Of a stretch of DNA of 55,396 nt, positions 1 through 55,396 are shown in pieces (the stretch's first letter is position 1; the number at the start of each line of letters is the position of its first letter). The stretch comes from Thermoleophilaceae bacterium (GTDB taxonomy: Bacteria > Actinomycetota > Thermoleophilia > Solirubrobacterales > Thermoleophilaceae): positions 1-55,396 of the forward strand of contig JAICJR010000002.1 of NCBI GenBank assembly GCA_025928345.1, in the 5' to 3' direction. Under the pieces are notes generated by a model that was not told the origin of the DNA, made no database searches, and saw nothing but the letters and a program-made list of their open reading frames with translations. Made by a program: the position numbers and the translations under genes.

Positions 1-1210
1 AGTACCAGAGGTCCTTGGTGCGCTTGCGCCACTCATGCAGGTTCTCGGCCGTGGGCTCCTTGATTGCCGCGCTGTACGCGCGGCGTCCGCGCCTGTAGAT
101 CCGTTCCAGGCCCGGCTCGAGGGCATCGAAGCCGGGCTTGCGGAGCTGCCACCCTTCCACGCTCTCGCGAGCCGGGAGCAGGGTCGATTCGACACCGTGG
201 AGGGGCCCGCCATCGCCGTCCAGATCGGTACTGGCAGTGTCGCGCGCGCGCGCGAGTCCGGTCCGGAAGGCGCCGAGCTGGATCGCCCGGACCTCGAGCG
301 GGTAGCGCTTTGTCAGGCCGTCGAGGGACTCGATCAGCACCTGGCTGTCGCGCGACCCCGACAGCAGCCGGCCGGCATCGCGAAAGGCTTCGTTCTGACG
401 TTCGAATTCGACGTCGCCGAGCTCCCCGCGGACGAGGCGCGCGACCGCGCGCACGCGCTTGAGCGACTTGCGCGATTCGTGCACGGCCGTGCCCGGCTCT
501 TGGTCCGTGCGGCCCTCCGCGCGATCGAGCACCTCATCGATCTGGCCGAGCGCCACGCGCCGGATGCCCTCCGCCACCGGCTCCTCGGCACGCAGCCGGA
601 ACACGCGCTCGGCTCGCGCCCGGCTCTCGCGCGTGGCGAGACACTGGTTGCGGTACTCGGGATCTCCCGTGATCTCCCGGCCGAGCCAGTCCGGCGCCTG
701 GAACGCGGCGCTCGCCTCGAGTGTCGGGAACTCGACCTCGGCGACCGTGAGCCCCCTGAGCCAGCCGCCATACACGTCGAGCTCGATGCTCAGCCCGGCG
801 GCGCCCGCCGGAAGCACGTAGCGGCGCTTGCGACGCCGGCGGCCGGAGGTGAGCGGCCAGAGTGCGTCGAGGCTCGTCTCCGCGATGACGAGCTGCTGTT
901 CGATGCGCGCCTCGCCGGCACCCGCCTTGACGGTGAGCGTGGGCGGGCGCTCCCCATGCCGGCGCAGCCGCACCTCTACTGGGCCGTCGACCGCGAGGTA
1001 GCCCTGCTCGATCTCCTCGCTGGGCCGGCTCTCGAGGTCCGCGGGCAGCGCCTCGACAAGGTACTTGCGCTCGATCTCCAGTCCGTTAGAGCGGGCCGGG
1101 CGGGTCTTCGGCCGCCGGGCATCGAGCGCAACCGCCGCGCCCGCCGCCATCAGCGCGAGCCCGCTGAGCCGGTGTCTCCTGAGGACGCGTACGGCGTGCT
1201 GGTAGAGCAT
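1..1210 (-). CDS. CYTH-CHAD domain protein (partial, runs off window start)
   Basis: Manual minus-strand translation gives N-terminal ...NGLEIERKYLVEALP (CYTH) and C-terminal ESRKSLKRVRAVARLVRGELGD...FRDAGRLLSGSRDSQVLIESL...NLHEWRKRTKDLWY (CHAD). Absent from the ORF track because it has no stop inside the window. Confidence 0.88.
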   Translation of the reverse strand, partial: MLYQHAVRVLRRHRLSGLALMAAGAAVALDARRPKTRPARSNGLEIERKYLVEALPADLESRPSEEIEQGYLAVDGPVEVRLRRHGERPPTLTVKAGAGEARIEQQLVIAETSLDALWPLTSGRRRRKRRYVLPAGAAGLSIELDVYGGWLRGLTVAEVEFPTLEASAAFQAPDWLGREITGDPEYRNQCLATRESRARAERVFRLRAEEPVAEGIRRVALGQIDEVLDRAEGRTDQEPGTAVHESRKSLKRVRAVARLVRGELGDVEFERQNEAFRDAGRLLSGSRDSQVLIESLDGLTKRYPLEVRAIQLGAFRTGLARARDTASTDLDGDGGPLHGVESTLLPARESVEGWQLRKPGFDALEPGLERIYRRGRRAYSAAIKEPTAENLHEWRKRTKDLWY

Positions 1211-1220
1211 GCCGTCCACC

Positions 1221-3935
1221 TCACCCGGTAGGGCGGCGCGCCACCCGCTTGCCGAGCTCCCAAAGCCCGAACAGCACCACGGCGGCGAGCAGCGCCAGGC
1301 CGAACTGCCCGGCCGTGAGCGGCCGCGTGCCGAGCAGCCGCTGCATCGCGTCCATCTGCGTGACGAGCACCGCCAGCACGATCTGGCCGAGCGCGGTGAA
1401 AGTGAGCGTCCGGTTGTCGAGCGTGTCGGACCTCACCGCCGAGAGCCAGATGCTGCGGCTCTCGAAGGCCGCTATGACGATCATCAACGAGAACGCCGTG
1501 AGCCCGATCGAGGAGCCCACCGCAACGCTGCCGTAGTGGGACTTTCCGAAGTAGATGAGGGCGTCGAGCACGATCGCCATGTACAGGCCCACGAGCCCCG
1601 CGGTGGCGAGCAGACTGCGCGTGACGATCGACTCGTCGCTCGGTCGCGGGCGCAGCTTCATCAGACCTGGCGTGGCCTTGTCCAGCCCGAGCGCCATGCC
1701 GAGCGGCGCGCTCACCAGGAAGTGGATCCACAGCACCTGCGGCGAGCTGAACGGCTGCCCCGCAGCGATGTTGAGCAGCGTCGCGCCGAGGAACGTGAGC
1801 ACGAACGCCACGAGCGTGATCAGCACGAAGCGGACGTACTTGCTCAGGTTGTCGTACACCTTGCGGCCCTGGGCCACCGCGTGCACGATCGTCGCGAAGT
1901 TGTCGTCGGACAGGATCATGCGGCCGGCGTTCTTCGCCACCTCGGTGCCGCTGCCCATCGCGATCCCGATGTGCGCGGCCTTGATCGCCGGCGCGTCGTT
2001 GACGCCGTCGCCGGTCATCGCCACAACCTCGCCCTTCTTCTTCAGCGTGTCGACCAGCAGCACCTTGTGCTCCGGCGCCACGCGGCCAACCACTCCGATC
2101 CGGTCGATCCGCGACAGCCGTTCCTCCTCGCTGAGCGCGGCGAACTCGGAGCCGAGGATCGCCTCCCCCTCGATGCCGAGTTGGCGCGCGATCGCCGTGC
2201 CCGTGACCACGTCGTCGCCCGTGACCATGCGCAGGCGGATGTGCGCGCCCTGCGCGTCGCGCACCGCGGGCTTCGACTCCTTGCGCGCGGGGTCCACCAT
2301 GCCCACGAGGCTCGTGAGCTCGAGCCCGTCGACGTAGCCGAGGAGGTCGCCATTCGGGTCGAACGAGCCCGCATCGAGGTCGTGCACGCCGGCCGCCATC
2401 ACGCGCAGCCCGCGCTTCTCGAGGCGCTTGACGTTCGCCTCGGTGTCCTGCTGCAGCCGGTCGTCCCAGGGCAGCCGCGTGCCGTCCGACAGAGCGCCGG
2501 ACGCGTGGCTCATCACGGCCGGCGCCGCACCCTTCACGAAGCAGCGCACGACCTGCCTGCCCGAGTCGTCCTCCGCGCGCGTGAATGCCGCCATCAGCTT
2601 GTACGTGGGGTCGAACGGGAGCGTGGCCAGGCGCGGATAGCGCTCGCGCGTGGCGTCGATGTCGAGTCCCGCCTTGCTGCCCAGCACCAGCAGCGCACCC
2701 TCGGTGGGATCGCCCACCACCTCGCCGTCCACGAGCTGCGCGTCGCTCGCGACGATGTAGGGAAGGATCGCCTGCTCGATCGTGGGGCTCGAGCCGGCGG
2801 CGTGGTGGACCTTCCCGTCGAGCGAGTAGCCGCCGCCGGAGATGGTGTAGCGGTCGCTCGGGTCGACCACCTCCACGGCGGTCATCTGGTTGAGCGTGAG
2901 CGTGCCCGTCTTGTCGGAGTTGATCGCGGACGTCGAGCCGAGCGTCTCCACAGAGCTCAGGTCCTTCACCACGGCGCCCTGCTTCGCGAGCTCGGACGCC
3001 CCGAGCGACATGATCACCTGGAGCACCGTGGGCATGGCCTCGGGGATCGACGCGATGGCGAGCGCCACCGCGCTCGTGAACAGCACGGTGCTGGACTGCC
3101 CGCGCTCCGCGCCCAGCGCGAACATCACGGCCATCGTGATCCCGGCGGCGCCGGCGATCCACAGTGTGAGCGTGTTGAGCTGACGCGTCAGCGGCGTCTG
3201 CTCCTTCGCCGTCGCGGCGAGCATGCCCGCGATCTTTCCCACCTGCGAGTCCGCGCCGGTGGCCGTGACGATGGCGACGCCGCTGCCATGCGTCACCGGG
3301 GTGTGCATGAAGGCCATGTTGATCTGGTCGCCAGGGGAGAGGTCCATGTCCTCGAGGGCGTCCGTCTCCTTCGCCACCGGGGCGCTCTCGCCGGTGAGCT
3401 CGGCCTCGTCTATCTGAAGGGCGCTCGCGTCGATGATCCGTGCATCCGCGGGCACCGCGCCCCCGGCGGCGAGCGTGATGACGTCGCCCACCACCACCTG
3501 GTCGGCTGGTATCTCGGCGTCTGAGCCGTCGCGAAGGACGCGCGCGCTGGCCTGCACCATCGACTTGAGCGCGTTCATCGCGCTCTCCGCCTTCCCCTCC
3601 TGGCGAAGCGCCACGACCGCGTTCAGCACCGTGATCAGAAGCAGCATCACCGCCGTGCTCCACTCCTGAATCGCGAGCGAGACGATCGCGGCGCCCACCA
3701 GGATGATCTGCATGTAACTCCGGTACTGGTCGACGAAGCGGCGCCAGGTGGGCACCTCGGCCTCGGCCGGCAGGGCGTTCGGGCCGTGGCTCCTCAGGAG
3801 CTCCGCCGCGCGCTCCGACGACAGGCCCGCCGTGGGATCCACACCGAGCCGGGCCGCCACGTCGTTCCCGGAGAGGGCGTACCAGCGGTTCGTCTGGCTG
3901 GTGGCGCGTGGAGCTCTCTGGACGGCCGTGGCCAT
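1221..3935 (-). CDS. Cation-transporting P-type ATPase (Ca2+/Mg2+ type)
   Basis: 904 aa; INSDKTGTLTLNQM phosphorylation motif, TGES, MTGDGVNDAPA, N- and C-terminal cation ATPase domains. Confidence 0.95.
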   Translation of the reverse strand: MATAVQRAPRATSQTNRWYALSGNDVAARLGVDPTAGLSSERAAELLRSHGPNALPAEAEVPTWRRFVDQYRSYMQIILVGAAIVSLAIQEWSTAVMLLLITVLNAVVALRQEGKAESAMNALKSMVQASARVLRDGSDAEIPADQVVVGDVITLAAGGAVPADARIIDASALQIDEAELTGESAPVAKETDALEDMDLSPGDQINMAFMHTPVTHGSGVAIVTATGADSQVGKIAGMLAATAKEQTPLTRQLNTLTLWIAGAAGITMAVMFALGAERGQSSTVLFTSAVALAIASIPEAMPTVLQVIMSLGASELAKQGAVVKDLSSVETLGSTSAINSDKTGTLTLNQMTAVEVVDPSDRYTISGGGYSLDGKVHHAAGSSPTIEQAILPYIVASDAQLVDGEVVGDPTEGALLVLGSKAGLDIDATRERYPRLATLPFDPTYKLMAAFTRAEDDSGRQVVRCFVKGAAPAVMSHASGALSDGTRLPWDDRLQQDTEANVKRLEKRGLRVMAAGVHDLDAGSFDPNGDLLGYVDGLELTSLVGMVDPARKESKPAVRDAQGAHIRLRMVTGDDVVTGTAIARQLGIEGEAILGSEFAALSEEERLSRIDRIGVVGRVAPEHKVLLVDTLKKKGEVVAMTGDGVNDAPAIKAAHIGIAMGSGTEVAKNAGRMILSDDNFATIVHAVAQGRKVYDNLSKYVRFVLITLVAFVLTFLGATLLNIAAGQPFSSPQVLWIHFLVSAPLGMALGLDKATPGLMKLRPRPSDESIVTRSLLATAGLVGLYMAIVLDALIYFGKSHYGSVAVGSSIGLTAFSLMIVIAAFESRSIWLSAVRSDTLDNRTLTFTALGQIVLAVLVTQMDAMQRLLGTRPLTAGQFGLALLAAVVLFGLWELGKRVARRPTG

Positions 3936-3939
3936 GGGC

Positions 3940-4944
3940 TCAGCCGGCGGCCCCGCCTGCCACAGGAACGTCCTTTGCCCGGCCGTCGCCGTTTCCGGCC
4001 TTCCGGCGCAGCTCCGCCTCGAAGGGATCCGGCGCTGCGCCGTCAGGCGCCTCCGCCTCGAGTCCCCCCTTCACCTCCTGGAGCTGCTGACGCCTTTCGT
4101 CGCTCACCGCCGGGAAGCGCGGGTCGATCTCCATGAGCGTGTGGGCGAGCACCGCGGCCGCGCCGATCCGCATGAACCACTTCCGGTCCGCGGGGATCAC
4201 GTACCAGGGCGCCCACTCGGTGCTCGTGTGGGAGAGCGTCTCGGACATCGCCTTGCGGTAGTCGTCGAAGCACTCGCGCTCCCGCACGTCGGCGGCGGAG
4301 AACTTCCAGTTGTGGTCGGGCAGATCGATCCTCCGCAGAAAGCGCCGCCGCTGCTCCTCCTTGGACAGGTTCAGGAACAGCTTCACGATCCGGAAGCCGT
4401 TGTCTGTGAGGTAGCGCTCCCAGTCGTTGATCTCGCGGTAGCGCCTGTTCCAGATGTCGCCCTTCTTCGCCGCGCGGGGCAGCCTCTGGCGGTCGAGGTT
4501 CTCCGGGTGCACGCGCACCACGAGCGTTTCCTCGTAGTACGAGCGGTTGAAGATCCCGATCTCGCCGCGCGCCGGCAGCCGCTTCGCGTAGCGCCAGAGG
4601 AAGTCGTGGTCGAGCTCCTCGGCGGACGGCACCTTGAAGCCGTGGACGGACACGCCCTGCGGGTTCACCCCGCTCATCACATGCCGGATCGTCCCGTCCT
4701 TGCCGGCAGCGTCCAGAGCCTGGAGGACGAGCAGCACCCCCCAGGTGTCCTGCGCCGCCAGTCGTTCCTGATACTCCGCGAGGATCTTCACCCCTTCGGC
4801 GAGCAGCTTGCGCCCCTTGCGCTTCTTCTTGACTCCGGCCTTGAACGCCGGGTCGAAGTCCCGGCCGAGCTTCACCTTCGAGCCAGGCTCGACGCGAAAC
4901 GGCTCGATGAACTCTGCGATTCGATGCTGGGCGTCGTCGGCCAC
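3940..4944 (-). CDS. Polyphosphate kinase 2 family protein
   Basis: 334 aa; LLVLQALDAAGKDGTIRHVMSGVNPQG Walker A-like and FNRSYYEETLVVRVHPE motifs typical of PPK2. Confidence 0.93.
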   Translation of the reverse strand: MADDAQHRIAEFIEPFRVEPGSKVKLGRDFDPAFKAGVKKKRKGRKLLAEGVKILAEYQERLAAQDTWGVLLVLQALDAAGKDGTIRHVMSGVNPQGVSVHGFKVPSAEELDHDFLWRYAKRLPARGEIGIFNRSYYEETLVVRVHPENLDRQRLPRAAKKGDIWNRRYREINDWERYLTDNGFRIVKLFLNLSKEEQRRRFLRRIDLPDHNWKFSAADVRERECFDDYRKAMSETLSHTSTEWAPWYVIPADRKWFMRIGAAAVLAHTLMEIDPRFPAVSDERRQQLQEVKGGLEAEAPDGAAPDPFEAELRRKAGNGDGRAKDVPVAGGAAG

Positions 4945-4984
4945 CTGGCAGCTCCGGTTTCGGGGCGCGTTCTACGTCAGCCTG

Positions 4985-5029
4985 AGCATCGAGGCTGACC
5001 CCGCCCGCTTCATCACCCCGATCGGGTGA
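4985..5029 (-). promoter_or_regulatory. Palindrome site TCACCC-GATCG-GGGTGA (minus; 5013-5029) + N22 + -10 GATGCT (4985-4990) upstream of PPK2
   Basis: Motif family member; overlaps the BrkB stop codon. Confidence 0.7.
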
Positions 5030-5846
5030 ACCAGGTTCCGCGGCGCTCGTGGAGCGTGGCATTGAGGAACATCGCCGCCACGAGCACGCGGGCCACGAGG
5101 AACAGCCCGACGAGCACGACGGTGGAGGCGCCGAGCGCCCCGTACAGCTTCGGGGACCTCTCGAGCTTGTCGGACAGGTAGTAGACGACGAACAGGTGGA
5201 TGCCGGTGAGGCCGCAGCCAACGAGCACCGCGCCCGGGAGCTCCGCCCTTGCGGCGAGACGCTCGGGCCGTGGCAGGAAGCTGAACGCGAGCAGGGCGAG
5301 CGCCAGGAAGGCCGCTCCTGCGCCGCCGGTGGCGAGCCACCCGAGGCCCGGGGCGTGGCTGCGGACCCAGGAGGCGATCGTCGTCGCGGTGAGGCCGAGC
5401 ACGAAGATGCCGGTGAACGCCGCGCTGGCGCGCAGCGGCCTTCGCAGCCGCCGCGGCTCGAGCTGCCAGGCGATGAACGCCGCCACCCGGAGGGCGCGGA
5501 CTGCGCCGATGCCGAAGTAGACGAGCAGGATCAGGCCCGCCGCGAGGAAGTACCAGCGCGCATGGGCGCCGCTCTGCACGGCAGCGGCCGCGGAGCGCGC
5601 CGCCACTCCGCTCAGCCCGAAGCTCTTCCCGGCGTCCACCAGGCTTTTCTGGCTCGACTCGACCCAGAAGCTGGCGGCGGCGGCCACCAGGAGCCCGAAC
5701 GCCACGAGCCAGAAGAAGAGCCGGTAGGCGAGCCCGCCGGCGAGCAGCGCCGCGCCGGACCGCTGCTCGCGCTCCATCGAGTCGAAGAAGGCGAGCGCCG
5801 CCGGCATGCGTCGCGCTCGGGCGACCGCCTGCTTGCTCTTGGTCAC
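5013..5846 (-). CDS. YihY/BrkB-family membrane protein
   Basis: ORF with multiple TM segments, FFDSMEREQRSGAALLAGGLAYRLFFWLVAFGLL. GTG start at 5846 chosen because a -10 element lies 7 nt upstream; the ORF track start is 5945. Confidence 0.8.
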   Translation of the reverse strand: MTKSKQAVARARRMPAALAFFDSMEREQRSGAALLAGGLAYRLFFWLVAFGLLVAAAASFWVESSQKSLVDAGKSFGLSGVAARSAAAAVQSGAHARWYFLAAGLILLVYFGIGAVRALRVAAFIAWQLEPRRLRRPLRASAAFTGIFVLGLTATTIASWVRSHAPGLGWLATGGAGAAFLALALLAFSFLPRPERLAARAELPGAVLVGCGLTGIHLFVVYYLSDKLERSPKLYGALGASTVVLVGLFLVARVLVAAMFLNATLHERRGTWFTRSG

Positions 5847-5853
5847 CGGGGCG

Positions 5854-5898
5854 ATGGTCCCGCCGCCGTCGCGGAAGCGCGTCGCCCGGATTGGGTGA
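5854..5898 (-). promoter_or_regulatory. Palindrome site TCACCC-AATCC-GGGCGA (minus; 5882-5898) + N22 + -10 GACCAT (5854-5859) upstream of BrkB gene
   Basis: Motif family member; GTG at 5846 is 7 nt after the -10. Confidence 0.65.
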
Positions 5899-6007
5899 CC
5901 CTGGGCCACTGGTGCATGCACCCCCGGTGCTGGCAGGCGGGCCACATTGTCCGGCCCCGGCGCTGCTGCGAACCTCGTTACAACGATCCCGTCTCCGCGT
6001 CGCCAAT

Positions 6008-6379
6008 TTGACCTACAGCGCCACCCACGCCTCCCGCCAGTTGCGCTTCGAGGTGCGCACCGGCGGCAACCCGGGAGCGCTCGCCCGCCGCCAGCTCGAC
6101 TATGTGGCGAACGAGATCGACCACTCGACGTTCGCGCGGCTCCGGCTGCTCGTCAGCGAGCTGGTGAACCGCGCGGCAGGGGATCCCGAGCGTGTGTCCG
6201 TGGAGGTGTCGGTGACGGTGTCGCAGGCCGCGATCCGCGCGGTGGTCCTGGACGACTCCTGCGGCGAGCCGCGCGTCCTTGACTGGGCGCTCCTGCTGGT
6301 CGGCCGCATCGCGGACCGCTGGGGCGTGGGGCAGGGCATCTGGTTCGAGCTCGACACGCCGCGGCGCCAGGCGGCGTAG
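6008..6379 (+). CDS. Anti-sigma regulatory factor-like ATP-binding protein (HATPase_c, RsbW-like)
   Basis: ARLRLLVSELVNRAAGDP...RVLDDSCG...GLLLVGRIADRWGV pattern; TTG start inferred. Confidence 0.65.
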   Translation: MTYSATHASRQLRFEVRTGGNPGALARRQLDYVANEIDHSTFARLRLLVSELVNRAAGDPERVSVEVSVTVSQAAIRAVVLDDSCGEPRVLDWALLLVGRIADRWGVGQGIWFELDTPRRQAA

Positions 6380-6382
6380 CGA

Positions 6383-7129
6383 TCAGGCTCGCGGCGGGGG
6401 CTCGCCGCGCGTCTGCTGCTTTGAGCGCACCCACTCGCCTGGGCGCCAGAGGCTCACCAGCCCGGCGATCATGGTGACGAGGAAGATCTGGCCGAGCAGC
6501 ATCTCGAGCCCGGCGAACATCTTGCCGGGCTGGCCCGCGGGCACGAGGTTGCCGTAGCCGGTCGTCGTGAGCGTGGTGAGGCTGAAGAAGAGGTAGTCGC
6601 CGGTACCGAGGTGCGCGGAGCTGCCGAAGAGCGGACCGGGCTGGAGCCGGTCGAGCCCCACGTAGAGAGAGGTGAAGAGCAGCGCGAAGATCAGGTACAC
6701 GCTGATTGCGCCGAGGATCGTCCGGAAGCCCACCTCCGCCTCGCTGATCACGGCGCGCAGCACGGCGAAGGCCGCCGCCGCGAGGAGGGCCGTCTGGAGG
6801 AGCGCGCTCAGCGCTAGCGGCGGAGCATCATCCGATGCCGCCGCGATCGCCGCGAGCAGCACCGCGAGCGCGGACAGGCGCCCAGCCCAGCGCACGAAAC
6901 GGTGCGCGATGCCGGCCGTGGCGAGCGCCAGGGTGGCGCTCGCGCAGGTCAGCGCCGCGATAGGCACGGCGGTCCAGCCGTGATATGGGGTCACGGACGC
7001 GAGCACGTAGGTAACGAGGACGAGGACGAGGACGAGGCCGAACGCGTTCGCGATCCGCTCCGCGGGCTCAGTCCACCGCTCGCCCGGCCGGCGTGAAAAG
7101 CTCGGCGGCTCGCGCGCGGTTTGCGGCAT
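6383..7129 (-). CDS. Ion channel (two-TM pore domain, TTTGYGNL filter)
   Basis: SLTTLTTTGYGNLVPAGQPGKMFAGLEMLLGQIFLVTMIAGLVSLW; K+-channel-like pore. Confidence 0.85.
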   Translation of the reverse strand: MPQTAREPPSFSRRPGERWTEPAERIANAFGLVLVLVLVTYVLASVTPYHGWTAVPIAALTCASATLALATAGIAHRFVRWAGRLSALAVLLAAIAAASDDAPPLALSALLQTALLAAAAFAVLRAVISEAEVGFRTILGAISVYLIFALLFTSLYVGLDRLQPGPLFGSSAHLGTGDYLFFSLTTLTTTGYGNLVPAGQPGKMFAGLEMLLGQIFLVTMIAGLVSLWRPGEWVRSKQQTRGEPPPRA

Positions 7130-7136
7130 GCCGGCG

Positions 7137-7181
7137 ATGATCGATGCGCCCGCAGCCGCCCGCGTCATCCCGATCGGATGA
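7137..7181 (-). promoter_or_regulatory. Palindrome site TCATCC-GATCG-GGATGA (minus; 7165-7181) + N22 + -10 GATCAT (7137-7142) upstream of ion channel
   Basis: Motif family member; ATG at 7129 is 7 nt after the -10. Confidence 0.72.
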
Positions 7182-7196
7182 TTCGCAGCCGCCGCG

Positions 7197-8765
7197 TCAG
7201 GCGGCGAGGGAAGCCGGGATCGACATCTCGAGACGGGTGCCGCTTCCCACCGGGCTGTCGATCGCCATCGTGCCGCCCACGGCCTCCACGCGGTCCCGCA
7301 GGCCCTGGAGACCAAGGCCGCCCGCCTCGGTCGCGCCTCCCACGCCGTCGTCGGCCACGACGAGACGCAGCAGCCCGGCGGACCAAGCCCCGCTGATGCG
7401 AACCCGTGACGCGCGCGAGTGCTTCTGAGCGTTCGCCACGGCCTCGACCAAGAGGAAGTAGGCGGTGGCCTCCGCGGCTTCCTCAAAGCGCTCCGGGGGC
7501 AACTCGAGCACGACAACCGGAACGCTCGACCTCGCCGCCAGCTCATTCACGGAGCGGGCGAGCCCGAACTTCTTGAGCACGGGTGGATGCAATCCGTGCG
7601 CCAGCTCCCGGAGCTCCTCGATCGCGCCGTACACATCGTGCTCGGCGCGACGGAAGAGGGCCGCGGTGTTGGCGGGCTGCGCCTGCGCCTCCTCGGCGGC
7701 GATCCCGAGATACACAGCGAGCGCCGTGAGCCGCTGTTGCGCCCCGTCGTGCAGGTTCTGCTCGATGCGTCGCCGCTCGCCGTCGGACGCCTGCATCAAC
7801 CGCGCGCGCGAGGCGCGCAGCCGATTGGCGAGCCTGTCGCGCTCGGCCACGACGGCGGCCAGCGACAGCGTCGAGAGGGCCGCTACGGCGATGTAGAGCT
7901 GGGTCGCGAGGACGCTGCGAGTGATCGAGTGAAAGACGAACGGACCCTCGTAGTGGGTGGTGGCCCACACCGCGTGGCCGCTCGCGATGGCGACGGCGAG
8001 CGTGGCGCCGCGCTCGCCGAAGCGCAGCGCGGCGAGAATCAGGGCGGGGAACACGAGGTACGTCACGGGGTGGTTGCTCCGGAATGAGAGCTCGCTCAAG
8101 CCGACGATCGCGATCACGAGCAACACGCCCTCGGCCCAGCGCTGCCTGAGCCAGGTCAGCGATGGCGGCCGGTGCCACGCGAGCACGAGCGGTACGACTA
8201 TGAGCGCGCCCGAGAGGTCGCCGAGCCACCACGTGCGCCACAACTCCGGGAGAGCCCCGCCGTCCACCACGTGTCCGAGCCGGAGCGAGAAGAGCCCGAT
8301 GGTGGCGCTCACGGCCGTTCCCGCCGCAAGCGCAGCCAGCAGCCGCGTCAGGCGCCGGATGCTCCGAAGCGGCGCGCCGTCGGGCACGAGCCGGCGCAGC
8401 AGCACGACCGCGACCAGGACCTCCAGCGTGTTGCCGGCGCTCTGTCCGACAGCGGATCCGAGCGGCAGGGTGGCGTAGCTGTTCGCCAGCAGGTCTCCCA
8501 GTACCACGCCCGGCCAGAAGCGAAGGCCTCCGAGATACAGGAACGCGATGCCCACCCCCACCGGCAGCCACACGATCGACGCCACCGGGCCGGTGAACTT
8601 GAGCGCGTAGCCGAGCTGCGCGCTCCCGTAGTAGAGCCCCACGAGCAACGCGACGCTCATGGGGTAGCGCCAGCTCGCCGGGATCGTTGCGCCGATCGAC
8701 CGCCCGCCGACGCGGGATGCGGTGCCGGACGGGACGACCCGGGACGCCAGTGGGGCACTGGCCAT
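7197..8765 (-). CDS. MASE1-type sensor histidine kinase (HisKA_3/HATPase, NarX-like)
   Basis: N-terminal MASE1-like TM region; RRIEQNLHDGAQQRLTALAVYLG phosphoacceptor box; C-terminal ATPase. Confidence 0.88.
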   Translation of the reverse strand: MASAPLASRVVPSGTASRVGGRSIGATIPASWRYPMSVALLVGLYYGSAQLGYALKFTGPVASIVWLPVGVGIAFLYLGGLRFWPGVVLGDLLANSYATLPLGSAVGQSAGNTLEVLVAVVLLRRLVPDGAPLRSIRRLTRLLAALAAGTAVSATIGLFSLRLGHVVDGGALPELWRTWWLGDLSGALIVVPLVLAWHRPPSLTWLRQRWAEGVLLVIAIVGLSELSFRSNHPVTYLVFPALILAALRFGERGATLAVAIASGHAVWATTHYEGPFVFHSITRSVLATQLYIAVAALSTLSLAAVVAERDRLANRLRASRARLMQASDGERRRIEQNLHDGAQQRLTALAVYLGIAAEEAQAQPANTAALFRRAEHDVYGAIEELRELAHGLHPPVLKKFGLARSVNELAARSSVPVVVLELPPERFEEAAEATAYFLLVEAVANAQKHSRASRVRISGAWSAGLLRLVVADDGVGGATEAGGLGLQGLRDRVEAVGGTMAIDSPVGSGTRLEMSIPASLAA

Positions 8766-8774
8766 GCGGGTCAG

Positions 8775-8792
8775 CATGTCACTTATGACATG
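8775..8792. promoter_or_regulatory. Perfect 7-bp inverted repeat CATGTCA-CTTA-TGACATG upstream of histidine kinase
   Basis: Read directly from sequence; 10 bp upstream of the HK ATG (8765). Confidence 0.6.
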
Positions 8793-8798
8793 TGAGTG

Positions 8799-9368
8799 CT
8801 AGTGCTTCGCCCGGCGATAGAGCGAACGGACTACGAGCGACTCGGCGATCTGCACGGCGCCCTGGGCACACAGCGCGATGCCGGTGAGCAGCGCGAGCGT
8901 CTTCACGCTGATCTCGGGGGACGAGATGATCGCCGTCCCGAGGGCCACAAGCACCACTCCGCGCACGAGCGAGAACAGCCGCCGGGGGCCGACGATCGCG
9001 CGCGCCAGGTCCAGCGCCCCGGTGACGATGAAGAAGGCGCCGAGCGCGAGCGACACCACCACCACGCTCCCCGACGGATTCCGAAGCACCACGATCCCGG
9101 CGATGAGCGCGACCACGCCCAGGAGAAAGCCATCCACGGTGCGCGTCTGATCGGAGAGCGCGCGCACCATCAGCAACACCGCCGCCGCCAGCAGGTAGAT
9201 GCCGGCGATCACGGCCAGCGCCTTGAGGGAGCGGCTCGGCTCGGACAGCACCAGCGCGCCCATCGCCACGCCGAAGCCCCCCGTGATTGTGAGCAGGTAC
9301 CAATACTGCTCGATCGCCGGCGGCTCTCTGAGCGTGTGGGCCGCCTCGGGCATGTAGAGCTCGGCCAT
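8799..9368 (-). CDS. HdeD-family membrane protein
   Basis: 189 aa with six TM segments in HdeD-like (DUF308) layout. Confidence 0.75.
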   Translation of the reverse strand: MAELYMPEAAHTLREPPAIEQYWYLLTITGGFGVAMGALVLSEPSRSLKALAVIAGIYLLAAAVLLMVRALSDQTRTVDGFLLGVVALIAGIVVLRNPSGSVVVVSLALGAFFIVTGALDLARAIVGPRRLFSLVRGVVLVALGTAIISSPEISVKTLALLTGIALCAQGAVQIAESLVVRSLYRRAKH

Positions 9369-9375
9369 GGCTCGC

Positions 9376-10743
9376 TCAGCTCTTCAACGCGAGGCCGCCG
9401 CCGCGACGCCTGTCCACCCAGGCGCGCAGGTTGTGCATGCCGTCGCCGGCGCGGGCGTCGGGAAACTCGCGCGCGGCCTGGCGGCGGAGCAGCTCGATAC
9501 CGAGCACGAGCAGCGCGGCGATGATGAGGACCGGGATGAGGTGCCGGAAGGCGGGGGTGGGGCCCCACGCGATCACAAGCAGATAGGCGAGCCCCGCCGC
9601 TCCGTACACGCGCACGGGATGGTCGCGCAGCGACGGCGCGAGCGCCTGCCGCGTCGACAGCGCCGGACGGCTGGGCCCGGAGAGCCACGCGGCCACCACG
9701 ATCAACAGCCCGTAGATCACGAACGCAAGTGCGATCGCCCGCAGGAGCGACGTGCCGATTGCCCAGGCGTCGTGCGCGGCGGGCCGGACCGACTCGTTTC
9801 GCACCAGGGCGTCGACGATCGAGTCCCCCGCCACACGGCGAATGAGCAGAACGGCCACGCCAAGCCCGAAGAAGCACCAGCCCGTCGAGCGCAGCGCGAT
9901 CCGCCGCCATCCGCGCGCCAGCCAGATGGCGAGCGCGAACAGGCCGAACGAGAGCACGGTGAACACGATCGAGAGGCTCTTGATGGCGTTCGCGATGTCC
10001 TGCGCGGTCTTCAGCTGCTTGGCTCGCATCACCACGATCTGCCCCGCAGCGGGCGGAAGCGTCACGCCGAGCCGCTGCTGCGCAGCCCCGCGGATCTTCG
10101 CCCGCGTGCCAGGACCTAGCTTCGCGCGTGCGGCCGCCACCTGCTCCTCGATCCCGAGGGTGCTGGCGAGTTGAGTCACGAGGTTGTGGAGGTTGAGCAC
10201 CACCTCACCATTCGCGGTGGACACGACGGCACCGCCGCCATTGAGGATCCGGATGAGCTGAGCGTGGGCGTTCTGGTTGGCCAACCTCCACGCGTCCTGC
10301 ACTCGCGGCCTCGCCAGGAGCTGAGGCGCGGCACGATCGGCCAGCCCGTGCAGTCCGGCAGCCGCCGGCCCGGCCAGCCCTGCGAACTGCGCGGGGAGAG
10401 CATTCCGCAGCTCTCCGGGCACATCCACGTTCGTGAAGAGCGTGTCCACCATGTACGCCCCGACCGCGCGCTGGATGCGCTGATCGGCGAGGAGCCGCGA
10501 GCTCGTGCTCGTCCAGTTGCCGGTGTCGAGCGCCTGGCGCCTAACCCACGTGGCCATCATGGCCAGGAGGCCGGTGATCACTGCGAGACTGAGTATCGCG
10601 GCCACCGCGCCCCGTCGCCGGCGCTGTGCGGTCGCGGCCCCCGGTTCCGGGGCGCCGTTGGGCGCGGACTGGCCCGGCGCGGGTGAGGTGGTGGTGGCGT
10701 GGGCGATGCGGCCCAGCATCTGCCCCGCCGCGAGCGCGGACAA
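9376..10743 (-). CDS. Conserved multi-TM membrane protein of unknown function
   Basis: 455 aa; signal/TM plus large extracytoplasmic domain; co-directional with flanking genes. Confidence 0.7.
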   Translation of the reverse strand: MSALAAGQMLGRIAHATTTSPAPGQSAPNGAPEPGAATAQRRRRGAVAAILSLAVITGLLAMMATWVRRQALDTGNWTSTSSRLLADQRIQRAVGAYMVDTLFTNVDVPGELRNALPAQFAGLAGPAAAGLHGLADRAAPQLLARPRVQDAWRLANQNAHAQLIRILNGGGAVVSTANGEVVLNLHNLVTQLASTLGIEEQVAAARAKLGPGTRAKIRGAAQQRLGVTLPPAAGQIVVMRAKQLKTAQDIANAIKSLSIVFTVLSFGLFALAIWLARGWRRIALRSTGWCFFGLGVAVLLIRRVAGDSIVDALVRNESVRPAAHDAWAIGTSLLRAIALAFVIYGLLIVVAAWLSGPSRPALSTRQALAPSLRDHPVRVYGAAGLAYLLVIAWGPTPAFRHLIPVLIIAALLVLGIELLRRQAAREFPDARAGDGMHNLRAWVDRRRGGGLALKS

Positions 10744-10800
10744 GGGCGCCCGCAGGTGTCCGGCGGTGAGGGGCGCACGAGCGGTGCGCGCAGCCCGGCG

Positions 10801-11520
10801 TCAGTCGTCGACGCCGGCGCCGAGGAAGATGAGCGCGGCCTTCACGCGCCGGCTCACGTCATCGGGGTTGTCGAGGTTCAGCTTCATGAAGATCGCGTTG
10901 ATGTGCTTCTCCACCGCGCGCTTTGTGAGGAAGAGCGAGCCGGCGATCGCTGCGTTGCTCTTCCCCTGCGCGATTTCCGCGAGCACCTCGTACTCGCGCG
11001 GGGTGAGCTCGGACAGCGGCGACGCCTCCTCGCGCCTGCGTGCCTCGACGAGCACCTCCACCACCCTGGCGTCGATCACGGACTCACCCTGCGCGACCGC
11101 CTTGATTGCGGCCACCAGCTCGGCGCGGTCGTGCACGCGCTCCTTCAGCAGATATGCGCGCCGCGCCGACCCGCGCTCGAGCAGCGCGAGCGGGTAGCTG
11201 GGCTCGGCGTACTGGCTGAGCACAACCACGCCGACCTCGGGATGCGTGTCGCGCATCTCGTGCGCCGCGCGGATGCCCTCGTCGCTTCCGGAGGGCGGCA
11301 TGCGGATATCCGTGACCACGACGTCCGGCCGCTCCTCGTCGACGGCCTGCAGGAGCGACTTGCCGTCCCCCACCGCCCGCACCACCTCGACCTCGGGCGC
11401 ACCCGCGAGGATGACCTCGATCGCCTCCCGCACAAGGTAGGCGTCCTCGGCCACGACCACCCGAAGCGGGCGCTCCTGGTCTGACTGTTCGGAATCCTGG
11501 TCAAGCGTTGCGCGCTGCAC
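10801..11520 (-). CDS. NarL/LuxR-family response regulator
   Basis: REC domain VVVAEDAYLVREAIEVIL...VVVTDIRMPP and HTH LTPREYEVLAEIAQGKSNAAIAGSLFLTKRAVEKHI. Confidence 0.92.
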   Translation of the reverse strand: MQRATLDQDSEQSDQERPLRVVVAEDAYLVREAIEVILAGAPEVEVVRAVGDGKSLLQAVDEERPDVVVTDIRMPPSGSDEGIRAAHEMRDTHPEVGVVVLSQYAEPSYPLALLERGSARRAYLLKERVHDRAELVAAIKAVAQGESVIDARVVEVLVEARRREEASPLSELTPREYEVLAEIAQGKSNAAIAGSLFLTKRAVEKHINAIFMKLNLDNPDDVSRRVKAALIFLGAGVDD

Positions 11521-11566
11521 GGACGCCCCTCTTTGACTGTCTCGCCGTCCGGCGATCCTGCTCTGG

Positions 11567-11596
11567 AGGGTAGCCCCCGACTATTCGAACAGTCAA
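11567..11596 (-). promoter_or_regulatory. Housekeeping-type promoter for the response regulator: TTGACT-N18-TACCCT
   Basis: -35 is the reverse complement of 11591-11596, -10 of 11567-11572, spacer 18. Confidence 0.6.
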
Positions 11597-11723
11597 ACGG
11601 TTTCACCGAGTTTGGTCCAGGCCTCACCGGCGGTCTCGTGCGCGCACCCTGGGAGCGCGGGCCCCGCATCCGTAAGGTCGCGATGGGCCGGGAGCTCGCC
11701 GAGTTCACACGAAAGGAGGCCGT

Positions 11724-12071
11724 ATGGCCGCAGTAGCACAGGAGACTCACGAGACGTTGGCGGGCCTCTCTGCCGGCGACGTCGATGCGCTCGGCGAGAT
11801 CCTCAGCATGCGCGACGAGTACCGGGAGACCACCGGGCTCGACTCGAGGACGTTCGCGCTGGTGAAGATCGCGGCGCTGATCGCGCTGGACAGCCCGCCG
11901 GCGTCCTACGTATGGCAGGTGGCAAACGCCCTCGACGAGGGCGCGACCCCCGAGGACGTGCTCGGTGTGCTGCGGGCGATCGCTCCGCAGGTGGGCGGGC
12001 CCAGGGTCGTAGCGGCCGCGCCGGAGATCATGATCGCTCTCGGGCTCTCGCTGCCCGAGGGCCCGGAGTGA
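11724..12071 (+). CDS. Carboxymuconolactone decarboxylase-family protein
   Basis: 115 aa; DSRTFALVKIAALIALDSPPASY-like CMD core; RBS GAAAGGAGG. Confidence 0.75.
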   Translation: MAAVAQETHETLAGLSAGDVDALGEILSMRDEYRETTGLDSRTFALVKIAALIALDSPPASYVWQVANALDEGATPEDVLGVLRAIAPQVGGPRVVAAAPEIMIALGLSLPEGPE

Positions 12072-12081
12072 GGGGGCTGAC

Positions 12082-12351
12082 ATGCCACTAATGAGAAGAC
12101 GTCCCCTCCTGAGGGCTGCCGCCGTCGGCGGCAGCGCGTATCTCGCGGGCAAGAGGGCGCAACAGGGCGCCCAGGGCGGTCCGGCAGCGGGCGCTGCCCC
12201 GGCGCCTCCAAACGGTGGATCGACGACTGACAGCGGGGGTCTCTCCAGGGATGCGATGGACCAGCTCAAGTCACTCGCCCAGCTCCATGATCAGGGCATT
12301 CTCACCGATCAGGAGTTCGACGAGCAGAAGGAGAAGGTCCTCAGGTCCTGA
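12082..12351 (+). CDS. SHOCT-domain protein
   Basis: C-terminal MDQLKSLAQLHDQGILTDQEFDEQKEKVL. Confidence 0.85.
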   Translation: MPLMRRRPLLRAAAVGGSAYLAGKRAQQGAQGGPAAGAAPAPPNGGSTTDSGGLSRDAMDQLKSLAQLHDQGILTDQEFDEQKEKVLRS

Positions 12352-12380
12352 GGCCGGCTCCCTCGAACTTGTCCCCGGCG

Positions 12381-12402
12381 GCGGCCCCGATTGCGGGGCC
12401 GC
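12381..12402 (+). terminator. GC-rich hairpin GCGGCCCCG-ATTG-CGGGGCCGC followed by TGTCGTTT
   Basis: Perfect 9-bp stem, 4-nt loop, short T-rich tail, just after the SHOCT gene stop. Confidence 0.65.
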
Positions 12403-12427
12403 TGTCGTTTGGGGCGACGGTCCAGGA

Positions 12428-12472
12428 TCACCCCGTTCGGATGATGCCGGTGCGCTGGGCGGCTCGTACGTT
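12428..12472 (+). promoter_or_regulatory. Palindrome site TCACCC-CGTTC-GGATGA (12428-12444) + N22 + -10 TACGTT (12467-12472)
   Basis: Member of the recurring 17-bp motif family; upstream of the DUF1269 gene. Confidence 0.75.
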
Positions 12473-12527
12473 GGTCACGGCGTACGCGAACGCGTGCGCG
12501 ACCCCGTCTCAAGCTAGGAGGATTTCT

Positions 12528-13025
12528 ATGGCGGAGCTCATCGCCATCGGCTACCCCGACGAGACGACCGGCTCCCTCGCGGCCGAGGAGGTCAGGCGTC
12601 TCTCGAGCGAGCTGATCATCGAGCCCGACGCTGTCGCCGTGATCTCACGGGACAAGGAGGGCAAGTACCACGTTCACACCTCCCACCATGCGGTTGGAGG
12701 CGGCGCGACGTGGGGAATGTTCTGGGGGTTCCTGTTCGGCCTCCTGTTCTTCGTCCCGGTGTTCGGGATGGCTGTGGGGGCCGGCCTCGGCGCCCTGTTC
12801 GGCAAGATCGAGAAGAGCGGCGTCAACAAGCAGTTCCAGGAGCAGGTCCGGGACATGCTTCAGCCCGGGAACTCGGCGCTCTTCCTGGTTGTCGAGAAGG
12901 TCACGCCGGACAAGGCCATTGAGGGGCTCAGCCAGTACGGGGGGACCGTGCTCAAGACGTCCCTGTCGAAGGAGTCCGAGCACGAGCTCCAACAGGCCCT
13001 GCACGGCGAGGCCGTGCCCGCTTAG
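12528..13025 (+). CDS. DUF1269-family membrane protein
   Basis: AIGYPDETTGSLAAEEVRRL...HHAVGGGATWGMFWGFLFGLLFFVPVFGMAVGAGLGAL; RBS AGGAGG. Confidence 0.85.
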   Translation: MAELIAIGYPDETTGSLAAEEVRRLSSELIIEPDAVAVISRDKEGKYHVHTSHHAVGGGATWGMFWGFLFGLLFFVPVFGMAVGAGLGALFGKIEKSGVNKQFQEQVRDMLQPGNSALFLVVEKVTPDKAIEGLSQYGGTVLKTSLSKESEHELQQALHGEAVPA

Positions 13026-13041
13026 TCGCACCGGGGTCCTC

Positions 13042-13069
13042 GGCCGGGCTGCGCCGGTGCAGCCCGGCC
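13042..13069. terminator. Perfect 11-bp stem-loop GGCCGGGCTGC-GCCGGT-GCAGCCCGGCC
   Basis: Between the DUF1269 stop and the lipoprotein start; no T-tract, so terminator or attenuator is uncertain. Confidence 0.55.
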
Positions 13070-13108
13070 CTGGCCTCCCGCCTGAGATACCGACACGAGG
13101 AGATTTCC

Positions 13109-13534
13109 GTGAAGCCTCTGATCGTCATCTGCGTCGCGGCAGCGGCGCTCACGGTCGCCGCGTGCGGCGAGTCCGCCCAGCAGAAGGCCGAGAAGCAGGT
13201 CTGCAGCGCGCGCTCGGACATCCAGAAGCAGGTGAACGAGCTGAAGACGCTCACGCCGGCGACCGCGACGTCCGACGGCGTGAAGAACAACCTGAGTGCC
13301 ATCCGTGACGATCTGAAGAAGATCGCGGATGCGCAGCCGCAGTTGAGCGACCAGCGCAAGGCGGAGGTCAAGACGGCGAACGAGAAGTTCGTCTCCGAGT
13401 TCCAGTCGGTGGCCGGCGACGTCGGCAAGAGCCTGTCCGCAAGCGGCGCGCGGACACAGCTCCAGACGGCGCTCCAGCAACTCGCCGCCGCATACCAGTC
13501 CGCGTTCTCCAACTTGGACTGCGGCGGCAGCTGA
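13109..13534 (+). CDS. Putative lipoprotein
   Basis: Signal peptide with lipobox LTVAAC; GTG start with GAGGAG RBS. Confidence 0.75.
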   Translation: MKPLIVICVAAAALTVAACGESAQQKAEKQVCSARSDIQKQVNELKTLTPATATSDGVKNNLSAIRDDLKKIADAQPQLSDQRKAEVKTANEKFVSEFQSVAGDVGKSLSASGARTQLQTALQQLAAAYQSAFSNLDCGGS

Positions 13535-13548
13535 GCCGGGCGCCCCTC

Positions 13549-14223
13549 GTGCAGCTCGACACGGCCGACTACATTTTGCGGGTGACCGCGGCCGGCGGGC
13601 TCGGCGCGGTGATCGGGATCGAGCGCGAGTCGCGCAACCAGCTCGCCGGCGTCCGCACGCACGCGCTCGTGGCCACCGGCGCCGCGATCTTCACCCTCGG
13701 GGGGGCGTTCGGGTTCCCGGGGCTCCACCGGGGCCCCAACGTCGATCCGATGCGAGTGGCCGCGCAGATCGCCTCGGGCATCGGCTTCATCGGCGCCGGG
13801 ACGATCATCCGCGACCGCGGCTCCGTCCGCGGTATCACCACGGCGGCGGCGCTATGGGTCAGCGCGGCGGTCGGGCTTGCGGCCGGCGCCGCGCTCTGGG
13901 GGCTCGCGATCTCGGGCGCGGTTGTCACGCTGCTCGTGCTGGTGGTGCTCAGGCCCATCAGGTCGCGCCTGCTCACGTTCACGAGCCCGCGCTACACCGT
14001 GAAGGTGGAATACCAGCGCGGCCACGGCACGCTTGGCCCGCTGCTCGACGCGATCAACGACGCTGGCGGGCACGTGGAGGACCTGTCGATCGATGACGAC
14101 GCGAACGGTCGCCGGACCGTGACGCTCGACGTGCGCATCCACGACGACGAGGACCTTCGCGAGGCGGTGCGCCTCGTGTCGGAGCGTGATGAGGTCGCGC
14201 GCTGCACCGTCCACCGAAGGTGA
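13549..14223 (+). CDS. MgtC/SapB-family membrane protein
   Basis: GGLGAVIGIERESRNQLAGVRTHALVATGAAIFTL...ASGIGFIGAGTIIRDRGSVRGITTAAALW. Confidence 0.92.
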   Translation: MQLDTADYILRVTAAGGLGAVIGIERESRNQLAGVRTHALVATGAAIFTLGGAFGFPGLHRGPNVDPMRVAAQIASGIGFIGAGTIIRDRGSVRGITTAAALWVSAAVGLAAGAALWGLAISGAVVTLLVLVVLRPIRSRLLTFTSPRYTVKVEYQRGHGTLGPLLDAINDAGGHVEDLSIDDDANGRRTVTLDVRIHDDEDLREAVRLVSERDEVARCTVHRR

Positions 14224-14244
14224 GCCGGTGCAGCGGCTACCACA

Positions 14245-14691
14245 CTAGAACTCCGTCCGCGACCTGTGCGACCCGTACGCGACGAGACCGTAGATCGCGA
14301 GGATGTCGATCGCGAAGATCGACAGCGACCAGAACGGGTACGCCGGGATGAACATGAGCTGCGAGATCGCGTTCAGGCCGAGCACGCCCACGCCGATCCA
14401 GCGGGCGAACTGGTTCTTGGCGAAGATCCCCAGGGCCACGAGGATCGCGGCGATGCCGAGGCACAGCACGACCCAGCCCCACGTGTTGAGATCGCCGGCG
14501 ATGTAGTCGGTGTTGCCGACAAAGAAGTGAGCCTTGCTGATGGCGGCTATGCCGTCGATGATGTTGAGCGTGCCGACGAGCAGCATCAGCACTCCGGCGA
14601 ACGTGACCCAGCCGGAGCGGTGATCCTCGTCGGCGCGCGAGAGGTCCGAGGGCACATACGTCTCTCGGTTGACCGTTGTGTGAACACTCAT
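14245..14691 (-). CDS. DUF7144-like four-TM membrane protein
   Basis: SGWVTFAGVLMLLVGTLNIIDGIAAI...WGWVVLCLGIAAILVALGIF; RBS GAGGAGG before ATG 14691. Confidence 0.75.
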   Translation of the reverse strand: MSVHTTVNRETYVPSDLSRADEDHRSGWVTFAGVLMLLVGTLNIIDGIAAISKAHFFVGNTDYIAGDLNTWGWVVLCLGIAAILVALGIFAKNQFARWIGVGVLGLNAISQLMFIPAYPFWSLSIFAIDILAIYGLVAYGSHRSRTEF

Positions 14692-14799
14692 GTTCTCGCC
14701 TCCTCGGCGCTTGCATTGCGCGCGCGTTTTTGGCGCGCGCCTTCGGGCCCAAACTTCGCAATCGGGCGGCGCGCGAGCAATAGTGCGCTCTGGCGTATC

Positions 14800-14872
14800 G
14801 GAGTAGGCGGGCACCCGGAGCCCCACCTCATCCGGATCGGGTGATGACGGCGCGCCGCGGCGGCGCGAGCAT
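14800..14872. promoter_or_regulatory. Divergent palindrome site TCATCC-GGATC-GGGTGA (14828-14844), with -10 TACTCC (14800-14805, minus) and GAGCAT (14867-14872, plus), both at N22
   Basis: Motif family member between DUF7144 and GH15 genes. Confidence 0.7.
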
Positions 14873-14878
14873 CCGGCC

Positions 14879-16795
<1,917 letters not shown>

Positions 16796-17317
16796 GCCTG
16801 TGCGATTGCCGCTCCGATAAGCGCTCCCACCAGCACGTCGCCCGGGTAGTGAACGCCCGTGTGCACACGCGAGTAGGAGACGAGCGCCGCGAGCGCGCGT
16901 ATCGGCACGGCGGCGTGCGGCAGCGTGTGGCCCACGCCGGTGGCGAACGCGAAAGCGGCCGCCGAGTGCCCTGAGGGGAACGAGCTCGAGGCCGGCGTGG
17001 GAACGTGACGGAGCAGGGGCACGCCCGCGCCCTCGCGGTCCGGACGGCGCCTTCTGCCAAGCGGCTTGATGCCCAGGTTCACCACCGTCGCCGTCACGCC
17101 CAGCGAGCCGAGGCCGAGCTCGGCTGCGCGCCTGCCATTGGGTCCGGCGAGGAGAGCGAGCAGCGCGCCCGTGCCGATCCACAGTCGCGAGTAATCCGCG
17201 GCCTGGGAGAGCCGGCTGAGTGCGCGGTCGAGCGCCGGGGTGGGCGTCACGGCGACCGCCGCATACACCGCGGCGTCCACCTGCTGCAGGTCCTCGAGCC
17301 AGCGGGGCCGGCGGCCG

Positions 17318-17575
17318 CTAGTGCTCACGGAAGGCCCTTGTGTCCCGCTCGAGGCGGAGCGCCGCCGCCTCTTCACGGGCCAGGGCGTCCACGTAGACGT
17401 CGTGGGCCCAGTCGCGCTCGGCCGGGTCGCATGCGAGCCACTGCTCCCATGCGCGGCCCACGCGCTTCGCGGCCGTCCGCCACTGCTCGAGGTGCTCGAT
17501 CCAGCCGCCCGCCACCAGAGCTTCAACCGATCGAGTTGGGAGATTGGAGATCGTCACCGCCGCACCTCGCGTCAT
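17318..17575 (-). CDS. Small protein of unknown function (85 aa)
   Basis: MTRGAAVTISNLPTRSVEALVAGGWIEHLEQW...; 11-bp overlap with the downstream PAP2 start. Confidence 0.6.
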   Translation of the reverse strand: MTRGAAVTISNLPTRSVEALVAGGWIEHLEQWRTAAKRVGRAWEQWLACDPAERDWAHDVYVDALAREEAAALRLERDTRAFREH

Positions 17576-19803
17576 AGTTCCGCCGTGCCAACGCCTGCGT
17601 GCGAAGCCTCGTCGAGCAGGCCGGCCCTGCGCGCCTGCAGCACCGCCTCGCCGCGCGAGGAGGCGTCGAGCTTCCGGTACACCGAGCGCGCGTGCGTCTT
17701 GACGGTGTTCGCGGACACGTAGAGGCGCTCGGCGATCTCGCGCAGGGAGAGGTGGGTGGGGAGGAACTGCAGGATGCGCAGCTCCGCCATCGTGAGGCAC
17801 CACTCCTGGCCGGCTGACGACGCGGTCGAGCGCGCCACCTGGCGCCTGCAAGCTTCGATCCACGCGCGCGCCGCCTGCGCGTCGGGGGCGCGCGCGAGCT
17901 GCGCCGCTGCCTCGTCGAGCAGCGTGCGAGCGTCCGCTGGCGCGCTCATGCGCACCGCGGTCCGCGCGAGCGCGATCCGGCACTCGACCTGGTACCAGGC
18001 GGCGAAGTCCACGAGCTCGGCGAGGAGGCCGGTGGCCGCGCGGGCGTCCGCCTGCGACGCCTCCACCCGGCCGATGTGCGCCTGCACGTCGGCCGAAACC
18101 GCGTAGACGAGAGCGGAGGTGGGATATGCGGCGGTGCCACTGCGCTCGACCTGCGCCTTCGCCCGGCCGGCGAGCGACTCCGCCGCGTACCAGTCCTCCT
18201 CGTCGATCGCGATCAGCGCGAGTTGCGCGAGGCACAGGGCCTGCACGCCCGGGAACCCGGCGGCGGCGCGGCGGGAGCCGTCCTCGAGCACGCGCCGGGC
18301 GCGCTGCCCGTGGCCCGTCAGGTGGAGGGCCGCGCCATGCACCAGCTGGCCGAGCGCGCGCCAGCCGCTGTCCTCCGGCAGGTCGCTGCAGGCAGCTTCG
18401 GCCTGAAGGCCCACGCCTGTCATCCGCTTGTCGGCCACTGCGGCGCGCAGCAGCCCGACGTGCGCCGCCGCCTCACGGTCGTCAGCGTTTCGCAGCGCAC
18501 GCGCCGCCCAGTACTCAACCAGCGCGCCGTCGCCGGCCAGCAGGTTGCTCGCCGCCGCGGTGAGCGCGAGCGATGGGCAGTCGGTGATCTGCTCCTCGCT
18601 GAAGCCTTCGAGCCAGTCGTCGACCTGATGCATGCGGCCGTAGCCGAGCAGTGCCTCGGAGTGCGACCAGAGCAGGTCGCCGGCTCTCGAGACGTCCTCG
18701 GCGGCGATGGCGTGCTCCATCGCGCGCTCGATGTCTCCGTGCGCGCCGTACCAGTCGCCGGCGCGACCGTGGAGCGCTGCCACGAGCTGCGGATCCGAGC
18801 GGCGGAGCTCGGCGCGCAGCGCCTGCGCGAACAGCCGGTTGTAGCGGTACTCGCTGTCGCAGCGGTCGAGGGGGACCAGCATCAGATTCATCCGCGACAA
18901 CGTCTTAAGGAGCTGGGCGGAGCCGGCGCGCTCGAGCAGATGGTCGCAGAGCGGCCCGGACAGCCTGTCGAGCACCGACGTGCGCACGAGGAACGAGAGC
19001 TGCTCGGCCGACAGCGGCGCCAGGAGCCGGTCTGCGATGTAGTCCGCCACGAAACGGTCATCGCCGGCGAAGCGCATGAGCGCCCGCCCGGGGCGCGGCT
19101 CCTCGCGGGCAGCGAGCGCGGCCAGGTAGAGAGCCGCGGGCCAGCCCTCGGTGCGGTGAACCAGCAGCTCGACGGCCCCCGCTTCGGGTTCGAGCGCGTG
19201 GGCGAAGAGCAGCTCGGTCGCCTCCGCCGCTGTCAGCGCCAGGTCGGGGGCGCGAAGCTCAACGAGCATCCCGCCGGCGCGCAGCCCACCGAGTCCGAGC
19301 TGTGGCTCGGTGCGCGACGCGAGCGCGATCTGGCTACCGGGCGGCTGCCGCTCGATCAGCTCGGTGAGGAGCTCCATCGCGCCGGCAGAGCTCACCGCGT
19401 CCGCGCGGTCGATCACGAGCAAGCTGCCTCCCTCGCCTCGCGAGAGCGCGGCCGCGAGAGCGGACATCGAGGTCGCGCGAGGGGTCCCCAGGGCCGCCGC
19501 GATCGCATGCAGCAGCGCGCGTGGGTCGTTGTGAGCATCGGCGAGCTCGAGCCACGCGGCCGGCCGGCGGTCGCGCGCCACCCACTCGGTGAGCAGCACC
19601 GTCTTGCCATAGCCCGCGGGCGCCAGCAGCAGCACGAGCGGGGGCGCCGGGACGCAGCTCAGGCGCTCCACGAGCCGCGGCCGCGAGACGAGAGTTCCGC
19701 CCGGCCGCGAGCGCCGTCGCTCCGCCGGCGGGAACGGCGGGCTCGCCCGCCGCGCGCCGCCGAGGGGGCGCACCGAGCTCTGAACTGCGGGCGGCGGAGC
19801 CAT
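17572..19803 (-). CDS. LuxR-family (MalT-like) ATPase transcriptional regulator
   Basis: Walker A LLLAPAGYGKTVLL, TPR-like middle, C-terminal LuxR HTH LSLREIAERLYVSANTVKTHARSVYRKL. Confidence 0.9.
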   Translation of the reverse strand: MAPPPAVQSSVRPLGGARRASPPFPPAERRRSRPGGTLVSRPRLVERLSCVPAPPLVLLLAPAGYGKTVLLTEWVARDRRPAAWLELADAHNDPRALLHAIAAALGTPRATSMSALAAALSRGEGGSLLVIDRADAVSSAGAMELLTELIERQPPGSQIALASRTEPQLGLGGLRAGGMLVELRAPDLALTAAEATELLFAHALEPEAGAVELLVHRTEGWPAALYLAALAAREEPRPGRALMRFAGDDRFVADYIADRLLAPLSAEQLSFLVRTSVLDRLSGPLCDHLLERAGSAQLLKTLSRMNLMLVPLDRCDSEYRYNRLFAQALRAELRRSDPQLVAALHGRAGDWYGAHGDIERAMEHAIAAEDVSRAGDLLWSHSEALLGYGRMHQVDDWLEGFSEEQITDCPSLALTAAASNLLAGDGALVEYWAARALRNADDREAAAHVGLLRAAVADKRMTGVGLQAEAACSDLPEDSGWRALGQLVHGAALHLTGHGQRARRVLEDGSRRAAAGFPGVQALCLAQLALIAIDEEDWYAAESLAGRAKAQVERSGTAAYPTSALVYAVSADVQAHIGRVEASQADARAATGLLAELVDFAAWYQVECRIALARTAVRMSAPADARTLLDEAAAQLARAPDAQAARAWIEACRRQVARSTASSAGQEWCLTMAELRILQFLPTHLSLREIAERLYVSANTVKTHARSVYRKLDASSRGEAVLQARRAGLLDEASHAGVGTAEL

Positions 19804-20043
19804 GTGCAGAGCATCCCGGTGCGCGGGCGGGGGGCCAAGGGCGCTCGCCTGCGGGTTCCGGTAGGCGGACACCACCTGCCCCCTGACTGCGTCCATGCCT
19901 GGGCCGTTCGGGGGCAAATCTACGTGCACGCACCCTTGCGGCAGCTTCGCCCCTTTGGTGAGACTCGCATTTCGCATCGCCACCGACCCGGTAGGAGCGT
20001 TCCGGTAGCAGCAACGTACGCGAGCCCAGCCTCGAGCGGCGGG

Positions 20044-23040
20044 TTGAATCGAGAGAGCCCGCGGTTTTCTCCTGCCGTCACCGCCCTGATCGCGCTCGCC
20101 GCCGGCGGGCTGTCGGGGGCGGGGCTCGTGCTCTCCCTCGCGGCGCCGCCCGGTGGCGATCGCGTGCTGGTGGGCATCCTCCACGTGCTCCTGATCGCGA
20201 CGCCGGTGGCGGTCGGGCTGTACGCGCTCCGGCGCGATCCGGAGAGCCGCTTCGCCAAGGTGCTCGTGGCGGCGGGCTTCCTGTGGGCGCCGAGCCTGCT
20301 GGCCGCCGCCCAGAACAGCGTTCCCTACAGCATCGGCCGCGTGGCGAGCTGGTTCGTGCTGCTCAGCCTCGTTGCGGTCGTTCTGATGTTCCCGTCTGGA
20401 CGGTTGTCCGGGCGAGTCGACCGCGCACTCGTCGTCGCCGCCGTTGCGCTGATCGGGACGCTGTACCTGCCGGTGGCGCTGCTCACGTCCCACTATCCGG
20501 TGCCGAGCCCGTTCAGTCCGTGCCGGCACGCCTGCCCCCCGAACGCCTTCATGGTCGTCGACACCGAGCCGGGCGTGGTCGGCAGCGTGATCACCCCGCT
20601 GCGCGAGGTTCTGTCGGTCGCTCTGTTCTTTGCCACGGCGATCGTGCTGGCCGTGAAGGTGGCGCGCGCATCCCGGCTCATGCGCCGCACGCTCACGCCG
20701 GTGCTCGCTGGGGCCATGTTCGCCCTTGTTGCAAGCGGGGCCTTCCTGATCGCGCGCCGCGCGGACCCCGGGGCGCCCATAGCCCGGACGCTGGGCTATG
20801 TGGCGGTGTTCGCCACCCCGGCGGTGGTGGCCGGCCTCGTGGTTGGCCTGCTGCGCTGGCGAGCGCTTGCCACGACCGCCCTCCAGAAGCTCACGCGGGA
20901 GTTCGACCGCGCGTCCAGCGGCGTCCGCGTGCGGGAGCTGCTCGCTGACGCGGTGGGGGACCCCTCGCTCGATATCGCCTACTGGACCGGAGATCCGGGG
21001 CGCTGGGTGAACGCGGCAGGGACCCCCTTGATGCTCCCGGTGGACGACCCCACGCGGGCCACGACGGAGATCGCCTCGAACGGACGCGTGGTGGCCACGC
21101 TGATACACGACGCGGCCCTGGTCGGCGAGCCGAACGTGCGTGAGGTGGCCGGGGGATTCGCGCTGATGGCCCTCGAGAACCTTCGCCTCGACGCGGAGCT
21201 TCACTCCTCACTGCGCGAGCTCAGCGAGTCCCGCGCCCGGATCCTGTCCGCGATCGACCTCGAGCGAGAGCGAATCGAGCGCGACCTCCACGACGGCGCG
21301 CAGCAGCGGCTCGTCGCGCTGCGGGTTGGGCTCGAGGTGGCGGCCGAGACGCTCGAGCAGAACCCAGAGTCAACGCGCGAGCTGCTCGAGAAGCTCGGCG
21401 CGGACGTGCAGGGCACGCTCAACGAGCTGCGCGCCCTCGCGCGCGGCGTGTATCCGCCGCTGCTTGCCGACCACGGCATCGGCGAGGCGCTCCGCATGGC
21501 GGCGCGGACGAGCATGCTGCCCACCACGGTCAGGTCGAAGGGAGTGGGCCGCTACTCGCAGCAGATCGAGAGCGCCGTGTACTTCTGCTGCCTCGAGGGG
21601 CTCCAGAATGCCGCCAAGCACTCCGGCGCTGACTCCGCCGAGATCCACCTCTGGGAGGACGAGGAGCTCCGCTTCGAGGTCCGCGACCACGGGGGCGGGT
21701 TCGCGGCACGCCGGACGCGCGGAATGGGGCTCGACCACATGCGCGACCGGATCGCCTCGCTCGGGGGGCGGCTCACGATCACATCGGTGCCCGGGGAGGG
21801 CACGGTGGTCGCCGGAAGCGTGCCGGTGGGACTGGCCCAGCTCACGCCGGATGCCGAGATGCTGCTCCAGCGCGCCACCGACGCGCTCGAGACCTGCTTC
21901 GCGATCTACAGGGGCGCGCGCGATTCGAGCGGCGCGATCATCGACTTCACGGTCGAGCACATCAACGACGCCGCATGCCGCGACCTGGATCGCACGCGTG
22001 AGTCGCAGCTCGGCAGGACGCTCGGGTACCTCGACCCCGACTACCTCGGGTCCGAGCTGTTCACGTGGCATCGCCACGCGCTCGAGTCGGACGGCCCTTC
22101 CTCGCTCGACGAGGTGTTCTACGAGCGAAGCGCCGAGGGCCGGCAGCTGCGAAAGGCATACGAAGTGCGGGCCGTGCCGCTCGACGGCGCGCGCCTTGCG
22201 GTGACCTGGCGCGAAATCACCGAGCGCAAGCGCAAGGAGGATGAGCTGCTGCTCGAGGCCGCGGTGCTCGACCGCGCGGCCGGCGGGGTTTGCCTCGTGC
22301 GCGTGTCCGACGGCGTGATCGTGTTCGCAAACCCGCGCTTCGCGGACATCTACGGCTACGAGCCGGGTGACCTCGACGGCCGGCACGTGTCAATCCTGAA
22401 CTGGGACGACGAGCCCGGAGAGCCGAGTTCCATGGCGGGCGAGATACTCGGTGCGCTCGACGGGCGGGGGGAGGTGAGCTACCAGGCGCGCTACCGCCGC
22501 AAGGACGGCCGCGCCGTCTGGTCCGAAGCCCACGCCACCGCCTTCGAGCACCCCACGCACGGCGAGGTCTGGGTGATCGTGCACCAGGATGTGACCGCGC
22601 GCCGGGCAGCCGAATCCGCGCTTCGGCTCTGGAGGGAGCGCGTGCGCGAGACCGTCCGGGCGGCCCCGCTCGTCCTCTATACAACCGACGCCGAGCTGCG
22701 CTGCACCTGGCTGTTCGACGGGGACTCCGGCCTCGACGGCGACGACGCGGTGGTGGGGCTCACCAACGAGGAGATCTTCGGGGCGGCCATGGGCGCCAAG
22801 CTGATGAGGATCAACGCGCGAGCGCTTACGGGCGTGGCCACGCGTGCGCAGCTCGACCTCGATATCGAGGACGGCCCGTGTCGCTTCGACGTCGCGGTGG
22901 CGCCGGTGAGCGACGATCGCAATCGCATCGTGGGCGTGGCGGGCAGCATCCATGAGATCGCCGCCGGCGAGCGGCTCGCCGATCCGGCGCGCGACTGGGC
23001 CCGCCCCAGAAGGTTCGCCCGAGCTGTCCGTAATGGCTAG
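20044..23040 (+). CDS. NarL-type sensor histidine kinase with PAS domains C-terminal to the ATPase domain
   Basis: TM sensor; ERIERDLHDGAQQRLVALRVGLEVA; HATPase ...GMGLDHMRDRIASLGG; then PAS segments. Start TTG 20044 inferred; the ORF track start at 18076 is antisense read-through. Confidence 0.85.
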   Translation: MNRESPRFSPAVTALIALAAGGLSGAGLVLSLAAPPGGDRVLVGILHVLLIATPVAVGLYALRRDPESRFAKVLVAAGFLWAPSLLAAAQNSVPYSIGRVASWFVLLSLVAVVLMFPSGRLSGRVDRALVVAAVALIGTLYLPVALLTSHYPVPSPFSPCRHACPPNAFMVVDTEPGVVGSVITPLREVLSVALFFATAIVLAVKVARASRLMRRTLTPVLAGAMFALVASGAFLIARRADPGAPIARTLGYVAVFATPAVVAGLVVGLLRWRALATTALQKLTREFDRASSGVRVRELLADAVGDPSLDIAYWTGDPGRWVNAAGTPLMLPVDDPTRATTEIASNGRVVATLIHDAALVGEPNVREVAGGFALMALENLRLDAELHSSLRELSESRARILSAIDLERERIERDLHDGAQQRLVALRVGLEVAAETLEQNPESTRELLEKLGADVQGTLNELRALARGVYPPLLADHGIGEALRMAARTSMLPTTVRSKGVGRYSQQIESAVYFCCLEGLQNAAKHSGADSAEIHLWEDEELRFEVRDHGGGFAARRTRGMGLDHMRDRIASLGGRLTITSVPGEGTVVAGSVPVGLAQLTPDAEMLLQRATDALETCFAIYRGARDSSGAIIDFTVEHINDAACRDLDRTRESQLGRTLGYLDPDYLGSELFTWHRHALESDGPSSLDEVFYERSAEGRQLRKAYEVRAVPLDGARLAVTWREITERKRKEDELLLEAAVLDRAAGGVCLVRVSDGVIVFANPRFADIYGYEPGDLDGRHVSILNWDDEPGEPSSMAGEILGALDGRGEVSYQARYRRKDGRAVWSEAHATAFEHPTHGEVWVIVHQDVTARRAAESALRLWRERVRETVRAAPLVLYTTDAELRCTWLFDGDSGLDGDDAVVGLTNEEIFGAAMGAKLMRINARALTGVATRAQLDLDIEDGPCRFDVAVAPVSDDRNRIVGVAGSIHEIAAGERLADPARDWARPRRFARAVRNG

Positions 23041-23157
23041 CGCGGCGCTTCGGGGGGCTGACCGCCCCTATCGACGCCTGGGAGCATCCTCGCGCTGCTC
23101 GCCCCCAGCTGAGATAGTCGTTCTCGTACCCGGCAGGAGAGCCACTCGGCGCGGACG

Positions 23158-23583
23158 ATGAAGGCCACAGGCGCGGAAAAAACCGCCGCCGGCGCGCAGC
23201 GCCAGGCCTCGCAGGTGAGGACACTGATCGTCGACGACCAAGAGCCCTTCCTGGACGCGCTGCGCCGGCTCATCGCGGCGGTGCCCGGGTTCGTGGTGGC
23301 GGGCGAGGCAACCAGCGGCGAGGAAGCGCTCGCGATGGTCGACGACCTGTCGCCGCAGCTCGTGCTGATGGACGTCCGCATGCCCGGGATGGGCGGCGTG
23401 CAGGCGGCCCGCAGCCTTGCTGAGCGCCACCCCGCGATCATGGTCGTGCTGATCTCCGTGCACGGCAAGGAGGAGCTGCCGGACGCGCTCGTGGACGGCG
23501 AGGGGCCGGCCACGTTCGTCCACAAGCAGAACTTGCGCCCACGAATGCTCCGTGAGCTGTGGGCGCAGCGCAGGAGCGGATAG
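23158..23583 (+). CDS. Receiver-only response regulator
   Basis: LIVDDQEPFLDALRRLI...LVLMDVRMPGMGG...VHKQNL; no output domain. Confidence 0.9.
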   Translation: MKATGAEKTAAGAQRQASQVRTLIVDDQEPFLDALRRLIAAVPGFVVAGEATSGEEALAMVDDLSPQLVLMDVRMPGMGGVQAARSLAERHPAIMVVLISVHGKEELPDALVDGEGPATFVHKQNLRPRMLRELWAQRRSG

Positions 23584-23693
23584 CCCTTCCACACGGCGTC
23601 CGTCGTGCCCGCGCACGCCGCGATGTGGTGCCCGCCCCATTGCTCCGCGTGTGCGCCACGCGCAGACTTCGTTGTGGTCATGAGGAGGACTCG

Positions 23694-24155
23694 ATGAACG
23701 CCGCAGCGGCTCGCGCCGTGGCCCTGACGGCACACGCCGGTCAGACCACCCCGCAGGGCGAGTCGCTCGTACGACACCTCGAGCGGGTGGCCGCGCGCGT
23801 GGGCTCCGCGGCGCGGGCCACCGCCTGGCTGCACGAGCTCGGGGAGTGCGGGCGCGAGTGCGTGCACGAGCTGCTCGCCTGCGGCATCACCCCGGTGGAG
23901 CTGACGGCGCTCGAGCTTCTGACGCTCGCGGAGGGCGAGGACTATGGCCTCTACGTGCGGCGGATCGCACGGGCGACCGGTCCCTCGGGCGAGCTGGCGC
24001 GCACGGTGAAGCTGGCCGAGCTCTCGGACCACCTCGAGCACCTGCCGGCCTCCTCGCCCGTGGCCCGCCGCTACCAGCAGGCCCGCGAGCAGATCGAGCG
24101 CGGGCAGCGGCGCACCCGGCGGCGGGTGCGCGAGCTGCGCATCGCAGCGGCCTGA
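23694..24155 (+). CDS. HD-domain (RelA/SpoT-like hydrolase fold) protein
   Basis: ALTAHAGQTTPQGESLVRHLERVAARV...ATAWLHELGE...VKLAELSDHLEHL. Confidence 0.7.
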   Translation: MNAAAARAVALTAHAGQTTPQGESLVRHLERVAARVGSAARATAWLHELGECGRECVHELLACGITPVELTALELLTLAEGEDYGLYVRRIARATGPSGELARTVKLAELSDHLEHLPASSPVARRYQQAREQIERGQRRTRRRVRELRIAAA

Positions 24156-24157
24156 CG

Positions 24158-24595
24158 CTACACGCCGGCGGAGCGCACGACGACGGTGTCCGCCAGCCAG
24201 TCGGCGAACCCGCGGCGCCGGTCATTCAGCAGGATCGGCACGAAGCCGGCGAACAGCGGCAGGGCGGCGAGCACGAGGCCCGCGACGCGCACCACGGCGC
24301 GGCGCGGCCTGAGGCGCGCGCCACCGCAGCGCGTCACGCGGATCTGCATCACCCGCTCGCCCGGAGTCTGGCCCGTGGTGGCCCAGAAGGTGGCGAAGTA
24401 GCCGATCGCCCACGCGAAGAACAGGGCTCCGGCAGCGGCCACGATCACGGTGCGCACGTCGTCGCCGAGCGGGAACAGTGAGAGCACGAGGGCGGCCGCC
24501 GCGGCCACCACCGCTGCCACGGCGTTCAGGATCGCTGCGTCCACCACGAACGCCACCGTTCGCGTGACGAGGCCGACGTAGGCCACCGGCTTCAC
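24158..24595 (-). CDS. RDD-family membrane protein
   Basis: VTRTVAFVVDAAIL...TTGQTPGERVMQIRV...LLNDRRRGFADWLADTVVV. Confidence 0.9.
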   Translation of the reverse strand: MKPVAYVGLVTRTVAFVVDAAILNAVAAVVAAAAALVLSLFPLGDDVRTVIVAAAGALFFAWAIGYFATFWATTGQTPGERVMQIRVTRCGGARLRPRRAVVRVAGLVLAALPLFAGFVPILLNDRRRGFADWLADTVVVRSAGV

Positions 24596-25086
24596 GGCCC
24601 GGCACCGTCCGCGGTCGCCGGCTCAGGCCTGCGCCTGCGCCGGCGACGCCGCAGCAGGCCGCGCACAGCCACCTCGAGCCGGTCGTCGGCGTCCAGCGTG
24701 CGCTCGCGCACGGCGCCCGCGAACTGGTCGGCGAAGCCCACGCCCTGGCGGCCGATGGCGTCCGTGACGGTGGGGCTGCGGGCGATCGTGTCTATCAGTA
24801 GCCACAGATCCTCGCTCTCGAGCAGCCGCGCCACCGCCTCGTCGAACAACGGTCCCTGGATCACGCGTGCCACGAGTCGCTCGGCGGCGGGACTGTCGAG
24901 CACCCGGTCCGCGAGCTCCTCCAGGAACTCTGACCGCAGCAGTGCGTCCGCGGCGGCCAGCCCGCTCCGGCTGGCGATGTCCGCGGCGCGGCTCGTCGCG
25001 CCGGCGGCGGCACGTCCGGCAGCCTCCGACGGGGCGCTGAGGGCCAGGCGCCCGAAGCTTCTCAAGATGTGCTCCGGCGAGCTCAC
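24592..25086 (-). CDS. Conserved hypothetical protein (co-transcribed with RDD protein)
   Basis: Stop overlaps the RDD start (GTGA); GTG start inferred. Confidence 0.6.
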   Translation of the reverse strand: MSSPEHILRSFGRLALSAPSEAAGRAAAGATSRAADIASRSGLAAADALLRSEFLEELADRVLDSPAAERLVARVIQGPLFDEAVARLLESEDLWLLIDTIARSPTVTDAIGRQGVGFADQFAGAVRERTLDADDRLEVAVRGLLRRRRRRRRPEPATADGAGP

Positions 25087-25229
25087 GCGATCCTCGCCGC
25101 CATGCTCGCAACCGTGGAGAGCGAGCGCGAGGGTGGAGGCATGCACGCGATTTGGTGCGCGCACCCCTCATGGAGGCAGGCGAGCCACATTGCCCGGCGA
25201 GCTCGCCGCTGACAAGCTCGGCAGCGCCG

Positions 25230-26669
25230 ATGACGACCGCCGAGCTCAACGTTTTGGAGGCAATCGAGGCCCAGGAGGGACCCCGCCTCCGGCCGGACGA
25301 GCGGACCGAGATCGGCCGGGCGGCGCGCGCCTTGGCACCGCGCTCGAGCCACGCCGACTGGGCCCCCGCGGACGACCGGCCCGATCCCATCGCGCTGCTG
25401 GAGCGGCAGGCGGCCACGCGGGTGTCGGAGCTCGTGCCGATCCGCTACGGCCGCATGGCCGCGTCCCCGTTCACGTTCTTCCGGGGCGCCGCGTATGTGA
25501 TGGCGTCCGATCTCTCGCGCACCCCGATCTCCGGCCTCCGGGCACAGCTGTGCGGGGACGCGCACCTATCGAACTTCGGCGGCTTCGCATCGCCCGAGCG
25601 CTCGTTCCTCTTCGACATGAACGACTTCGATGAGACGCTCCCGGGCCCGTGGGAGTGGGACCTGAAGCGGCTCGCCGCGAGCCTGAGCATCGCCGGCCGT
25701 GATCGCGGCTTTTCCGGCAAGCAGCGCCGGACGATCGTCCAGGGAACCGCCGCCGCCTACCGGGAGGCCATGCGTCAGTTCGCCGAGATGGGCGATCTGT
25801 CGATCTGGTACCAGCGCATCAGCGACGAGGAGCTCGAGGAGCGCTTCAGGCCGCAGGCGACCGCCCGTCAGCTCCGCAAGCTCGACCGCACCGTGGCAAA
25901 GGGCCGCTCGAAGGACAGCGCGCGCGCCTTCGCGAAGCTCGCGGCGAGCGTGAACGGCGCTCCGCAGATCATCAGCGACCCGCCGCTGATCGTTCCCGTC
26001 CGGGAGCTGCTTCCGGACTCCGACGCGAACGATCTGCACGAGGAGATGCTCTCCCTGCTCGCCACGTACAGGAAGAGCCTCCCGGAGGACCGTGGCCGCC
26101 TGCTCGACCGCTACCGCTTCGTGGACATGGCGCGAAAGGTGGTCGGCGTGGGGAGCGTGGGCACCCGCGCCTGGGTGCTGCTGCTCGTGGGCCGCGACTC
26201 GAGCGACCCGCTGTTCCTCCAGGCCAAGGAGGCCCGGCCGTCCGTGCTCGAGCCGTTCGCGGGCAAGAGCGAGTTCGGCAACCAGGGCAAGCGCGTGGTG
26301 GAGGGACAGCGCCTGATGCAGGCGGCAAGCGATCTCTTCCTCGGCTGGCTGCGCACCACGGGCCCCGACGGCAAGCGGCGCGACTTCTACCTGCGGCAGC
26401 TCTGGGACTGGAAGACCTCGGCCGACGTCGAGACGATGCTTCCCTCAGGGATGGCCATCTACGGCCGGCTCTGCGGCTGGACGCTCGCCCGCGGCCACGC
26501 GCGCTCGGGCGACGCTATCGCGATCGCCGCCTATCTCGGGCGGGGCGACAGCTTCGACTGCGCCCTCACCGAGTTCGCCGAGCTGTACGCCGACCAGAAC
26601 GAGGAGGACCATCGCGCCCTTCTCGAGGCGATCGACGGCGGCAGGCTGGAGGCCGTCGCGGGGATCTGA
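25230..26669 (+). CDS. DUF2252-family protein
   Basis: RMAASPFTFFRGAA...LCGDAHLSNFGGFASPERSFLFDMNDFDETLPGPWEWDLKRLAASL. Confidence 0.93.
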   Translation: MTTAELNVLEAIEAQEGPRLRPDERTEIGRAARALAPRSSHADWAPADDRPDPIALLERQAATRVSELVPIRYGRMAASPFTFFRGAAYVMASDLSRTPISGLRAQLCGDAHLSNFGGFASPERSFLFDMNDFDETLPGPWEWDLKRLAASLSIAGRDRGFSGKQRRTIVQGTAAAYREAMRQFAEMGDLSIWYQRISDEELEERFRPQATARQLRKLDRTVAKGRSKDSARAFAKLAASVNGAPQIISDPPLIVPVRELLPDSDANDLHEEMLSLLATYRKSLPEDRGRLLDRYRFVDMARKVVGVGSVGTRAWVLLLVGRDSSDPLFLQAKEARPSVLEPFAGKSEFGNQGKRVVEGQRLMQAASDLFLGWLRTTGPDGKRRDFYLRQLWDWKTSADVETMLPSGMAIYGRLCGWTLARGHARSGDAIAIAAYLGRGDSFDCALTEFAELYADQNEEDHRALLEAIDGGRLEAVAGI

Positions 26670-26677
26670 GCCAGGCC

Positions 26678-28759
26678 GTGGACGCGCGCGGTGGATCCAC
26701 GCAAGAGCACCGCGCTCGCCCGCTCGTACGCATCCTGGTGGTCTGGCTCGCCAGCGCCGGCACACTGCTCGTCCTCAGTGCGCTGCTAGAGGGCGTGCAC
26801 GTCGACGATGTGGCCGCGGCGCTCGCCGCCGCCGCGCTGATCGGGGTGGTCAACGCACTTCTCTGGCCGCTCGTGATCAGGCTGGCACTGCCGCTCACGG
26901 TGCTCACGCTCGGCCTCGGCGCGATCCTGCTAAACGGCGTAATGATCCTGCTGGTGGCCGCGATCGAGCCCGGCCTCCGGATCTCGGGCCTGCTCCCCGC
27001 GACCTTCGTGGCGCTCGGGGTGACGGTGGTGAACACCGCGGTCACGTCGCTGCTCGCGATCGACGACGACGCGTTCTGGTACCGCAATGTCGTGCGCCGC
27101 CAGGCCCGGCGCGCCGGGGCGGGGGAGACGACCGCCGTGCCCGGCCTCTTCTTCCTGGAGATCGACGGGCTGGCCCACGATGTGCTGCTGCGCGCGATGC
27201 GCGACGGCAACGCGCCGAACATGGCCCGCTGGGTGCGCGGCGGCACGCACGCCCTGCTGCGCTGGGAGACGGACTGGTCCTCGCAGACCGGCGCCTGCCA
27301 GGCCGGCCTGCTGCACGGCGACAACCACGACATGCCGGCCTTCCGCTGGTGGGAGAAGGAGCGCGGGAGGCCGATCGTGACCAACCACCCGCGCGACGCG
27401 ATGGAGCTGGAGCGCCGGCACTCCGACGGCCGCGGCCTCCTATTCGACGACGGCGCCAGCCGCGCGAACATCGTCTCCGGCGACGCGCCGCACAGCCTGC
27501 TGACGATGAGCACGGTGCTCAAGCGCGACCGGCCCGGCAGGATCGGGCAGGATTACTTCGCCTACTTCGCGAGCCCTTACAACGTGCTGCGAACGCTCGC
27601 CCTGGTGGCCCGCGAGGTGGCGTCGGAGATGTGGAGCGCCGCGCAGCAGCGGCGCCTCGACGTGCAGCCGCGCATCCACCGCGGCTTCAGCTACGCGCTC
27701 GTTCGCGCGTGGGCGACCGTGATCCAGCGGGACCTTCAGGTCGAGGCGATCATCTCGGACCTCTACGCCGGCCGTCCGGTGGCGTATACGACCTTCCTCG
27801 CCTACGACGAGGTGGCTCACCACTCGGGCATCGAGCGGCCGGATACGCTCGCCACCCTGCGCCAGGTGGATCGCCAGATCGGGCGCATCGCGCGCGCGGC
27901 CGAGTTCGCGCCCCGTCCCTACCGCTTCGTCGTGCTGTCCGATCACGGGCAGTCGCAGGGCGCGACGTTCCTCGACCGCTACGGCGTTTCGCTCGACGAG
28001 CTCGTGCACAGCGCGGCGGCCGCCGAGCGTGCGGAGGTCGTGGCCGCGGCGCCGCCCGACGAGGCGGCCGCGTTCCTCGGCGCCTCACTCGCCGAGGCCG
28101 CGGGGGGCGACGGCGCGATGTCGAAGACCGTGCGGCTGGCGTCACGCCGCCGCGCCGACGACCGCGCTGACGAGGCGGACGGCAACGGTCTGCCCGAGAT
28201 CTCCGTGATGGCCTCCGGCTGCCTCGGCCTGATCTCGTTCCCGCGCCACCCGGGCCGGCTCACGCTCGAGCGCATCGAGGGGCTCCATCCGGGGCTGATC
28301 GGCGAGCTCGCGGCCCACCCCGGCATCGGCTTCGTGCTCGTCCGCTCGGATTCGCGGGGCCCGCTCGCCATCGGCGCACACGGGATCCACGCTCTCGACT
28401 CGGGCACGGTCGACGGGGAGGATCCGCTCGGCCCGTTCGGGCCCCACGCCGCCGCGCACGTGCGGCGCACGAGTGGCTTCCCGCACTGCCCGGACATCCT
28501 GGTGAACAGCACCTACTGGGAGGACACCGACGAGGTGGCGGCGTTCGAGGAGCTGGTGGGCTCGCACGGCGGCCTCGGCGGCTCGCAGTCGTTCCCGTTC
28601 CTGCTTCAGCCGGTGGAGCTCGAGCCGCCCGCCGAGCCGCTCGTGGGCGCCGAGGCCGTGCACCGGCGGCTGCGGCTCTGGCTTGTCCAGCTCGGGCACG
28701 AGCGCTACGGCGATCCCGCTCCCGGGCTCGCCGCCGCGCAGGCCGCGAAGGTGGGCTGA
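26678..28759 (+). CDS. Fusion: N-terminal phage-holin-like 4-TM domain + alkaline phosphatase/phosphodiesterase-like domain
   Basis: TM segments in residues ~15-130, then LFFLEIDGLAHDVLLRAMRDGNAPNMARWV...SSQTGACQAGLLHG...YDEVAHHSGIE...VVLSDHGQSQG. Confidence 0.85.
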   Translation: MDARGGSTQEHRARPLVRILVVWLASAGTLLVLSALLEGVHVDDVAAALAAAALIGVVNALLWPLVIRLALPLTVLTLGLGAILLNGVMILLVAAIEPGLRISGLLPATFVALGVTVVNTAVTSLLAIDDDAFWYRNVVRRQARRAGAGETTAVPGLFFLEIDGLAHDVLLRAMRDGNAPNMARWVRGGTHALLRWETDWSSQTGACQAGLLHGDNHDMPAFRWWEKERGRPIVTNHPRDAMELERRHSDGRGLLFDDGASRANIVSGDAPHSLLTMSTVLKRDRPGRIGQDYFAYFASPYNVLRTLALVAREVASEMWSAAQQRRLDVQPRIHRGFSYALVRAWATVIQRDLQVEAIISDLYAGRPVAYTTFLAYDEVAHHSGIERPDTLATLRQVDRQIGRIARAAEFAPRPYRFVVLSDHGQSQGATFLDRYGVSLDELVHSAAAAERAEVVAAAPPDEAAAFLGASLAEAAGGDGAMSKTVRLASRRRADDRADEADGNGLPEISVMASGCLGLISFPRHPGRLTLERIEGLHPGLIGELAAHPGIGFVLVRSDSRGPLAIGAHGIHALDSGTVDGEDPLGPFGPHAAAHVRRTSGFPHCPDILVNSTYWEDTDEVAAFEELVGSHGGLGGSQSFPFLLQPVELEPPAEPLVGAEAVHRRLRLWLVQLGHERYGDPAPGLAAAQAAKVG

Positions 28760-30483
28760 TGCGGCTGCCCACGCCCCCCGGCGTGGAGGCGCTGCGCAGC
28801 TACCGGCACTCCTGGCTGCGGCGGGACCTGGTCGCCGGGCTCGTGCTGAGCACGCTGCTCGTGCCGCAGGGCATGGCCTACGCGGAGCTGGCCGGGTTGC
28901 CCGCCATCACCGGCCTCTACACGAGCGTCCTCTGCCTTGCCGGCTACGCGCTGTTCGGCCCCTCGCGGATCCTCGTGCTGGGCCCAGACTCCTCGCTCGG
29001 GCCGATGATCGCGGCCACGATCCTTCCGATAGTCGGCTCGGGCGGCGATCCCAAGAAGGCGGTGGCGCTGGCCTCGGCGCTCGCGCTGATCGTCGGCGTG
29101 GTGGAGCTCACGGCCGGGGTGGCCAAGCTCGGCTTCATCGCCGATCTGCTCTCCAAGCCCACGCAGATCGGCTACATGAACGGGCTTGCGCTCACGATTC
29201 TCGTGGGGCAGCTCCCGAAGCTGTTCGGCTTCTCGACCGACGCGAACGGGCTGATCCACGAGGCGCGCAGCTTCGTGGACGGCCTCCAGGCGGGCGACGC
29301 CGTCGCCCAGGCGGTGGCGGTCGGGCTGGGCAGCCTGGCGCTCATCCTCATCCTCCAGCGCTGGCTGCCGAAGGTGCCGGGCGTGCTCGCGGCGGTGGTG
29401 GTGGCGATCGTGGCGTCTGCCGGCTTCAGCCTCGCGGACCACGGGGTGTCGGTGGTGGGAACCCTGCCAAAGGGCCTTCCGCCCCTCACGCTGCCGAGCT
29501 TCTCGTCCGACCTGCCACTGCTGATCGCCGGCGCGCTTGGAATCGCGCTCGTCTCGCTGACCGACACGATCTCCACCGCCTCGGCGTTTGCGGCGCGCAC
29601 CGGCCAGGAGGTGAACGGAGACGGCGAGATGGTCGGAATCGGGGTTGCGAACGTGGCGGCCTCCTTCTTCCAGGGCTTCCCCGTGAGCACGAGCGGGTCG
29701 AGGACGGCCGTGGCGGAGCAGTCGGGCGCGAAAACGCAGGTCACCGGCCTCGTCGGTGCCGGGGCGATCCTGCTCATGCTCCTCCTGGTCCCGGGGCTCC
29801 TGCGCAATCTCCCGCAGCCCGTGCTCGCCGCCGTGGTGATCGCAGCCTCGCTGTCGCTCGCCGACCTCGCGGGCACGACGCGCCTGTGGCAGCAGCGGCG
29901 CGTGGAGTTCCTTCTGTCGCTCACGGCCTTCCTCGGCGTGGCTCTGCTGGGCGTGCTGCCCGGCATCGCGGTGGCGGTGGGGTTGTCGATCCTCAACGTG
30001 TTCCGCAGGGCCTGGTGGCCGTACCAGACCACCCTCGGCCGGGTGCCGGGCATGTCGGGACTCCACGACCGCGGCCTCCACCCGGATGCCGAGGAGCTTC
30101 CGGGGCTCGCGATCTTCCGCTTCGACGCGCCGCTCTTCTTCGCGAACGCGCGCACCTTCCGCGATCAGATCCGGCGGGTCGCGCGCACGGGCAGCCGGCC
30201 GCTCTGGATCGTGGTGGCCGCGGAGCCGATCACCGACGTGGACACGACGGCGGCCGACATGCTCTCGGAGCTCGACGAGGAGCTCAACGCCGCCGGCACC
30301 TCGCTCGTGTTCGCGGAGCTGAAGGAGCCGGTGCGCGCGAAGCTCGAGCGCTACGAGCTGATCGGCCCGCTCGACCCCGCGCACTTCTTCCCGACGCTCG
30401 ACGCCGCCGTGGACGCGTTCCGCGAGCTCACGGGAGTGGGCTGGGCCTCGCCCGCCGAGGAGGTCAGTGGAGCAGTGACTTGA
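28759..30483 (+). CDS. SulP-family anion transporter with C-terminal STAS domain
   Basis: DLVAGLVLSTLLVPQGMAYAELAGLPAITGLYTSVL...; STAS FRFDAPLFFANARTFRDQI. Confidence 0.95.
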   Translation: MRLPTPPGVEALRSYRHSWLRRDLVAGLVLSTLLVPQGMAYAELAGLPAITGLYTSVLCLAGYALFGPSRILVLGPDSSLGPMIAATILPIVGSGGDPKKAVALASALALIVGVVELTAGVAKLGFIADLLSKPTQIGYMNGLALTILVGQLPKLFGFSTDANGLIHEARSFVDGLQAGDAVAQAVAVGLGSLALILILQRWLPKVPGVLAAVVVAIVASAGFSLADHGVSVVGTLPKGLPPLTLPSFSSDLPLLIAGALGIALVSLTDTISTASAFAARTGQEVNGDGEMVGIGVANVAASFFQGFPVSTSGSRTAVAEQSGAKTQVTGLVGAGAILLMLLLVPGLLRNLPQPVLAAVVIAASLSLADLAGTTRLWQQRRVEFLLSLTAFLGVALLGVLPGIAVAVGLSILNVFRRAWWPYQTTLGRVPGMSGLHDRGLHPDAEELPGLAIFRFDAPLFFANARTFRDQIRRVARTGSRPLWIVVAAEPITDVDTTAADMLSELDEELNAAGTSLVFAELKEPVRAKLERYELIGPLDPAHFFPTLDAAVDAFRELTGVGWASPAEEVSGAVT

Positions 30484-30958
30484 TCGCGATCAGGATGCCG
30501 CCGATCGCGCCGGCCGCCGAGGCATGCACGAGAGACATCGAGATTCCCGCGCCCGCCAGACGCGCCGCGCAGAAGCCGTAGAGGGACAGCAGCGCGAGAC
30601 CCGACCACTTCGCCAGGTCGAAGGCGGTGCCAAGGTGGAGCACGCCCAGCGCCGCGAGCATGAAGAACAGCGCTGGAAAGGCGGTGCCAACGCACGTGGC
30701 CGCCACCGCCCCAAGCACCTGCGAGAGCTCCTCGCGCGCGATCCCGATCCGGCGGCTGCGCGCCTCGGCGCCGAGCACGTCGCCGTAGAGCTCAGCCAGG
30801 CCCACCGCGAGCGCCGTGCCCACGAGCGTTCCCGCCACCACGCTGGCCGACGGCGGGTGGTCCTGTAGCGCCACCACCAGAGCCAGGCCAATCGTCGCGC
30901 CGTAGATGATTCGCGACACGTGGTGCGACTGGAGGTGCGCTTCGACTGCTCGCTGCAC
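30464..30958 (-). CDS. Integral membrane protein of unknown function
   Basis: SRIIYGATIGLALVVALQDHPPSASVVAGTLVGTALAVGLAELYGDVLG; GTG start. 20-bp convergent overlap with the SulP gene. Confidence 0.65.
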   Translation of the reverse strand: MQRAVEAHLQSHHVSRIIYGATIGLALVVALQDHPPSASVVAGTLVGTALAVGLAELYGDVLGAEARSRRIGIAREELSQVLGAVAATCVGTAFPALFFMLAALGVLHLGTAFDLAKWSGLALLSLYGFCAARLAGAGISMSLVHASAAGAIGGILIAIKSLLH

Positions 30959-31074
30959 GGGCCTCCGTGCGAGCCTAGTTGCGTTCGGGTCCTCCGCCGG
31001 TGGTGCCCGCCCCACGATCCGAGGTATGCGCGCCCCATTGTCTGCGGCGCCCGCAGGTGGGAGCCTCGCTCCAC

Positions 31075-31716
31075 ATGCTCAGTACCAGGACGAGGGCACC
31101 GCGCGCGGACTCCGGGTGGGCAGGGCTCTTCCGGGACGCGTTCAGGCGATCCCGCAACCCCATGGTCCTCACCGACGCGCGGCGGGTCCAAGTCGACGTG
31201 AACGGCCCGTTCGTGAAGCTGCTCGGCCGTGGGCGCGACTCGCTTATCGGGCAGCCGCTCTACAAGTACGTCGACCAGGGCCCGCTGCTCACTCTGGAGG
31301 AATGGCGGGCGGCGCTCGCCGAGGACGAGCTCACCGGCGAGGCGAGCATGATCTGCGCGGGCGGCGAGACGATCGCCGTGCAGTACGCGGCCTACCCGGC
31401 GGTGGTCACCGGAACCCGCCTGGTCCTGTTCGTCGCCCTCAGCGTGTCCCGCTGGGGTCGCCACTTCCGGCGCGATCCCGAGGCGCGGGGGCAGATGGGA
31501 CCGCTTTCGCGGCGCGAGCGCGAGGTCGTCCGCCTGATTGCGCTGGGAGCCAGCGGGCCGGAGATTGCCGAGGAGCTGCACGTCTCCCACAACACCGTGC
31601 GCACCCACGTCTCCAACTCGATGATCAAGGTCGGCGCCAGGTCGCGCGCGCACCTCGTGGCCAAGGCTCTCGGGGACGGCATCGTGCTTGCCACAGCCGA
31701 AATCGCGCAGCAGTAG
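31075..31716 (+). CDS. PAS-like domain + LuxR HTH regulator
   Basis: NPMVLTDARRVQVDVNGPFVKLLGRGRDSLIGQPLY and LSRREREVVRLIALGASGPEIAEELHVSHNTVRTHVSN. Confidence 0.87.
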   Translation: MLSTRTRAPRADSGWAGLFRDAFRRSRNPMVLTDARRVQVDVNGPFVKLLGRGRDSLIGQPLYKYVDQGPLLTLEEWRAALAEDELTGEASMICAGGETIAVQYAAYPAVVTGTRLVLFVALSVSRWGRHFRRDPEARGQMGPLSRREREVVRLIALGASGPEIAEELHVSHNTVRTHVSNSMIKVGARSRAHLVAKALGDGIVLATAEIAQQ

Positions 31717-31753
31717 GATCGACGGAACGCCCGCGGGCGTCCACGATCACAGC

Positions 31754-32077
31754 GTGGTTTTGGTGGAGCTCGAGCTTCCCCCGCTGTTCGCCGAAGCGTG
31801 CGGGTATCGCGGGCATGCGCGGCATGTGGCCCTCCGCTGGACGCCGGAGCTGTTCGAGCTGCGCTGGACCGACAACGGCCATACCTTCGTGGGCGAGGTC
31901 GACCCCTTTCTCGCGCTGTGCACTCATCCCGCCACGGCCGCGGCGCTCGAGCCGTTCCATAGTGCCAACTCGGCGGAGGGAACCCGGCCCTGGCTCCTCG
32001 TCGACCGCGACCGGCGCCGGCTGAGCTTCGGCACCGCGGCCGAGGTGTGGATGGTGCTGAACAAGCAAGGGCGCTAG
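31754..32077 (+). CDS. Small protein of unknown function
   Basis: Coding-like composition; GTG start inferred; 107 aa. Confidence 0.5.
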   Translation: MVLVELELPPLFAEACGYRGHARHVALRWTPELFELRWTDNGHTFVGEVDPFLALCTHPATAAALEPFHSANSAEGTRPWLLVDRDRRRLSFGTAAEVWMVLNKQGR

Positions 32078-32083
32078 CCGATT

Positions 32084-32128
32084 TCACCCCTTTCGCATGA
32101 GGCCCGGGCCCGGCGCCGAACCTAGGCT
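32084..32128 (+). promoter_or_regulatory. Palindrome site TCACCC-CTTTC-GCATGA (32084-32100) + N22 + -10 TAGGCT (32123-32128)
   Basis: Motif family member; ATG at 32137 is 8 nt after the -10. Confidence 0.75.
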
Positions 32129-32136
32129 CGTCCGCG

Positions 32137-33006
32137 ATGTGCCGTTGGATGGCATGGCTGGGTCAACCGGTTCTGATCGAGGAGCTGCTCTTCAAGACGC
32201 AGCATGGGATCGTCGATCAGAGCCTGCACGCCCGCATGGGCGCAGAGCCCACGAACGGCGACGGCTTCGGCCTCGGTTGGTACGGCACCGGCGAGGGACC
32301 CGCCCTGTACCGCAGCATCGCGCCCGCCTGGTCGGACCGCAACCTGCGCGAGTTGGCCGCGCACGTGGAGTCGCCGCTGTTTCTGACGCACGTGCGCGCG
32401 GCGATCGGCTCACCCGTGCAGGAGACGAATTGCCATCCGTTCCGGTGCGGCCGGTGGCTCTTCGTGCACAACGGCTACGTCGGCGAGTTTCACCGCCTCA
32501 GGCGGCGGCTAATGCTGGCGATCGATCCCGAGCTCTTCGACGACGTGCACGGCTCGACAGACACGGAGGTGGTATTCCAGCTCGCACGCACGTTCGGGCT
32601 CGAAAAGGACCCGATCGCGGCGCTCGAGCAGACCGTCGGGTTGATCGAGGCCACGGCTGCCGAGCTCGGAGTGTCCGCGGAGGTCCAGGGCACGTTCGGG
32701 GTCTCAGACGGCACGGGGCTGTGGGCGGTGCGCTACTCCACCGAGGGCAGCGCGCGCTCGCTGTTCGCGTCCAACGATCCGGCCACCATCCGCGCGCTCC
32801 ACCCGGAGAACCCGCGCTTCGCCCGCCTCAGCCCTGACGACCGCTTGATCGTCTCCGAGCCGTTCTCCGACCTTCCCGGCTTGTGGCAGGAGATCCCCGA
32901 GTCCACCGCGGTCACGGTTCAGCATGGCGGCGTACTCGAGGAGCGACCGTTCGTTCCGCGCCCGCCGGCGCCAAAACTTCACGCCGCCGGCGCGCTCAAT
33001 GCTTGA
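32137..33006 (+). CDS. Class II glutamine amidotransferase (YafJ/EgtC-like)
   Basis: MCRWMAWLGQPV (Cys2), GDGFGLGWYG, FLTHVRAAIGSPVQETNCHPF, HNGYVG. Confidence 0.92.
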   Translation: MCRWMAWLGQPVLIEELLFKTQHGIVDQSLHARMGAEPTNGDGFGLGWYGTGEGPALYRSIAPAWSDRNLRELAAHVESPLFLTHVRAAIGSPVQETNCHPFRCGRWLFVHNGYVGEFHRLRRRLMLAIDPELFDDVHGSTDTEVVFQLARTFGLEKDPIAALEQTVGLIEATAAELGVSAEVQGTFGVSDGTGLWAVRYSTEGSARSLFASNDPATIRALHPENPRFARLSPDDRLIVSEPFSDLPGLWQEIPESTAVTVQHGGVLEERPFVPRPPAPKLHAAGALNA

Positions 33007-34159
33007 GGCCCGTCACCAGAGGAGCGCACCCTGGCTTCCGGCGTGGGCGCGCTGGAGCCGCGCTGCGGCGGAGGAGCCGTGGACCGTCGGGGTCGAGGAC
33101 GAGCTGGTGCTTGTCGACCCTCGCACCTGGTCGCCCGCCAATCGCGCGGAAGAGCTCGTGGCAGCGCTGCCCGACCACGCCTCCATAGAGACACACGCCT
33201 GCGTCGTGGAGCTGAAGACGGCGCCGCACGAGACGGTGGCCGAGACGGTCGCCGACCTCGCGACGCTGCGTCGCCTGGCGTCCCGCCTGGTCGACGAGGA
33301 GCTCGGCCTGCGCCTGGCGGGCTCGGGCACGCACCCGCTCGCCACGGATTCCCACGTCGAGGTTTCCTCGAGCCCGCGCTACGCGGACATCGAGTGCATG
33401 ATGCGGGCGGTGGCCCGCCGCGAGCCCACGATGGCGCTGCACGTCCACGTGGCCGTGCCCCACGCCGAGCTGGCCGTGCGGGCGCTCGACGGCCTGCGCT
33501 GCGAGCTTCCGCTGCTCCTCGCGCTGTCAGCCAACTCTCCGTTCTGGCGCGGCCGCGACTCCGGCTTCGCCTCCATGCGCACGCCGCTCCTGTCGATGTT
33601 CCCGCGCTTCGGCATTCCCCGCAGGTTCGGCTCGTACGCGGCTTATGTCGAGGTGGTGAGTGGGCTGCTGCGCTCGCGGGCGGTGCCCGACCCAGGCTTT
33701 CTCTGGTGGGACGTCCGGCTCCAGCCGGGGCTCGGCACTGTCGAGGTGCGCATCATGGACGCGCAGACCAGGGTCGCCGACATCGCCCCGCTGGCCGCGC
33801 TCGTGCAGTGCCTCGTCTTCGCTCACGCAACTGCCGCGGAGCCGCCCGGGGTCGGTCAGGAGCTGCTCGCAGAGAACCGCTTTCTCGCCGCGCGGGACGG
33901 GCTGCGGGCGCAGCTCTCCTCCACGCCGGAGGGGCGCACCCGCCCGGCTGCCGAGTGGCTTGGCGGGATTATCGAGAGCTGCCGGCCGGCGGCGCAGGCG
34001 CTGGGTTGCGCCTCCGAGCTCGAGCACGCGCTCGCACTGGCCGAGGATCCCGGTGCGGTGCGCCAGCGCAGGCTCGCGGCGAGCGCCGGGCTCGGGGCGC
34101 TGCCGGCGCTGCTCAGCGCGGAGCTCGCCCCGGCGGAGCGGGTGGTGGTGGCGGCCTGA
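32999..34159 (+). CDS. Carboxylate-amine ligase (YbdK/GCS2-like)
   Basis: TVGVEDELVLVDPRTW, SGTHPLATDSHVEVSSSPRY, MALHVHVAVPHAE; start overlaps the upstream stop. Confidence 0.9.
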   Translation: MLEARHQRSAPWLPAWARWSRAAAEEPWTVGVEDELVLVDPRTWSPANRAEELVAALPDHASIETHACVVELKTAPHETVAETVADLATLRRLASRLVDEELGLRLAGSGTHPLATDSHVEVSSSPRYADIECMMRAVARREPTMALHVHVAVPHAELAVRALDGLRCELPLLLALSANSPFWRGRDSGFASMRTPLLSMFPRFGIPRRFGSYAAYVEVVSGLLRSRAVPDPGFLWWDVRLQPGLGTVEVRIMDAQTRVADIAPLAALVQCLVFAHATAAEPPGVGQELLAENRFLAARDGLRAQLSSTPEGRTRPAAEWLGGIIESCRPAAQALGCASELEHALALAEDPGAVRQRRLAASAGLGALPALLSAELAPAERVVVAA

Positions 34160-34168
34160 GCGGCCGGT

Positions 34169-34813
34169 TCAGGCGGCGAGCAGCTCGGGGTACAGGCGCT
34201 CGCAGAGCTCGCGCACCTTGCCGCGCTCCGCCGGCGCGAGCGCGGAGCCAAACAGCTGCCTGAGCTGGTCGTCCGCGGCTTCGAGGTAGCGCTCCGCGAA
34301 CTCGGACTTGACCTCGACCTCGAGCCGCGTTTCACCCGGACCCACCGGGTACTCGAGACGGTCCCAGCTCAGCTCGAGCCGGTGCAGGCCCTGCACGTAC
34401 TCGTGTATCGAGCGGTTGTTTCGAAGCGCGCCGATCGCGTGGAGGCCGCCTCCGGGCGCGATGCTCGCCGCCTCGTGCACGACCTCGAGGAGGCCGTGCT
34501 CCGCGAGCAGCCGCTCGAGCTCGCCGCTCTCCTCGACGACCGAGTCCAGGAGGACGTTCACCTCCTTGCGCTGCTTCCCGCTCCGGCCAACCCGGCGTGA
34601 CGGGCCCTTCCAGGTGAGCTCCGCGCCCTGCTGGGTGTCGGTCATGCGGATACGCAGGGAGCAGCCTGCGCCGCGCAGGTCGAGCGCCTCTGTGTCGAAG
34701 TACGTATCTGTGATCGCGACGTTCTGCGAGCCCGCGAGCGTCAGATCCGCGAGCTCGATGGGGACGACCGCCGGATCCTCGCCCGTGTAGAGGTACTGGA
34801 GCTCGACCTCCAT
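34169..34813 (-). CDS. CYTH-domain protein (triphosphate tunnel fold)
   Basis: MEVELQYLY...DTYFDTEALDLRGAGCSLRIRMTDTQQGAELTWKGPS...RLEVEVKSEF. Confidence 0.85.
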   Translation of the reverse strand: MEVELQYLYTGEDPAVVPIELADLTLAGSQNVAITDTYFDTEALDLRGAGCSLRIRMTDTQQGAELTWKGPSRRVGRSGKQRKEVNVLLDSVVEESGELERLLAEHGLLEVVHEAASIAPGGGLHAIGALRNNRSIHEYVQGLHRLELSWDRLEYPVGPGETRLEVEVKSEFAERYLEAADDQLRQLFGSALAPAERGKVRELCERLYPELLAA

Positions 34814-34878
34814 CTCGGTCGCATATACCCCGGCTGCAGGGCCGGCAATCTGAGACCAGGGACGATCGGGGGAGGATT

Positions 34879-34923
34879 TCACCCACTTCGCATGATGGCG
34901 GGCTTAGCGGACGCGCATATGTT
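34879..34923 (+). promoter_or_regulatory. Palindrome site TCACCC-ACTTC-GCATGA (34879-34895) + N22 + -10 TATGTT (34918-34923)
   Basis: Motif family member. Confidence 0.75.
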
Positions 34924-34948
34924 CGGCGCCAGTCGCCGACAGGCACCC

Positions 34949-35293
34949 ATGGACTTCCGCACTCACAGCTTCCTGGCAAGCCACTTCCACGCCGCCTCCA
35001 CGAATGGCGGGGGCGACGTGCTGGTTGGCCTCGCGGTGGTGTTCGGCTGCTCACTCGTGCTGTTCGCCGTCGCGTGGTACATGCACGGCGGCGGCGACGA
35101 CGACTCGGAGCCGGGCGGAGGCGGAGGCGGCCCACGCGGACCCGACCGCCCCCCTGGCGGCCCCTCCTGGTGGCCGGACTTCGAGCGTCAGTTCGCACGC
35201 TATGCGGCCGGCTACGCGGAAGGGCGGGCGCGCTCCCGGGACCTGGTGGGAGCCGTCGCCAGTGACCGCACCGTCGTCCCGCCAGAGACCTGA
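34949..35293 (+). CDS. Single-TM small protein with Gly/Pro-rich linker
   Basis: MDFRTHSFLASHFHAASTNGGGDVLVGLAVVFGCSLVLFAVAWYMHGGG... Confidence 0.6.
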   Translation: MDFRTHSFLASHFHAASTNGGGDVLVGLAVVFGCSLVLFAVAWYMHGGGDDDSEPGGGGGGPRGPDRPPGGPSWWPDFERQFARYAAGYAEGRARSRDLVGAVASDRTVVPPET

Positions 35294-35964
35294 TGCGCCT
35301 CGAGCTCGGCACACCCGTGCAGTGCAGCGGCGAGAAGCTCGGCGAGCTTGCGGACGTGGTGATCGATCCGGTCACCCGGCGCATCACCCACCTGGTGGTG
35401 AGCGGCGACGGAAACTTCCAGCAGGCCCGTCTCGTGCCCATCGGCCTCGCAGACCCGGACGGCGGAGCGGAGCTGTGCCTGCGCTGCTCGATCGAGGAGG
35501 CGGGTGGCTTCCAGCCCGTGCAGGACTTCGCCTACCTTCGTCTCGACGAGCTGCCGCCACAGGACCCTGAGTGGGACGTGGGAATCGAGCACGTACTGGC
35601 GGTCCCCTACTACCCGATGGGCGATCCCGGCGATATGGCGTACTCGTACGACAACCGGGTGGGCATGTCCTACGACCGCGTGCCGAAGGGGGACGTGGAG
35701 ATACGGCGGTCGAGCACCGTGATTTCGGACGACGGCGAGTTCGTCGGCACCGTGGACGGCTTCCTCGTCGACGACGACCAGCGCATCACCCATCTGGTGC
35801 TCGGCAGCGGTCACCTCTGGAGGCGGCGCAAGCTCAACGTTCCGATCGAAGCTGTGACCAAGGTGGAGATGGACAGCCTCGCCCTGAAGCTCAGCAGGCG
35901 CGAGGTGAGACGGCTACCGGCAGCGCGCGTTCACCGCTGGCACCTCACGGGTGCTGGGCGCTAG
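35293..35964 (+). CDS. PRC-barrel domain protein (tandem repeats)
   Basis: GEKLGELADVVIDPVTRRITHLVV and DDGEFVGTVDGFLVDDDQRITHLVLGSGHLWRRRKLNVPIEAV. Confidence 0.85.
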   Translation: MRLELGTPVQCSGEKLGELADVVIDPVTRRITHLVVSGDGNFQQARLVPIGLADPDGGAELCLRCSIEEAGGFQPVQDFAYLRLDELPPQDPEWDVGIEHVLAVPYYPMGDPGDMAYSYDNRVGMSYDRVPKGDVEIRRSSTVISDDGEFVGTVDGFLVDDDQRITHLVLGSGHLWRRRKLNVPIEAVTKVEMDSLALKLSRREVRRLPAARVHRWHLTGAGR

Positions 35965-36406
35965 CTGCTCCGCGCTCGCGGGTCTTTTGCCGCTGGCGAG
36001 CGCGCCCCGCTAAGAAGATCCCGATCACCGCCGCGGCCACTGCGAGGCCGATCAAGAGCCAGCCCCACCATGGGATCCCGCCAGACGAGGACTCGCTCTC
36101 CTTGGAGCTCGGCGTCGCTTTGACCGTTGTGCTCGTCTTGTTCGTGATCGACGTGGTCTGCGATGGCGCGGTGCTCGTGGTGGTCTGAGTGACGGTTTTC
36201 GTCTGCGCCGGCGCCGTGACTGTGGCCGTCTTGGTGGGGGCTTCCGTGCTCGACGTCGGCACCGTGGCCGCCGCAAGCTTGTCCTGAGCCTTCGCGGCCG
36301 CCGTGGCCGCGCTCTCCTGCGCAGAGGTGCTCGACCCGCCACCACCACAGGCAGCGAAGCTCAGGGCGAGCACGGCGAGGATCGACACGGTTGCGCGGGA
36401 CCACAT
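35945..36406 (-). CDS. Lipoprotein with Thr/Ser-rich stalk and C-terminal TM
   Basis: Lipobox LSFAAC; Thr/Ser-rich repeats; WWGWLLIGLAVAAAVIGIFLAGR; convergent overlap with the PRC gene. Confidence 0.7.
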   Translation of the reverse strand: MWSRATVSILAVLALSFAACGGGGSSTSAQESAATAAAKAQDKLAAATVPTSSTEAPTKTATVTAPAQTKTVTQTTTSTAPSQTTSITNKTSTTVKATPSSKESESSSGGIPWWGWLLIGLAVAAAVIGIFLAGRARQRQKTRERGAASAQHP

Positions 36407-36491
36407 GGCAGGGTCAAGTGTCGATCCCGGGCGGCGCCGTACACAAGGTTGTCCGCACCATTCACGGCCGGGTGCGGGCACCGGGCGCGTC

Positions 36492-36536
36492 TCACCTGGT
36501 TCGGACGATGCGCGCGGGGGCGTGCGGACCGATGCT
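36492..36536 (+). promoter_or_regulatory. Palindrome site TCACCT-GGTTC-GGACGA (36492-36508) + N22 + -10 GATGCT (36531-36536)
   Basis: Motif family member; GTG start at 36543. Confidence 0.7.
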
Positions 36537-36542
36537 GCGTCC

Positions 36543-37766
36543 GTGAAATGGGAGCTGGCGATCGTCTCGGCGTCCGTTCTCGCGGTGGCCGGGATTTCGC
36601 GCCGGCTGAATGACACTCCGTTAACGCCGGCGATGGTGTTCGTGGCCATCGGCCTCCTGGCGGGACCGCTCGCCGTCGACGTGGTCGGTCCCTCGCCCGC
36701 GGGAGCGACGGTGCGCACTCTGGCGGAGACGACGCTCGCGATCGTGCTGTTCTCGGACGCGTCCAAGATCAAGCCGCGACTGCTCAGGCGCGAGTCGGGC
36801 GTGCCGGTGCGGCTGCTCGCCATCGGGCTGCCGCTCACGATCGTCTCGGGCGCGGTGCTCGCGAAAGGCATCTTCGGCCACCTGAGCGTTGCCGAGGCCG
36901 TGGTGCTCGCGGTGCTCCTCGCGCCCACGGATGCCGCACTCGGCCAGTCCGTGGTCACCGAGCCGCGGCTTCCCTCGCGCATTCGCCAGGGACTGAACGT
37001 GGAGAGCGGGCTGAACGACGGCATCTGCGTGCCGCTCCTACTCGTCACCCTCGCGGTCGCGGACGTGGAGGAGAAGTCGGCCACGGGCCATCACGCGCTT
37101 GCCGTGCTGGTGGAGGAGATCGGTTACGGCGCACTCGGCGGCGTGGCCGCCGGGCTGGCCGCCGCCGCTGTCGTGATGCTCGGCGTTCGCCGAGACCTGA
37201 TCCGCGGCTCGTGGCTGCAGGTCATCCCGATCGCGGGCTCGGGGCTCGCGTACGGGTTGGCGCTCGGGTTCGGCGGTTCGGGCTTCATCGCCGCGTTCGT
37301 GGCGGGCGGCGTCTTCGGCGCACTCGAGAGCCGGGAGTCCGCGCACGCATCGCGGCTCAACGAAGAGGTGGGGGCGCTGCTCGGCGGGGTCACCTTCCTG
37401 ATCTTCGCCGCGGTGCTGCTCGGCCCGACGCTCGAGCACGTGAGCTGGCAGGCGGCGCTCTACGCGGTGCTCAGCCTCACCCTTGTCCGCATGCTGCCGG
37501 TGGCCATCGCGATGGCCCGGAGCGGTGCCAACTGGAGGACGGTCGCCTTTCTCGGATGGTTCGGCCCGCGCGGCCTCGCGTCGATCGTCTTCGCGGTGAT
37601 CGTGGTGCAGGAGGCCCATCTGGCGGGCGCTCAGACGATCCTCGTCGCCACCTATTTCGCCATTGGCCTGTCGGTCTTCGCCCACGGCATCACGGCGGCG
37701 CCGCTGGCCAAGCGCTACGCCCATTGGGCCGAACGGCACCCTCGGCCGAGTCCGGCGGAGACGTAG
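36543..37766 (+). CDS. Cation:proton antiporter (NhaP/CPA1 type)
   Basis: PLTPAMVFVAIGLLAGP...LAPTDAALGQSVVTEPRLPSRIRQGLNVESGLNDGICVPLLLV...GWFGPRGLASIVF. Confidence 0.93.
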   Translation: MKWELAIVSASVLAVAGISRRLNDTPLTPAMVFVAIGLLAGPLAVDVVGPSPAGATVRTLAETTLAIVLFSDASKIKPRLLRRESGVPVRLLAIGLPLTIVSGAVLAKGIFGHLSVAEAVVLAVLLAPTDAALGQSVVTEPRLPSRIRQGLNVESGLNDGICVPLLLVTLAVADVEEKSATGHHALAVLVEEIGYGALGGVAAGLAAAAVVMLGVRRDLIRGSWLQVIPIAGSGLAYGLALGFGGSGFIAAFVAGGVFGALESRESAHASRLNEEVGALLGGVTFLIFAAVLLGPTLEHVSWQAALYAVLSLTLVRMLPVAIAMARSGANWRTVAFLGWFGPRGLASIVFAVIVVQEAHLAGAQTILVATYFAIGLSVFAHGITAAPLAKRYAHWAERHPRPSPAET

Positions 37767-37819
37767 TCAGGCCACGGTGGACGCTATAGGGTGGGCGGTC
37801 CCGTCCCCCGTGCGGTGAG

Positions 37820-39658
37820 ATGAGTGCAGATTCGCCCAGCGCGTCCGGTTTAGTTGGGTCGCTGCGGCCTCGCGACCGGCTCATAGCGACCCTTGCGCTG
37901 GCGGCTGCCGCGGCCCAGGTCGCGGTCACCGCGGACGCTGACTTCCTCGCACACCCGGGCTGGCTCGCCGCCCAGAAGGCCGACTTCGTGCTCGGTCCGG
38001 TGCTGATCGGTCTCTACTGGCTGCGCGTGCGGCCGGGGAACCGGTTCGGCTGGCTGCTCATCGCCTTCGGGTTCATCTGCGCCGTTTACATCACGCAGTC
38101 GCTCACCACTCCCTGGCTGTTCGGCGTCGGCCTCATCTGGGAGAGCGTCATCTACCTGGCGACCCTGGTCTTGATCCTCACTTTCCCCAACGGGCGGCTC
38201 GACGGCATCGCCGCGAAGCTCGTGGTCGGCGCCGGGGCCGTGGCGGCCGCGCTCAACGTCGCGCTGGTCGTGATGCTGCCGGTGACGAACGCGGGCGGCG
38301 CGATTTCCGGCTGCCGGCAGCTCTGTCCGAAGAACGGCGTGGCCTTCGCGTCGAACCCGAGTCTCGCGCTCGACCTGATCAAGCCATTTCAGATCGTGGT
38401 GATCTGCGTGGCGGTGGCCACGGCCGCGCTCCTGATCTGGCGCATCGCCACGGGCACGCCGCCGCAGCGCAGCGCCCACGCGATCGGCACCTCGGTCGCG
38501 CTGCTCTTCACGGCGCTCCAGATCACGTTTCTGTCGCTGAACATCTTCGAAGTGAACGCGCCCGAGTTGACGAACGCGATCCAGTGGGCGTTCACGGCCG
38601 CGCGCGCCTTGATCTGGTACGGCTTCCTTTTTGCCCTCATCGCCGCGCAGCTCTTCGCCGGGCGCACGCTGCAGCGGCTCGTGCAGCAGTCCCTGCGGCG
38701 TCCCGGCCGGCGCGAACTCGAGGCGATGCTGCGCCGGCCGCTTGGGGATCCGAGCTTCGAACTGCGCTTCTGGGATTCGAAGCAGAACGAATGGCCGGGC
38801 GGCCTCGAGCCCGGCGCCGGAAATGCGGTGACGGTGGTCGAGCGCGACGGGTCGCCCGCGGTGGCGCTCATCCACGACGCGCAGCTCGACGATGACCCCG
38901 AACTGCTGCACGCGGCCGGCGCGATCGCGCTCCTGGCCGCCGAGAACGCCGAGCTCGACGCGGCCTGGAAGGACGCCGTCGACGATCTCCAGCGCTCGCG
39001 CGAGCGCATCATCAGCGCCGTGCACGACGAGCGGCACCGAGTGGCGGTCAACCTTCACGACAGCGTGCAGCAGCGCCTCGGCGCGCTGCGCCTGCGCCTC
39101 GCAATGAGCGCCGAGCTTGTGTCCGAGGAATCGCTCCGCAGCCGGCTGAACTCCATCGGCCAGGGGGTGGACGACGCGATCGAAGAGGTGCGCGAGGTCT
39201 CCCACGGGCTGTATCCGCACCTGCTGATCGAGCAGGGGCTCGCGCCCGCGCTCGAGCGGGCCGTGCTACCCGTCGAGGTCCGCCACAACAAACTCTCCCG
39301 GTACCCGGCCGAGCTCGAGCTGGCGGTGTATTACTGCTGCCTCGAAGCTGTTCAGAACGCAATGAAGCACGGCGGACCCGAGGTGACTGTGAGCGTGAGC
39401 CTCCAGGAGAGCGACGGTTCGCTGAGCTTCGAGGTCGCGGACGACGGGCCGGGATTCGACCCTTCGGCGGAGCGCGCCGGACTCGGGCTTCAGAGCCTGA
39501 AGGACCGCCTCGGCGGGGTGGGCGGGCAGCTGACGATCACGAGCGAGCCGGGGCGCGGCACAGTCGTCGCCGGGGCCGTTCCGCTGCGAGCGGGCTGGGC
39601 CCGCCGGGCGGCGCGCCTGCGCGGTCACTCGGGCGGCTCGCCCTCCAAGAGCGCCTGA
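37820..39658 (+). CDS. NarL-type sensor histidine kinase
   Basis: TM sensor; ERHRVAVNLHDSVQQRLGALRLRLAMS box with DERHRVAVNLHDS; HATPase ADDGPGFDP...GLGLQSLKDRLGGVGG. Confidence 0.9.
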   Translation: MSADSPSASGLVGSLRPRDRLIATLALAAAAAQVAVTADADFLAHPGWLAAQKADFVLGPVLIGLYWLRVRPGNRFGWLLIAFGFICAVYITQSLTTPWLFGVGLIWESVIYLATLVLILTFPNGRLDGIAAKLVVGAGAVAAALNVALVVMLPVTNAGGAISGCRQLCPKNGVAFASNPSLALDLIKPFQIVVICVAVATAALLIWRIATGTPPQRSAHAIGTSVALLFTALQITFLSLNIFEVNAPELTNAIQWAFTAARALIWYGFLFALIAAQLFAGRTLQRLVQQSLRRPGRRELEAMLRRPLGDPSFELRFWDSKQNEWPGGLEPGAGNAVTVVERDGSPAVALIHDAQLDDDPELLHAAGAIALLAAENAELDAAWKDAVDDLQRSRERIISAVHDERHRVAVNLHDSVQQRLGALRLRLAMSAELVSEESLRSRLNSIGQGVDDAIEEVREVSHGLYPHLLIEQGLAPALERAVLPVEVRHNKLSRYPAELELAVYYCCLEAVQNAMKHGGPEVTVSVSLQESDGSLSFEVADDGPGFDPSAERAGLGLQSLKDRLGGVGGQLTITSEPGRGTVVAGAVPLRAGWARRAARLRGHSGGSPSKSA

Positions 39659-39984
39659 AGGTCGACCGCGTGGAGGCGCTGCTTCGGCACGAAAGCGCGT
39701 GCCCCGCATGCGCGCGCGAGCTCGGCCGATGTGTCCGAGTCCACCGACATCAGCACGATCGCGAGCTCCGGCCATCTCCCGGTGAGCGACCGCGCGACGT
39801 TGAAGCCGCTCTCGCCTCCCAGGCGTACATCGAGGAGGACGGCGTCCGGCTCGAAGCGCTCGGCCGCGGCCATCGCGCCGCTCCCATTGCTCGCCTCGCC
39901 CACCACCTCGTGGCCGCGTCTCTCGAGGAGCTCGCGAACAACTTCCCGCCATTCGACTCGGTCGTCGACGATCAAGAAGCGCAC
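39625..39984 (-). CDS. Receiver-only response regulator
   Basis: MRFLIVDDRVEWREVVRELLERRGHEVVGEASNG...VLLDVRLGGESGFNVA...FVPKQRL; 34-bp convergent overlap with HK 37820-39658. Confidence 0.88.
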   Translation of the reverse strand: MRFLIVDDRVEWREVVRELLERRGHEVVGEASNGSGAMAAAERFEPDAVLLDVRLGGESGFNVARSLTGRWPELAIVLMSVDSDTSAELARACGARAFVPKQRLHAVDLQALLEGEPPE

Positions 39985-40104
39985 TTTCGCGAGCCTAGCC
40001 CACGGTTCTCCCCTAACCGGCGGGAATCCCTGGCGGATGACTAAGCGCCGGTGGTCCGGGGCGCGCCGCTGCCGGCGTGCCCGGACAACCTTCTGCGCGA
40101 GCCC

Positions 40105-40755
40105 CTAGTACTCCACCGCCACCGTGGCCGGCACACCGCGAGCCGGCCTGCCCACGAGCGTTCGCACCGCGTCGAGGAGCCCAAGGAAGAGGATCGCGAA
40201 CGCGATCACGACGACCGCCTTCGTCCCAGTGGCGAACCCCGCGCCCTCCCCGAGCGCACCGACGACGATCGCGGCGCCCGTGAGGCGGGACGCGCCCGCC
40301 CTAACGACGGCGATGCCGAGCAGGGCGAGCCCGATGTCGCCGAGGATCGAGACCGGCTCGAGAGCCGACACCGCCGCGCTCGAGTCGATCCGGTGAAGCG
40401 CTGCGGTGGCCTGCGCCGAGTTGAGGCCGCGCACCACGGACGGCATGGCGGCGGCCACACCGTTCTCGAAGAGCACGACGAGCGAGCCGAGCACGCCGAG
40501 GATGCCGCCGGCCACCGCGAGTCCCGGCGCATGACGCGCGACTGCAAGCGCCAGCCAGATGATGCCGCCCATAAGGAGCACGATCGAGATCGTCTGCAGC
40601 GTGAGCCCCGCGATCACGGCACCGCGGTGGTTGGCGATCGCGGCTGCCCGATCGGCCGCCTCGTCCGACAGCGTGGGGTGCACGACTACGCCTGCCATCA
40701 CTACAACGGGAGCGGCGAGCAGAGCGCCGAAACCGCTGATGTTTGCCTTCGTCAA
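40105..40755 (-). CDS. Multi-TM membrane protein of unknown function
   Basis: TTG start supported by RBS GAAAGGAAGG; multiple TM segments. Confidence 0.6.
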   Translation of the reverse strand: MTKANISGFGALLAAPVVVMAGVVVHPTLSDEAADRAAAIANHRGAVIAGLTLQTISIVLLMGGIIWLALAVARHAPGLAVAGGILGVLGSLVVLFENGVAAAMPSVVRGLNSAQATAALHRIDSSAAVSALEPVSILGDIGLALLGIAVVRAGASRLTGAAIVVGALGEGAGFATGTKAVVVIAFAILFLGLLDAVRTLVGRPARGVPATVAVEY

Positions 40756-40780
40756 CTCGGCCTTCCTTTCGTTCGAGTGA

Positions 40781-41491
40781 GGTCCTGACGGCAGAGTCGT
40801 CCCGTCCGCGGCCGCCAGCAAGCCCACTTCCCTCCGACCTCATTCGGGTTTTCCTCGGATCGAGCGCAACCTGCACGACGGTATCCAGCAGCAGCTCGTC
40901 GCGCTCGCGGTGCGGCTCCGCCAGGCGGACACCGACGGTGACCCACTGCTCGCCGACCTGGCGAGTGAGGCGGAACAGGCTGTGTTCGCGCTTCAGGACC
41001 TCGGTCGCGGGATCTTCCCGAGCGTGCTGGTGGACCAGGGTCTGGTGCCGGCGCTGCGGACGCAGGCGGGGCGAATGCCGCTCGCCGTACGGGTGGAGGC
41101 CGACGCCGAGCTGGTCCGCACGCGCCTCGATCCAGAGCTCGAGACGGCGCTTTACTTCGTCGCGCTCGAGGCGCTCACGAACGTGCAGAAGCACGCGCCG
41201 GACGCGTCCGCGTCCGTGTGGCTGCGCCTCGAAGCCGGCGAGGTGATGCTCGAGGTGGCGGACGACGGGCCCGGATTCGAACGGCGCCCGGGAGACGGTG
41301 CGGGCCTGCAGAACATGGCGGACCGGATTGCCGCCGCCGGGGGCACGTTTTCGATCGACACGGCGCTCCACGCGGGCACGCGAATCCGCGCCACCGGGCC
41401 GGCACCCGAGTCAGCCGGAGCCCGACTCGCGCAGGTAGATCAGAACGGCCGCCACGCGCCTGTTGAGCTCCCGCTCGGCCGCGAGCCCTAG
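40781..41491 (+). pseudogene. N-terminally truncated NarL-type histidine kinase remnant
   Basis: Frame opens after TGA 40778-40780; encodes PRIERNLHDGIQQQLVALAVRLR...HATPase, but no start codon precedes the phosphoacceptor His (codon 40874); first GTG is at 40910. Confidence 0.65.
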
Positions 41492-41957
41492 CTTCGAGAA
41501 CACGGACGCGATCCGCTTCTCCACGGTCCCTATCGAGATGAAGAGCGCGTCGGCGATCGCCTGGTTGCTCTTGCCTTCCGCCATGAGCCGCAGCGCGTCC
41601 AGCTCCGCGGGAGTCAGCGCACCGAGAGGTGAGCCCGGCTTGCGCGACCGCTGCCCGAGCAGCGTGTCGACGATACGCGGATCGAGCACCGAGCCGCCGC
41701 TGCCGGCGCTTGATCGTGTGCGCTGCCTCGATCCCCTCCATGGTGAAGGTGGGCGGCATCTTCACATCCATCACCACGACGTCCGGACGCAGCCGCTGCT
41801 CCTCGGCGATCACGCTGTCGAAATCGGAGGCGACCCCCACGACCTCGAGCTCGTCCCGCTCATCGAGCAGACGCCGGGTTCCCTCGCGCGTGAGGTACTG
41901 ATCCTCCGCGATAAGCACCCGCAGTCGTGGCGAATCGCCCTGTGCCGCACCGGTCAC
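41411..41957 (-). pseudogene. NarL-family response regulator with internal deletion and frameshift
   Basis: REC N-half (RLRVLIAEDQYLTREGTRRLL...VVVMDVKMPPTFTMEGIEAAHTIKR) and HTH (GSVLDPRIVDTLLGQR...LTPAELDALRLMAEGKSNQAIADALFISIGTVEKRI) are in different frames, joined near 41690-41715 with the middle of REC missing. Confidence 0.75.
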
Positions 41958-41998
41958 CGCGCGTGCATTCCAGCAGACGCGGCCCGAGGGGCGGACAA

Positions 41999-42880
41999 TC
42001 AGGGGCCATCCCGTCCGCGCTCGCCGCTGCGCACCATCACGCAGTCGAACTCGAGCACGCGGCCCGTGCGGACGTCGCGGCTCACCGGGAAGAGGCCGGT
42101 GATCTCGAGCCCCGCCGCCTCGTACACGGCGAGCGCATCGGGCATCCGCGGCATGCCCTCGTAGAGCTGGAGCAGGGCGACCTCCGACTGGACCCCGATG
42201 AAGTCCACCACCCGCTCGCCCAGGCCCGCGAACACCTCGAGGTCGTAGCCCTGCGTGTCGAGCTTGAGATAGAGCCGCGGCTCGGAGACCGGCGCGATCA
42301 CCTCGTCGAGGATCGCGTCCAGCCGGCGGACCGGCACCTGGACCGTCGTGGGATCGCGCAGGCGGGGGTGCCGGCGAGCACCGAAGCTCGTGGCGGGCAG
42401 CATCGAGCTGAGCGTGTCGACGACGACGTTCATCGGCATCTCAGCCCCCTCGCGCCCGAGCGCGTAAGGGTGGGCCGTCCACGCCGGGTCCCCCGCCGCG
42501 GTGCGTTCCAGATGGCTGAAGGCTTCAGGCACCGGCTCGAACGAGACGATGTGGCCGCGATAGCCCGCGTCACGCAGACGAAGGCCGAACTCGCCGCGAT
42601 GGGCCCCGACGTCGAGCACGCAGTTGATTCCGTACGTGTCGAGCACTGCGGCGACGTGGCCGTGAGCGAGGTACTCGGCGAGCCCCGTCTCCATCTCGAA
42701 CCATTGCTCACGGGCGAGCTCGCGATCCGTCGCCAGCACCGCTCCCGCGGTGAGCTTGCGCACCTGAGCGCTCCCGCGGCGGCCAGCTGCTGCGGCTCCC
42801 GGGCCGATGGTGGCCGCCTCCACCCCGAGGGAACGGAGCAGCCGGAGCCCGCGCCGGCGCCATGCTCGAGATAAGACCAT
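41999..42880 (-). CDS. FkbM-family methyltransferase
   Basis: YGINCVLDVGAHRGEFGLRLRDAGYRGHIVSFEPVPEAF...VRRLDAILDE...LYLKLDTQGYDLEVFAGLG. Confidence 0.92.
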   Translation of the reverse strand: MVLSRAWRRRGLRLLRSLGVEAATIGPGAAAAGRRGSAQVRKLTAGAVLATDRELAREQWFEMETGLAEYLAHGHVAAVLDTYGINCVLDVGAHRGEFGLRLRDAGYRGHIVSFEPVPEAFSHLERTAAGDPAWTAHPYALGREGAEMPMNVVVDTLSSMLPATSFGARRHPRLRDPTTVQVPVRRLDAILDEVIAPVSEPRLYLKLDTQGYDLEVFAGLGERVVDFIGVQSEVALLQLYEGMPRMPDALAVYEAAGLEITGLFPVSRDVRTGRVLEFDCVMVRSGERGRDGP

Positions 42881-42948
42881 CCTTAGGCAGCCACGATACG
42901 AAACCGCAGGCTGCCCTAGAGCCAGCGGTCCGCGTGAAGGCGGGCAAC

Positions 42949-42989
42949 GGTGTGGATTTTTAGGGCTCCTGGCCCCAAAACTCCACACC
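42949..42989. repeat. Long imperfect hairpin GGTGTGGATTTTTAGGGC-TCCTG-GCCCCAAAACTCCACACC
   Basis: 16 of 18 stem positions pair; pentaloop TCCTG. Confidence 0.85.
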
Positions 42990-43008
42990 GGGGGAGTCCA
43001 CGGTGCGG

Positions 43009-43035
43009 GAATTTGGTTGTCCTGCAACCAAATTC
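43009..43035. repeat. Perfect hairpin GAATTTGGTTG-TCCTG-CAACCAAATTC
   Basis: Perfect 11-bp stem; pentaloop TCCTG identical to the neighbouring hairpin. Confidence 0.9.
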
Positions 43036-43049
43036 GCCCACTGTGCGGT

Positions 43050-44348
43050 TCACCGAACGGTGATCTTGAACTTCCCGACCAGCACGCCTTGACCGGGTCC
43101 AGCAGTGGGGCCGAGCGCGGTGTTCTGCCCGCCGTTGAATCTCACTTCGCCGCGGAAGGTGCCGTGGCAGCGTTGCGTGGGGAAGCTGAGCTGCACCCGC
43201 TGGCCGGCGTTGATGTCCTTGTAGGTTCCGCCGCCTTCTATCGCGTGGCAGTTGATGCCGTGCGAGTTAAGCCGCATGATGCCGGTGTACTGGGCGCTGG
43301 CGTCCGTCACGCCTACGCGTGCAATGAAGCTGACGACGACCTTCGGGCCGTAGTGGGCTTTCCCGAGACGCGCCGTGACCGGCGAGGCCACGTCTGTGGG
43401 TTTGGGCTGCGGCCGCTTGACGAGCACGCGTCCCACGAGGGGGCAGGTGCCACCGATCGGCCCGTTGTCCTGCGCTCTGCGGCGCAGGTGGCATACGTAG
43501 CCGTTGCGGTAGTCAATGCGAACGATCGGACCCCCACCTGGCGCGGGCATGGGTTCGAAGCTGCCAAGAGCGTGGAAGCTCTTGCGCGGAACCGGCAGCA
43601 CGATCAGGTAGGCGCCCTGATTGCCTCCGGTCGCGATCGTCTTCCGCTGGCCGTTGACCACGTAGGTGACGCTCTTCGCCTCAGGTCCTGCCATGCCGTA
43701 GTAGAGGAGCCGCCAGTCCTTGCGCGGGCAGATCGGCGGCTGGTTCGGTCGTCTGCCGATCGGCCCGTGATCGTGGTGCGCCACGCACCCGCGCTGGGTC
43801 GCGCTCGGCACCATCAGGCCGCTCGCCGGGACGCCGTGAATGCTCACCGCGCCGAAGGCATGGCCATTAGCATCGAGCACCCCGCAGGGGAAGGGCATGG
43901 AGTAGTTGCCGCCCATGTAGTCGGGCACGTAGGGATGGAACTGCCCGTCGTCGTTGAAGACTCCGTCCTGGCCGATCACACCGAGCTGGCCGTTCTGCAC
44001 GCGTCCGGCCTGGAGGCAGCCGAGCCCGCGCGTTGTCGTGAAGTAGCGCAGCCCCCACGGTGGCCCGCCGGCAGGGTCCGGCACCGCGATCGGCAGCACC
44101 TGGGCGCTGCCCGGGCGGATCACGCCAAGCCCCGCCTTGGGATTCGGCTTCTGGTGACCTGGCGGCTTCAGCGGCGAGCCCGTTCCGATCAGCCGCGGCG
44201 CGGCAATCGCCACTGCAGCCGCCACGGGGCCGGCGAGCATCGCGAACACGAGCATTGACCGGCGCACACGTCGCTTGGGCAGCGGAGCCGAAGAAGCTCG
44301 CCGCGCCGCGTCTACGAGCTCGGCTTCCAGTTGTGGCACGAGGCTCAC
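43050..44348 (-). CDS. Membrane-anchored exported protein co-encoded with ECF sigma factor
   Basis: GTG start overlaps the sigma stop (GTGA); N-terminal cytoplasmic LVPQLEAELVDAARRASS, one TM, large Cys-containing C-terminal domain. Confidence 0.75.
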   Translation of the reverse strand: MSLVPQLEAELVDAARRASSAPLPKRRVRRSMLVFAMLAGPVAAAVAIAAPRLIGTGSPLKPPGHQKPNPKAGLGVIRPGSAQVLPIAVPDPAGGPPWGLRYFTTTRGLGCLQAGRVQNGQLGVIGQDGVFNDDGQFHPYVPDYMGGNYSMPFPCGVLDANGHAFGAVSIHGVPASGLMVPSATQRGCVAHHDHGPIGRRPNQPPICPRKDWRLLYYGMAGPEAKSVTYVVNGQRKTIATGGNQGAYLIVLPVPRKSFHALGSFEPMPAPGGGPIVRIDYRNGYVCHLRRRAQDNGPIGGTCPLVGRVLVKRPQPKPTDVASPVTARLGKAHYGPKVVVSFIARVGVTDASAQYTGIMRLNSHGINCHAIEGGGTYKDINAGQRVQLSFPTQRCHGTFRGEVRFNGGQNTALGPTAGPGQGVLVGKFKITVR

Positions 44349-44905
44349 GCTGATCCCTCCTCGAGGTCGCGGCGCAACAGCGCCAATCCACGGCTCACGC
44401 GCTGACGGACCACGGCTTCCGAGCACTCGAGCTCGCCGGCGATTTCGCGGTACGAGCGCTCCTCGAGCACCCGTTCGCGCACCGCGTTGCGCTGGTCCGG
44501 CGTCAGCTCTCGAAGCCACTCTTCGACGAGCGCGTCGTCGAACTCCTGGACCGCCTCTTCGACTGTCGCCACCAGCCGGTCGTCCAACGTGATCGGCGCC
44601 ATGCCCAAGCGCTCGCGCGCGGCCGCCTCCACTCGACCGCGCGCCAGGCTTTCCGCCAACACGTGTCGCGCCACGCCGAAGAGCCAGGCCCGCGCGGCCC
44701 CCCGCCGAGGATCGAAGTTGGCGCGCGACTCGAACGCGCGCGCGAACGTTTCGGCGGTGAGATCGACGGCAAGCTCACCTCGACCAGTGGCACGCACGAA
44801 GAACCCGAGCATGACGCGCTCGTGCCGCCGGTAGAACAGCCCGAACTCCTCCGGATCGCAGGAGCGCAACAGCTGCTCATCCGAAGCGCGCGAACGGTGC
44901 CCCAT
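44345..44905 (-). CDS. ECF-type RNA polymerase sigma factor
   Basis: FGLFYRRHERVMLGFFVRATGRGELAVDLTAETFARAFESRANFDP... and LTPDQRNAVRERVLEERSYREIAGELECSEAVVRQRVSRGLALLR. Confidence 0.93.
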   Translation of the reverse strand: MGHRSRASDEQLLRSCDPEEFGLFYRRHERVMLGFFVRATGRGELAVDLTAETFARAFESRANFDPRRGAARAWLFGVARHVLAESLARGRVEAAARERLGMAPITLDDRLVATVEEAVQEFDDALVEEWLRELTPDQRNAVRERVLEERSYREIAGELECSEAVVRQRVSRGLALLRRDLEEGSA

Positions 44906-44942
44906 ATCTGAGTATTAGGGCAGACGACTCAGTTTGTGACGC

Positions 44943-45797
44943 CTACGGCCCCGTCTGCACCTTGAAGATCCGCCAGCTGCACTCGGCGAGGCGGCACTTC
45001 CCGGCCTGCCGCACGCGGAGAATCTGCCTGCCGGCCTGCAGCGCCACGAACTCATTCCCGACGGGGTGCCAGTGAAGCGAGCCCGTTTTCACGCGGGCCT
45101 CGAGGAAGAGGGCGGTTCGCTGGAAGTTCACGCGCGAGGTGACCTGCCACTTCGGGCCGCGCAGGTAGCGTTGTCTGTCGATGCCCGGCTCGAGATCGCG
45201 GAGCGAGGCGTTCACGATCTTGAAGGGCATCGACGCGCTCGGGAGCTTTGCCCGGCCGATGCCGCGGAAGCGAAGCTCGAGCGGGCGAAGGTCCGTGTGG
45301 GGGCCGATGCGGAACGTCAGCACCCAGCCCCCGCCGTGGTACGCGCCGTGGAACTTGATGCGCCTCGGCTGCAGCGAGCGAGGCAGCTTGCCGAAGCTGA
45401 GCAGTGCGGGAGCCGCCAACTGGAGCGTCGTGGTGGTGGAGGCGTTGCACTCGCTCCCGTCTGCCTGGAACTGCGTCCACGAGAGCGTGATGGGCAGCGC
45501 GCCCGGCGCGTCGGAGATCACCGTCATCCCCTTCACGTGAACGCCCGCGGGGGCTGAGATCTGGACGTCCGGCGATGAGCCGTCGGAGAAATCCGCCTGG
45601 ATGTCGATGTCGTGGGTGGCCGTGAGCGGACCCGCCGCACCGGCCTGCCTGTCCTCCGCCGTTACCGTCGGCGCAGGACCTCCCGGAGCGCATGGAGCTC
45701 CACCCTGGGCGCCGGCGTCGGGTGCTGCAGCCACCGCGGCGGGCACGAGTCCGGCGAGTAAGAGGTAGCGGCGCGCAATCGACGCTGTCGGGCGCAT
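44943..45797 (-). CDS. Secreted protein of unknown function
   Basis: Signal-like N-terminus; Cys-containing beta-rich sequence; RBS AGGAAGG. Confidence 0.7.
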   Translation of the reverse strand: MRPTASIARRYLLLAGLVPAAVAAAPDAGAQGGAPCAPGGPAPTVTAEDRQAGAAGPLTATHDIDIQADFSDGSSPDVQISAPAGVHVKGMTVISDAPGALPITLSWTQFQADGSECNASTTTTLQLAAPALLSFGKLPRSLQPRRIKFHGAYHGGGWVLTFRIGPHTDLRPLELRFRGIGRAKLPSASMPFKIVNASLRDLEPGIDRQRYLRGPKWQVTSRVNFQRTALFLEARVKTGSLHWHPVGNEFVALQAGRQILRVRQAGKCRLAECSWRIFKVQTGP

Positions 45798-45824
45798 AAG
45801 GCCTTCCTGATGGGCGGGAGTCCG

Positions 45825-45854
45825 ACCCTAACGCCGCGCGTCAGCGGCGGTCAA
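45825..45854 (-). promoter_or_regulatory. Housekeeping-type promoter TTGACC-N18-TAGGGT for secreted protein
   Basis: Read directly on the minus strand. Confidence 0.65.
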
Positions 45855-45939
45855 GCGGGCCAATAGGGGGGAAATCCTCAGGGTGACTTTTCGGCGACCC
45901 GTATTGGCGGCCAGGCCTCCAAAGCCGAGGCTGTCGGAC

Positions 45940-46812
45940 ATGTTGACCACCACACAAGAGAAATCTGTTCAGCGACTCGACACCCGCCTCGGCCCGCTTG
46001 CCTGGCGTTCCTCCGGTGACGGGCCGCCGCTCGTCTTCTTCGCCGGAGCGCTCGCCAACGGCGACCTCTGGCGTGACGTCGTAAGCGCGCTCGACGACCG
46101 CTACCGCTGCATCACCGTCGACCTCCCGCTGGGCGCACATCCCTGGCCGCTGAAAGACGGAGCAGACCGCTCGGCCACCTCGCTCGCCCGGCTGCTGCTC
46201 GACTGCCTCGAGCTGCTCGACGTCCACGACGCCACGGTGGTCGCCAACGACACCGCCGGCGGCCTGCTGCTCCTATCGCTCGCGAGCGGGCATCCGGCGC
46301 TCGAGCGCATCGGCCGTCTTGTGCTGACGAACTGCGAGAGCTACGACCAGTTCCCGCCCGACGCGCTCAAGAAGGCGACGGCGATCTCCCGCAAGCTCCC
46401 GCGGCTTGCCCGCACAGCGGTGAGGCTGCAGCAGCGGACAGCGGCCGGCCGGCGCAGGGGCATCGCGACGGTCACGGCACACGGCCTCGACCCCGAGCGC
46501 GAGGAGTCGTTCTCCGAACCGTTGCTGCGCGACAAGCGAGTGGCCGGCGATCTCGTGGCGGCGATGGCCGGTTTCGAGCCGCAGATCCTCATCGACGCCG
46601 CCAAGGCGATCCCGGAGTTCGAGCGCCCGGTCCTGCTGCTCTGGGGCGACTCATGCGAGTTCTTCCCGATGGCACACGCGCAACGCCTCGCGGACGACTT
46701 CCCGTCCGCCACGCTCGTCTCGGTTCACGGGGCGAAGACCTGGGTGCCGGTCGACAACTCGGCCGCGGTGGCCGATGCGATCGGCCACTTCGCGATCAGC
46801 GCGGAAGCGTGA
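45940..46812 (+). CDS. Alpha/beta-fold hydrolase
   Basis: PPLVFFAGALANGDLWRDVVSALDDRYRCITVDLPLGAH...VVANDTAGGLLLLSLASGHP...LLLWGDSCEFFP. Confidence 0.85.
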   Translation: MLTTTQEKSVQRLDTRLGPLAWRSSGDGPPLVFFAGALANGDLWRDVVSALDDRYRCITVDLPLGAHPWPLKDGADRSATSLARLLLDCLELLDVHDATVVANDTAGGLLLLSLASGHPALERIGRLVLTNCESYDQFPPDALKKATAISRKLPRLARTAVRLQQRTAAGRRRGIATVTAHGLDPEREESFSEPLLRDKRVAGDLVAAMAGFEPQILIDAAKAIPEFERPVLLLWGDSCEFFPMAHAQRLADDFPSATLVSVHGAKTWVPVDNSAAVADAIGHFAISAEA

Positions 46813-47902
46813 AGCGGAACACGCTGCCTCCGCCGTCCGCCGGCTCCACCCAGATGCGGCCACCGTGAGCCTCGACGATCCGGCGGCAGACGGCGAGGCC
46901 GATCCCCACGCCGTCGGCTTGCGAGCCGGCGCGCGTGAAGAGCTCGAAGATCCGGCCGGCCTGCGAGGGATCCACACCCATCCCGTTGTCCCGCACGCTC
47001 ACCACCCACTGCTCAGGACGGGGGTGCGCCGAGATCTCCACGCGCGGCGGGGCATCGCCGCGGAACTTGAGCGCGTTGGCCACCAGGTTTTGCAATACGC
47101 GGCGAAGCTGGCGAGGGTCGCCTTCCACCTCAGGCAGCTCGCCCACCTCGATCGTCGCTCCCGCCTCGTCGAGGCGCGCGCGCAGATCCTCCTGCACGTC
47201 CGCCACAAGGCAGGAGAGGTCAAGCCGCTCGGGCTGCAGCGACCCGGCGCGCGCGTACTCGAGCACGCAGTCCACCAGCTCACGCGCCCGGGCCGAACTC
47301 GCGCGCAGTTGCTCGACCAGCTCCGGCGGCGGAGCCTCGTCGCCCTGCCGCCCGATCAGCGTGACGAGCAGCTCCATCGCCATGATCGGCTCACGCAGGT
47401 CGTGCGCCACCACCTCGGCATAGCTGCGCAGCTCGGCCTCCATGCGCCGCTGCTCGGTCACGTCGGTGAGGAAGGTCACGAGGCCGTCGCCGAGCTTCAT
47501 CGTCCGCTCGGCGAATGTGCCGAGCATGTACCCATCGCCGAACGGCGTGTCATAGGTGATCTCCTGCACCCACGGCTCACCGAAGTCCACCACGCGCGTG
47601 TATGCGTGGAAGGCGCCGCTATCGCGCATCTGCGGGAGTGCCTCGAGGAGGGTGTAGCGATCGGGCGTGGCGGCGGGCAGCCGGAAGCTGCGCAGGATCG
47701 CCGGGTTGCCGTAGCCGAAGGAGAAGTCGACGATCCGGCCGTCGTCGTCGCGAATCGCCCAGAGCACGCCGACCAGTTCCGGGAAGCCGTCGAGCAGCGC
47801 TCGGAAGCCTTGCGCGCCCCGCTCGCCCAGGAGCGCGACGAGCTTCGGATCATCGCCCCACTGTTCGGCCGGGCGGTCGATGTCGAGCTGCACGCCACCC
47901 AT
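46796..47902 (-). CDS. PAS-domain sensor histidine kinase (HisKA type)
   Basis: ELRSYAEVVAHDLREPIMAMELLVTLI; LQNLVANALKFRGD; DNGMGVDPSQAGRIFELFTR; GIGLAVCRRIVEAHGGRIWVE. Confidence 0.92.
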   Translation of the reverse strand: MGGVQLDIDRPAEQWGDDPKLVALLGERGAQGFRALLDGFPELVGVLWAIRDDDGRIVDFSFGYGNPAILRSFRLPAATPDRYTLLEALPQMRDSGAFHAYTRVVDFGEPWVQEITYDTPFGDGYMLGTFAERTMKLGDGLVTFLTDVTEQRRMEAELRSYAEVVAHDLREPIMAMELLVTLIGRQGDEAPPPELVEQLRASSARARELVDCVLEYARAGSLQPERLDLSCLVADVQEDLRARLDEAGATIEVGELPEVEGDPRQLRRVLQNLVANALKFRGDAPPRVEISAHPRPEQWVVSVRDNGMGVDPSQAGRIFELFTRAGSQADGVGIGLAVCRRIVEAHGGRIWVEPADGGGSVFRFTLPR

Positions 47903-47921
47903 GTCTGGAGGATACGGGCGG

Positions 47922-48533
47922 CTACCTATGACTCGCGCTCACGACGGCCTCGATCTCACGCGCGGCCTCCTCGTCATAGGGCCAGAAGTGCGACTTGTCG
48001 CCCTTCTCCCACTGCTCCTTCAAGCCCGGCGCCGACAGCTCCCAGTCCGGCCGGATCTTCCGCGTGACCTCGCGCAGGTCCTGCCACAAATCTTGCGTTG
48101 AGGGGCGGCCCCAGAACCAGTAGCCGTTGTAGATCTTGTGAATCACGAGGCCCGGATCGAGCACGAGGGTATGCGGGATCATCGGGTCGTGGTGGGGGTC
48201 GGTGTACTCCTGGATGTCGAGGTCCTTCTGGACCTTGCGGCCGGGGTCGCAGAGGAAGGGCCACTGCGCGCCCACCGCGGCCTTGAACTCGCGGCCCTCG
48301 AGGATGTTGTCGGTGGAGATGGTCACGATCTTCGTGTAGGCCACGGCGATCTTCGGATAGAACGCCGCGAGCTCGAGGTGCTGCTGGTGGTCCTTAGGGC
48401 AGAAGTGCCCGCGCGAGAGCAGGAGGATCATCGGGTCCCCTCCCTGCAGCTCGCTCAGCTTGCGCCGCTCCTTCTCGGTGTCGGTCAGCTCGTAGTCGGG
48501 GAAGCGACTGCCGGGGACGATGTCGGCACGCAT
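47922..48533 (-). CDS. Peroxiredoxin/redoxin-family protein
   Basis: VPGSRFPDYELTDTEKERRKLSEL...LLLSRGHFCPKDHQQHLELAAFYPKI...FLCDPGRKVQKDL. Confidence 0.82.
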   Translation of the reverse strand: MRADIVPGSRFPDYELTDTEKERRKLSELQGGDPMILLLSRGHFCPKDHQQHLELAAFYPKIAVAYTKIVTISTDNILEGREFKAAVGAQWPFLCDPGRKVQKDLDIQEYTDPHHDPMIPHTLVLDPGLVIHKIYNGYWFWGRPSTQDLWQDLREVTRKIRPDWELSAPGLKEQWEKGDKSHFWPYDEEAAREIEAVVSASHR

Positions 48534-48567
48534 TGCGCGTTCTCCTTTCGCGGGGGCGAGAGCGACA

Positions 48568-49299
48568 CTATCCGGGCAGCGTTAGCCCCGGCACATGACC
48601 GGGCGCAAGCGCGACGGCGATGCCGAGCGCCGCGACGAAGAGCGCCGTCAGCACGACCGCGGGGCGGCGCCACGGCAGCAGCTTCTCCACCGCCACCAGC
48701 GCCGCGATCACGACCATCCACGCAACGTTCATCACGCCGACCGCGAACAGCGCGGCCATCAGCGCGCCACTCGAACCGACGCAGTACGCGCCGTGCTGCA
48801 GGCCAGTGAGCAGCACGGGACGGTCGCGCCGGCCGGCGAGCTCGGGGTCCCGGCATTGCCGCAGGCAGGCCGACTTGAGCGGCGTGAGCTCGTAGAGCGC
48901 CGCGCCGAGAATCACTCCGGCCGCCACGTACTGGCCGCCGCGATCCCACGCGAGCCACGACAGGTCGAGCGAGCGCACGCCCTCGAACAGCGCATACGCG
49001 AGCGCGCCCGCGGCTAGCCACGTAACGAGGTAGCCGCAGGTGAAGAGGATCGCGTTGCGGCTCGCCACCGCCATCGGCACGAGCGACGGCAGCATCATCG
49101 CGGCCATCATCGTCACCCACACAACGGCGAACCAGCCGAGCGCGCCGAGCGGAGTGCCGGGCCCCATGTCCATGCCGTCCATGCGGTGCGCGGTGATCGC
49201 CCAGGATGCCGCCGCCACCGCGATCAGCACGAGCGCCGGCACGGCGCGCCTCAGCTCAGTGCGCGTTCCAGCTCGTTCAAGCACTCGTTCCATCCCCAC
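48568..49299 (-). CDS. DUF2182-family membrane protein
   Basis: WVTMMAAMMLPSLVPM...YELTPLKSACLRQCRDP...GLQHGAYCVGSS. Confidence 0.88.
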   Translation of the reverse strand: MGMERVLERAGTRTELRRAVPALVLIAVAAASWAITAHRMDGMDMGPGTPLGALGWFAVVWVTMMAAMMLPSLVPMAVASRNAILFTCGYLVTWLAAGALAYALFEGVRSLDLSWLAWDRGGQYVAAGVILGAALYELTPLKSACLRQCRDPELAGRRDRPVLLTGLQHGAYCVGSSGALMAALFAVGVMNVAWMVVIAALVAVEKLLPWRRPAVVLTALFVAALGIAVALAPGHVPGLTLPG

Positions 49300-49676
49300 T
49301 CCTGTGACTCGCGCCGCTCATCGCTTGCGATGCGGCTGTTGACAAGTACCACCGTCGTCGCGCCCTCGGACTCCGCGAAGGAGAGCTCCATCAGCTGCTC
49401 GTTCGAGGGGTCGGAGTCGAACGTCCAGGTCATCACGAGCCGGTGCGGCCGCTCGATCACCTGGTACTCGCCCTGCGCGCTGGATTCGCTGCCGTCCGGC
49501 GCCCGCATCACCACACTCACCGTGCCGCCCACGCGAAGGTCGACCTCCGCCTTCGGCGTCTCCCAGTCCGCGCCGGCGTGGAACCAGCGCCGCATCACCT
49601 CGGCGCTCGTCCAGGCGTCGAACACCTCCTCGGCCGACGCCGCGAACGTGCGCTCGATGCGCAGCACGTGGCTCAA
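49251..49676 (-). CDS. SRPBCC/AHSA1-family protein
   Basis: RIERTFAASAEEVFDAWTSAEVMRRWFHAG...; TTG start overlaps the ArsR stop (TTGA). Confidence 0.87.
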   Translation of the reverse strand: MSHVLRIERTFAASAEEVFDAWTSAEVMRRWFHAGADWETPKAEVDLRVGGTVSVVMRAPDGSESSAQGEYQVIERPHRLVMTWTFDSDPSNEQLMELSFAESEGATTVVLVNSRIASDERRESQEWGWNECLNELERALS

Positions 49677-49990
49677 CGCCGCTCCTCCTGCTCGTCGAGG
49701 TACTCGCCGACCACGTCGAACAAACGCTCCCACCGCTCGCGCTGCGCGTCCAGCCACTGCGACGCCTCGCTGAGCGCCTCCGGCTGGAGAGCGAGGCGAT
49801 GCGTCCTGCCGTCGATCACGCGGCTCACCACCCCGGCGTCCTCGAGCATCTTGAGATGCCGGGAGATCGTCGGCTTCGACACGCCGAAGTCGCGCGTCAC
49901 CTCCCCGACAGTCGCCACCCCGCCGCTCAGCCGCTCGACGATGTCGCGGCGCAGCGGGTGGGCGAGCGCTTTGAACGTATCGTTAGCCAT
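49673..49990 (-). CDS. ArsR-family transcriptional regulator
   Basis: FKALAHPLRRDIVERLSGGVATVGEVTRDFGVSKPTISRHLKMLEDAGVV. Confidence 0.92.
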   Translation of the reverse strand: MANDTFKALAHPLRRDIVERLSGGVATVGEVTRDFGVSKPTISRHLKMLEDAGVVSRVIDGRTHRLALQPEALSEASQWLDAQRERWERLFDVVGEYLDEQEERR

Positions 49991-50003
49991 TGTGCTAACT
50001 ATA
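49982..50003. promoter_or_regulatory. Operator/promoter: GTTAGC-cattgt-GCTAAC (49982-49999) overlapping ArsR ATG; minus -10 TATAGT (49998-50003)
   Basis: Perfect 6-bp inverted repeat over the start codon; -10 is 7 nt from the ATG. Confidence 0.65.
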
Positions 50004-50031
50004 TACGGCGACCAGCAGATAGGAGATGGCC

Positions 50032-50766
50032 ATGACGGAGCACAGGATCGGCACGCAGGAAGAGTGGAAGTCGGAGCGCGACGCGCTGCTCGCGGAAGAG
50101 AAGGAGCTCACCCGCCGCGGCGACGAGCTGACGAAGAAGAGGCGCGAGCTGCCGTGGGTGCCGGTGGAGAACGAGTACGTCTTCGACACCGAGGACGGCG
50201 AGAGGACGCTCGCTGACCTGTTCGACGGACGCTCCCAGCTCGTGATCTACCACTTCATGTTCGGCCCGCAGTACAGCGCCGGTGGCTGCCCGGTCTGCAC
50301 CTCGATCGCGGACACCCTGAATCCGCAGGTGCCGCACCTCGCGGCGAGGGACACCACCCTGATGCTCGCCTCGCGCGCTCCGCTCGATCAGCTGCTCGCC
50401 TACCGGGAGCGGCTCGGCTGGGAGATCCCGTGGGTATCGAGCGACGGCAGCGACTTCAACCGCGACATCGGCTTCCTCAGCACCGAGGAGGAGCTGCAGC
50501 CCTGGCTCGACCGCGGCGAGATCCCGCCCACGGTGGAGCAGAACGCGCGCATGTGCGGAACGAACGCGCTCGGCTACGTGATGGAGCGCCCGGGCCTCAG
50601 CGTGCACGCGCGTGAGAACGGCGGCGTGTACCGCACCTACGTGACGACGGCGCGCGGCCTCGAGGCTCCGGGCATGGCGTACTACGCGCTTCTGGACCGC
50701 ACGCCCAAGGGACGCGACGAGAGCCCGACCGAGCCTCTCTGGCTGCGCCGCCACGACGAGTACTAG
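50032..50766 (+). CDS. DUF899-family thioredoxin-like protein (copy A)
   Basis: LPWVPVENEYVFDTEDGERTLADLFDGRSQLVIYHFMFGPQYSAGGCPVCTSIAD. Confidence 0.92.
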   Translation: MTEHRIGTQEEWKSERDALLAEEKELTRRGDELTKKRRELPWVPVENEYVFDTEDGERTLADLFDGRSQLVIYHFMFGPQYSAGGCPVCTSIADTLNPQVPHLAARDTTLMLASRAPLDQLLAYRERLGWEIPWVSSDGSDFNRDIGFLSTEEELQPWLDRGEIPPTVEQNARMCGTNALGYVMERPGLSVHARENGGVYRTYVTTARGLEAPGMAYYALLDRTPKGRDESPTEPLWLRRHDEY

Positions 50767-51506
50767 GCAGCGTCGGGGTACTCGTCCTTGCGCCAGGCGC
50801 GCGGCTCTTCCTCTTCGGCCTTCGCCGTGCGGTCGAGCAGGAACGCGTGGTACGGCGCGACGAACTGGTCCGGTGCCGTGACCGTGTAGGTGTGGTAGAC
50901 GGTCCCGTTCTCGCGCGCGAACGCGATGTACCCAGGGCCCTCGCGCAGGCCGTCCTCGAGCCCTGCGCCGATGGACCGGCTCCAGTCCTCGAGCCACTCC
51001 GGCGGGTCGTCGATCATGCCCTTCACCTCCGGCATGGCCTGCGCCTGCTCGGGCTTGAGGGCGAGCCCGAAGTCGAACGGGAAGTCCGTCCCGTAGGTCG
51101 AGACGTAGGGGAACTCCCAGCCCATCCGCCGCTTGTACGCCGTGAGCCGATCGATCGGCGCGCGCGAGAAGCAGATGAGCGTGACGTCGCGGTGGTTCAT
51201 GTGCACGAGCGTGCCGCTCAGCTCGTCGCCGAGGTTCGTGCAGCCGGGGCAGGCGCCGAGCTCGTAGTCCGGCCCGAACATGATGTTGTAGGCGAGCAGG
51301 TGCGAGCGCCCGTCGAACAGCTCGGCCAGCGTCTTCTTCCCGTCCTCGGTGTCGAACACGTACTCCTTCTCCACCGGGACCCAGGGCAGGCGCCGCCGCT
51401 CCTCGGTCACCTTCCGGCCGAGCTCGGCGTGCTCGGCCTCGAGCTTTCCAAGCTCAGCGCGGGCGGTCTCCCACTCCTCGCGTGTTCCAATCGTGTGCTC
51501 GGACAT
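50763..51506 (-). CDS. DUF899-family thioredoxin-like protein (copy B)
   Basis: LPWVPVEKEYVFDTEDGKKTLAELFDGRSHLLAYNIMFGPDYELGACPGCTNLGD. Confidence 0.92.
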   Translation of the reverse strand: MSEHTIGTREEWETARAELGKLEAEHAELGRKVTEERRRLPWVPVEKEYVFDTEDGKKTLAELFDGRSHLLAYNIMFGPDYELGACPGCTNLGDELSGTLVHMNHRDVTLICFSRAPIDRLTAYKRRMGWEFPYVSTYGTDFPFDFGLALKPEQAQAMPEVKGMIDDPPEWLEDWSRSIGAGLEDGLREGPGYIAFARENGTVYHTYTVTAPDQFVAPYHAFLLDRTAKAEEEEPRAWRKDEYPDAA

Positions 51507-51554
51507 CAGGCTTCTCCTTCTGGCAATCGACACTCATTGCCTTAGACCGGCGTG

Positions 51555-52922
51555 CTAGGCAGAACTCATCGCCGGCGCGTTTGCGGACTCGGCATCGCCG
51601 CTGACCACGAACAGCCGCCACTCGCCGGGCACGCCCTTGAGCTCGTGCGAGCCACGGTCCTCGAACTCGAGTCCGGAGCCCACCACGAGGTCCCTCACGG
51701 TGCTCGACACGAGCACCTCACCCGGCTGGGCGACGCGCTCGACGCGCGCGGCGATGTGAACGGCGATCCCCGCCAGGTCGTCGGCAAGCGGTACGCATTC
51801 GCCCGTGTGGATCCCGGCGCGCAACCCGAGCCCGACCCCGTGCGCCGCGTCGCGCATGTCGAGCGCGGCGCGCACTGCCCTGGCCGGGCCGTCGAAGGTG
51901 GCGAGGATGCCGTCGCCGGTCGTCTTCACCACGCGGCCGCGGTGGCGCTCGGTGAGCGCGCGGGACGTGCGCTCGTGCTGTTCGAGCAGGTCGCGCCAGG
52001 ACCGATCGCCCAGCTCGGCCGCCCGGCGCGTGGACTCGACGAGATCGGTGAACATCAGCGTGGCCAGCACGCGATCCGCGGCCGGGACGACCGGCCGCCC
52101 CGTGAGGAACTCCTCCACCTCGTCGACGATCGCGTCGTTGCGGACGGCGAACAGATGGTCGCTGCCGGGCAGCGCCATCAAGCGCGCGCTGGGAATTCCC
52201 TCGGCCACGGTCGCCGTCGTCGCGGGCGGGATGAGACTGTCGGTTTCGCGGTACATCACGAGCGTGGGTGCCCGGACGGCCGGCAGCAGAGACCGCACGT
52301 CCAGCTGCTCCTGCATCCGGCCGATGGATCGGAGAGCTCCTGGGCTCACACCCGAACGCGTCAGCCGCGCCCACCACTCCCCGAGCTCCGGGTCATCCGG
52401 CATGCTCGGCGCCCACGCCCTGATGCTCTTCACGTCGCCCCAGTTCTTGAACAGCCAGTCGTAGAAGCGGCGGATGTCCTCGACGGGAATGCCCTGCGGG
52501 TAATCCGGCGCCTGAGACAGCCGCGCGTACGTGCCGTACTGGACCATTGCGCTCACGCGCTCGGGGTGCGCGGCGGCGAGCATCGTCGCGGCCGTACCGC
52601 CCTCCGAGATGCCGAGCACGGCCGCCCGTTCCACACCGAGCGCGTCGAGCACGGCGAGGGCGTCGTCGCTGATGTTCTCGATCGTGTAGCTGCCGGAATC
52701 CCGGTCGGACAGCCCCATGCCCCGCTTGTCGAACACGATGATCCGGGCGAACGAACTGAGCCGGTCGTAGAAGTGCTCCACGAGCGGCAGCGACGGCTCG
52801 ATCTCGAGATGGCTCACGAAGCCTTGGATGACGAGCAGGTCCAGCTCCGATCGCCCGGCGGTCGTGTAGGCGATCGAAACATCGCCGTTGTGTGCGTATC
52901 GGACCGGCGCCCATACGGGCAT
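51555..52922 (-). CDS. Alpha/beta-hydrolase fused to class III adenylate/guanylate cyclase domain
   Basis: Hydrolase VFDKRGMGLSD...LGISEGGTAATML; cyclase LATLMFTDLVESTRRAAELGDRSWRDLLEQHERTSRALTERHRGRVVKTTGDGILATFDGPARAVRAA. Confidence 0.93.
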   Translation of the reverse strand: MPVWAPVRYAHNGDVSIAYTTAGRSELDLLVIQGFVSHLEIEPSLPLVEHFYDRLSSFARIIVFDKRGMGLSDRDSGSYTIENISDDALAVLDALGVERAAVLGISEGGTAATMLAAAHPERVSAMVQYGTYARLSQAPDYPQGIPVEDIRRFYDWLFKNWGDVKSIRAWAPSMPDDPELGEWWARLTRSGVSPGALRSIGRMQEQLDVRSLLPAVRAPTLVMYRETDSLIPPATTATVAEGIPSARLMALPGSDHLFAVRNDAIVDEVEEFLTGRPVVPAADRVLATLMFTDLVESTRRAAELGDRSWRDLLEQHERTSRALTERHRGRVVKTTGDGILATFDGPARAVRAALDMRDAAHGVGLGLRAGIHTGECVPLADDLAGIAVHIAARVERVAQPGEVLVSSTVRDLVVGSGLEFEDRGSHELKGVPGEWRLFVVSGDAESANAPAMSSA

Positions 52923-52997
52923 GAGTCGAGGATAAGACCGCCTATGAGTCGGAAGCAAGGCGCGCCGTCGCCCTCGCACCGCCTCTGCTACCGGCTG

Positions 52998-54080
52998 TCA
53001 AAACGTGGCTGTGATCGACTTTCTCGGCCTGGTGCACTTGGCGAATCCAGTTTGGGGCCCGACGCAATGCCAACCGTGGATTGGCGTCGTCGTGTTGCCC
53101 CCATGACGGAAGAGGATCTTCATTGTGCGCTTGGCGGTGTTGCAGGAGACCGAACCATGGGTCGTGATGTGCGCCATGTTGTGTGGCGGCACCAGGTCCT
53201 CGAGCGATTTCGGCCGGATCGTCCCGCACGATCGCGCCATGCGAACGAGGACTTGCGCGCGTACGGAGGCCAGGTTCGCATCCGCCTGCACAGCGCTCTT
53301 CGCAGTCGCGGTGGAGACGTACACCGTGTTCCTGCCGCCTGCGAGAGCGTGACGCTTGATCCTGAAGCTGTAGTTGAAGTAGTCCGCATTCGGATCACTC
53401 GGATTCCACACGGTCACCGTGCCTTTGAAGCTCGCGACGGCTTCGAATCCCGCTCGGCCGCAACTCGGATGGCACCGCTTCACCTGGAGCCAGGACACCC
53501 TGCAACGGAATTTCGTTCGGCTCAACCGGCTGCATCGCGAATGGAACTCGGCCCGATGGGCGTACGGCTTGCGGAACTTGCGATGGAGCACCGCCCGCAC
53601 GTCACCGCCTGCTTCGGACTTACCGAGCTGCGGCGGTGCTGCCGGCGTGTTCTCTGGCGTGGGCGCGGTCGGCGTGGGCGTGACGACCGGCGGCGGCGCG
53701 GGCGGGCTGTAGAGGTATTCGGTGAGTTCTTCGTTCGTGCCGGAAGGCGCGGATGCGAACAGACAGAGCCTGTCCGACGGGTATTGAACGAAGAATTCGT
53801 GGGTAGCCGTCTCAGTACCCAACGAGTCGTGGAGCGGACCGACATAGATGACGTTCGGAGAGTCGGCATAGCAGGGAACGCTCGGGTCTTCTGCTGTCGC
53901 GAATGCGAACCAGCCGCAATACGAGTCAGCGGCGCACTGGTCTACGGTGCTCGTGAAAGTCGCCTGGACCTGGCCATTCGCGAATGGACCGACGTTGGTG
54001 ATTGAGCCGGAGTCGGCTAGGGCAGGGGGTGCCAGAACGAGGGCACAGGCCCCCAGTAAGACGGCAAGCGCAAAGCGCAT
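52998..54080 (-). CDS. Secreted Cys-rich protein of unknown function
   Basis: Signal peptide MRFALAVLLGACALVLAPPALADS; Pro/Thr linker; multiple Cys; visibly lower GC than surroundings. Confidence 0.75.
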   Translation of the reverse strand: MRFALAVLLGACALVLAPPALADSGSITNVGPFANGQVQATFTSTVDQCAADSYCGWFAFATAEDPSVPCYADSPNVIYVGPLHDSLGTETATHEFFVQYPSDRLCLFASAPSGTNEELTEYLYSPPAPPPVVTPTPTAPTPENTPAAPPQLGKSEAGGDVRAVLHRKFRKPYAHRAEFHSRCSRLSRTKFRCRVSWLQVKRCHPSCGRAGFEAVASFKGTVTVWNPSDPNADYFNYSFRIKRHALAGGRNTVYVSTATAKSAVQADANLASVRAQVLVRMARSCGTIRPKSLEDLVPPHNMAHITTHGSVSCNTAKRTMKILFRHGGNTTTPIHGWHCVGPQTGFAKCTRPRKSITATF

Positions 54081-54267
54081 GGCGAGTCCTCCAGTCAGCG
54101 ACGACTGTGCAAAGCGAGCGATGCCAGGCTCTCATGGATACGGTGCCCTGGCAAACGGGCAGCGGCGTCTCTGTCAGGCCACGAACACGCAGGTGGCAAC
54201 GCGCTTCGGATTTCCCTTCCATAGCAAGTCGAAGCGTGTGAGCACTGTCCTCCCCCGAGATACGCGT

Positions 54268-55326
54268 TCAGCCGCGTAGGGAGGCCACCACGCGCCTGTG
54301 CTCGCGCATCGTCTCCATGCCGTCGCTGCCGGGCTGGCGGCCGAAGCCGCAGTACATCGCCACGCCGAAGTCATCGATGTAGCGCGAGGCGGTGGCGTGA
54401 CGGCGCTTGAGGCCGCGCTCGCCGTCGATCGGCAGCACGATGCCGAGGAACACACGCGCGTCGCCGGGCTCGAGGTCCGCGAGCGGGCGGAAGAAGCTGC
54501 GGTCCTCGCTGCGCAGGTAGCGCGGGCCGGCGAGGTGGAGCCAGTCGACCGTGCGCCCGGACTCCGCCACCGCGAAGTTGGCCATCCGCACGAGCACCGA
54601 GTAGTCGCGCGCCTCGTACATCGGCCACTCGGGGAAGGTGCCGTAGCAGAGGTGGTAGCCCACGAGCACCTCCTCGGGGATCAGGCGCGTGAGGCGCGTG
54701 ACCGGTCCGGCGAAGCGCTCCCAGCCGCCCTCCGTGGTCCATGCGAGCACGCCCTCGATGTCGTGCGTCTCGTAGGCGCAGTCCCATTGGATGGCGAGGT
54801 CCTCGGCCGGGACCTCGCCGAGCAGCCGCTCGAGCTCGCGCGCCACCAACTTCTCGAAGCCGCGCTCGGCCACCGGGTAATCAGCGGCGAAGTTCGCCTT
54901 GAACGCGTTCATCGCGCTCTCCGGGAACGGGAGGCCTACCTGGAAGCGGAGGCCGGGCGGGATCACGCCGTCGTCGCGCAGCGCGCGGAAGCGCTGGTAC
55001 GAGGCGATCGCGTCGTCGATCCGAGGCCAGGATTGGAAGCGCAGCTCGGTCGCGCCCGGGCGGATGCCGAACACGGGCGTCTCGTACGCGTGCCGCGGTA
55101 TGCCGGTGGGCGACTCCGTCTCCTCGAGCACCACCACGTCCGGGCTCGGGCGCGCGAGCTGTTCCCGTTCGTATCCGACCCAGGCGCGGCGCGGGCCGGT
55201 CTCGCCGTCGGGCAGCGCGAACACCATGTCGCCGAACAGCTCGGCGCCGGCGGTGAAGGCGGCGTCGGTGGAATCGGCCGGAAGGCTTCCCACCAGCAGG
55301 AGCTCGGACGTCACCCGTGGCGCCAT
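54268..55326 (-). CDS. Conserved protein, MetE/UROD-like TIM barrel suspected
   Basis: 352 aa; LLLVGSLPADSTDAAFTAGAELFGDMVFALPDGETGPRRAWVGYE; LRFQVGLPFPESAMNAF. Confidence 0.6.
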   Translation of the reverse strand: MAPRVTSELLLVGSLPADSTDAAFTAGAELFGDMVFALPDGETGPRRAWVGYEREQLARPSPDVVVLEETESPTGIPRHAYETPVFGIRPGATELRFQSWPRIDDAIASYQRFRALRDDGVIPPGLRFQVGLPFPESAMNAFKANFAADYPVAERGFEKLVARELERLLGEVPAEDLAIQWDCAYETHDIEGVLAWTTEGGWERFAGPVTRLTRLIPEEVLVGYHLCYGTFPEWPMYEARDYSVLVRMANFAVAESGRTVDWLHLAGPRYLRSEDRSFFRPLADLEPGDARVFLGIVLPIDGERGLKRRHATASRYIDDFGVAMYCGFGRQPGSDGMETMREHRRVVASLRG

Positions 55327-55332
55327 CACCCG

Positions 55333-55396
55333 CTATTCCACCACCAGCACCACGAGCCTGCGCGGCCCGTGCACACCCTCCACGCGGCGGAGCTCG
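55333..55396 (-). CDS. C-terminal fragment of an upstream gene (runs off window); product uncertain
   Basis: Minus translation ELRRVEGVHGPRRLVVLVVE*. Confidence 0.4.
   Translation of the reverse strand, partial: ELRRVEGVHGPRRLVVLVVE

Follow-up and report, generated by a model that had tools for sequence, protein, structure and literature searches.

The two AT-rich hairpins between an FkbM methyltransferase gene and its upstream neighbor in a Thermoleophilaceae bacterium are probably, with a likelihood that we put at about 0.6, solitary, non-autonomous copies of a palindrome that is part of a putative selfish element, one coding for an AbiEi_4 winged helix joined to a DUF559/Vsr-like nuclease. 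Taken together with the palindromes found at the starts of such nuclease genes, the two hairpins suggest a small selfish genetic element. The link to AbiEi_4/DUF559 genes is not visible from the window alone, that is, from the whole 55,396-nt stretch of DNA that was analyzed. In the literature searched, no description of such an element was found: no paper connected palindromic repeats with DUF559 or AbiEi_4 genes, and none turned up on REPs combined with actinobacteria.

Direct reading of the window places one hairpin, GGTGTGGATTTTTAGGGC-TCCTG-GCCCCAAAACTCCACACC, at 42949-42989 with 16 of 18 positions paired, and a second, GAATTTGGTTG-TCCTG-CAACCAAATTC, at 43009-43035 with all 11 pairs formed. 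They lie 19 nt apart, and the loop of each is CAGGA when read on the minus strand, exactly as the original prediction had it. Its remark that the hairpins contrast with their surroundings was borne out as well: they are the only strong AT-rich hairpins of the window, ranking first and joint third among 26 hairpins, and the only palindromes of at least 36 nt with a score of 14 in the 55 kb. Its description of the stems as unrelated was mistaken, as both read TTTNG-NNN-CAGGA-NNN-CNAAA on the minus strand. Each hairpin is part of a 49-bp inverted repeat (22+5+22) with the shared core TTTNGNNN-CAGGA-NNNCNAAA, and the loops are identical because both hairpins are copies of one family. Palindrome a (42998-43046, minus strand; covariance model E=2.2e-10) reads GAATTTGGTTG-CAGGA-CAACCAAATTC on that strand, with its loop at 43020-43024 and perfect inner arms of 11 bp at 43009-43035. 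Palindrome b (42945-42993, minus strand; covariance model E=9.7e-12) reads GGTGTGGAGTTTTGGGGC-CAGGA-GCCCTAAAAATCCACACC, with its loop at 42967-42971 and the inner arms with 16 of 18 pairs at 42949-42989. Along the minus strand, the upstream stop codon is followed by palindrome a as the first unit, then by palindrome b and the FkbM gene. The flanks, which lie outside the element, are as originally described: upstream, a 489-aa ORF without a Pfam match (43050-44519, minus strand), ending at 43050, and downstream, the FkbM methyltransferase gene (PF05050; 41999-42880, minus strand), whose start was set at 42880 in preference to a longer TTG-started ORF reaching 43027.

The two-palindrome unit (42940-43045, minus strand) recurs on another contig of the window's genome (G000). 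A BLAST copy on C212 shows 89% identity over 103-111 nt and includes the spacer, and the weaker matches are single hairpins on C227, C199, and C210. In the congener G001, the orthologue of the C212 site, assigned through flanking proteins and located on C4, likewise holds two palindromes. Tandem pairs in the same orientation also occur outside the window at L208:1473-1521 and 1614-1662 (G021:C42) and at G001:C4:12456-12565; the double unit is therefore a recurrent form. Further copies and covariation, which the original prediction had named as its checks, were both found: a covariance model detects 7 hairpins in G000 and approximately 13 in G001, and a gap-free alignment of 15 copies gives a 22+5+22-nt palindrome, with changes on both sides at 16 of its 22 pairs. 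Judged by sequence comparison, these copies form one family, whose architecture is constant across genomes and whose arm sequence is specific to each genome. Of the 399 genomes of the class, 3 contain the core pattern; all belong to one family, the third being G353, and a reversed control pattern gave no match. A pattern scan of all GTDB contigs returned 108 stretches, with many in one actinobacterial MAG (G353) in the version CTGC-N-TTTTGGTCG-CAGGA-CGACCAAAA-N-GCAG; the other matches are spread over many phyla and mostly lack extended complementary arms, as expected by chance. A wider model recovered the version of G021, GTGTCCTG...CAGGACAC, with loops that are mostly CAGGG or CAGAG, and one hairpin in G014. 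The models derive from known versions, so that other versions may exist unseen in genomes that gave no match. In some copies, the outer arms are swapped relative to the loop orientation (L061:1501-1549 on G001:C60 compared with L060, and L052 on G000:C227 compared with L058 on C199), as if the loop had been inverted inside the palindrome.

Palindromes of this size class are not limited to a single sequence family. When 400 kb of G001 were scanned for strong palindromes of any sequence, 14 turned up, and most of the strongest were 47-53 bp long. A first-order Markov shuffle of the same 400 kb gave no palindrome of comparable strength, and the strongest palindromes of G004, a negative control from the same family, included none of this size class. 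A second family, GACSTGGACCATATTTTCCGTG-N5-CACGGAAAATATGGTCCASGTC, occurs five times in G001 and is absent from eight other genomes. Its members L258-L262 (on C39, C51, C61, C76, and C73), written as TGGACCATATTTTCCGTG-N5-CACGGAAAATATGGTCCA, vary in the loop but conserve a C/C or G/G mismatch close to the outer end, and one of them spans the first codons of an AbiEi_4-nuclease gene. One further G001 family comprises L246:11708-11756 with L317:548-595 and L330:4379-4426, and another comprises L245:6338-6386 with L329, L249, and L320. For these two further types and for the G353 type, the DNA examined yielded no gene-borne copy.

Comparison between the two congeners indicates how the copies change. 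Flanking proteins identify four of the five G000 sites as orthologous to G001 sites. At three of these four, both arms have changed together around an unchanged CAGGA, with inner TTG/CAA in G000 against GGC/GCC or GGG/CGC in G001, and copies inside one genome tend to be more alike than orthologues. Flank searches revealed that five G001 copies are missing from G000, where the sites are empty and the neighboring genes lie close together. The clearest case is the site on G001 C61, where a palindrome separates two stop codons that overlap in G000. Presence and absence of this kind between species imply that each unit is acquired or lost as a block; no target duplication was readable at the copies. 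The solitary copies lie mostly behind stop codons, often between convergent genes. The window's own junction has no orthologue in G001, because no counterpart of the upstream 489-aa gene was found there. The site at a Rho_N gene junction is not conserved across the family, since the same junction has no hairpin in three more genomes.

Positions after stop codons, several of them between convergent genes, together with a strong hairpin fold and a loop that is conserved in the CAGGA family, would also be expected of bidirectional terminators or mRNA 3'-end stabilizers that resemble one another by chance. We consider this very improbable. A bidirectional terminator and a structured RNA were both among the original proposals, and the data speak against each: a search for intrinsic terminators (a GC-rich stem-loop with a T-tract) found none at 42700-43300, compared with 0.5 in shuffled sequences, and no T-tract is present. 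Moreover, the window gave no Rfam match at the gathering score and no tRNA or tmRNA, the loops vary in the second G001 family, and, at gene starts, the same palindromes fall within the coding region. A function at the RNA level should cause G-U pairs to outnumber A.C mismatches, whereas the two are equivalent in DNA. The arms covary strongly, yet the mismatched pairs in 41 copies are divided into 35 G.T and 33 A.C (p=0.90, in a simple count over related copies rather than a phylogenetic test). The palindrome copies thus show no sign of RNA-level selection, and owing to the lack of a G-U preference, their complementarity appears to be maintained in double-stranded DNA and not in RNA. The palindromes are neither typical intrinsic terminators nor structured RNA. 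Strong hairpin covariation need not mean RNA structure, since a protein's half-sites arranged as a dyad produce the same signal; counting G.T against A.C mismatches separates the two.

The association with nuclease genes points to the origin that we favor. In G021, two inverted palindrome copies flank a single gene, whose product has an AbiEi_4 winged helix in front of a restriction-endonuclease-like domain; genes of this kind also begin at the palindrome sites on G000 C210 and G001 C6. At the latter two sites, the start codon GTG lies inside the loop, in which CAGTG replaces CAGGA; CAGTG is likewise found in G021 C55, and in G021 C12 the start codon ATG lies inside the loop ACATG. The loop of the IRE resembles CAGTG, and IRE-like hairpins were dropped as candidates because the GTG start codon explains this motif. 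All 11 AbiEi_4-nuclease genes found in the DNA examined have a palindrome of at least 36 nt at an end. These are the genes on G000 C210 and C314, G001 C6, C51, and C14, G021 C55, C1, and C12, and G353 C224 and C226, together with a DUF559 gene on a Tsukamurella plasmid; six (C14, C1, C12, C226, C314, and Tsukamurella) were reached independently of the palindrome in question and the other five via palindromes. As a control, an equally strong palindrome within 100 nt of the start was present in 4 of 254 other genes (200-400 aa) from the same DNA, and the background of strong palindromes was approximately 0.1 per kb. Most of the 11 genes have a palindrome at the start only. The gene on C314 has a strong palindrome behind it and only a decayed match at its start, and the Tsukamurella gene, a distant relative, has inverted palindromes on both sides. 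The gene-borne palindromes follow a 22+5+22 or 23+3+23 layout, with lengths from 41 to 57 nt among genes.

In the sequences compared, solitary near-copies are confined to the genome with the gene-borne copy: four for C51, one for C14, approximately 12 for C55, two for C12, and two for C226, with none in the DNA examined for the C1 and C224 types. Palindrome b of the window shares 78-79% identity over about 40 nt with the start palindrome of the nuclease gene on C210 (BLAST). No AbiEi_4-nuclease gene was found in the stretches of G004 and G002 examined, viral contigs and phages contained no full-length relative of the nuclease gene, and the Tsukamurella gene was the only good full-length relative in a plasmid search. 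Two different AbiEi_4-nuclease genes (L056:1380-1480 on G000:C210 and L335:3982-4055 on G021:C1) adjoin what appears to be the same serine tRNA gene, recognized by eye rather than by ARAGORN, one lying behind it and the other in front, which perhaps indicates a favored site. Degenerate genes of this type keep their palindromes (L276:1444-2082 on G000:C314 and L289:17194-17914 on G353:C226); one lacks the nuclease core, and the other has a broken frame.

The encoded proteins combine a winged-helix domain with a nuclease-like domain. Among eight aligned proteins, AbiEi_4 was matched in all eight, REase_MTES_1575 in seven, and DUF559 in five. Their profile matches PDB 3hrl (E=2.6e-8) and 3r3p, annotated as 'Mobile intron protein' (E=0.0044). 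These profile matches identify a Vsr-like catalytic domain, and its putative catalytic residues were read from the alignment, which shows conserved histidine and acidic positions. At one of the acidic positions, the proteins of C210 and C6 have Q instead, and their nucleases may therefore be inactive. No AbiEii toxin gene was seen with these nuclease genes.

We propose that the full form of the element would consist of an AbiEi_4-type winged helix fused to a DUF559/Vsr-like nuclease, with a palindrome that overlaps the start of the gene and is sometimes repeated in inverted orientation behind its end. From the geometry of AbiEi operators, we infer that the protein may bind the palindrome, two molecules occupying the two arms of about 22 bp as half-sites. 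Binding at the gene start would result in autoregulation. At dispersed copies, the nuclease might nick or cut, so that the palindrome, or the palindrome with its gene, could be copied into new places; such putative nuclease-driven spreading is our preferred mechanism of dispersal. Copies would persist mainly just behind stop codons, where they may do little harm. The arms would change together within a genome because the copies follow the preference of one protein or copy one another. The conservation of the CAGGA/CAGTG loop in the first family exceeds what half-site binding alone explains. As most genes have a palindrome only at the start, the movement of gene and palindrome as one unit stays putative.

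The chief competitor of this reading is a plain operator model, which holds that the gene-borne palindrome is an autoregulatory operator of the AbiEi type and that the dispersed copies are additional selected sites, serving a regulon or chromosome marking, without any mobile element. AbiEi-family proteins do autoregulate through 23-bp inverted repeats in the promoter (PMC7319586), and both the overlap with gene starts and the conservation at the DNA level are what this explanation would predict. However, it is disfavored by the location of the solitary copies, most of which follow stop codons, often between convergent genes, rather than occupying promoters, by the coming and going of long, near-identical 49-bp units as blocks between species, by the duplication of the whole two-palindrome unit with its spacer in G000, and by two cases in which inverted copies flank the gene on either side. 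We therefore regard it as unlikely. Extending the selfish-element reading, we suggest tentatively that the AbiEi_4-DUF559 genes may represent, or derive from, the autonomous form of a hitherto undescribed kind of mobile element. In this REP-like system, a winged-helix/Vsr-like nuclease would recognize a palindrome of about 49 bp that overlaps its own start codon, the solitary palindromes scattered between genes would be the miniatures, and a homing-type nuclease would replace the HUH transposase.

DUF559 and AbiEi_4 fusions are currently annotated as 'type IV antitoxin' or as proteins of 'unknown function', and the fused nuclease has no accepted role. If these genes carry dispersed binding palindromes, the fusions are better seen as selfish elements or their descendants, and the origin of a group of palindromes in high-GC actinobacterial genomes would be explained. 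The start-codon palindrome of each gene reveals the predicted binding site of its protein, so the idea lends itself to a direct test.

Among known systems, REP/REPIN-RAYT elements (REPtrons; PMC3733652, PMC3116915) are similar in that they form dispersed extragenic palindromes in genome-specific families, as singles and pairs, and in that a protein gene is flanked by palindrome copies, with the solitary copies as miniatures. REPs are defined as palindromes of 20-40 bp with a GTAG or CGTC tag at one end (PMC3733652). The original comparison with REP/BIME elements was thus sound as regards dispersed extragenic palindromes and the recurrence of the two-hairpin unit (89% over 111 nt), but it fails with respect to the transposase and the tag: PF01797 (Y1_Tnp; RAYT/IS200 transposase) had no match in G000 and 10 relatives, while control genomes gave matches, and an alignment of 26 sequences of the 49-bp unit showed no constant tetranucleotide at either end. 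For this reason, the solitary copies, though REP-like, are not filed as REPs. Copy numbers also differ, from a few to about 20 here against hundreds for REP/REPIN elements, as do the 49-bp unit with its 22-bp arms and the associated gene, which encodes an AbiEi_4-DUF559 nuclease with its start codon in or beside the palindrome. One could still suppose that these are classical REPs moved by a RAYT (Y1 HUH transposase) that was missed in draft assemblies, with the nuclease genes being coincidental; small extragenic palindromes in genome-specific families and paired units, as in BIMEs and REPINs, would fit. We give this explanation the least credence, given that no Y1_Tnp protein was found in 11 genomes (one 100% and several more than 90% complete), that the units are longer than the REP range, and that the association with nuclease genes is far above that of the controls. 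The palindromes are not RAYT-REPs.

In its own promoter, AbiEi occupies a pair of 23-bp inverted repeats with 3 bp between them and acts as its own repressor (PMC7319586). The operators of the type IV toxin-antitoxin system AbiE (S. agalactiae abiE and M. tuberculosis Rv2827c; PMC7319586) likewise involve a winged-helix protein of the AbiEi group, and their 23+3+23 = 49 bp overlap the start of their own gene, which matches the gene-borne copies and not the window's solitary copies. Unlike AbiEi, for which dispersal of the site is not reported in PMC7319586, the site is dispersed through the genome here; furthermore, the protein has a Vsr-like nuclease, and no AbiEii toxin gene was seen. MITEs are similar in that short non-autonomous copies match the ends of a gene-bearing unit. 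However, the miniature here is one 49-bp end-palindrome, rather than two ends around an internal stretch, and neither a DDE transposase nor a readable target duplication was seen at the copies. Two other candidates were dropped: integron attC sites, from general knowledge of the attC consensus, and DNA uptake sequences, with their species dialects and inverted pairs behind genes, as the copies are far too few.

I-Bth0305I is an EDxHD/Vsr-like homing endonuclease. Such enzymes differ from the present system, in which no intron or intein is involved, the sites lie behind genes rather than within them, and a palindrome at the gene's own start is accompanied by miniature palindrome copies. They share with it a nuclease domain, recognized by profile (PDB 3r3p, E=0.0044), and the possibility, putative here, that the nuclease drives the spread of its own gene by cutting.
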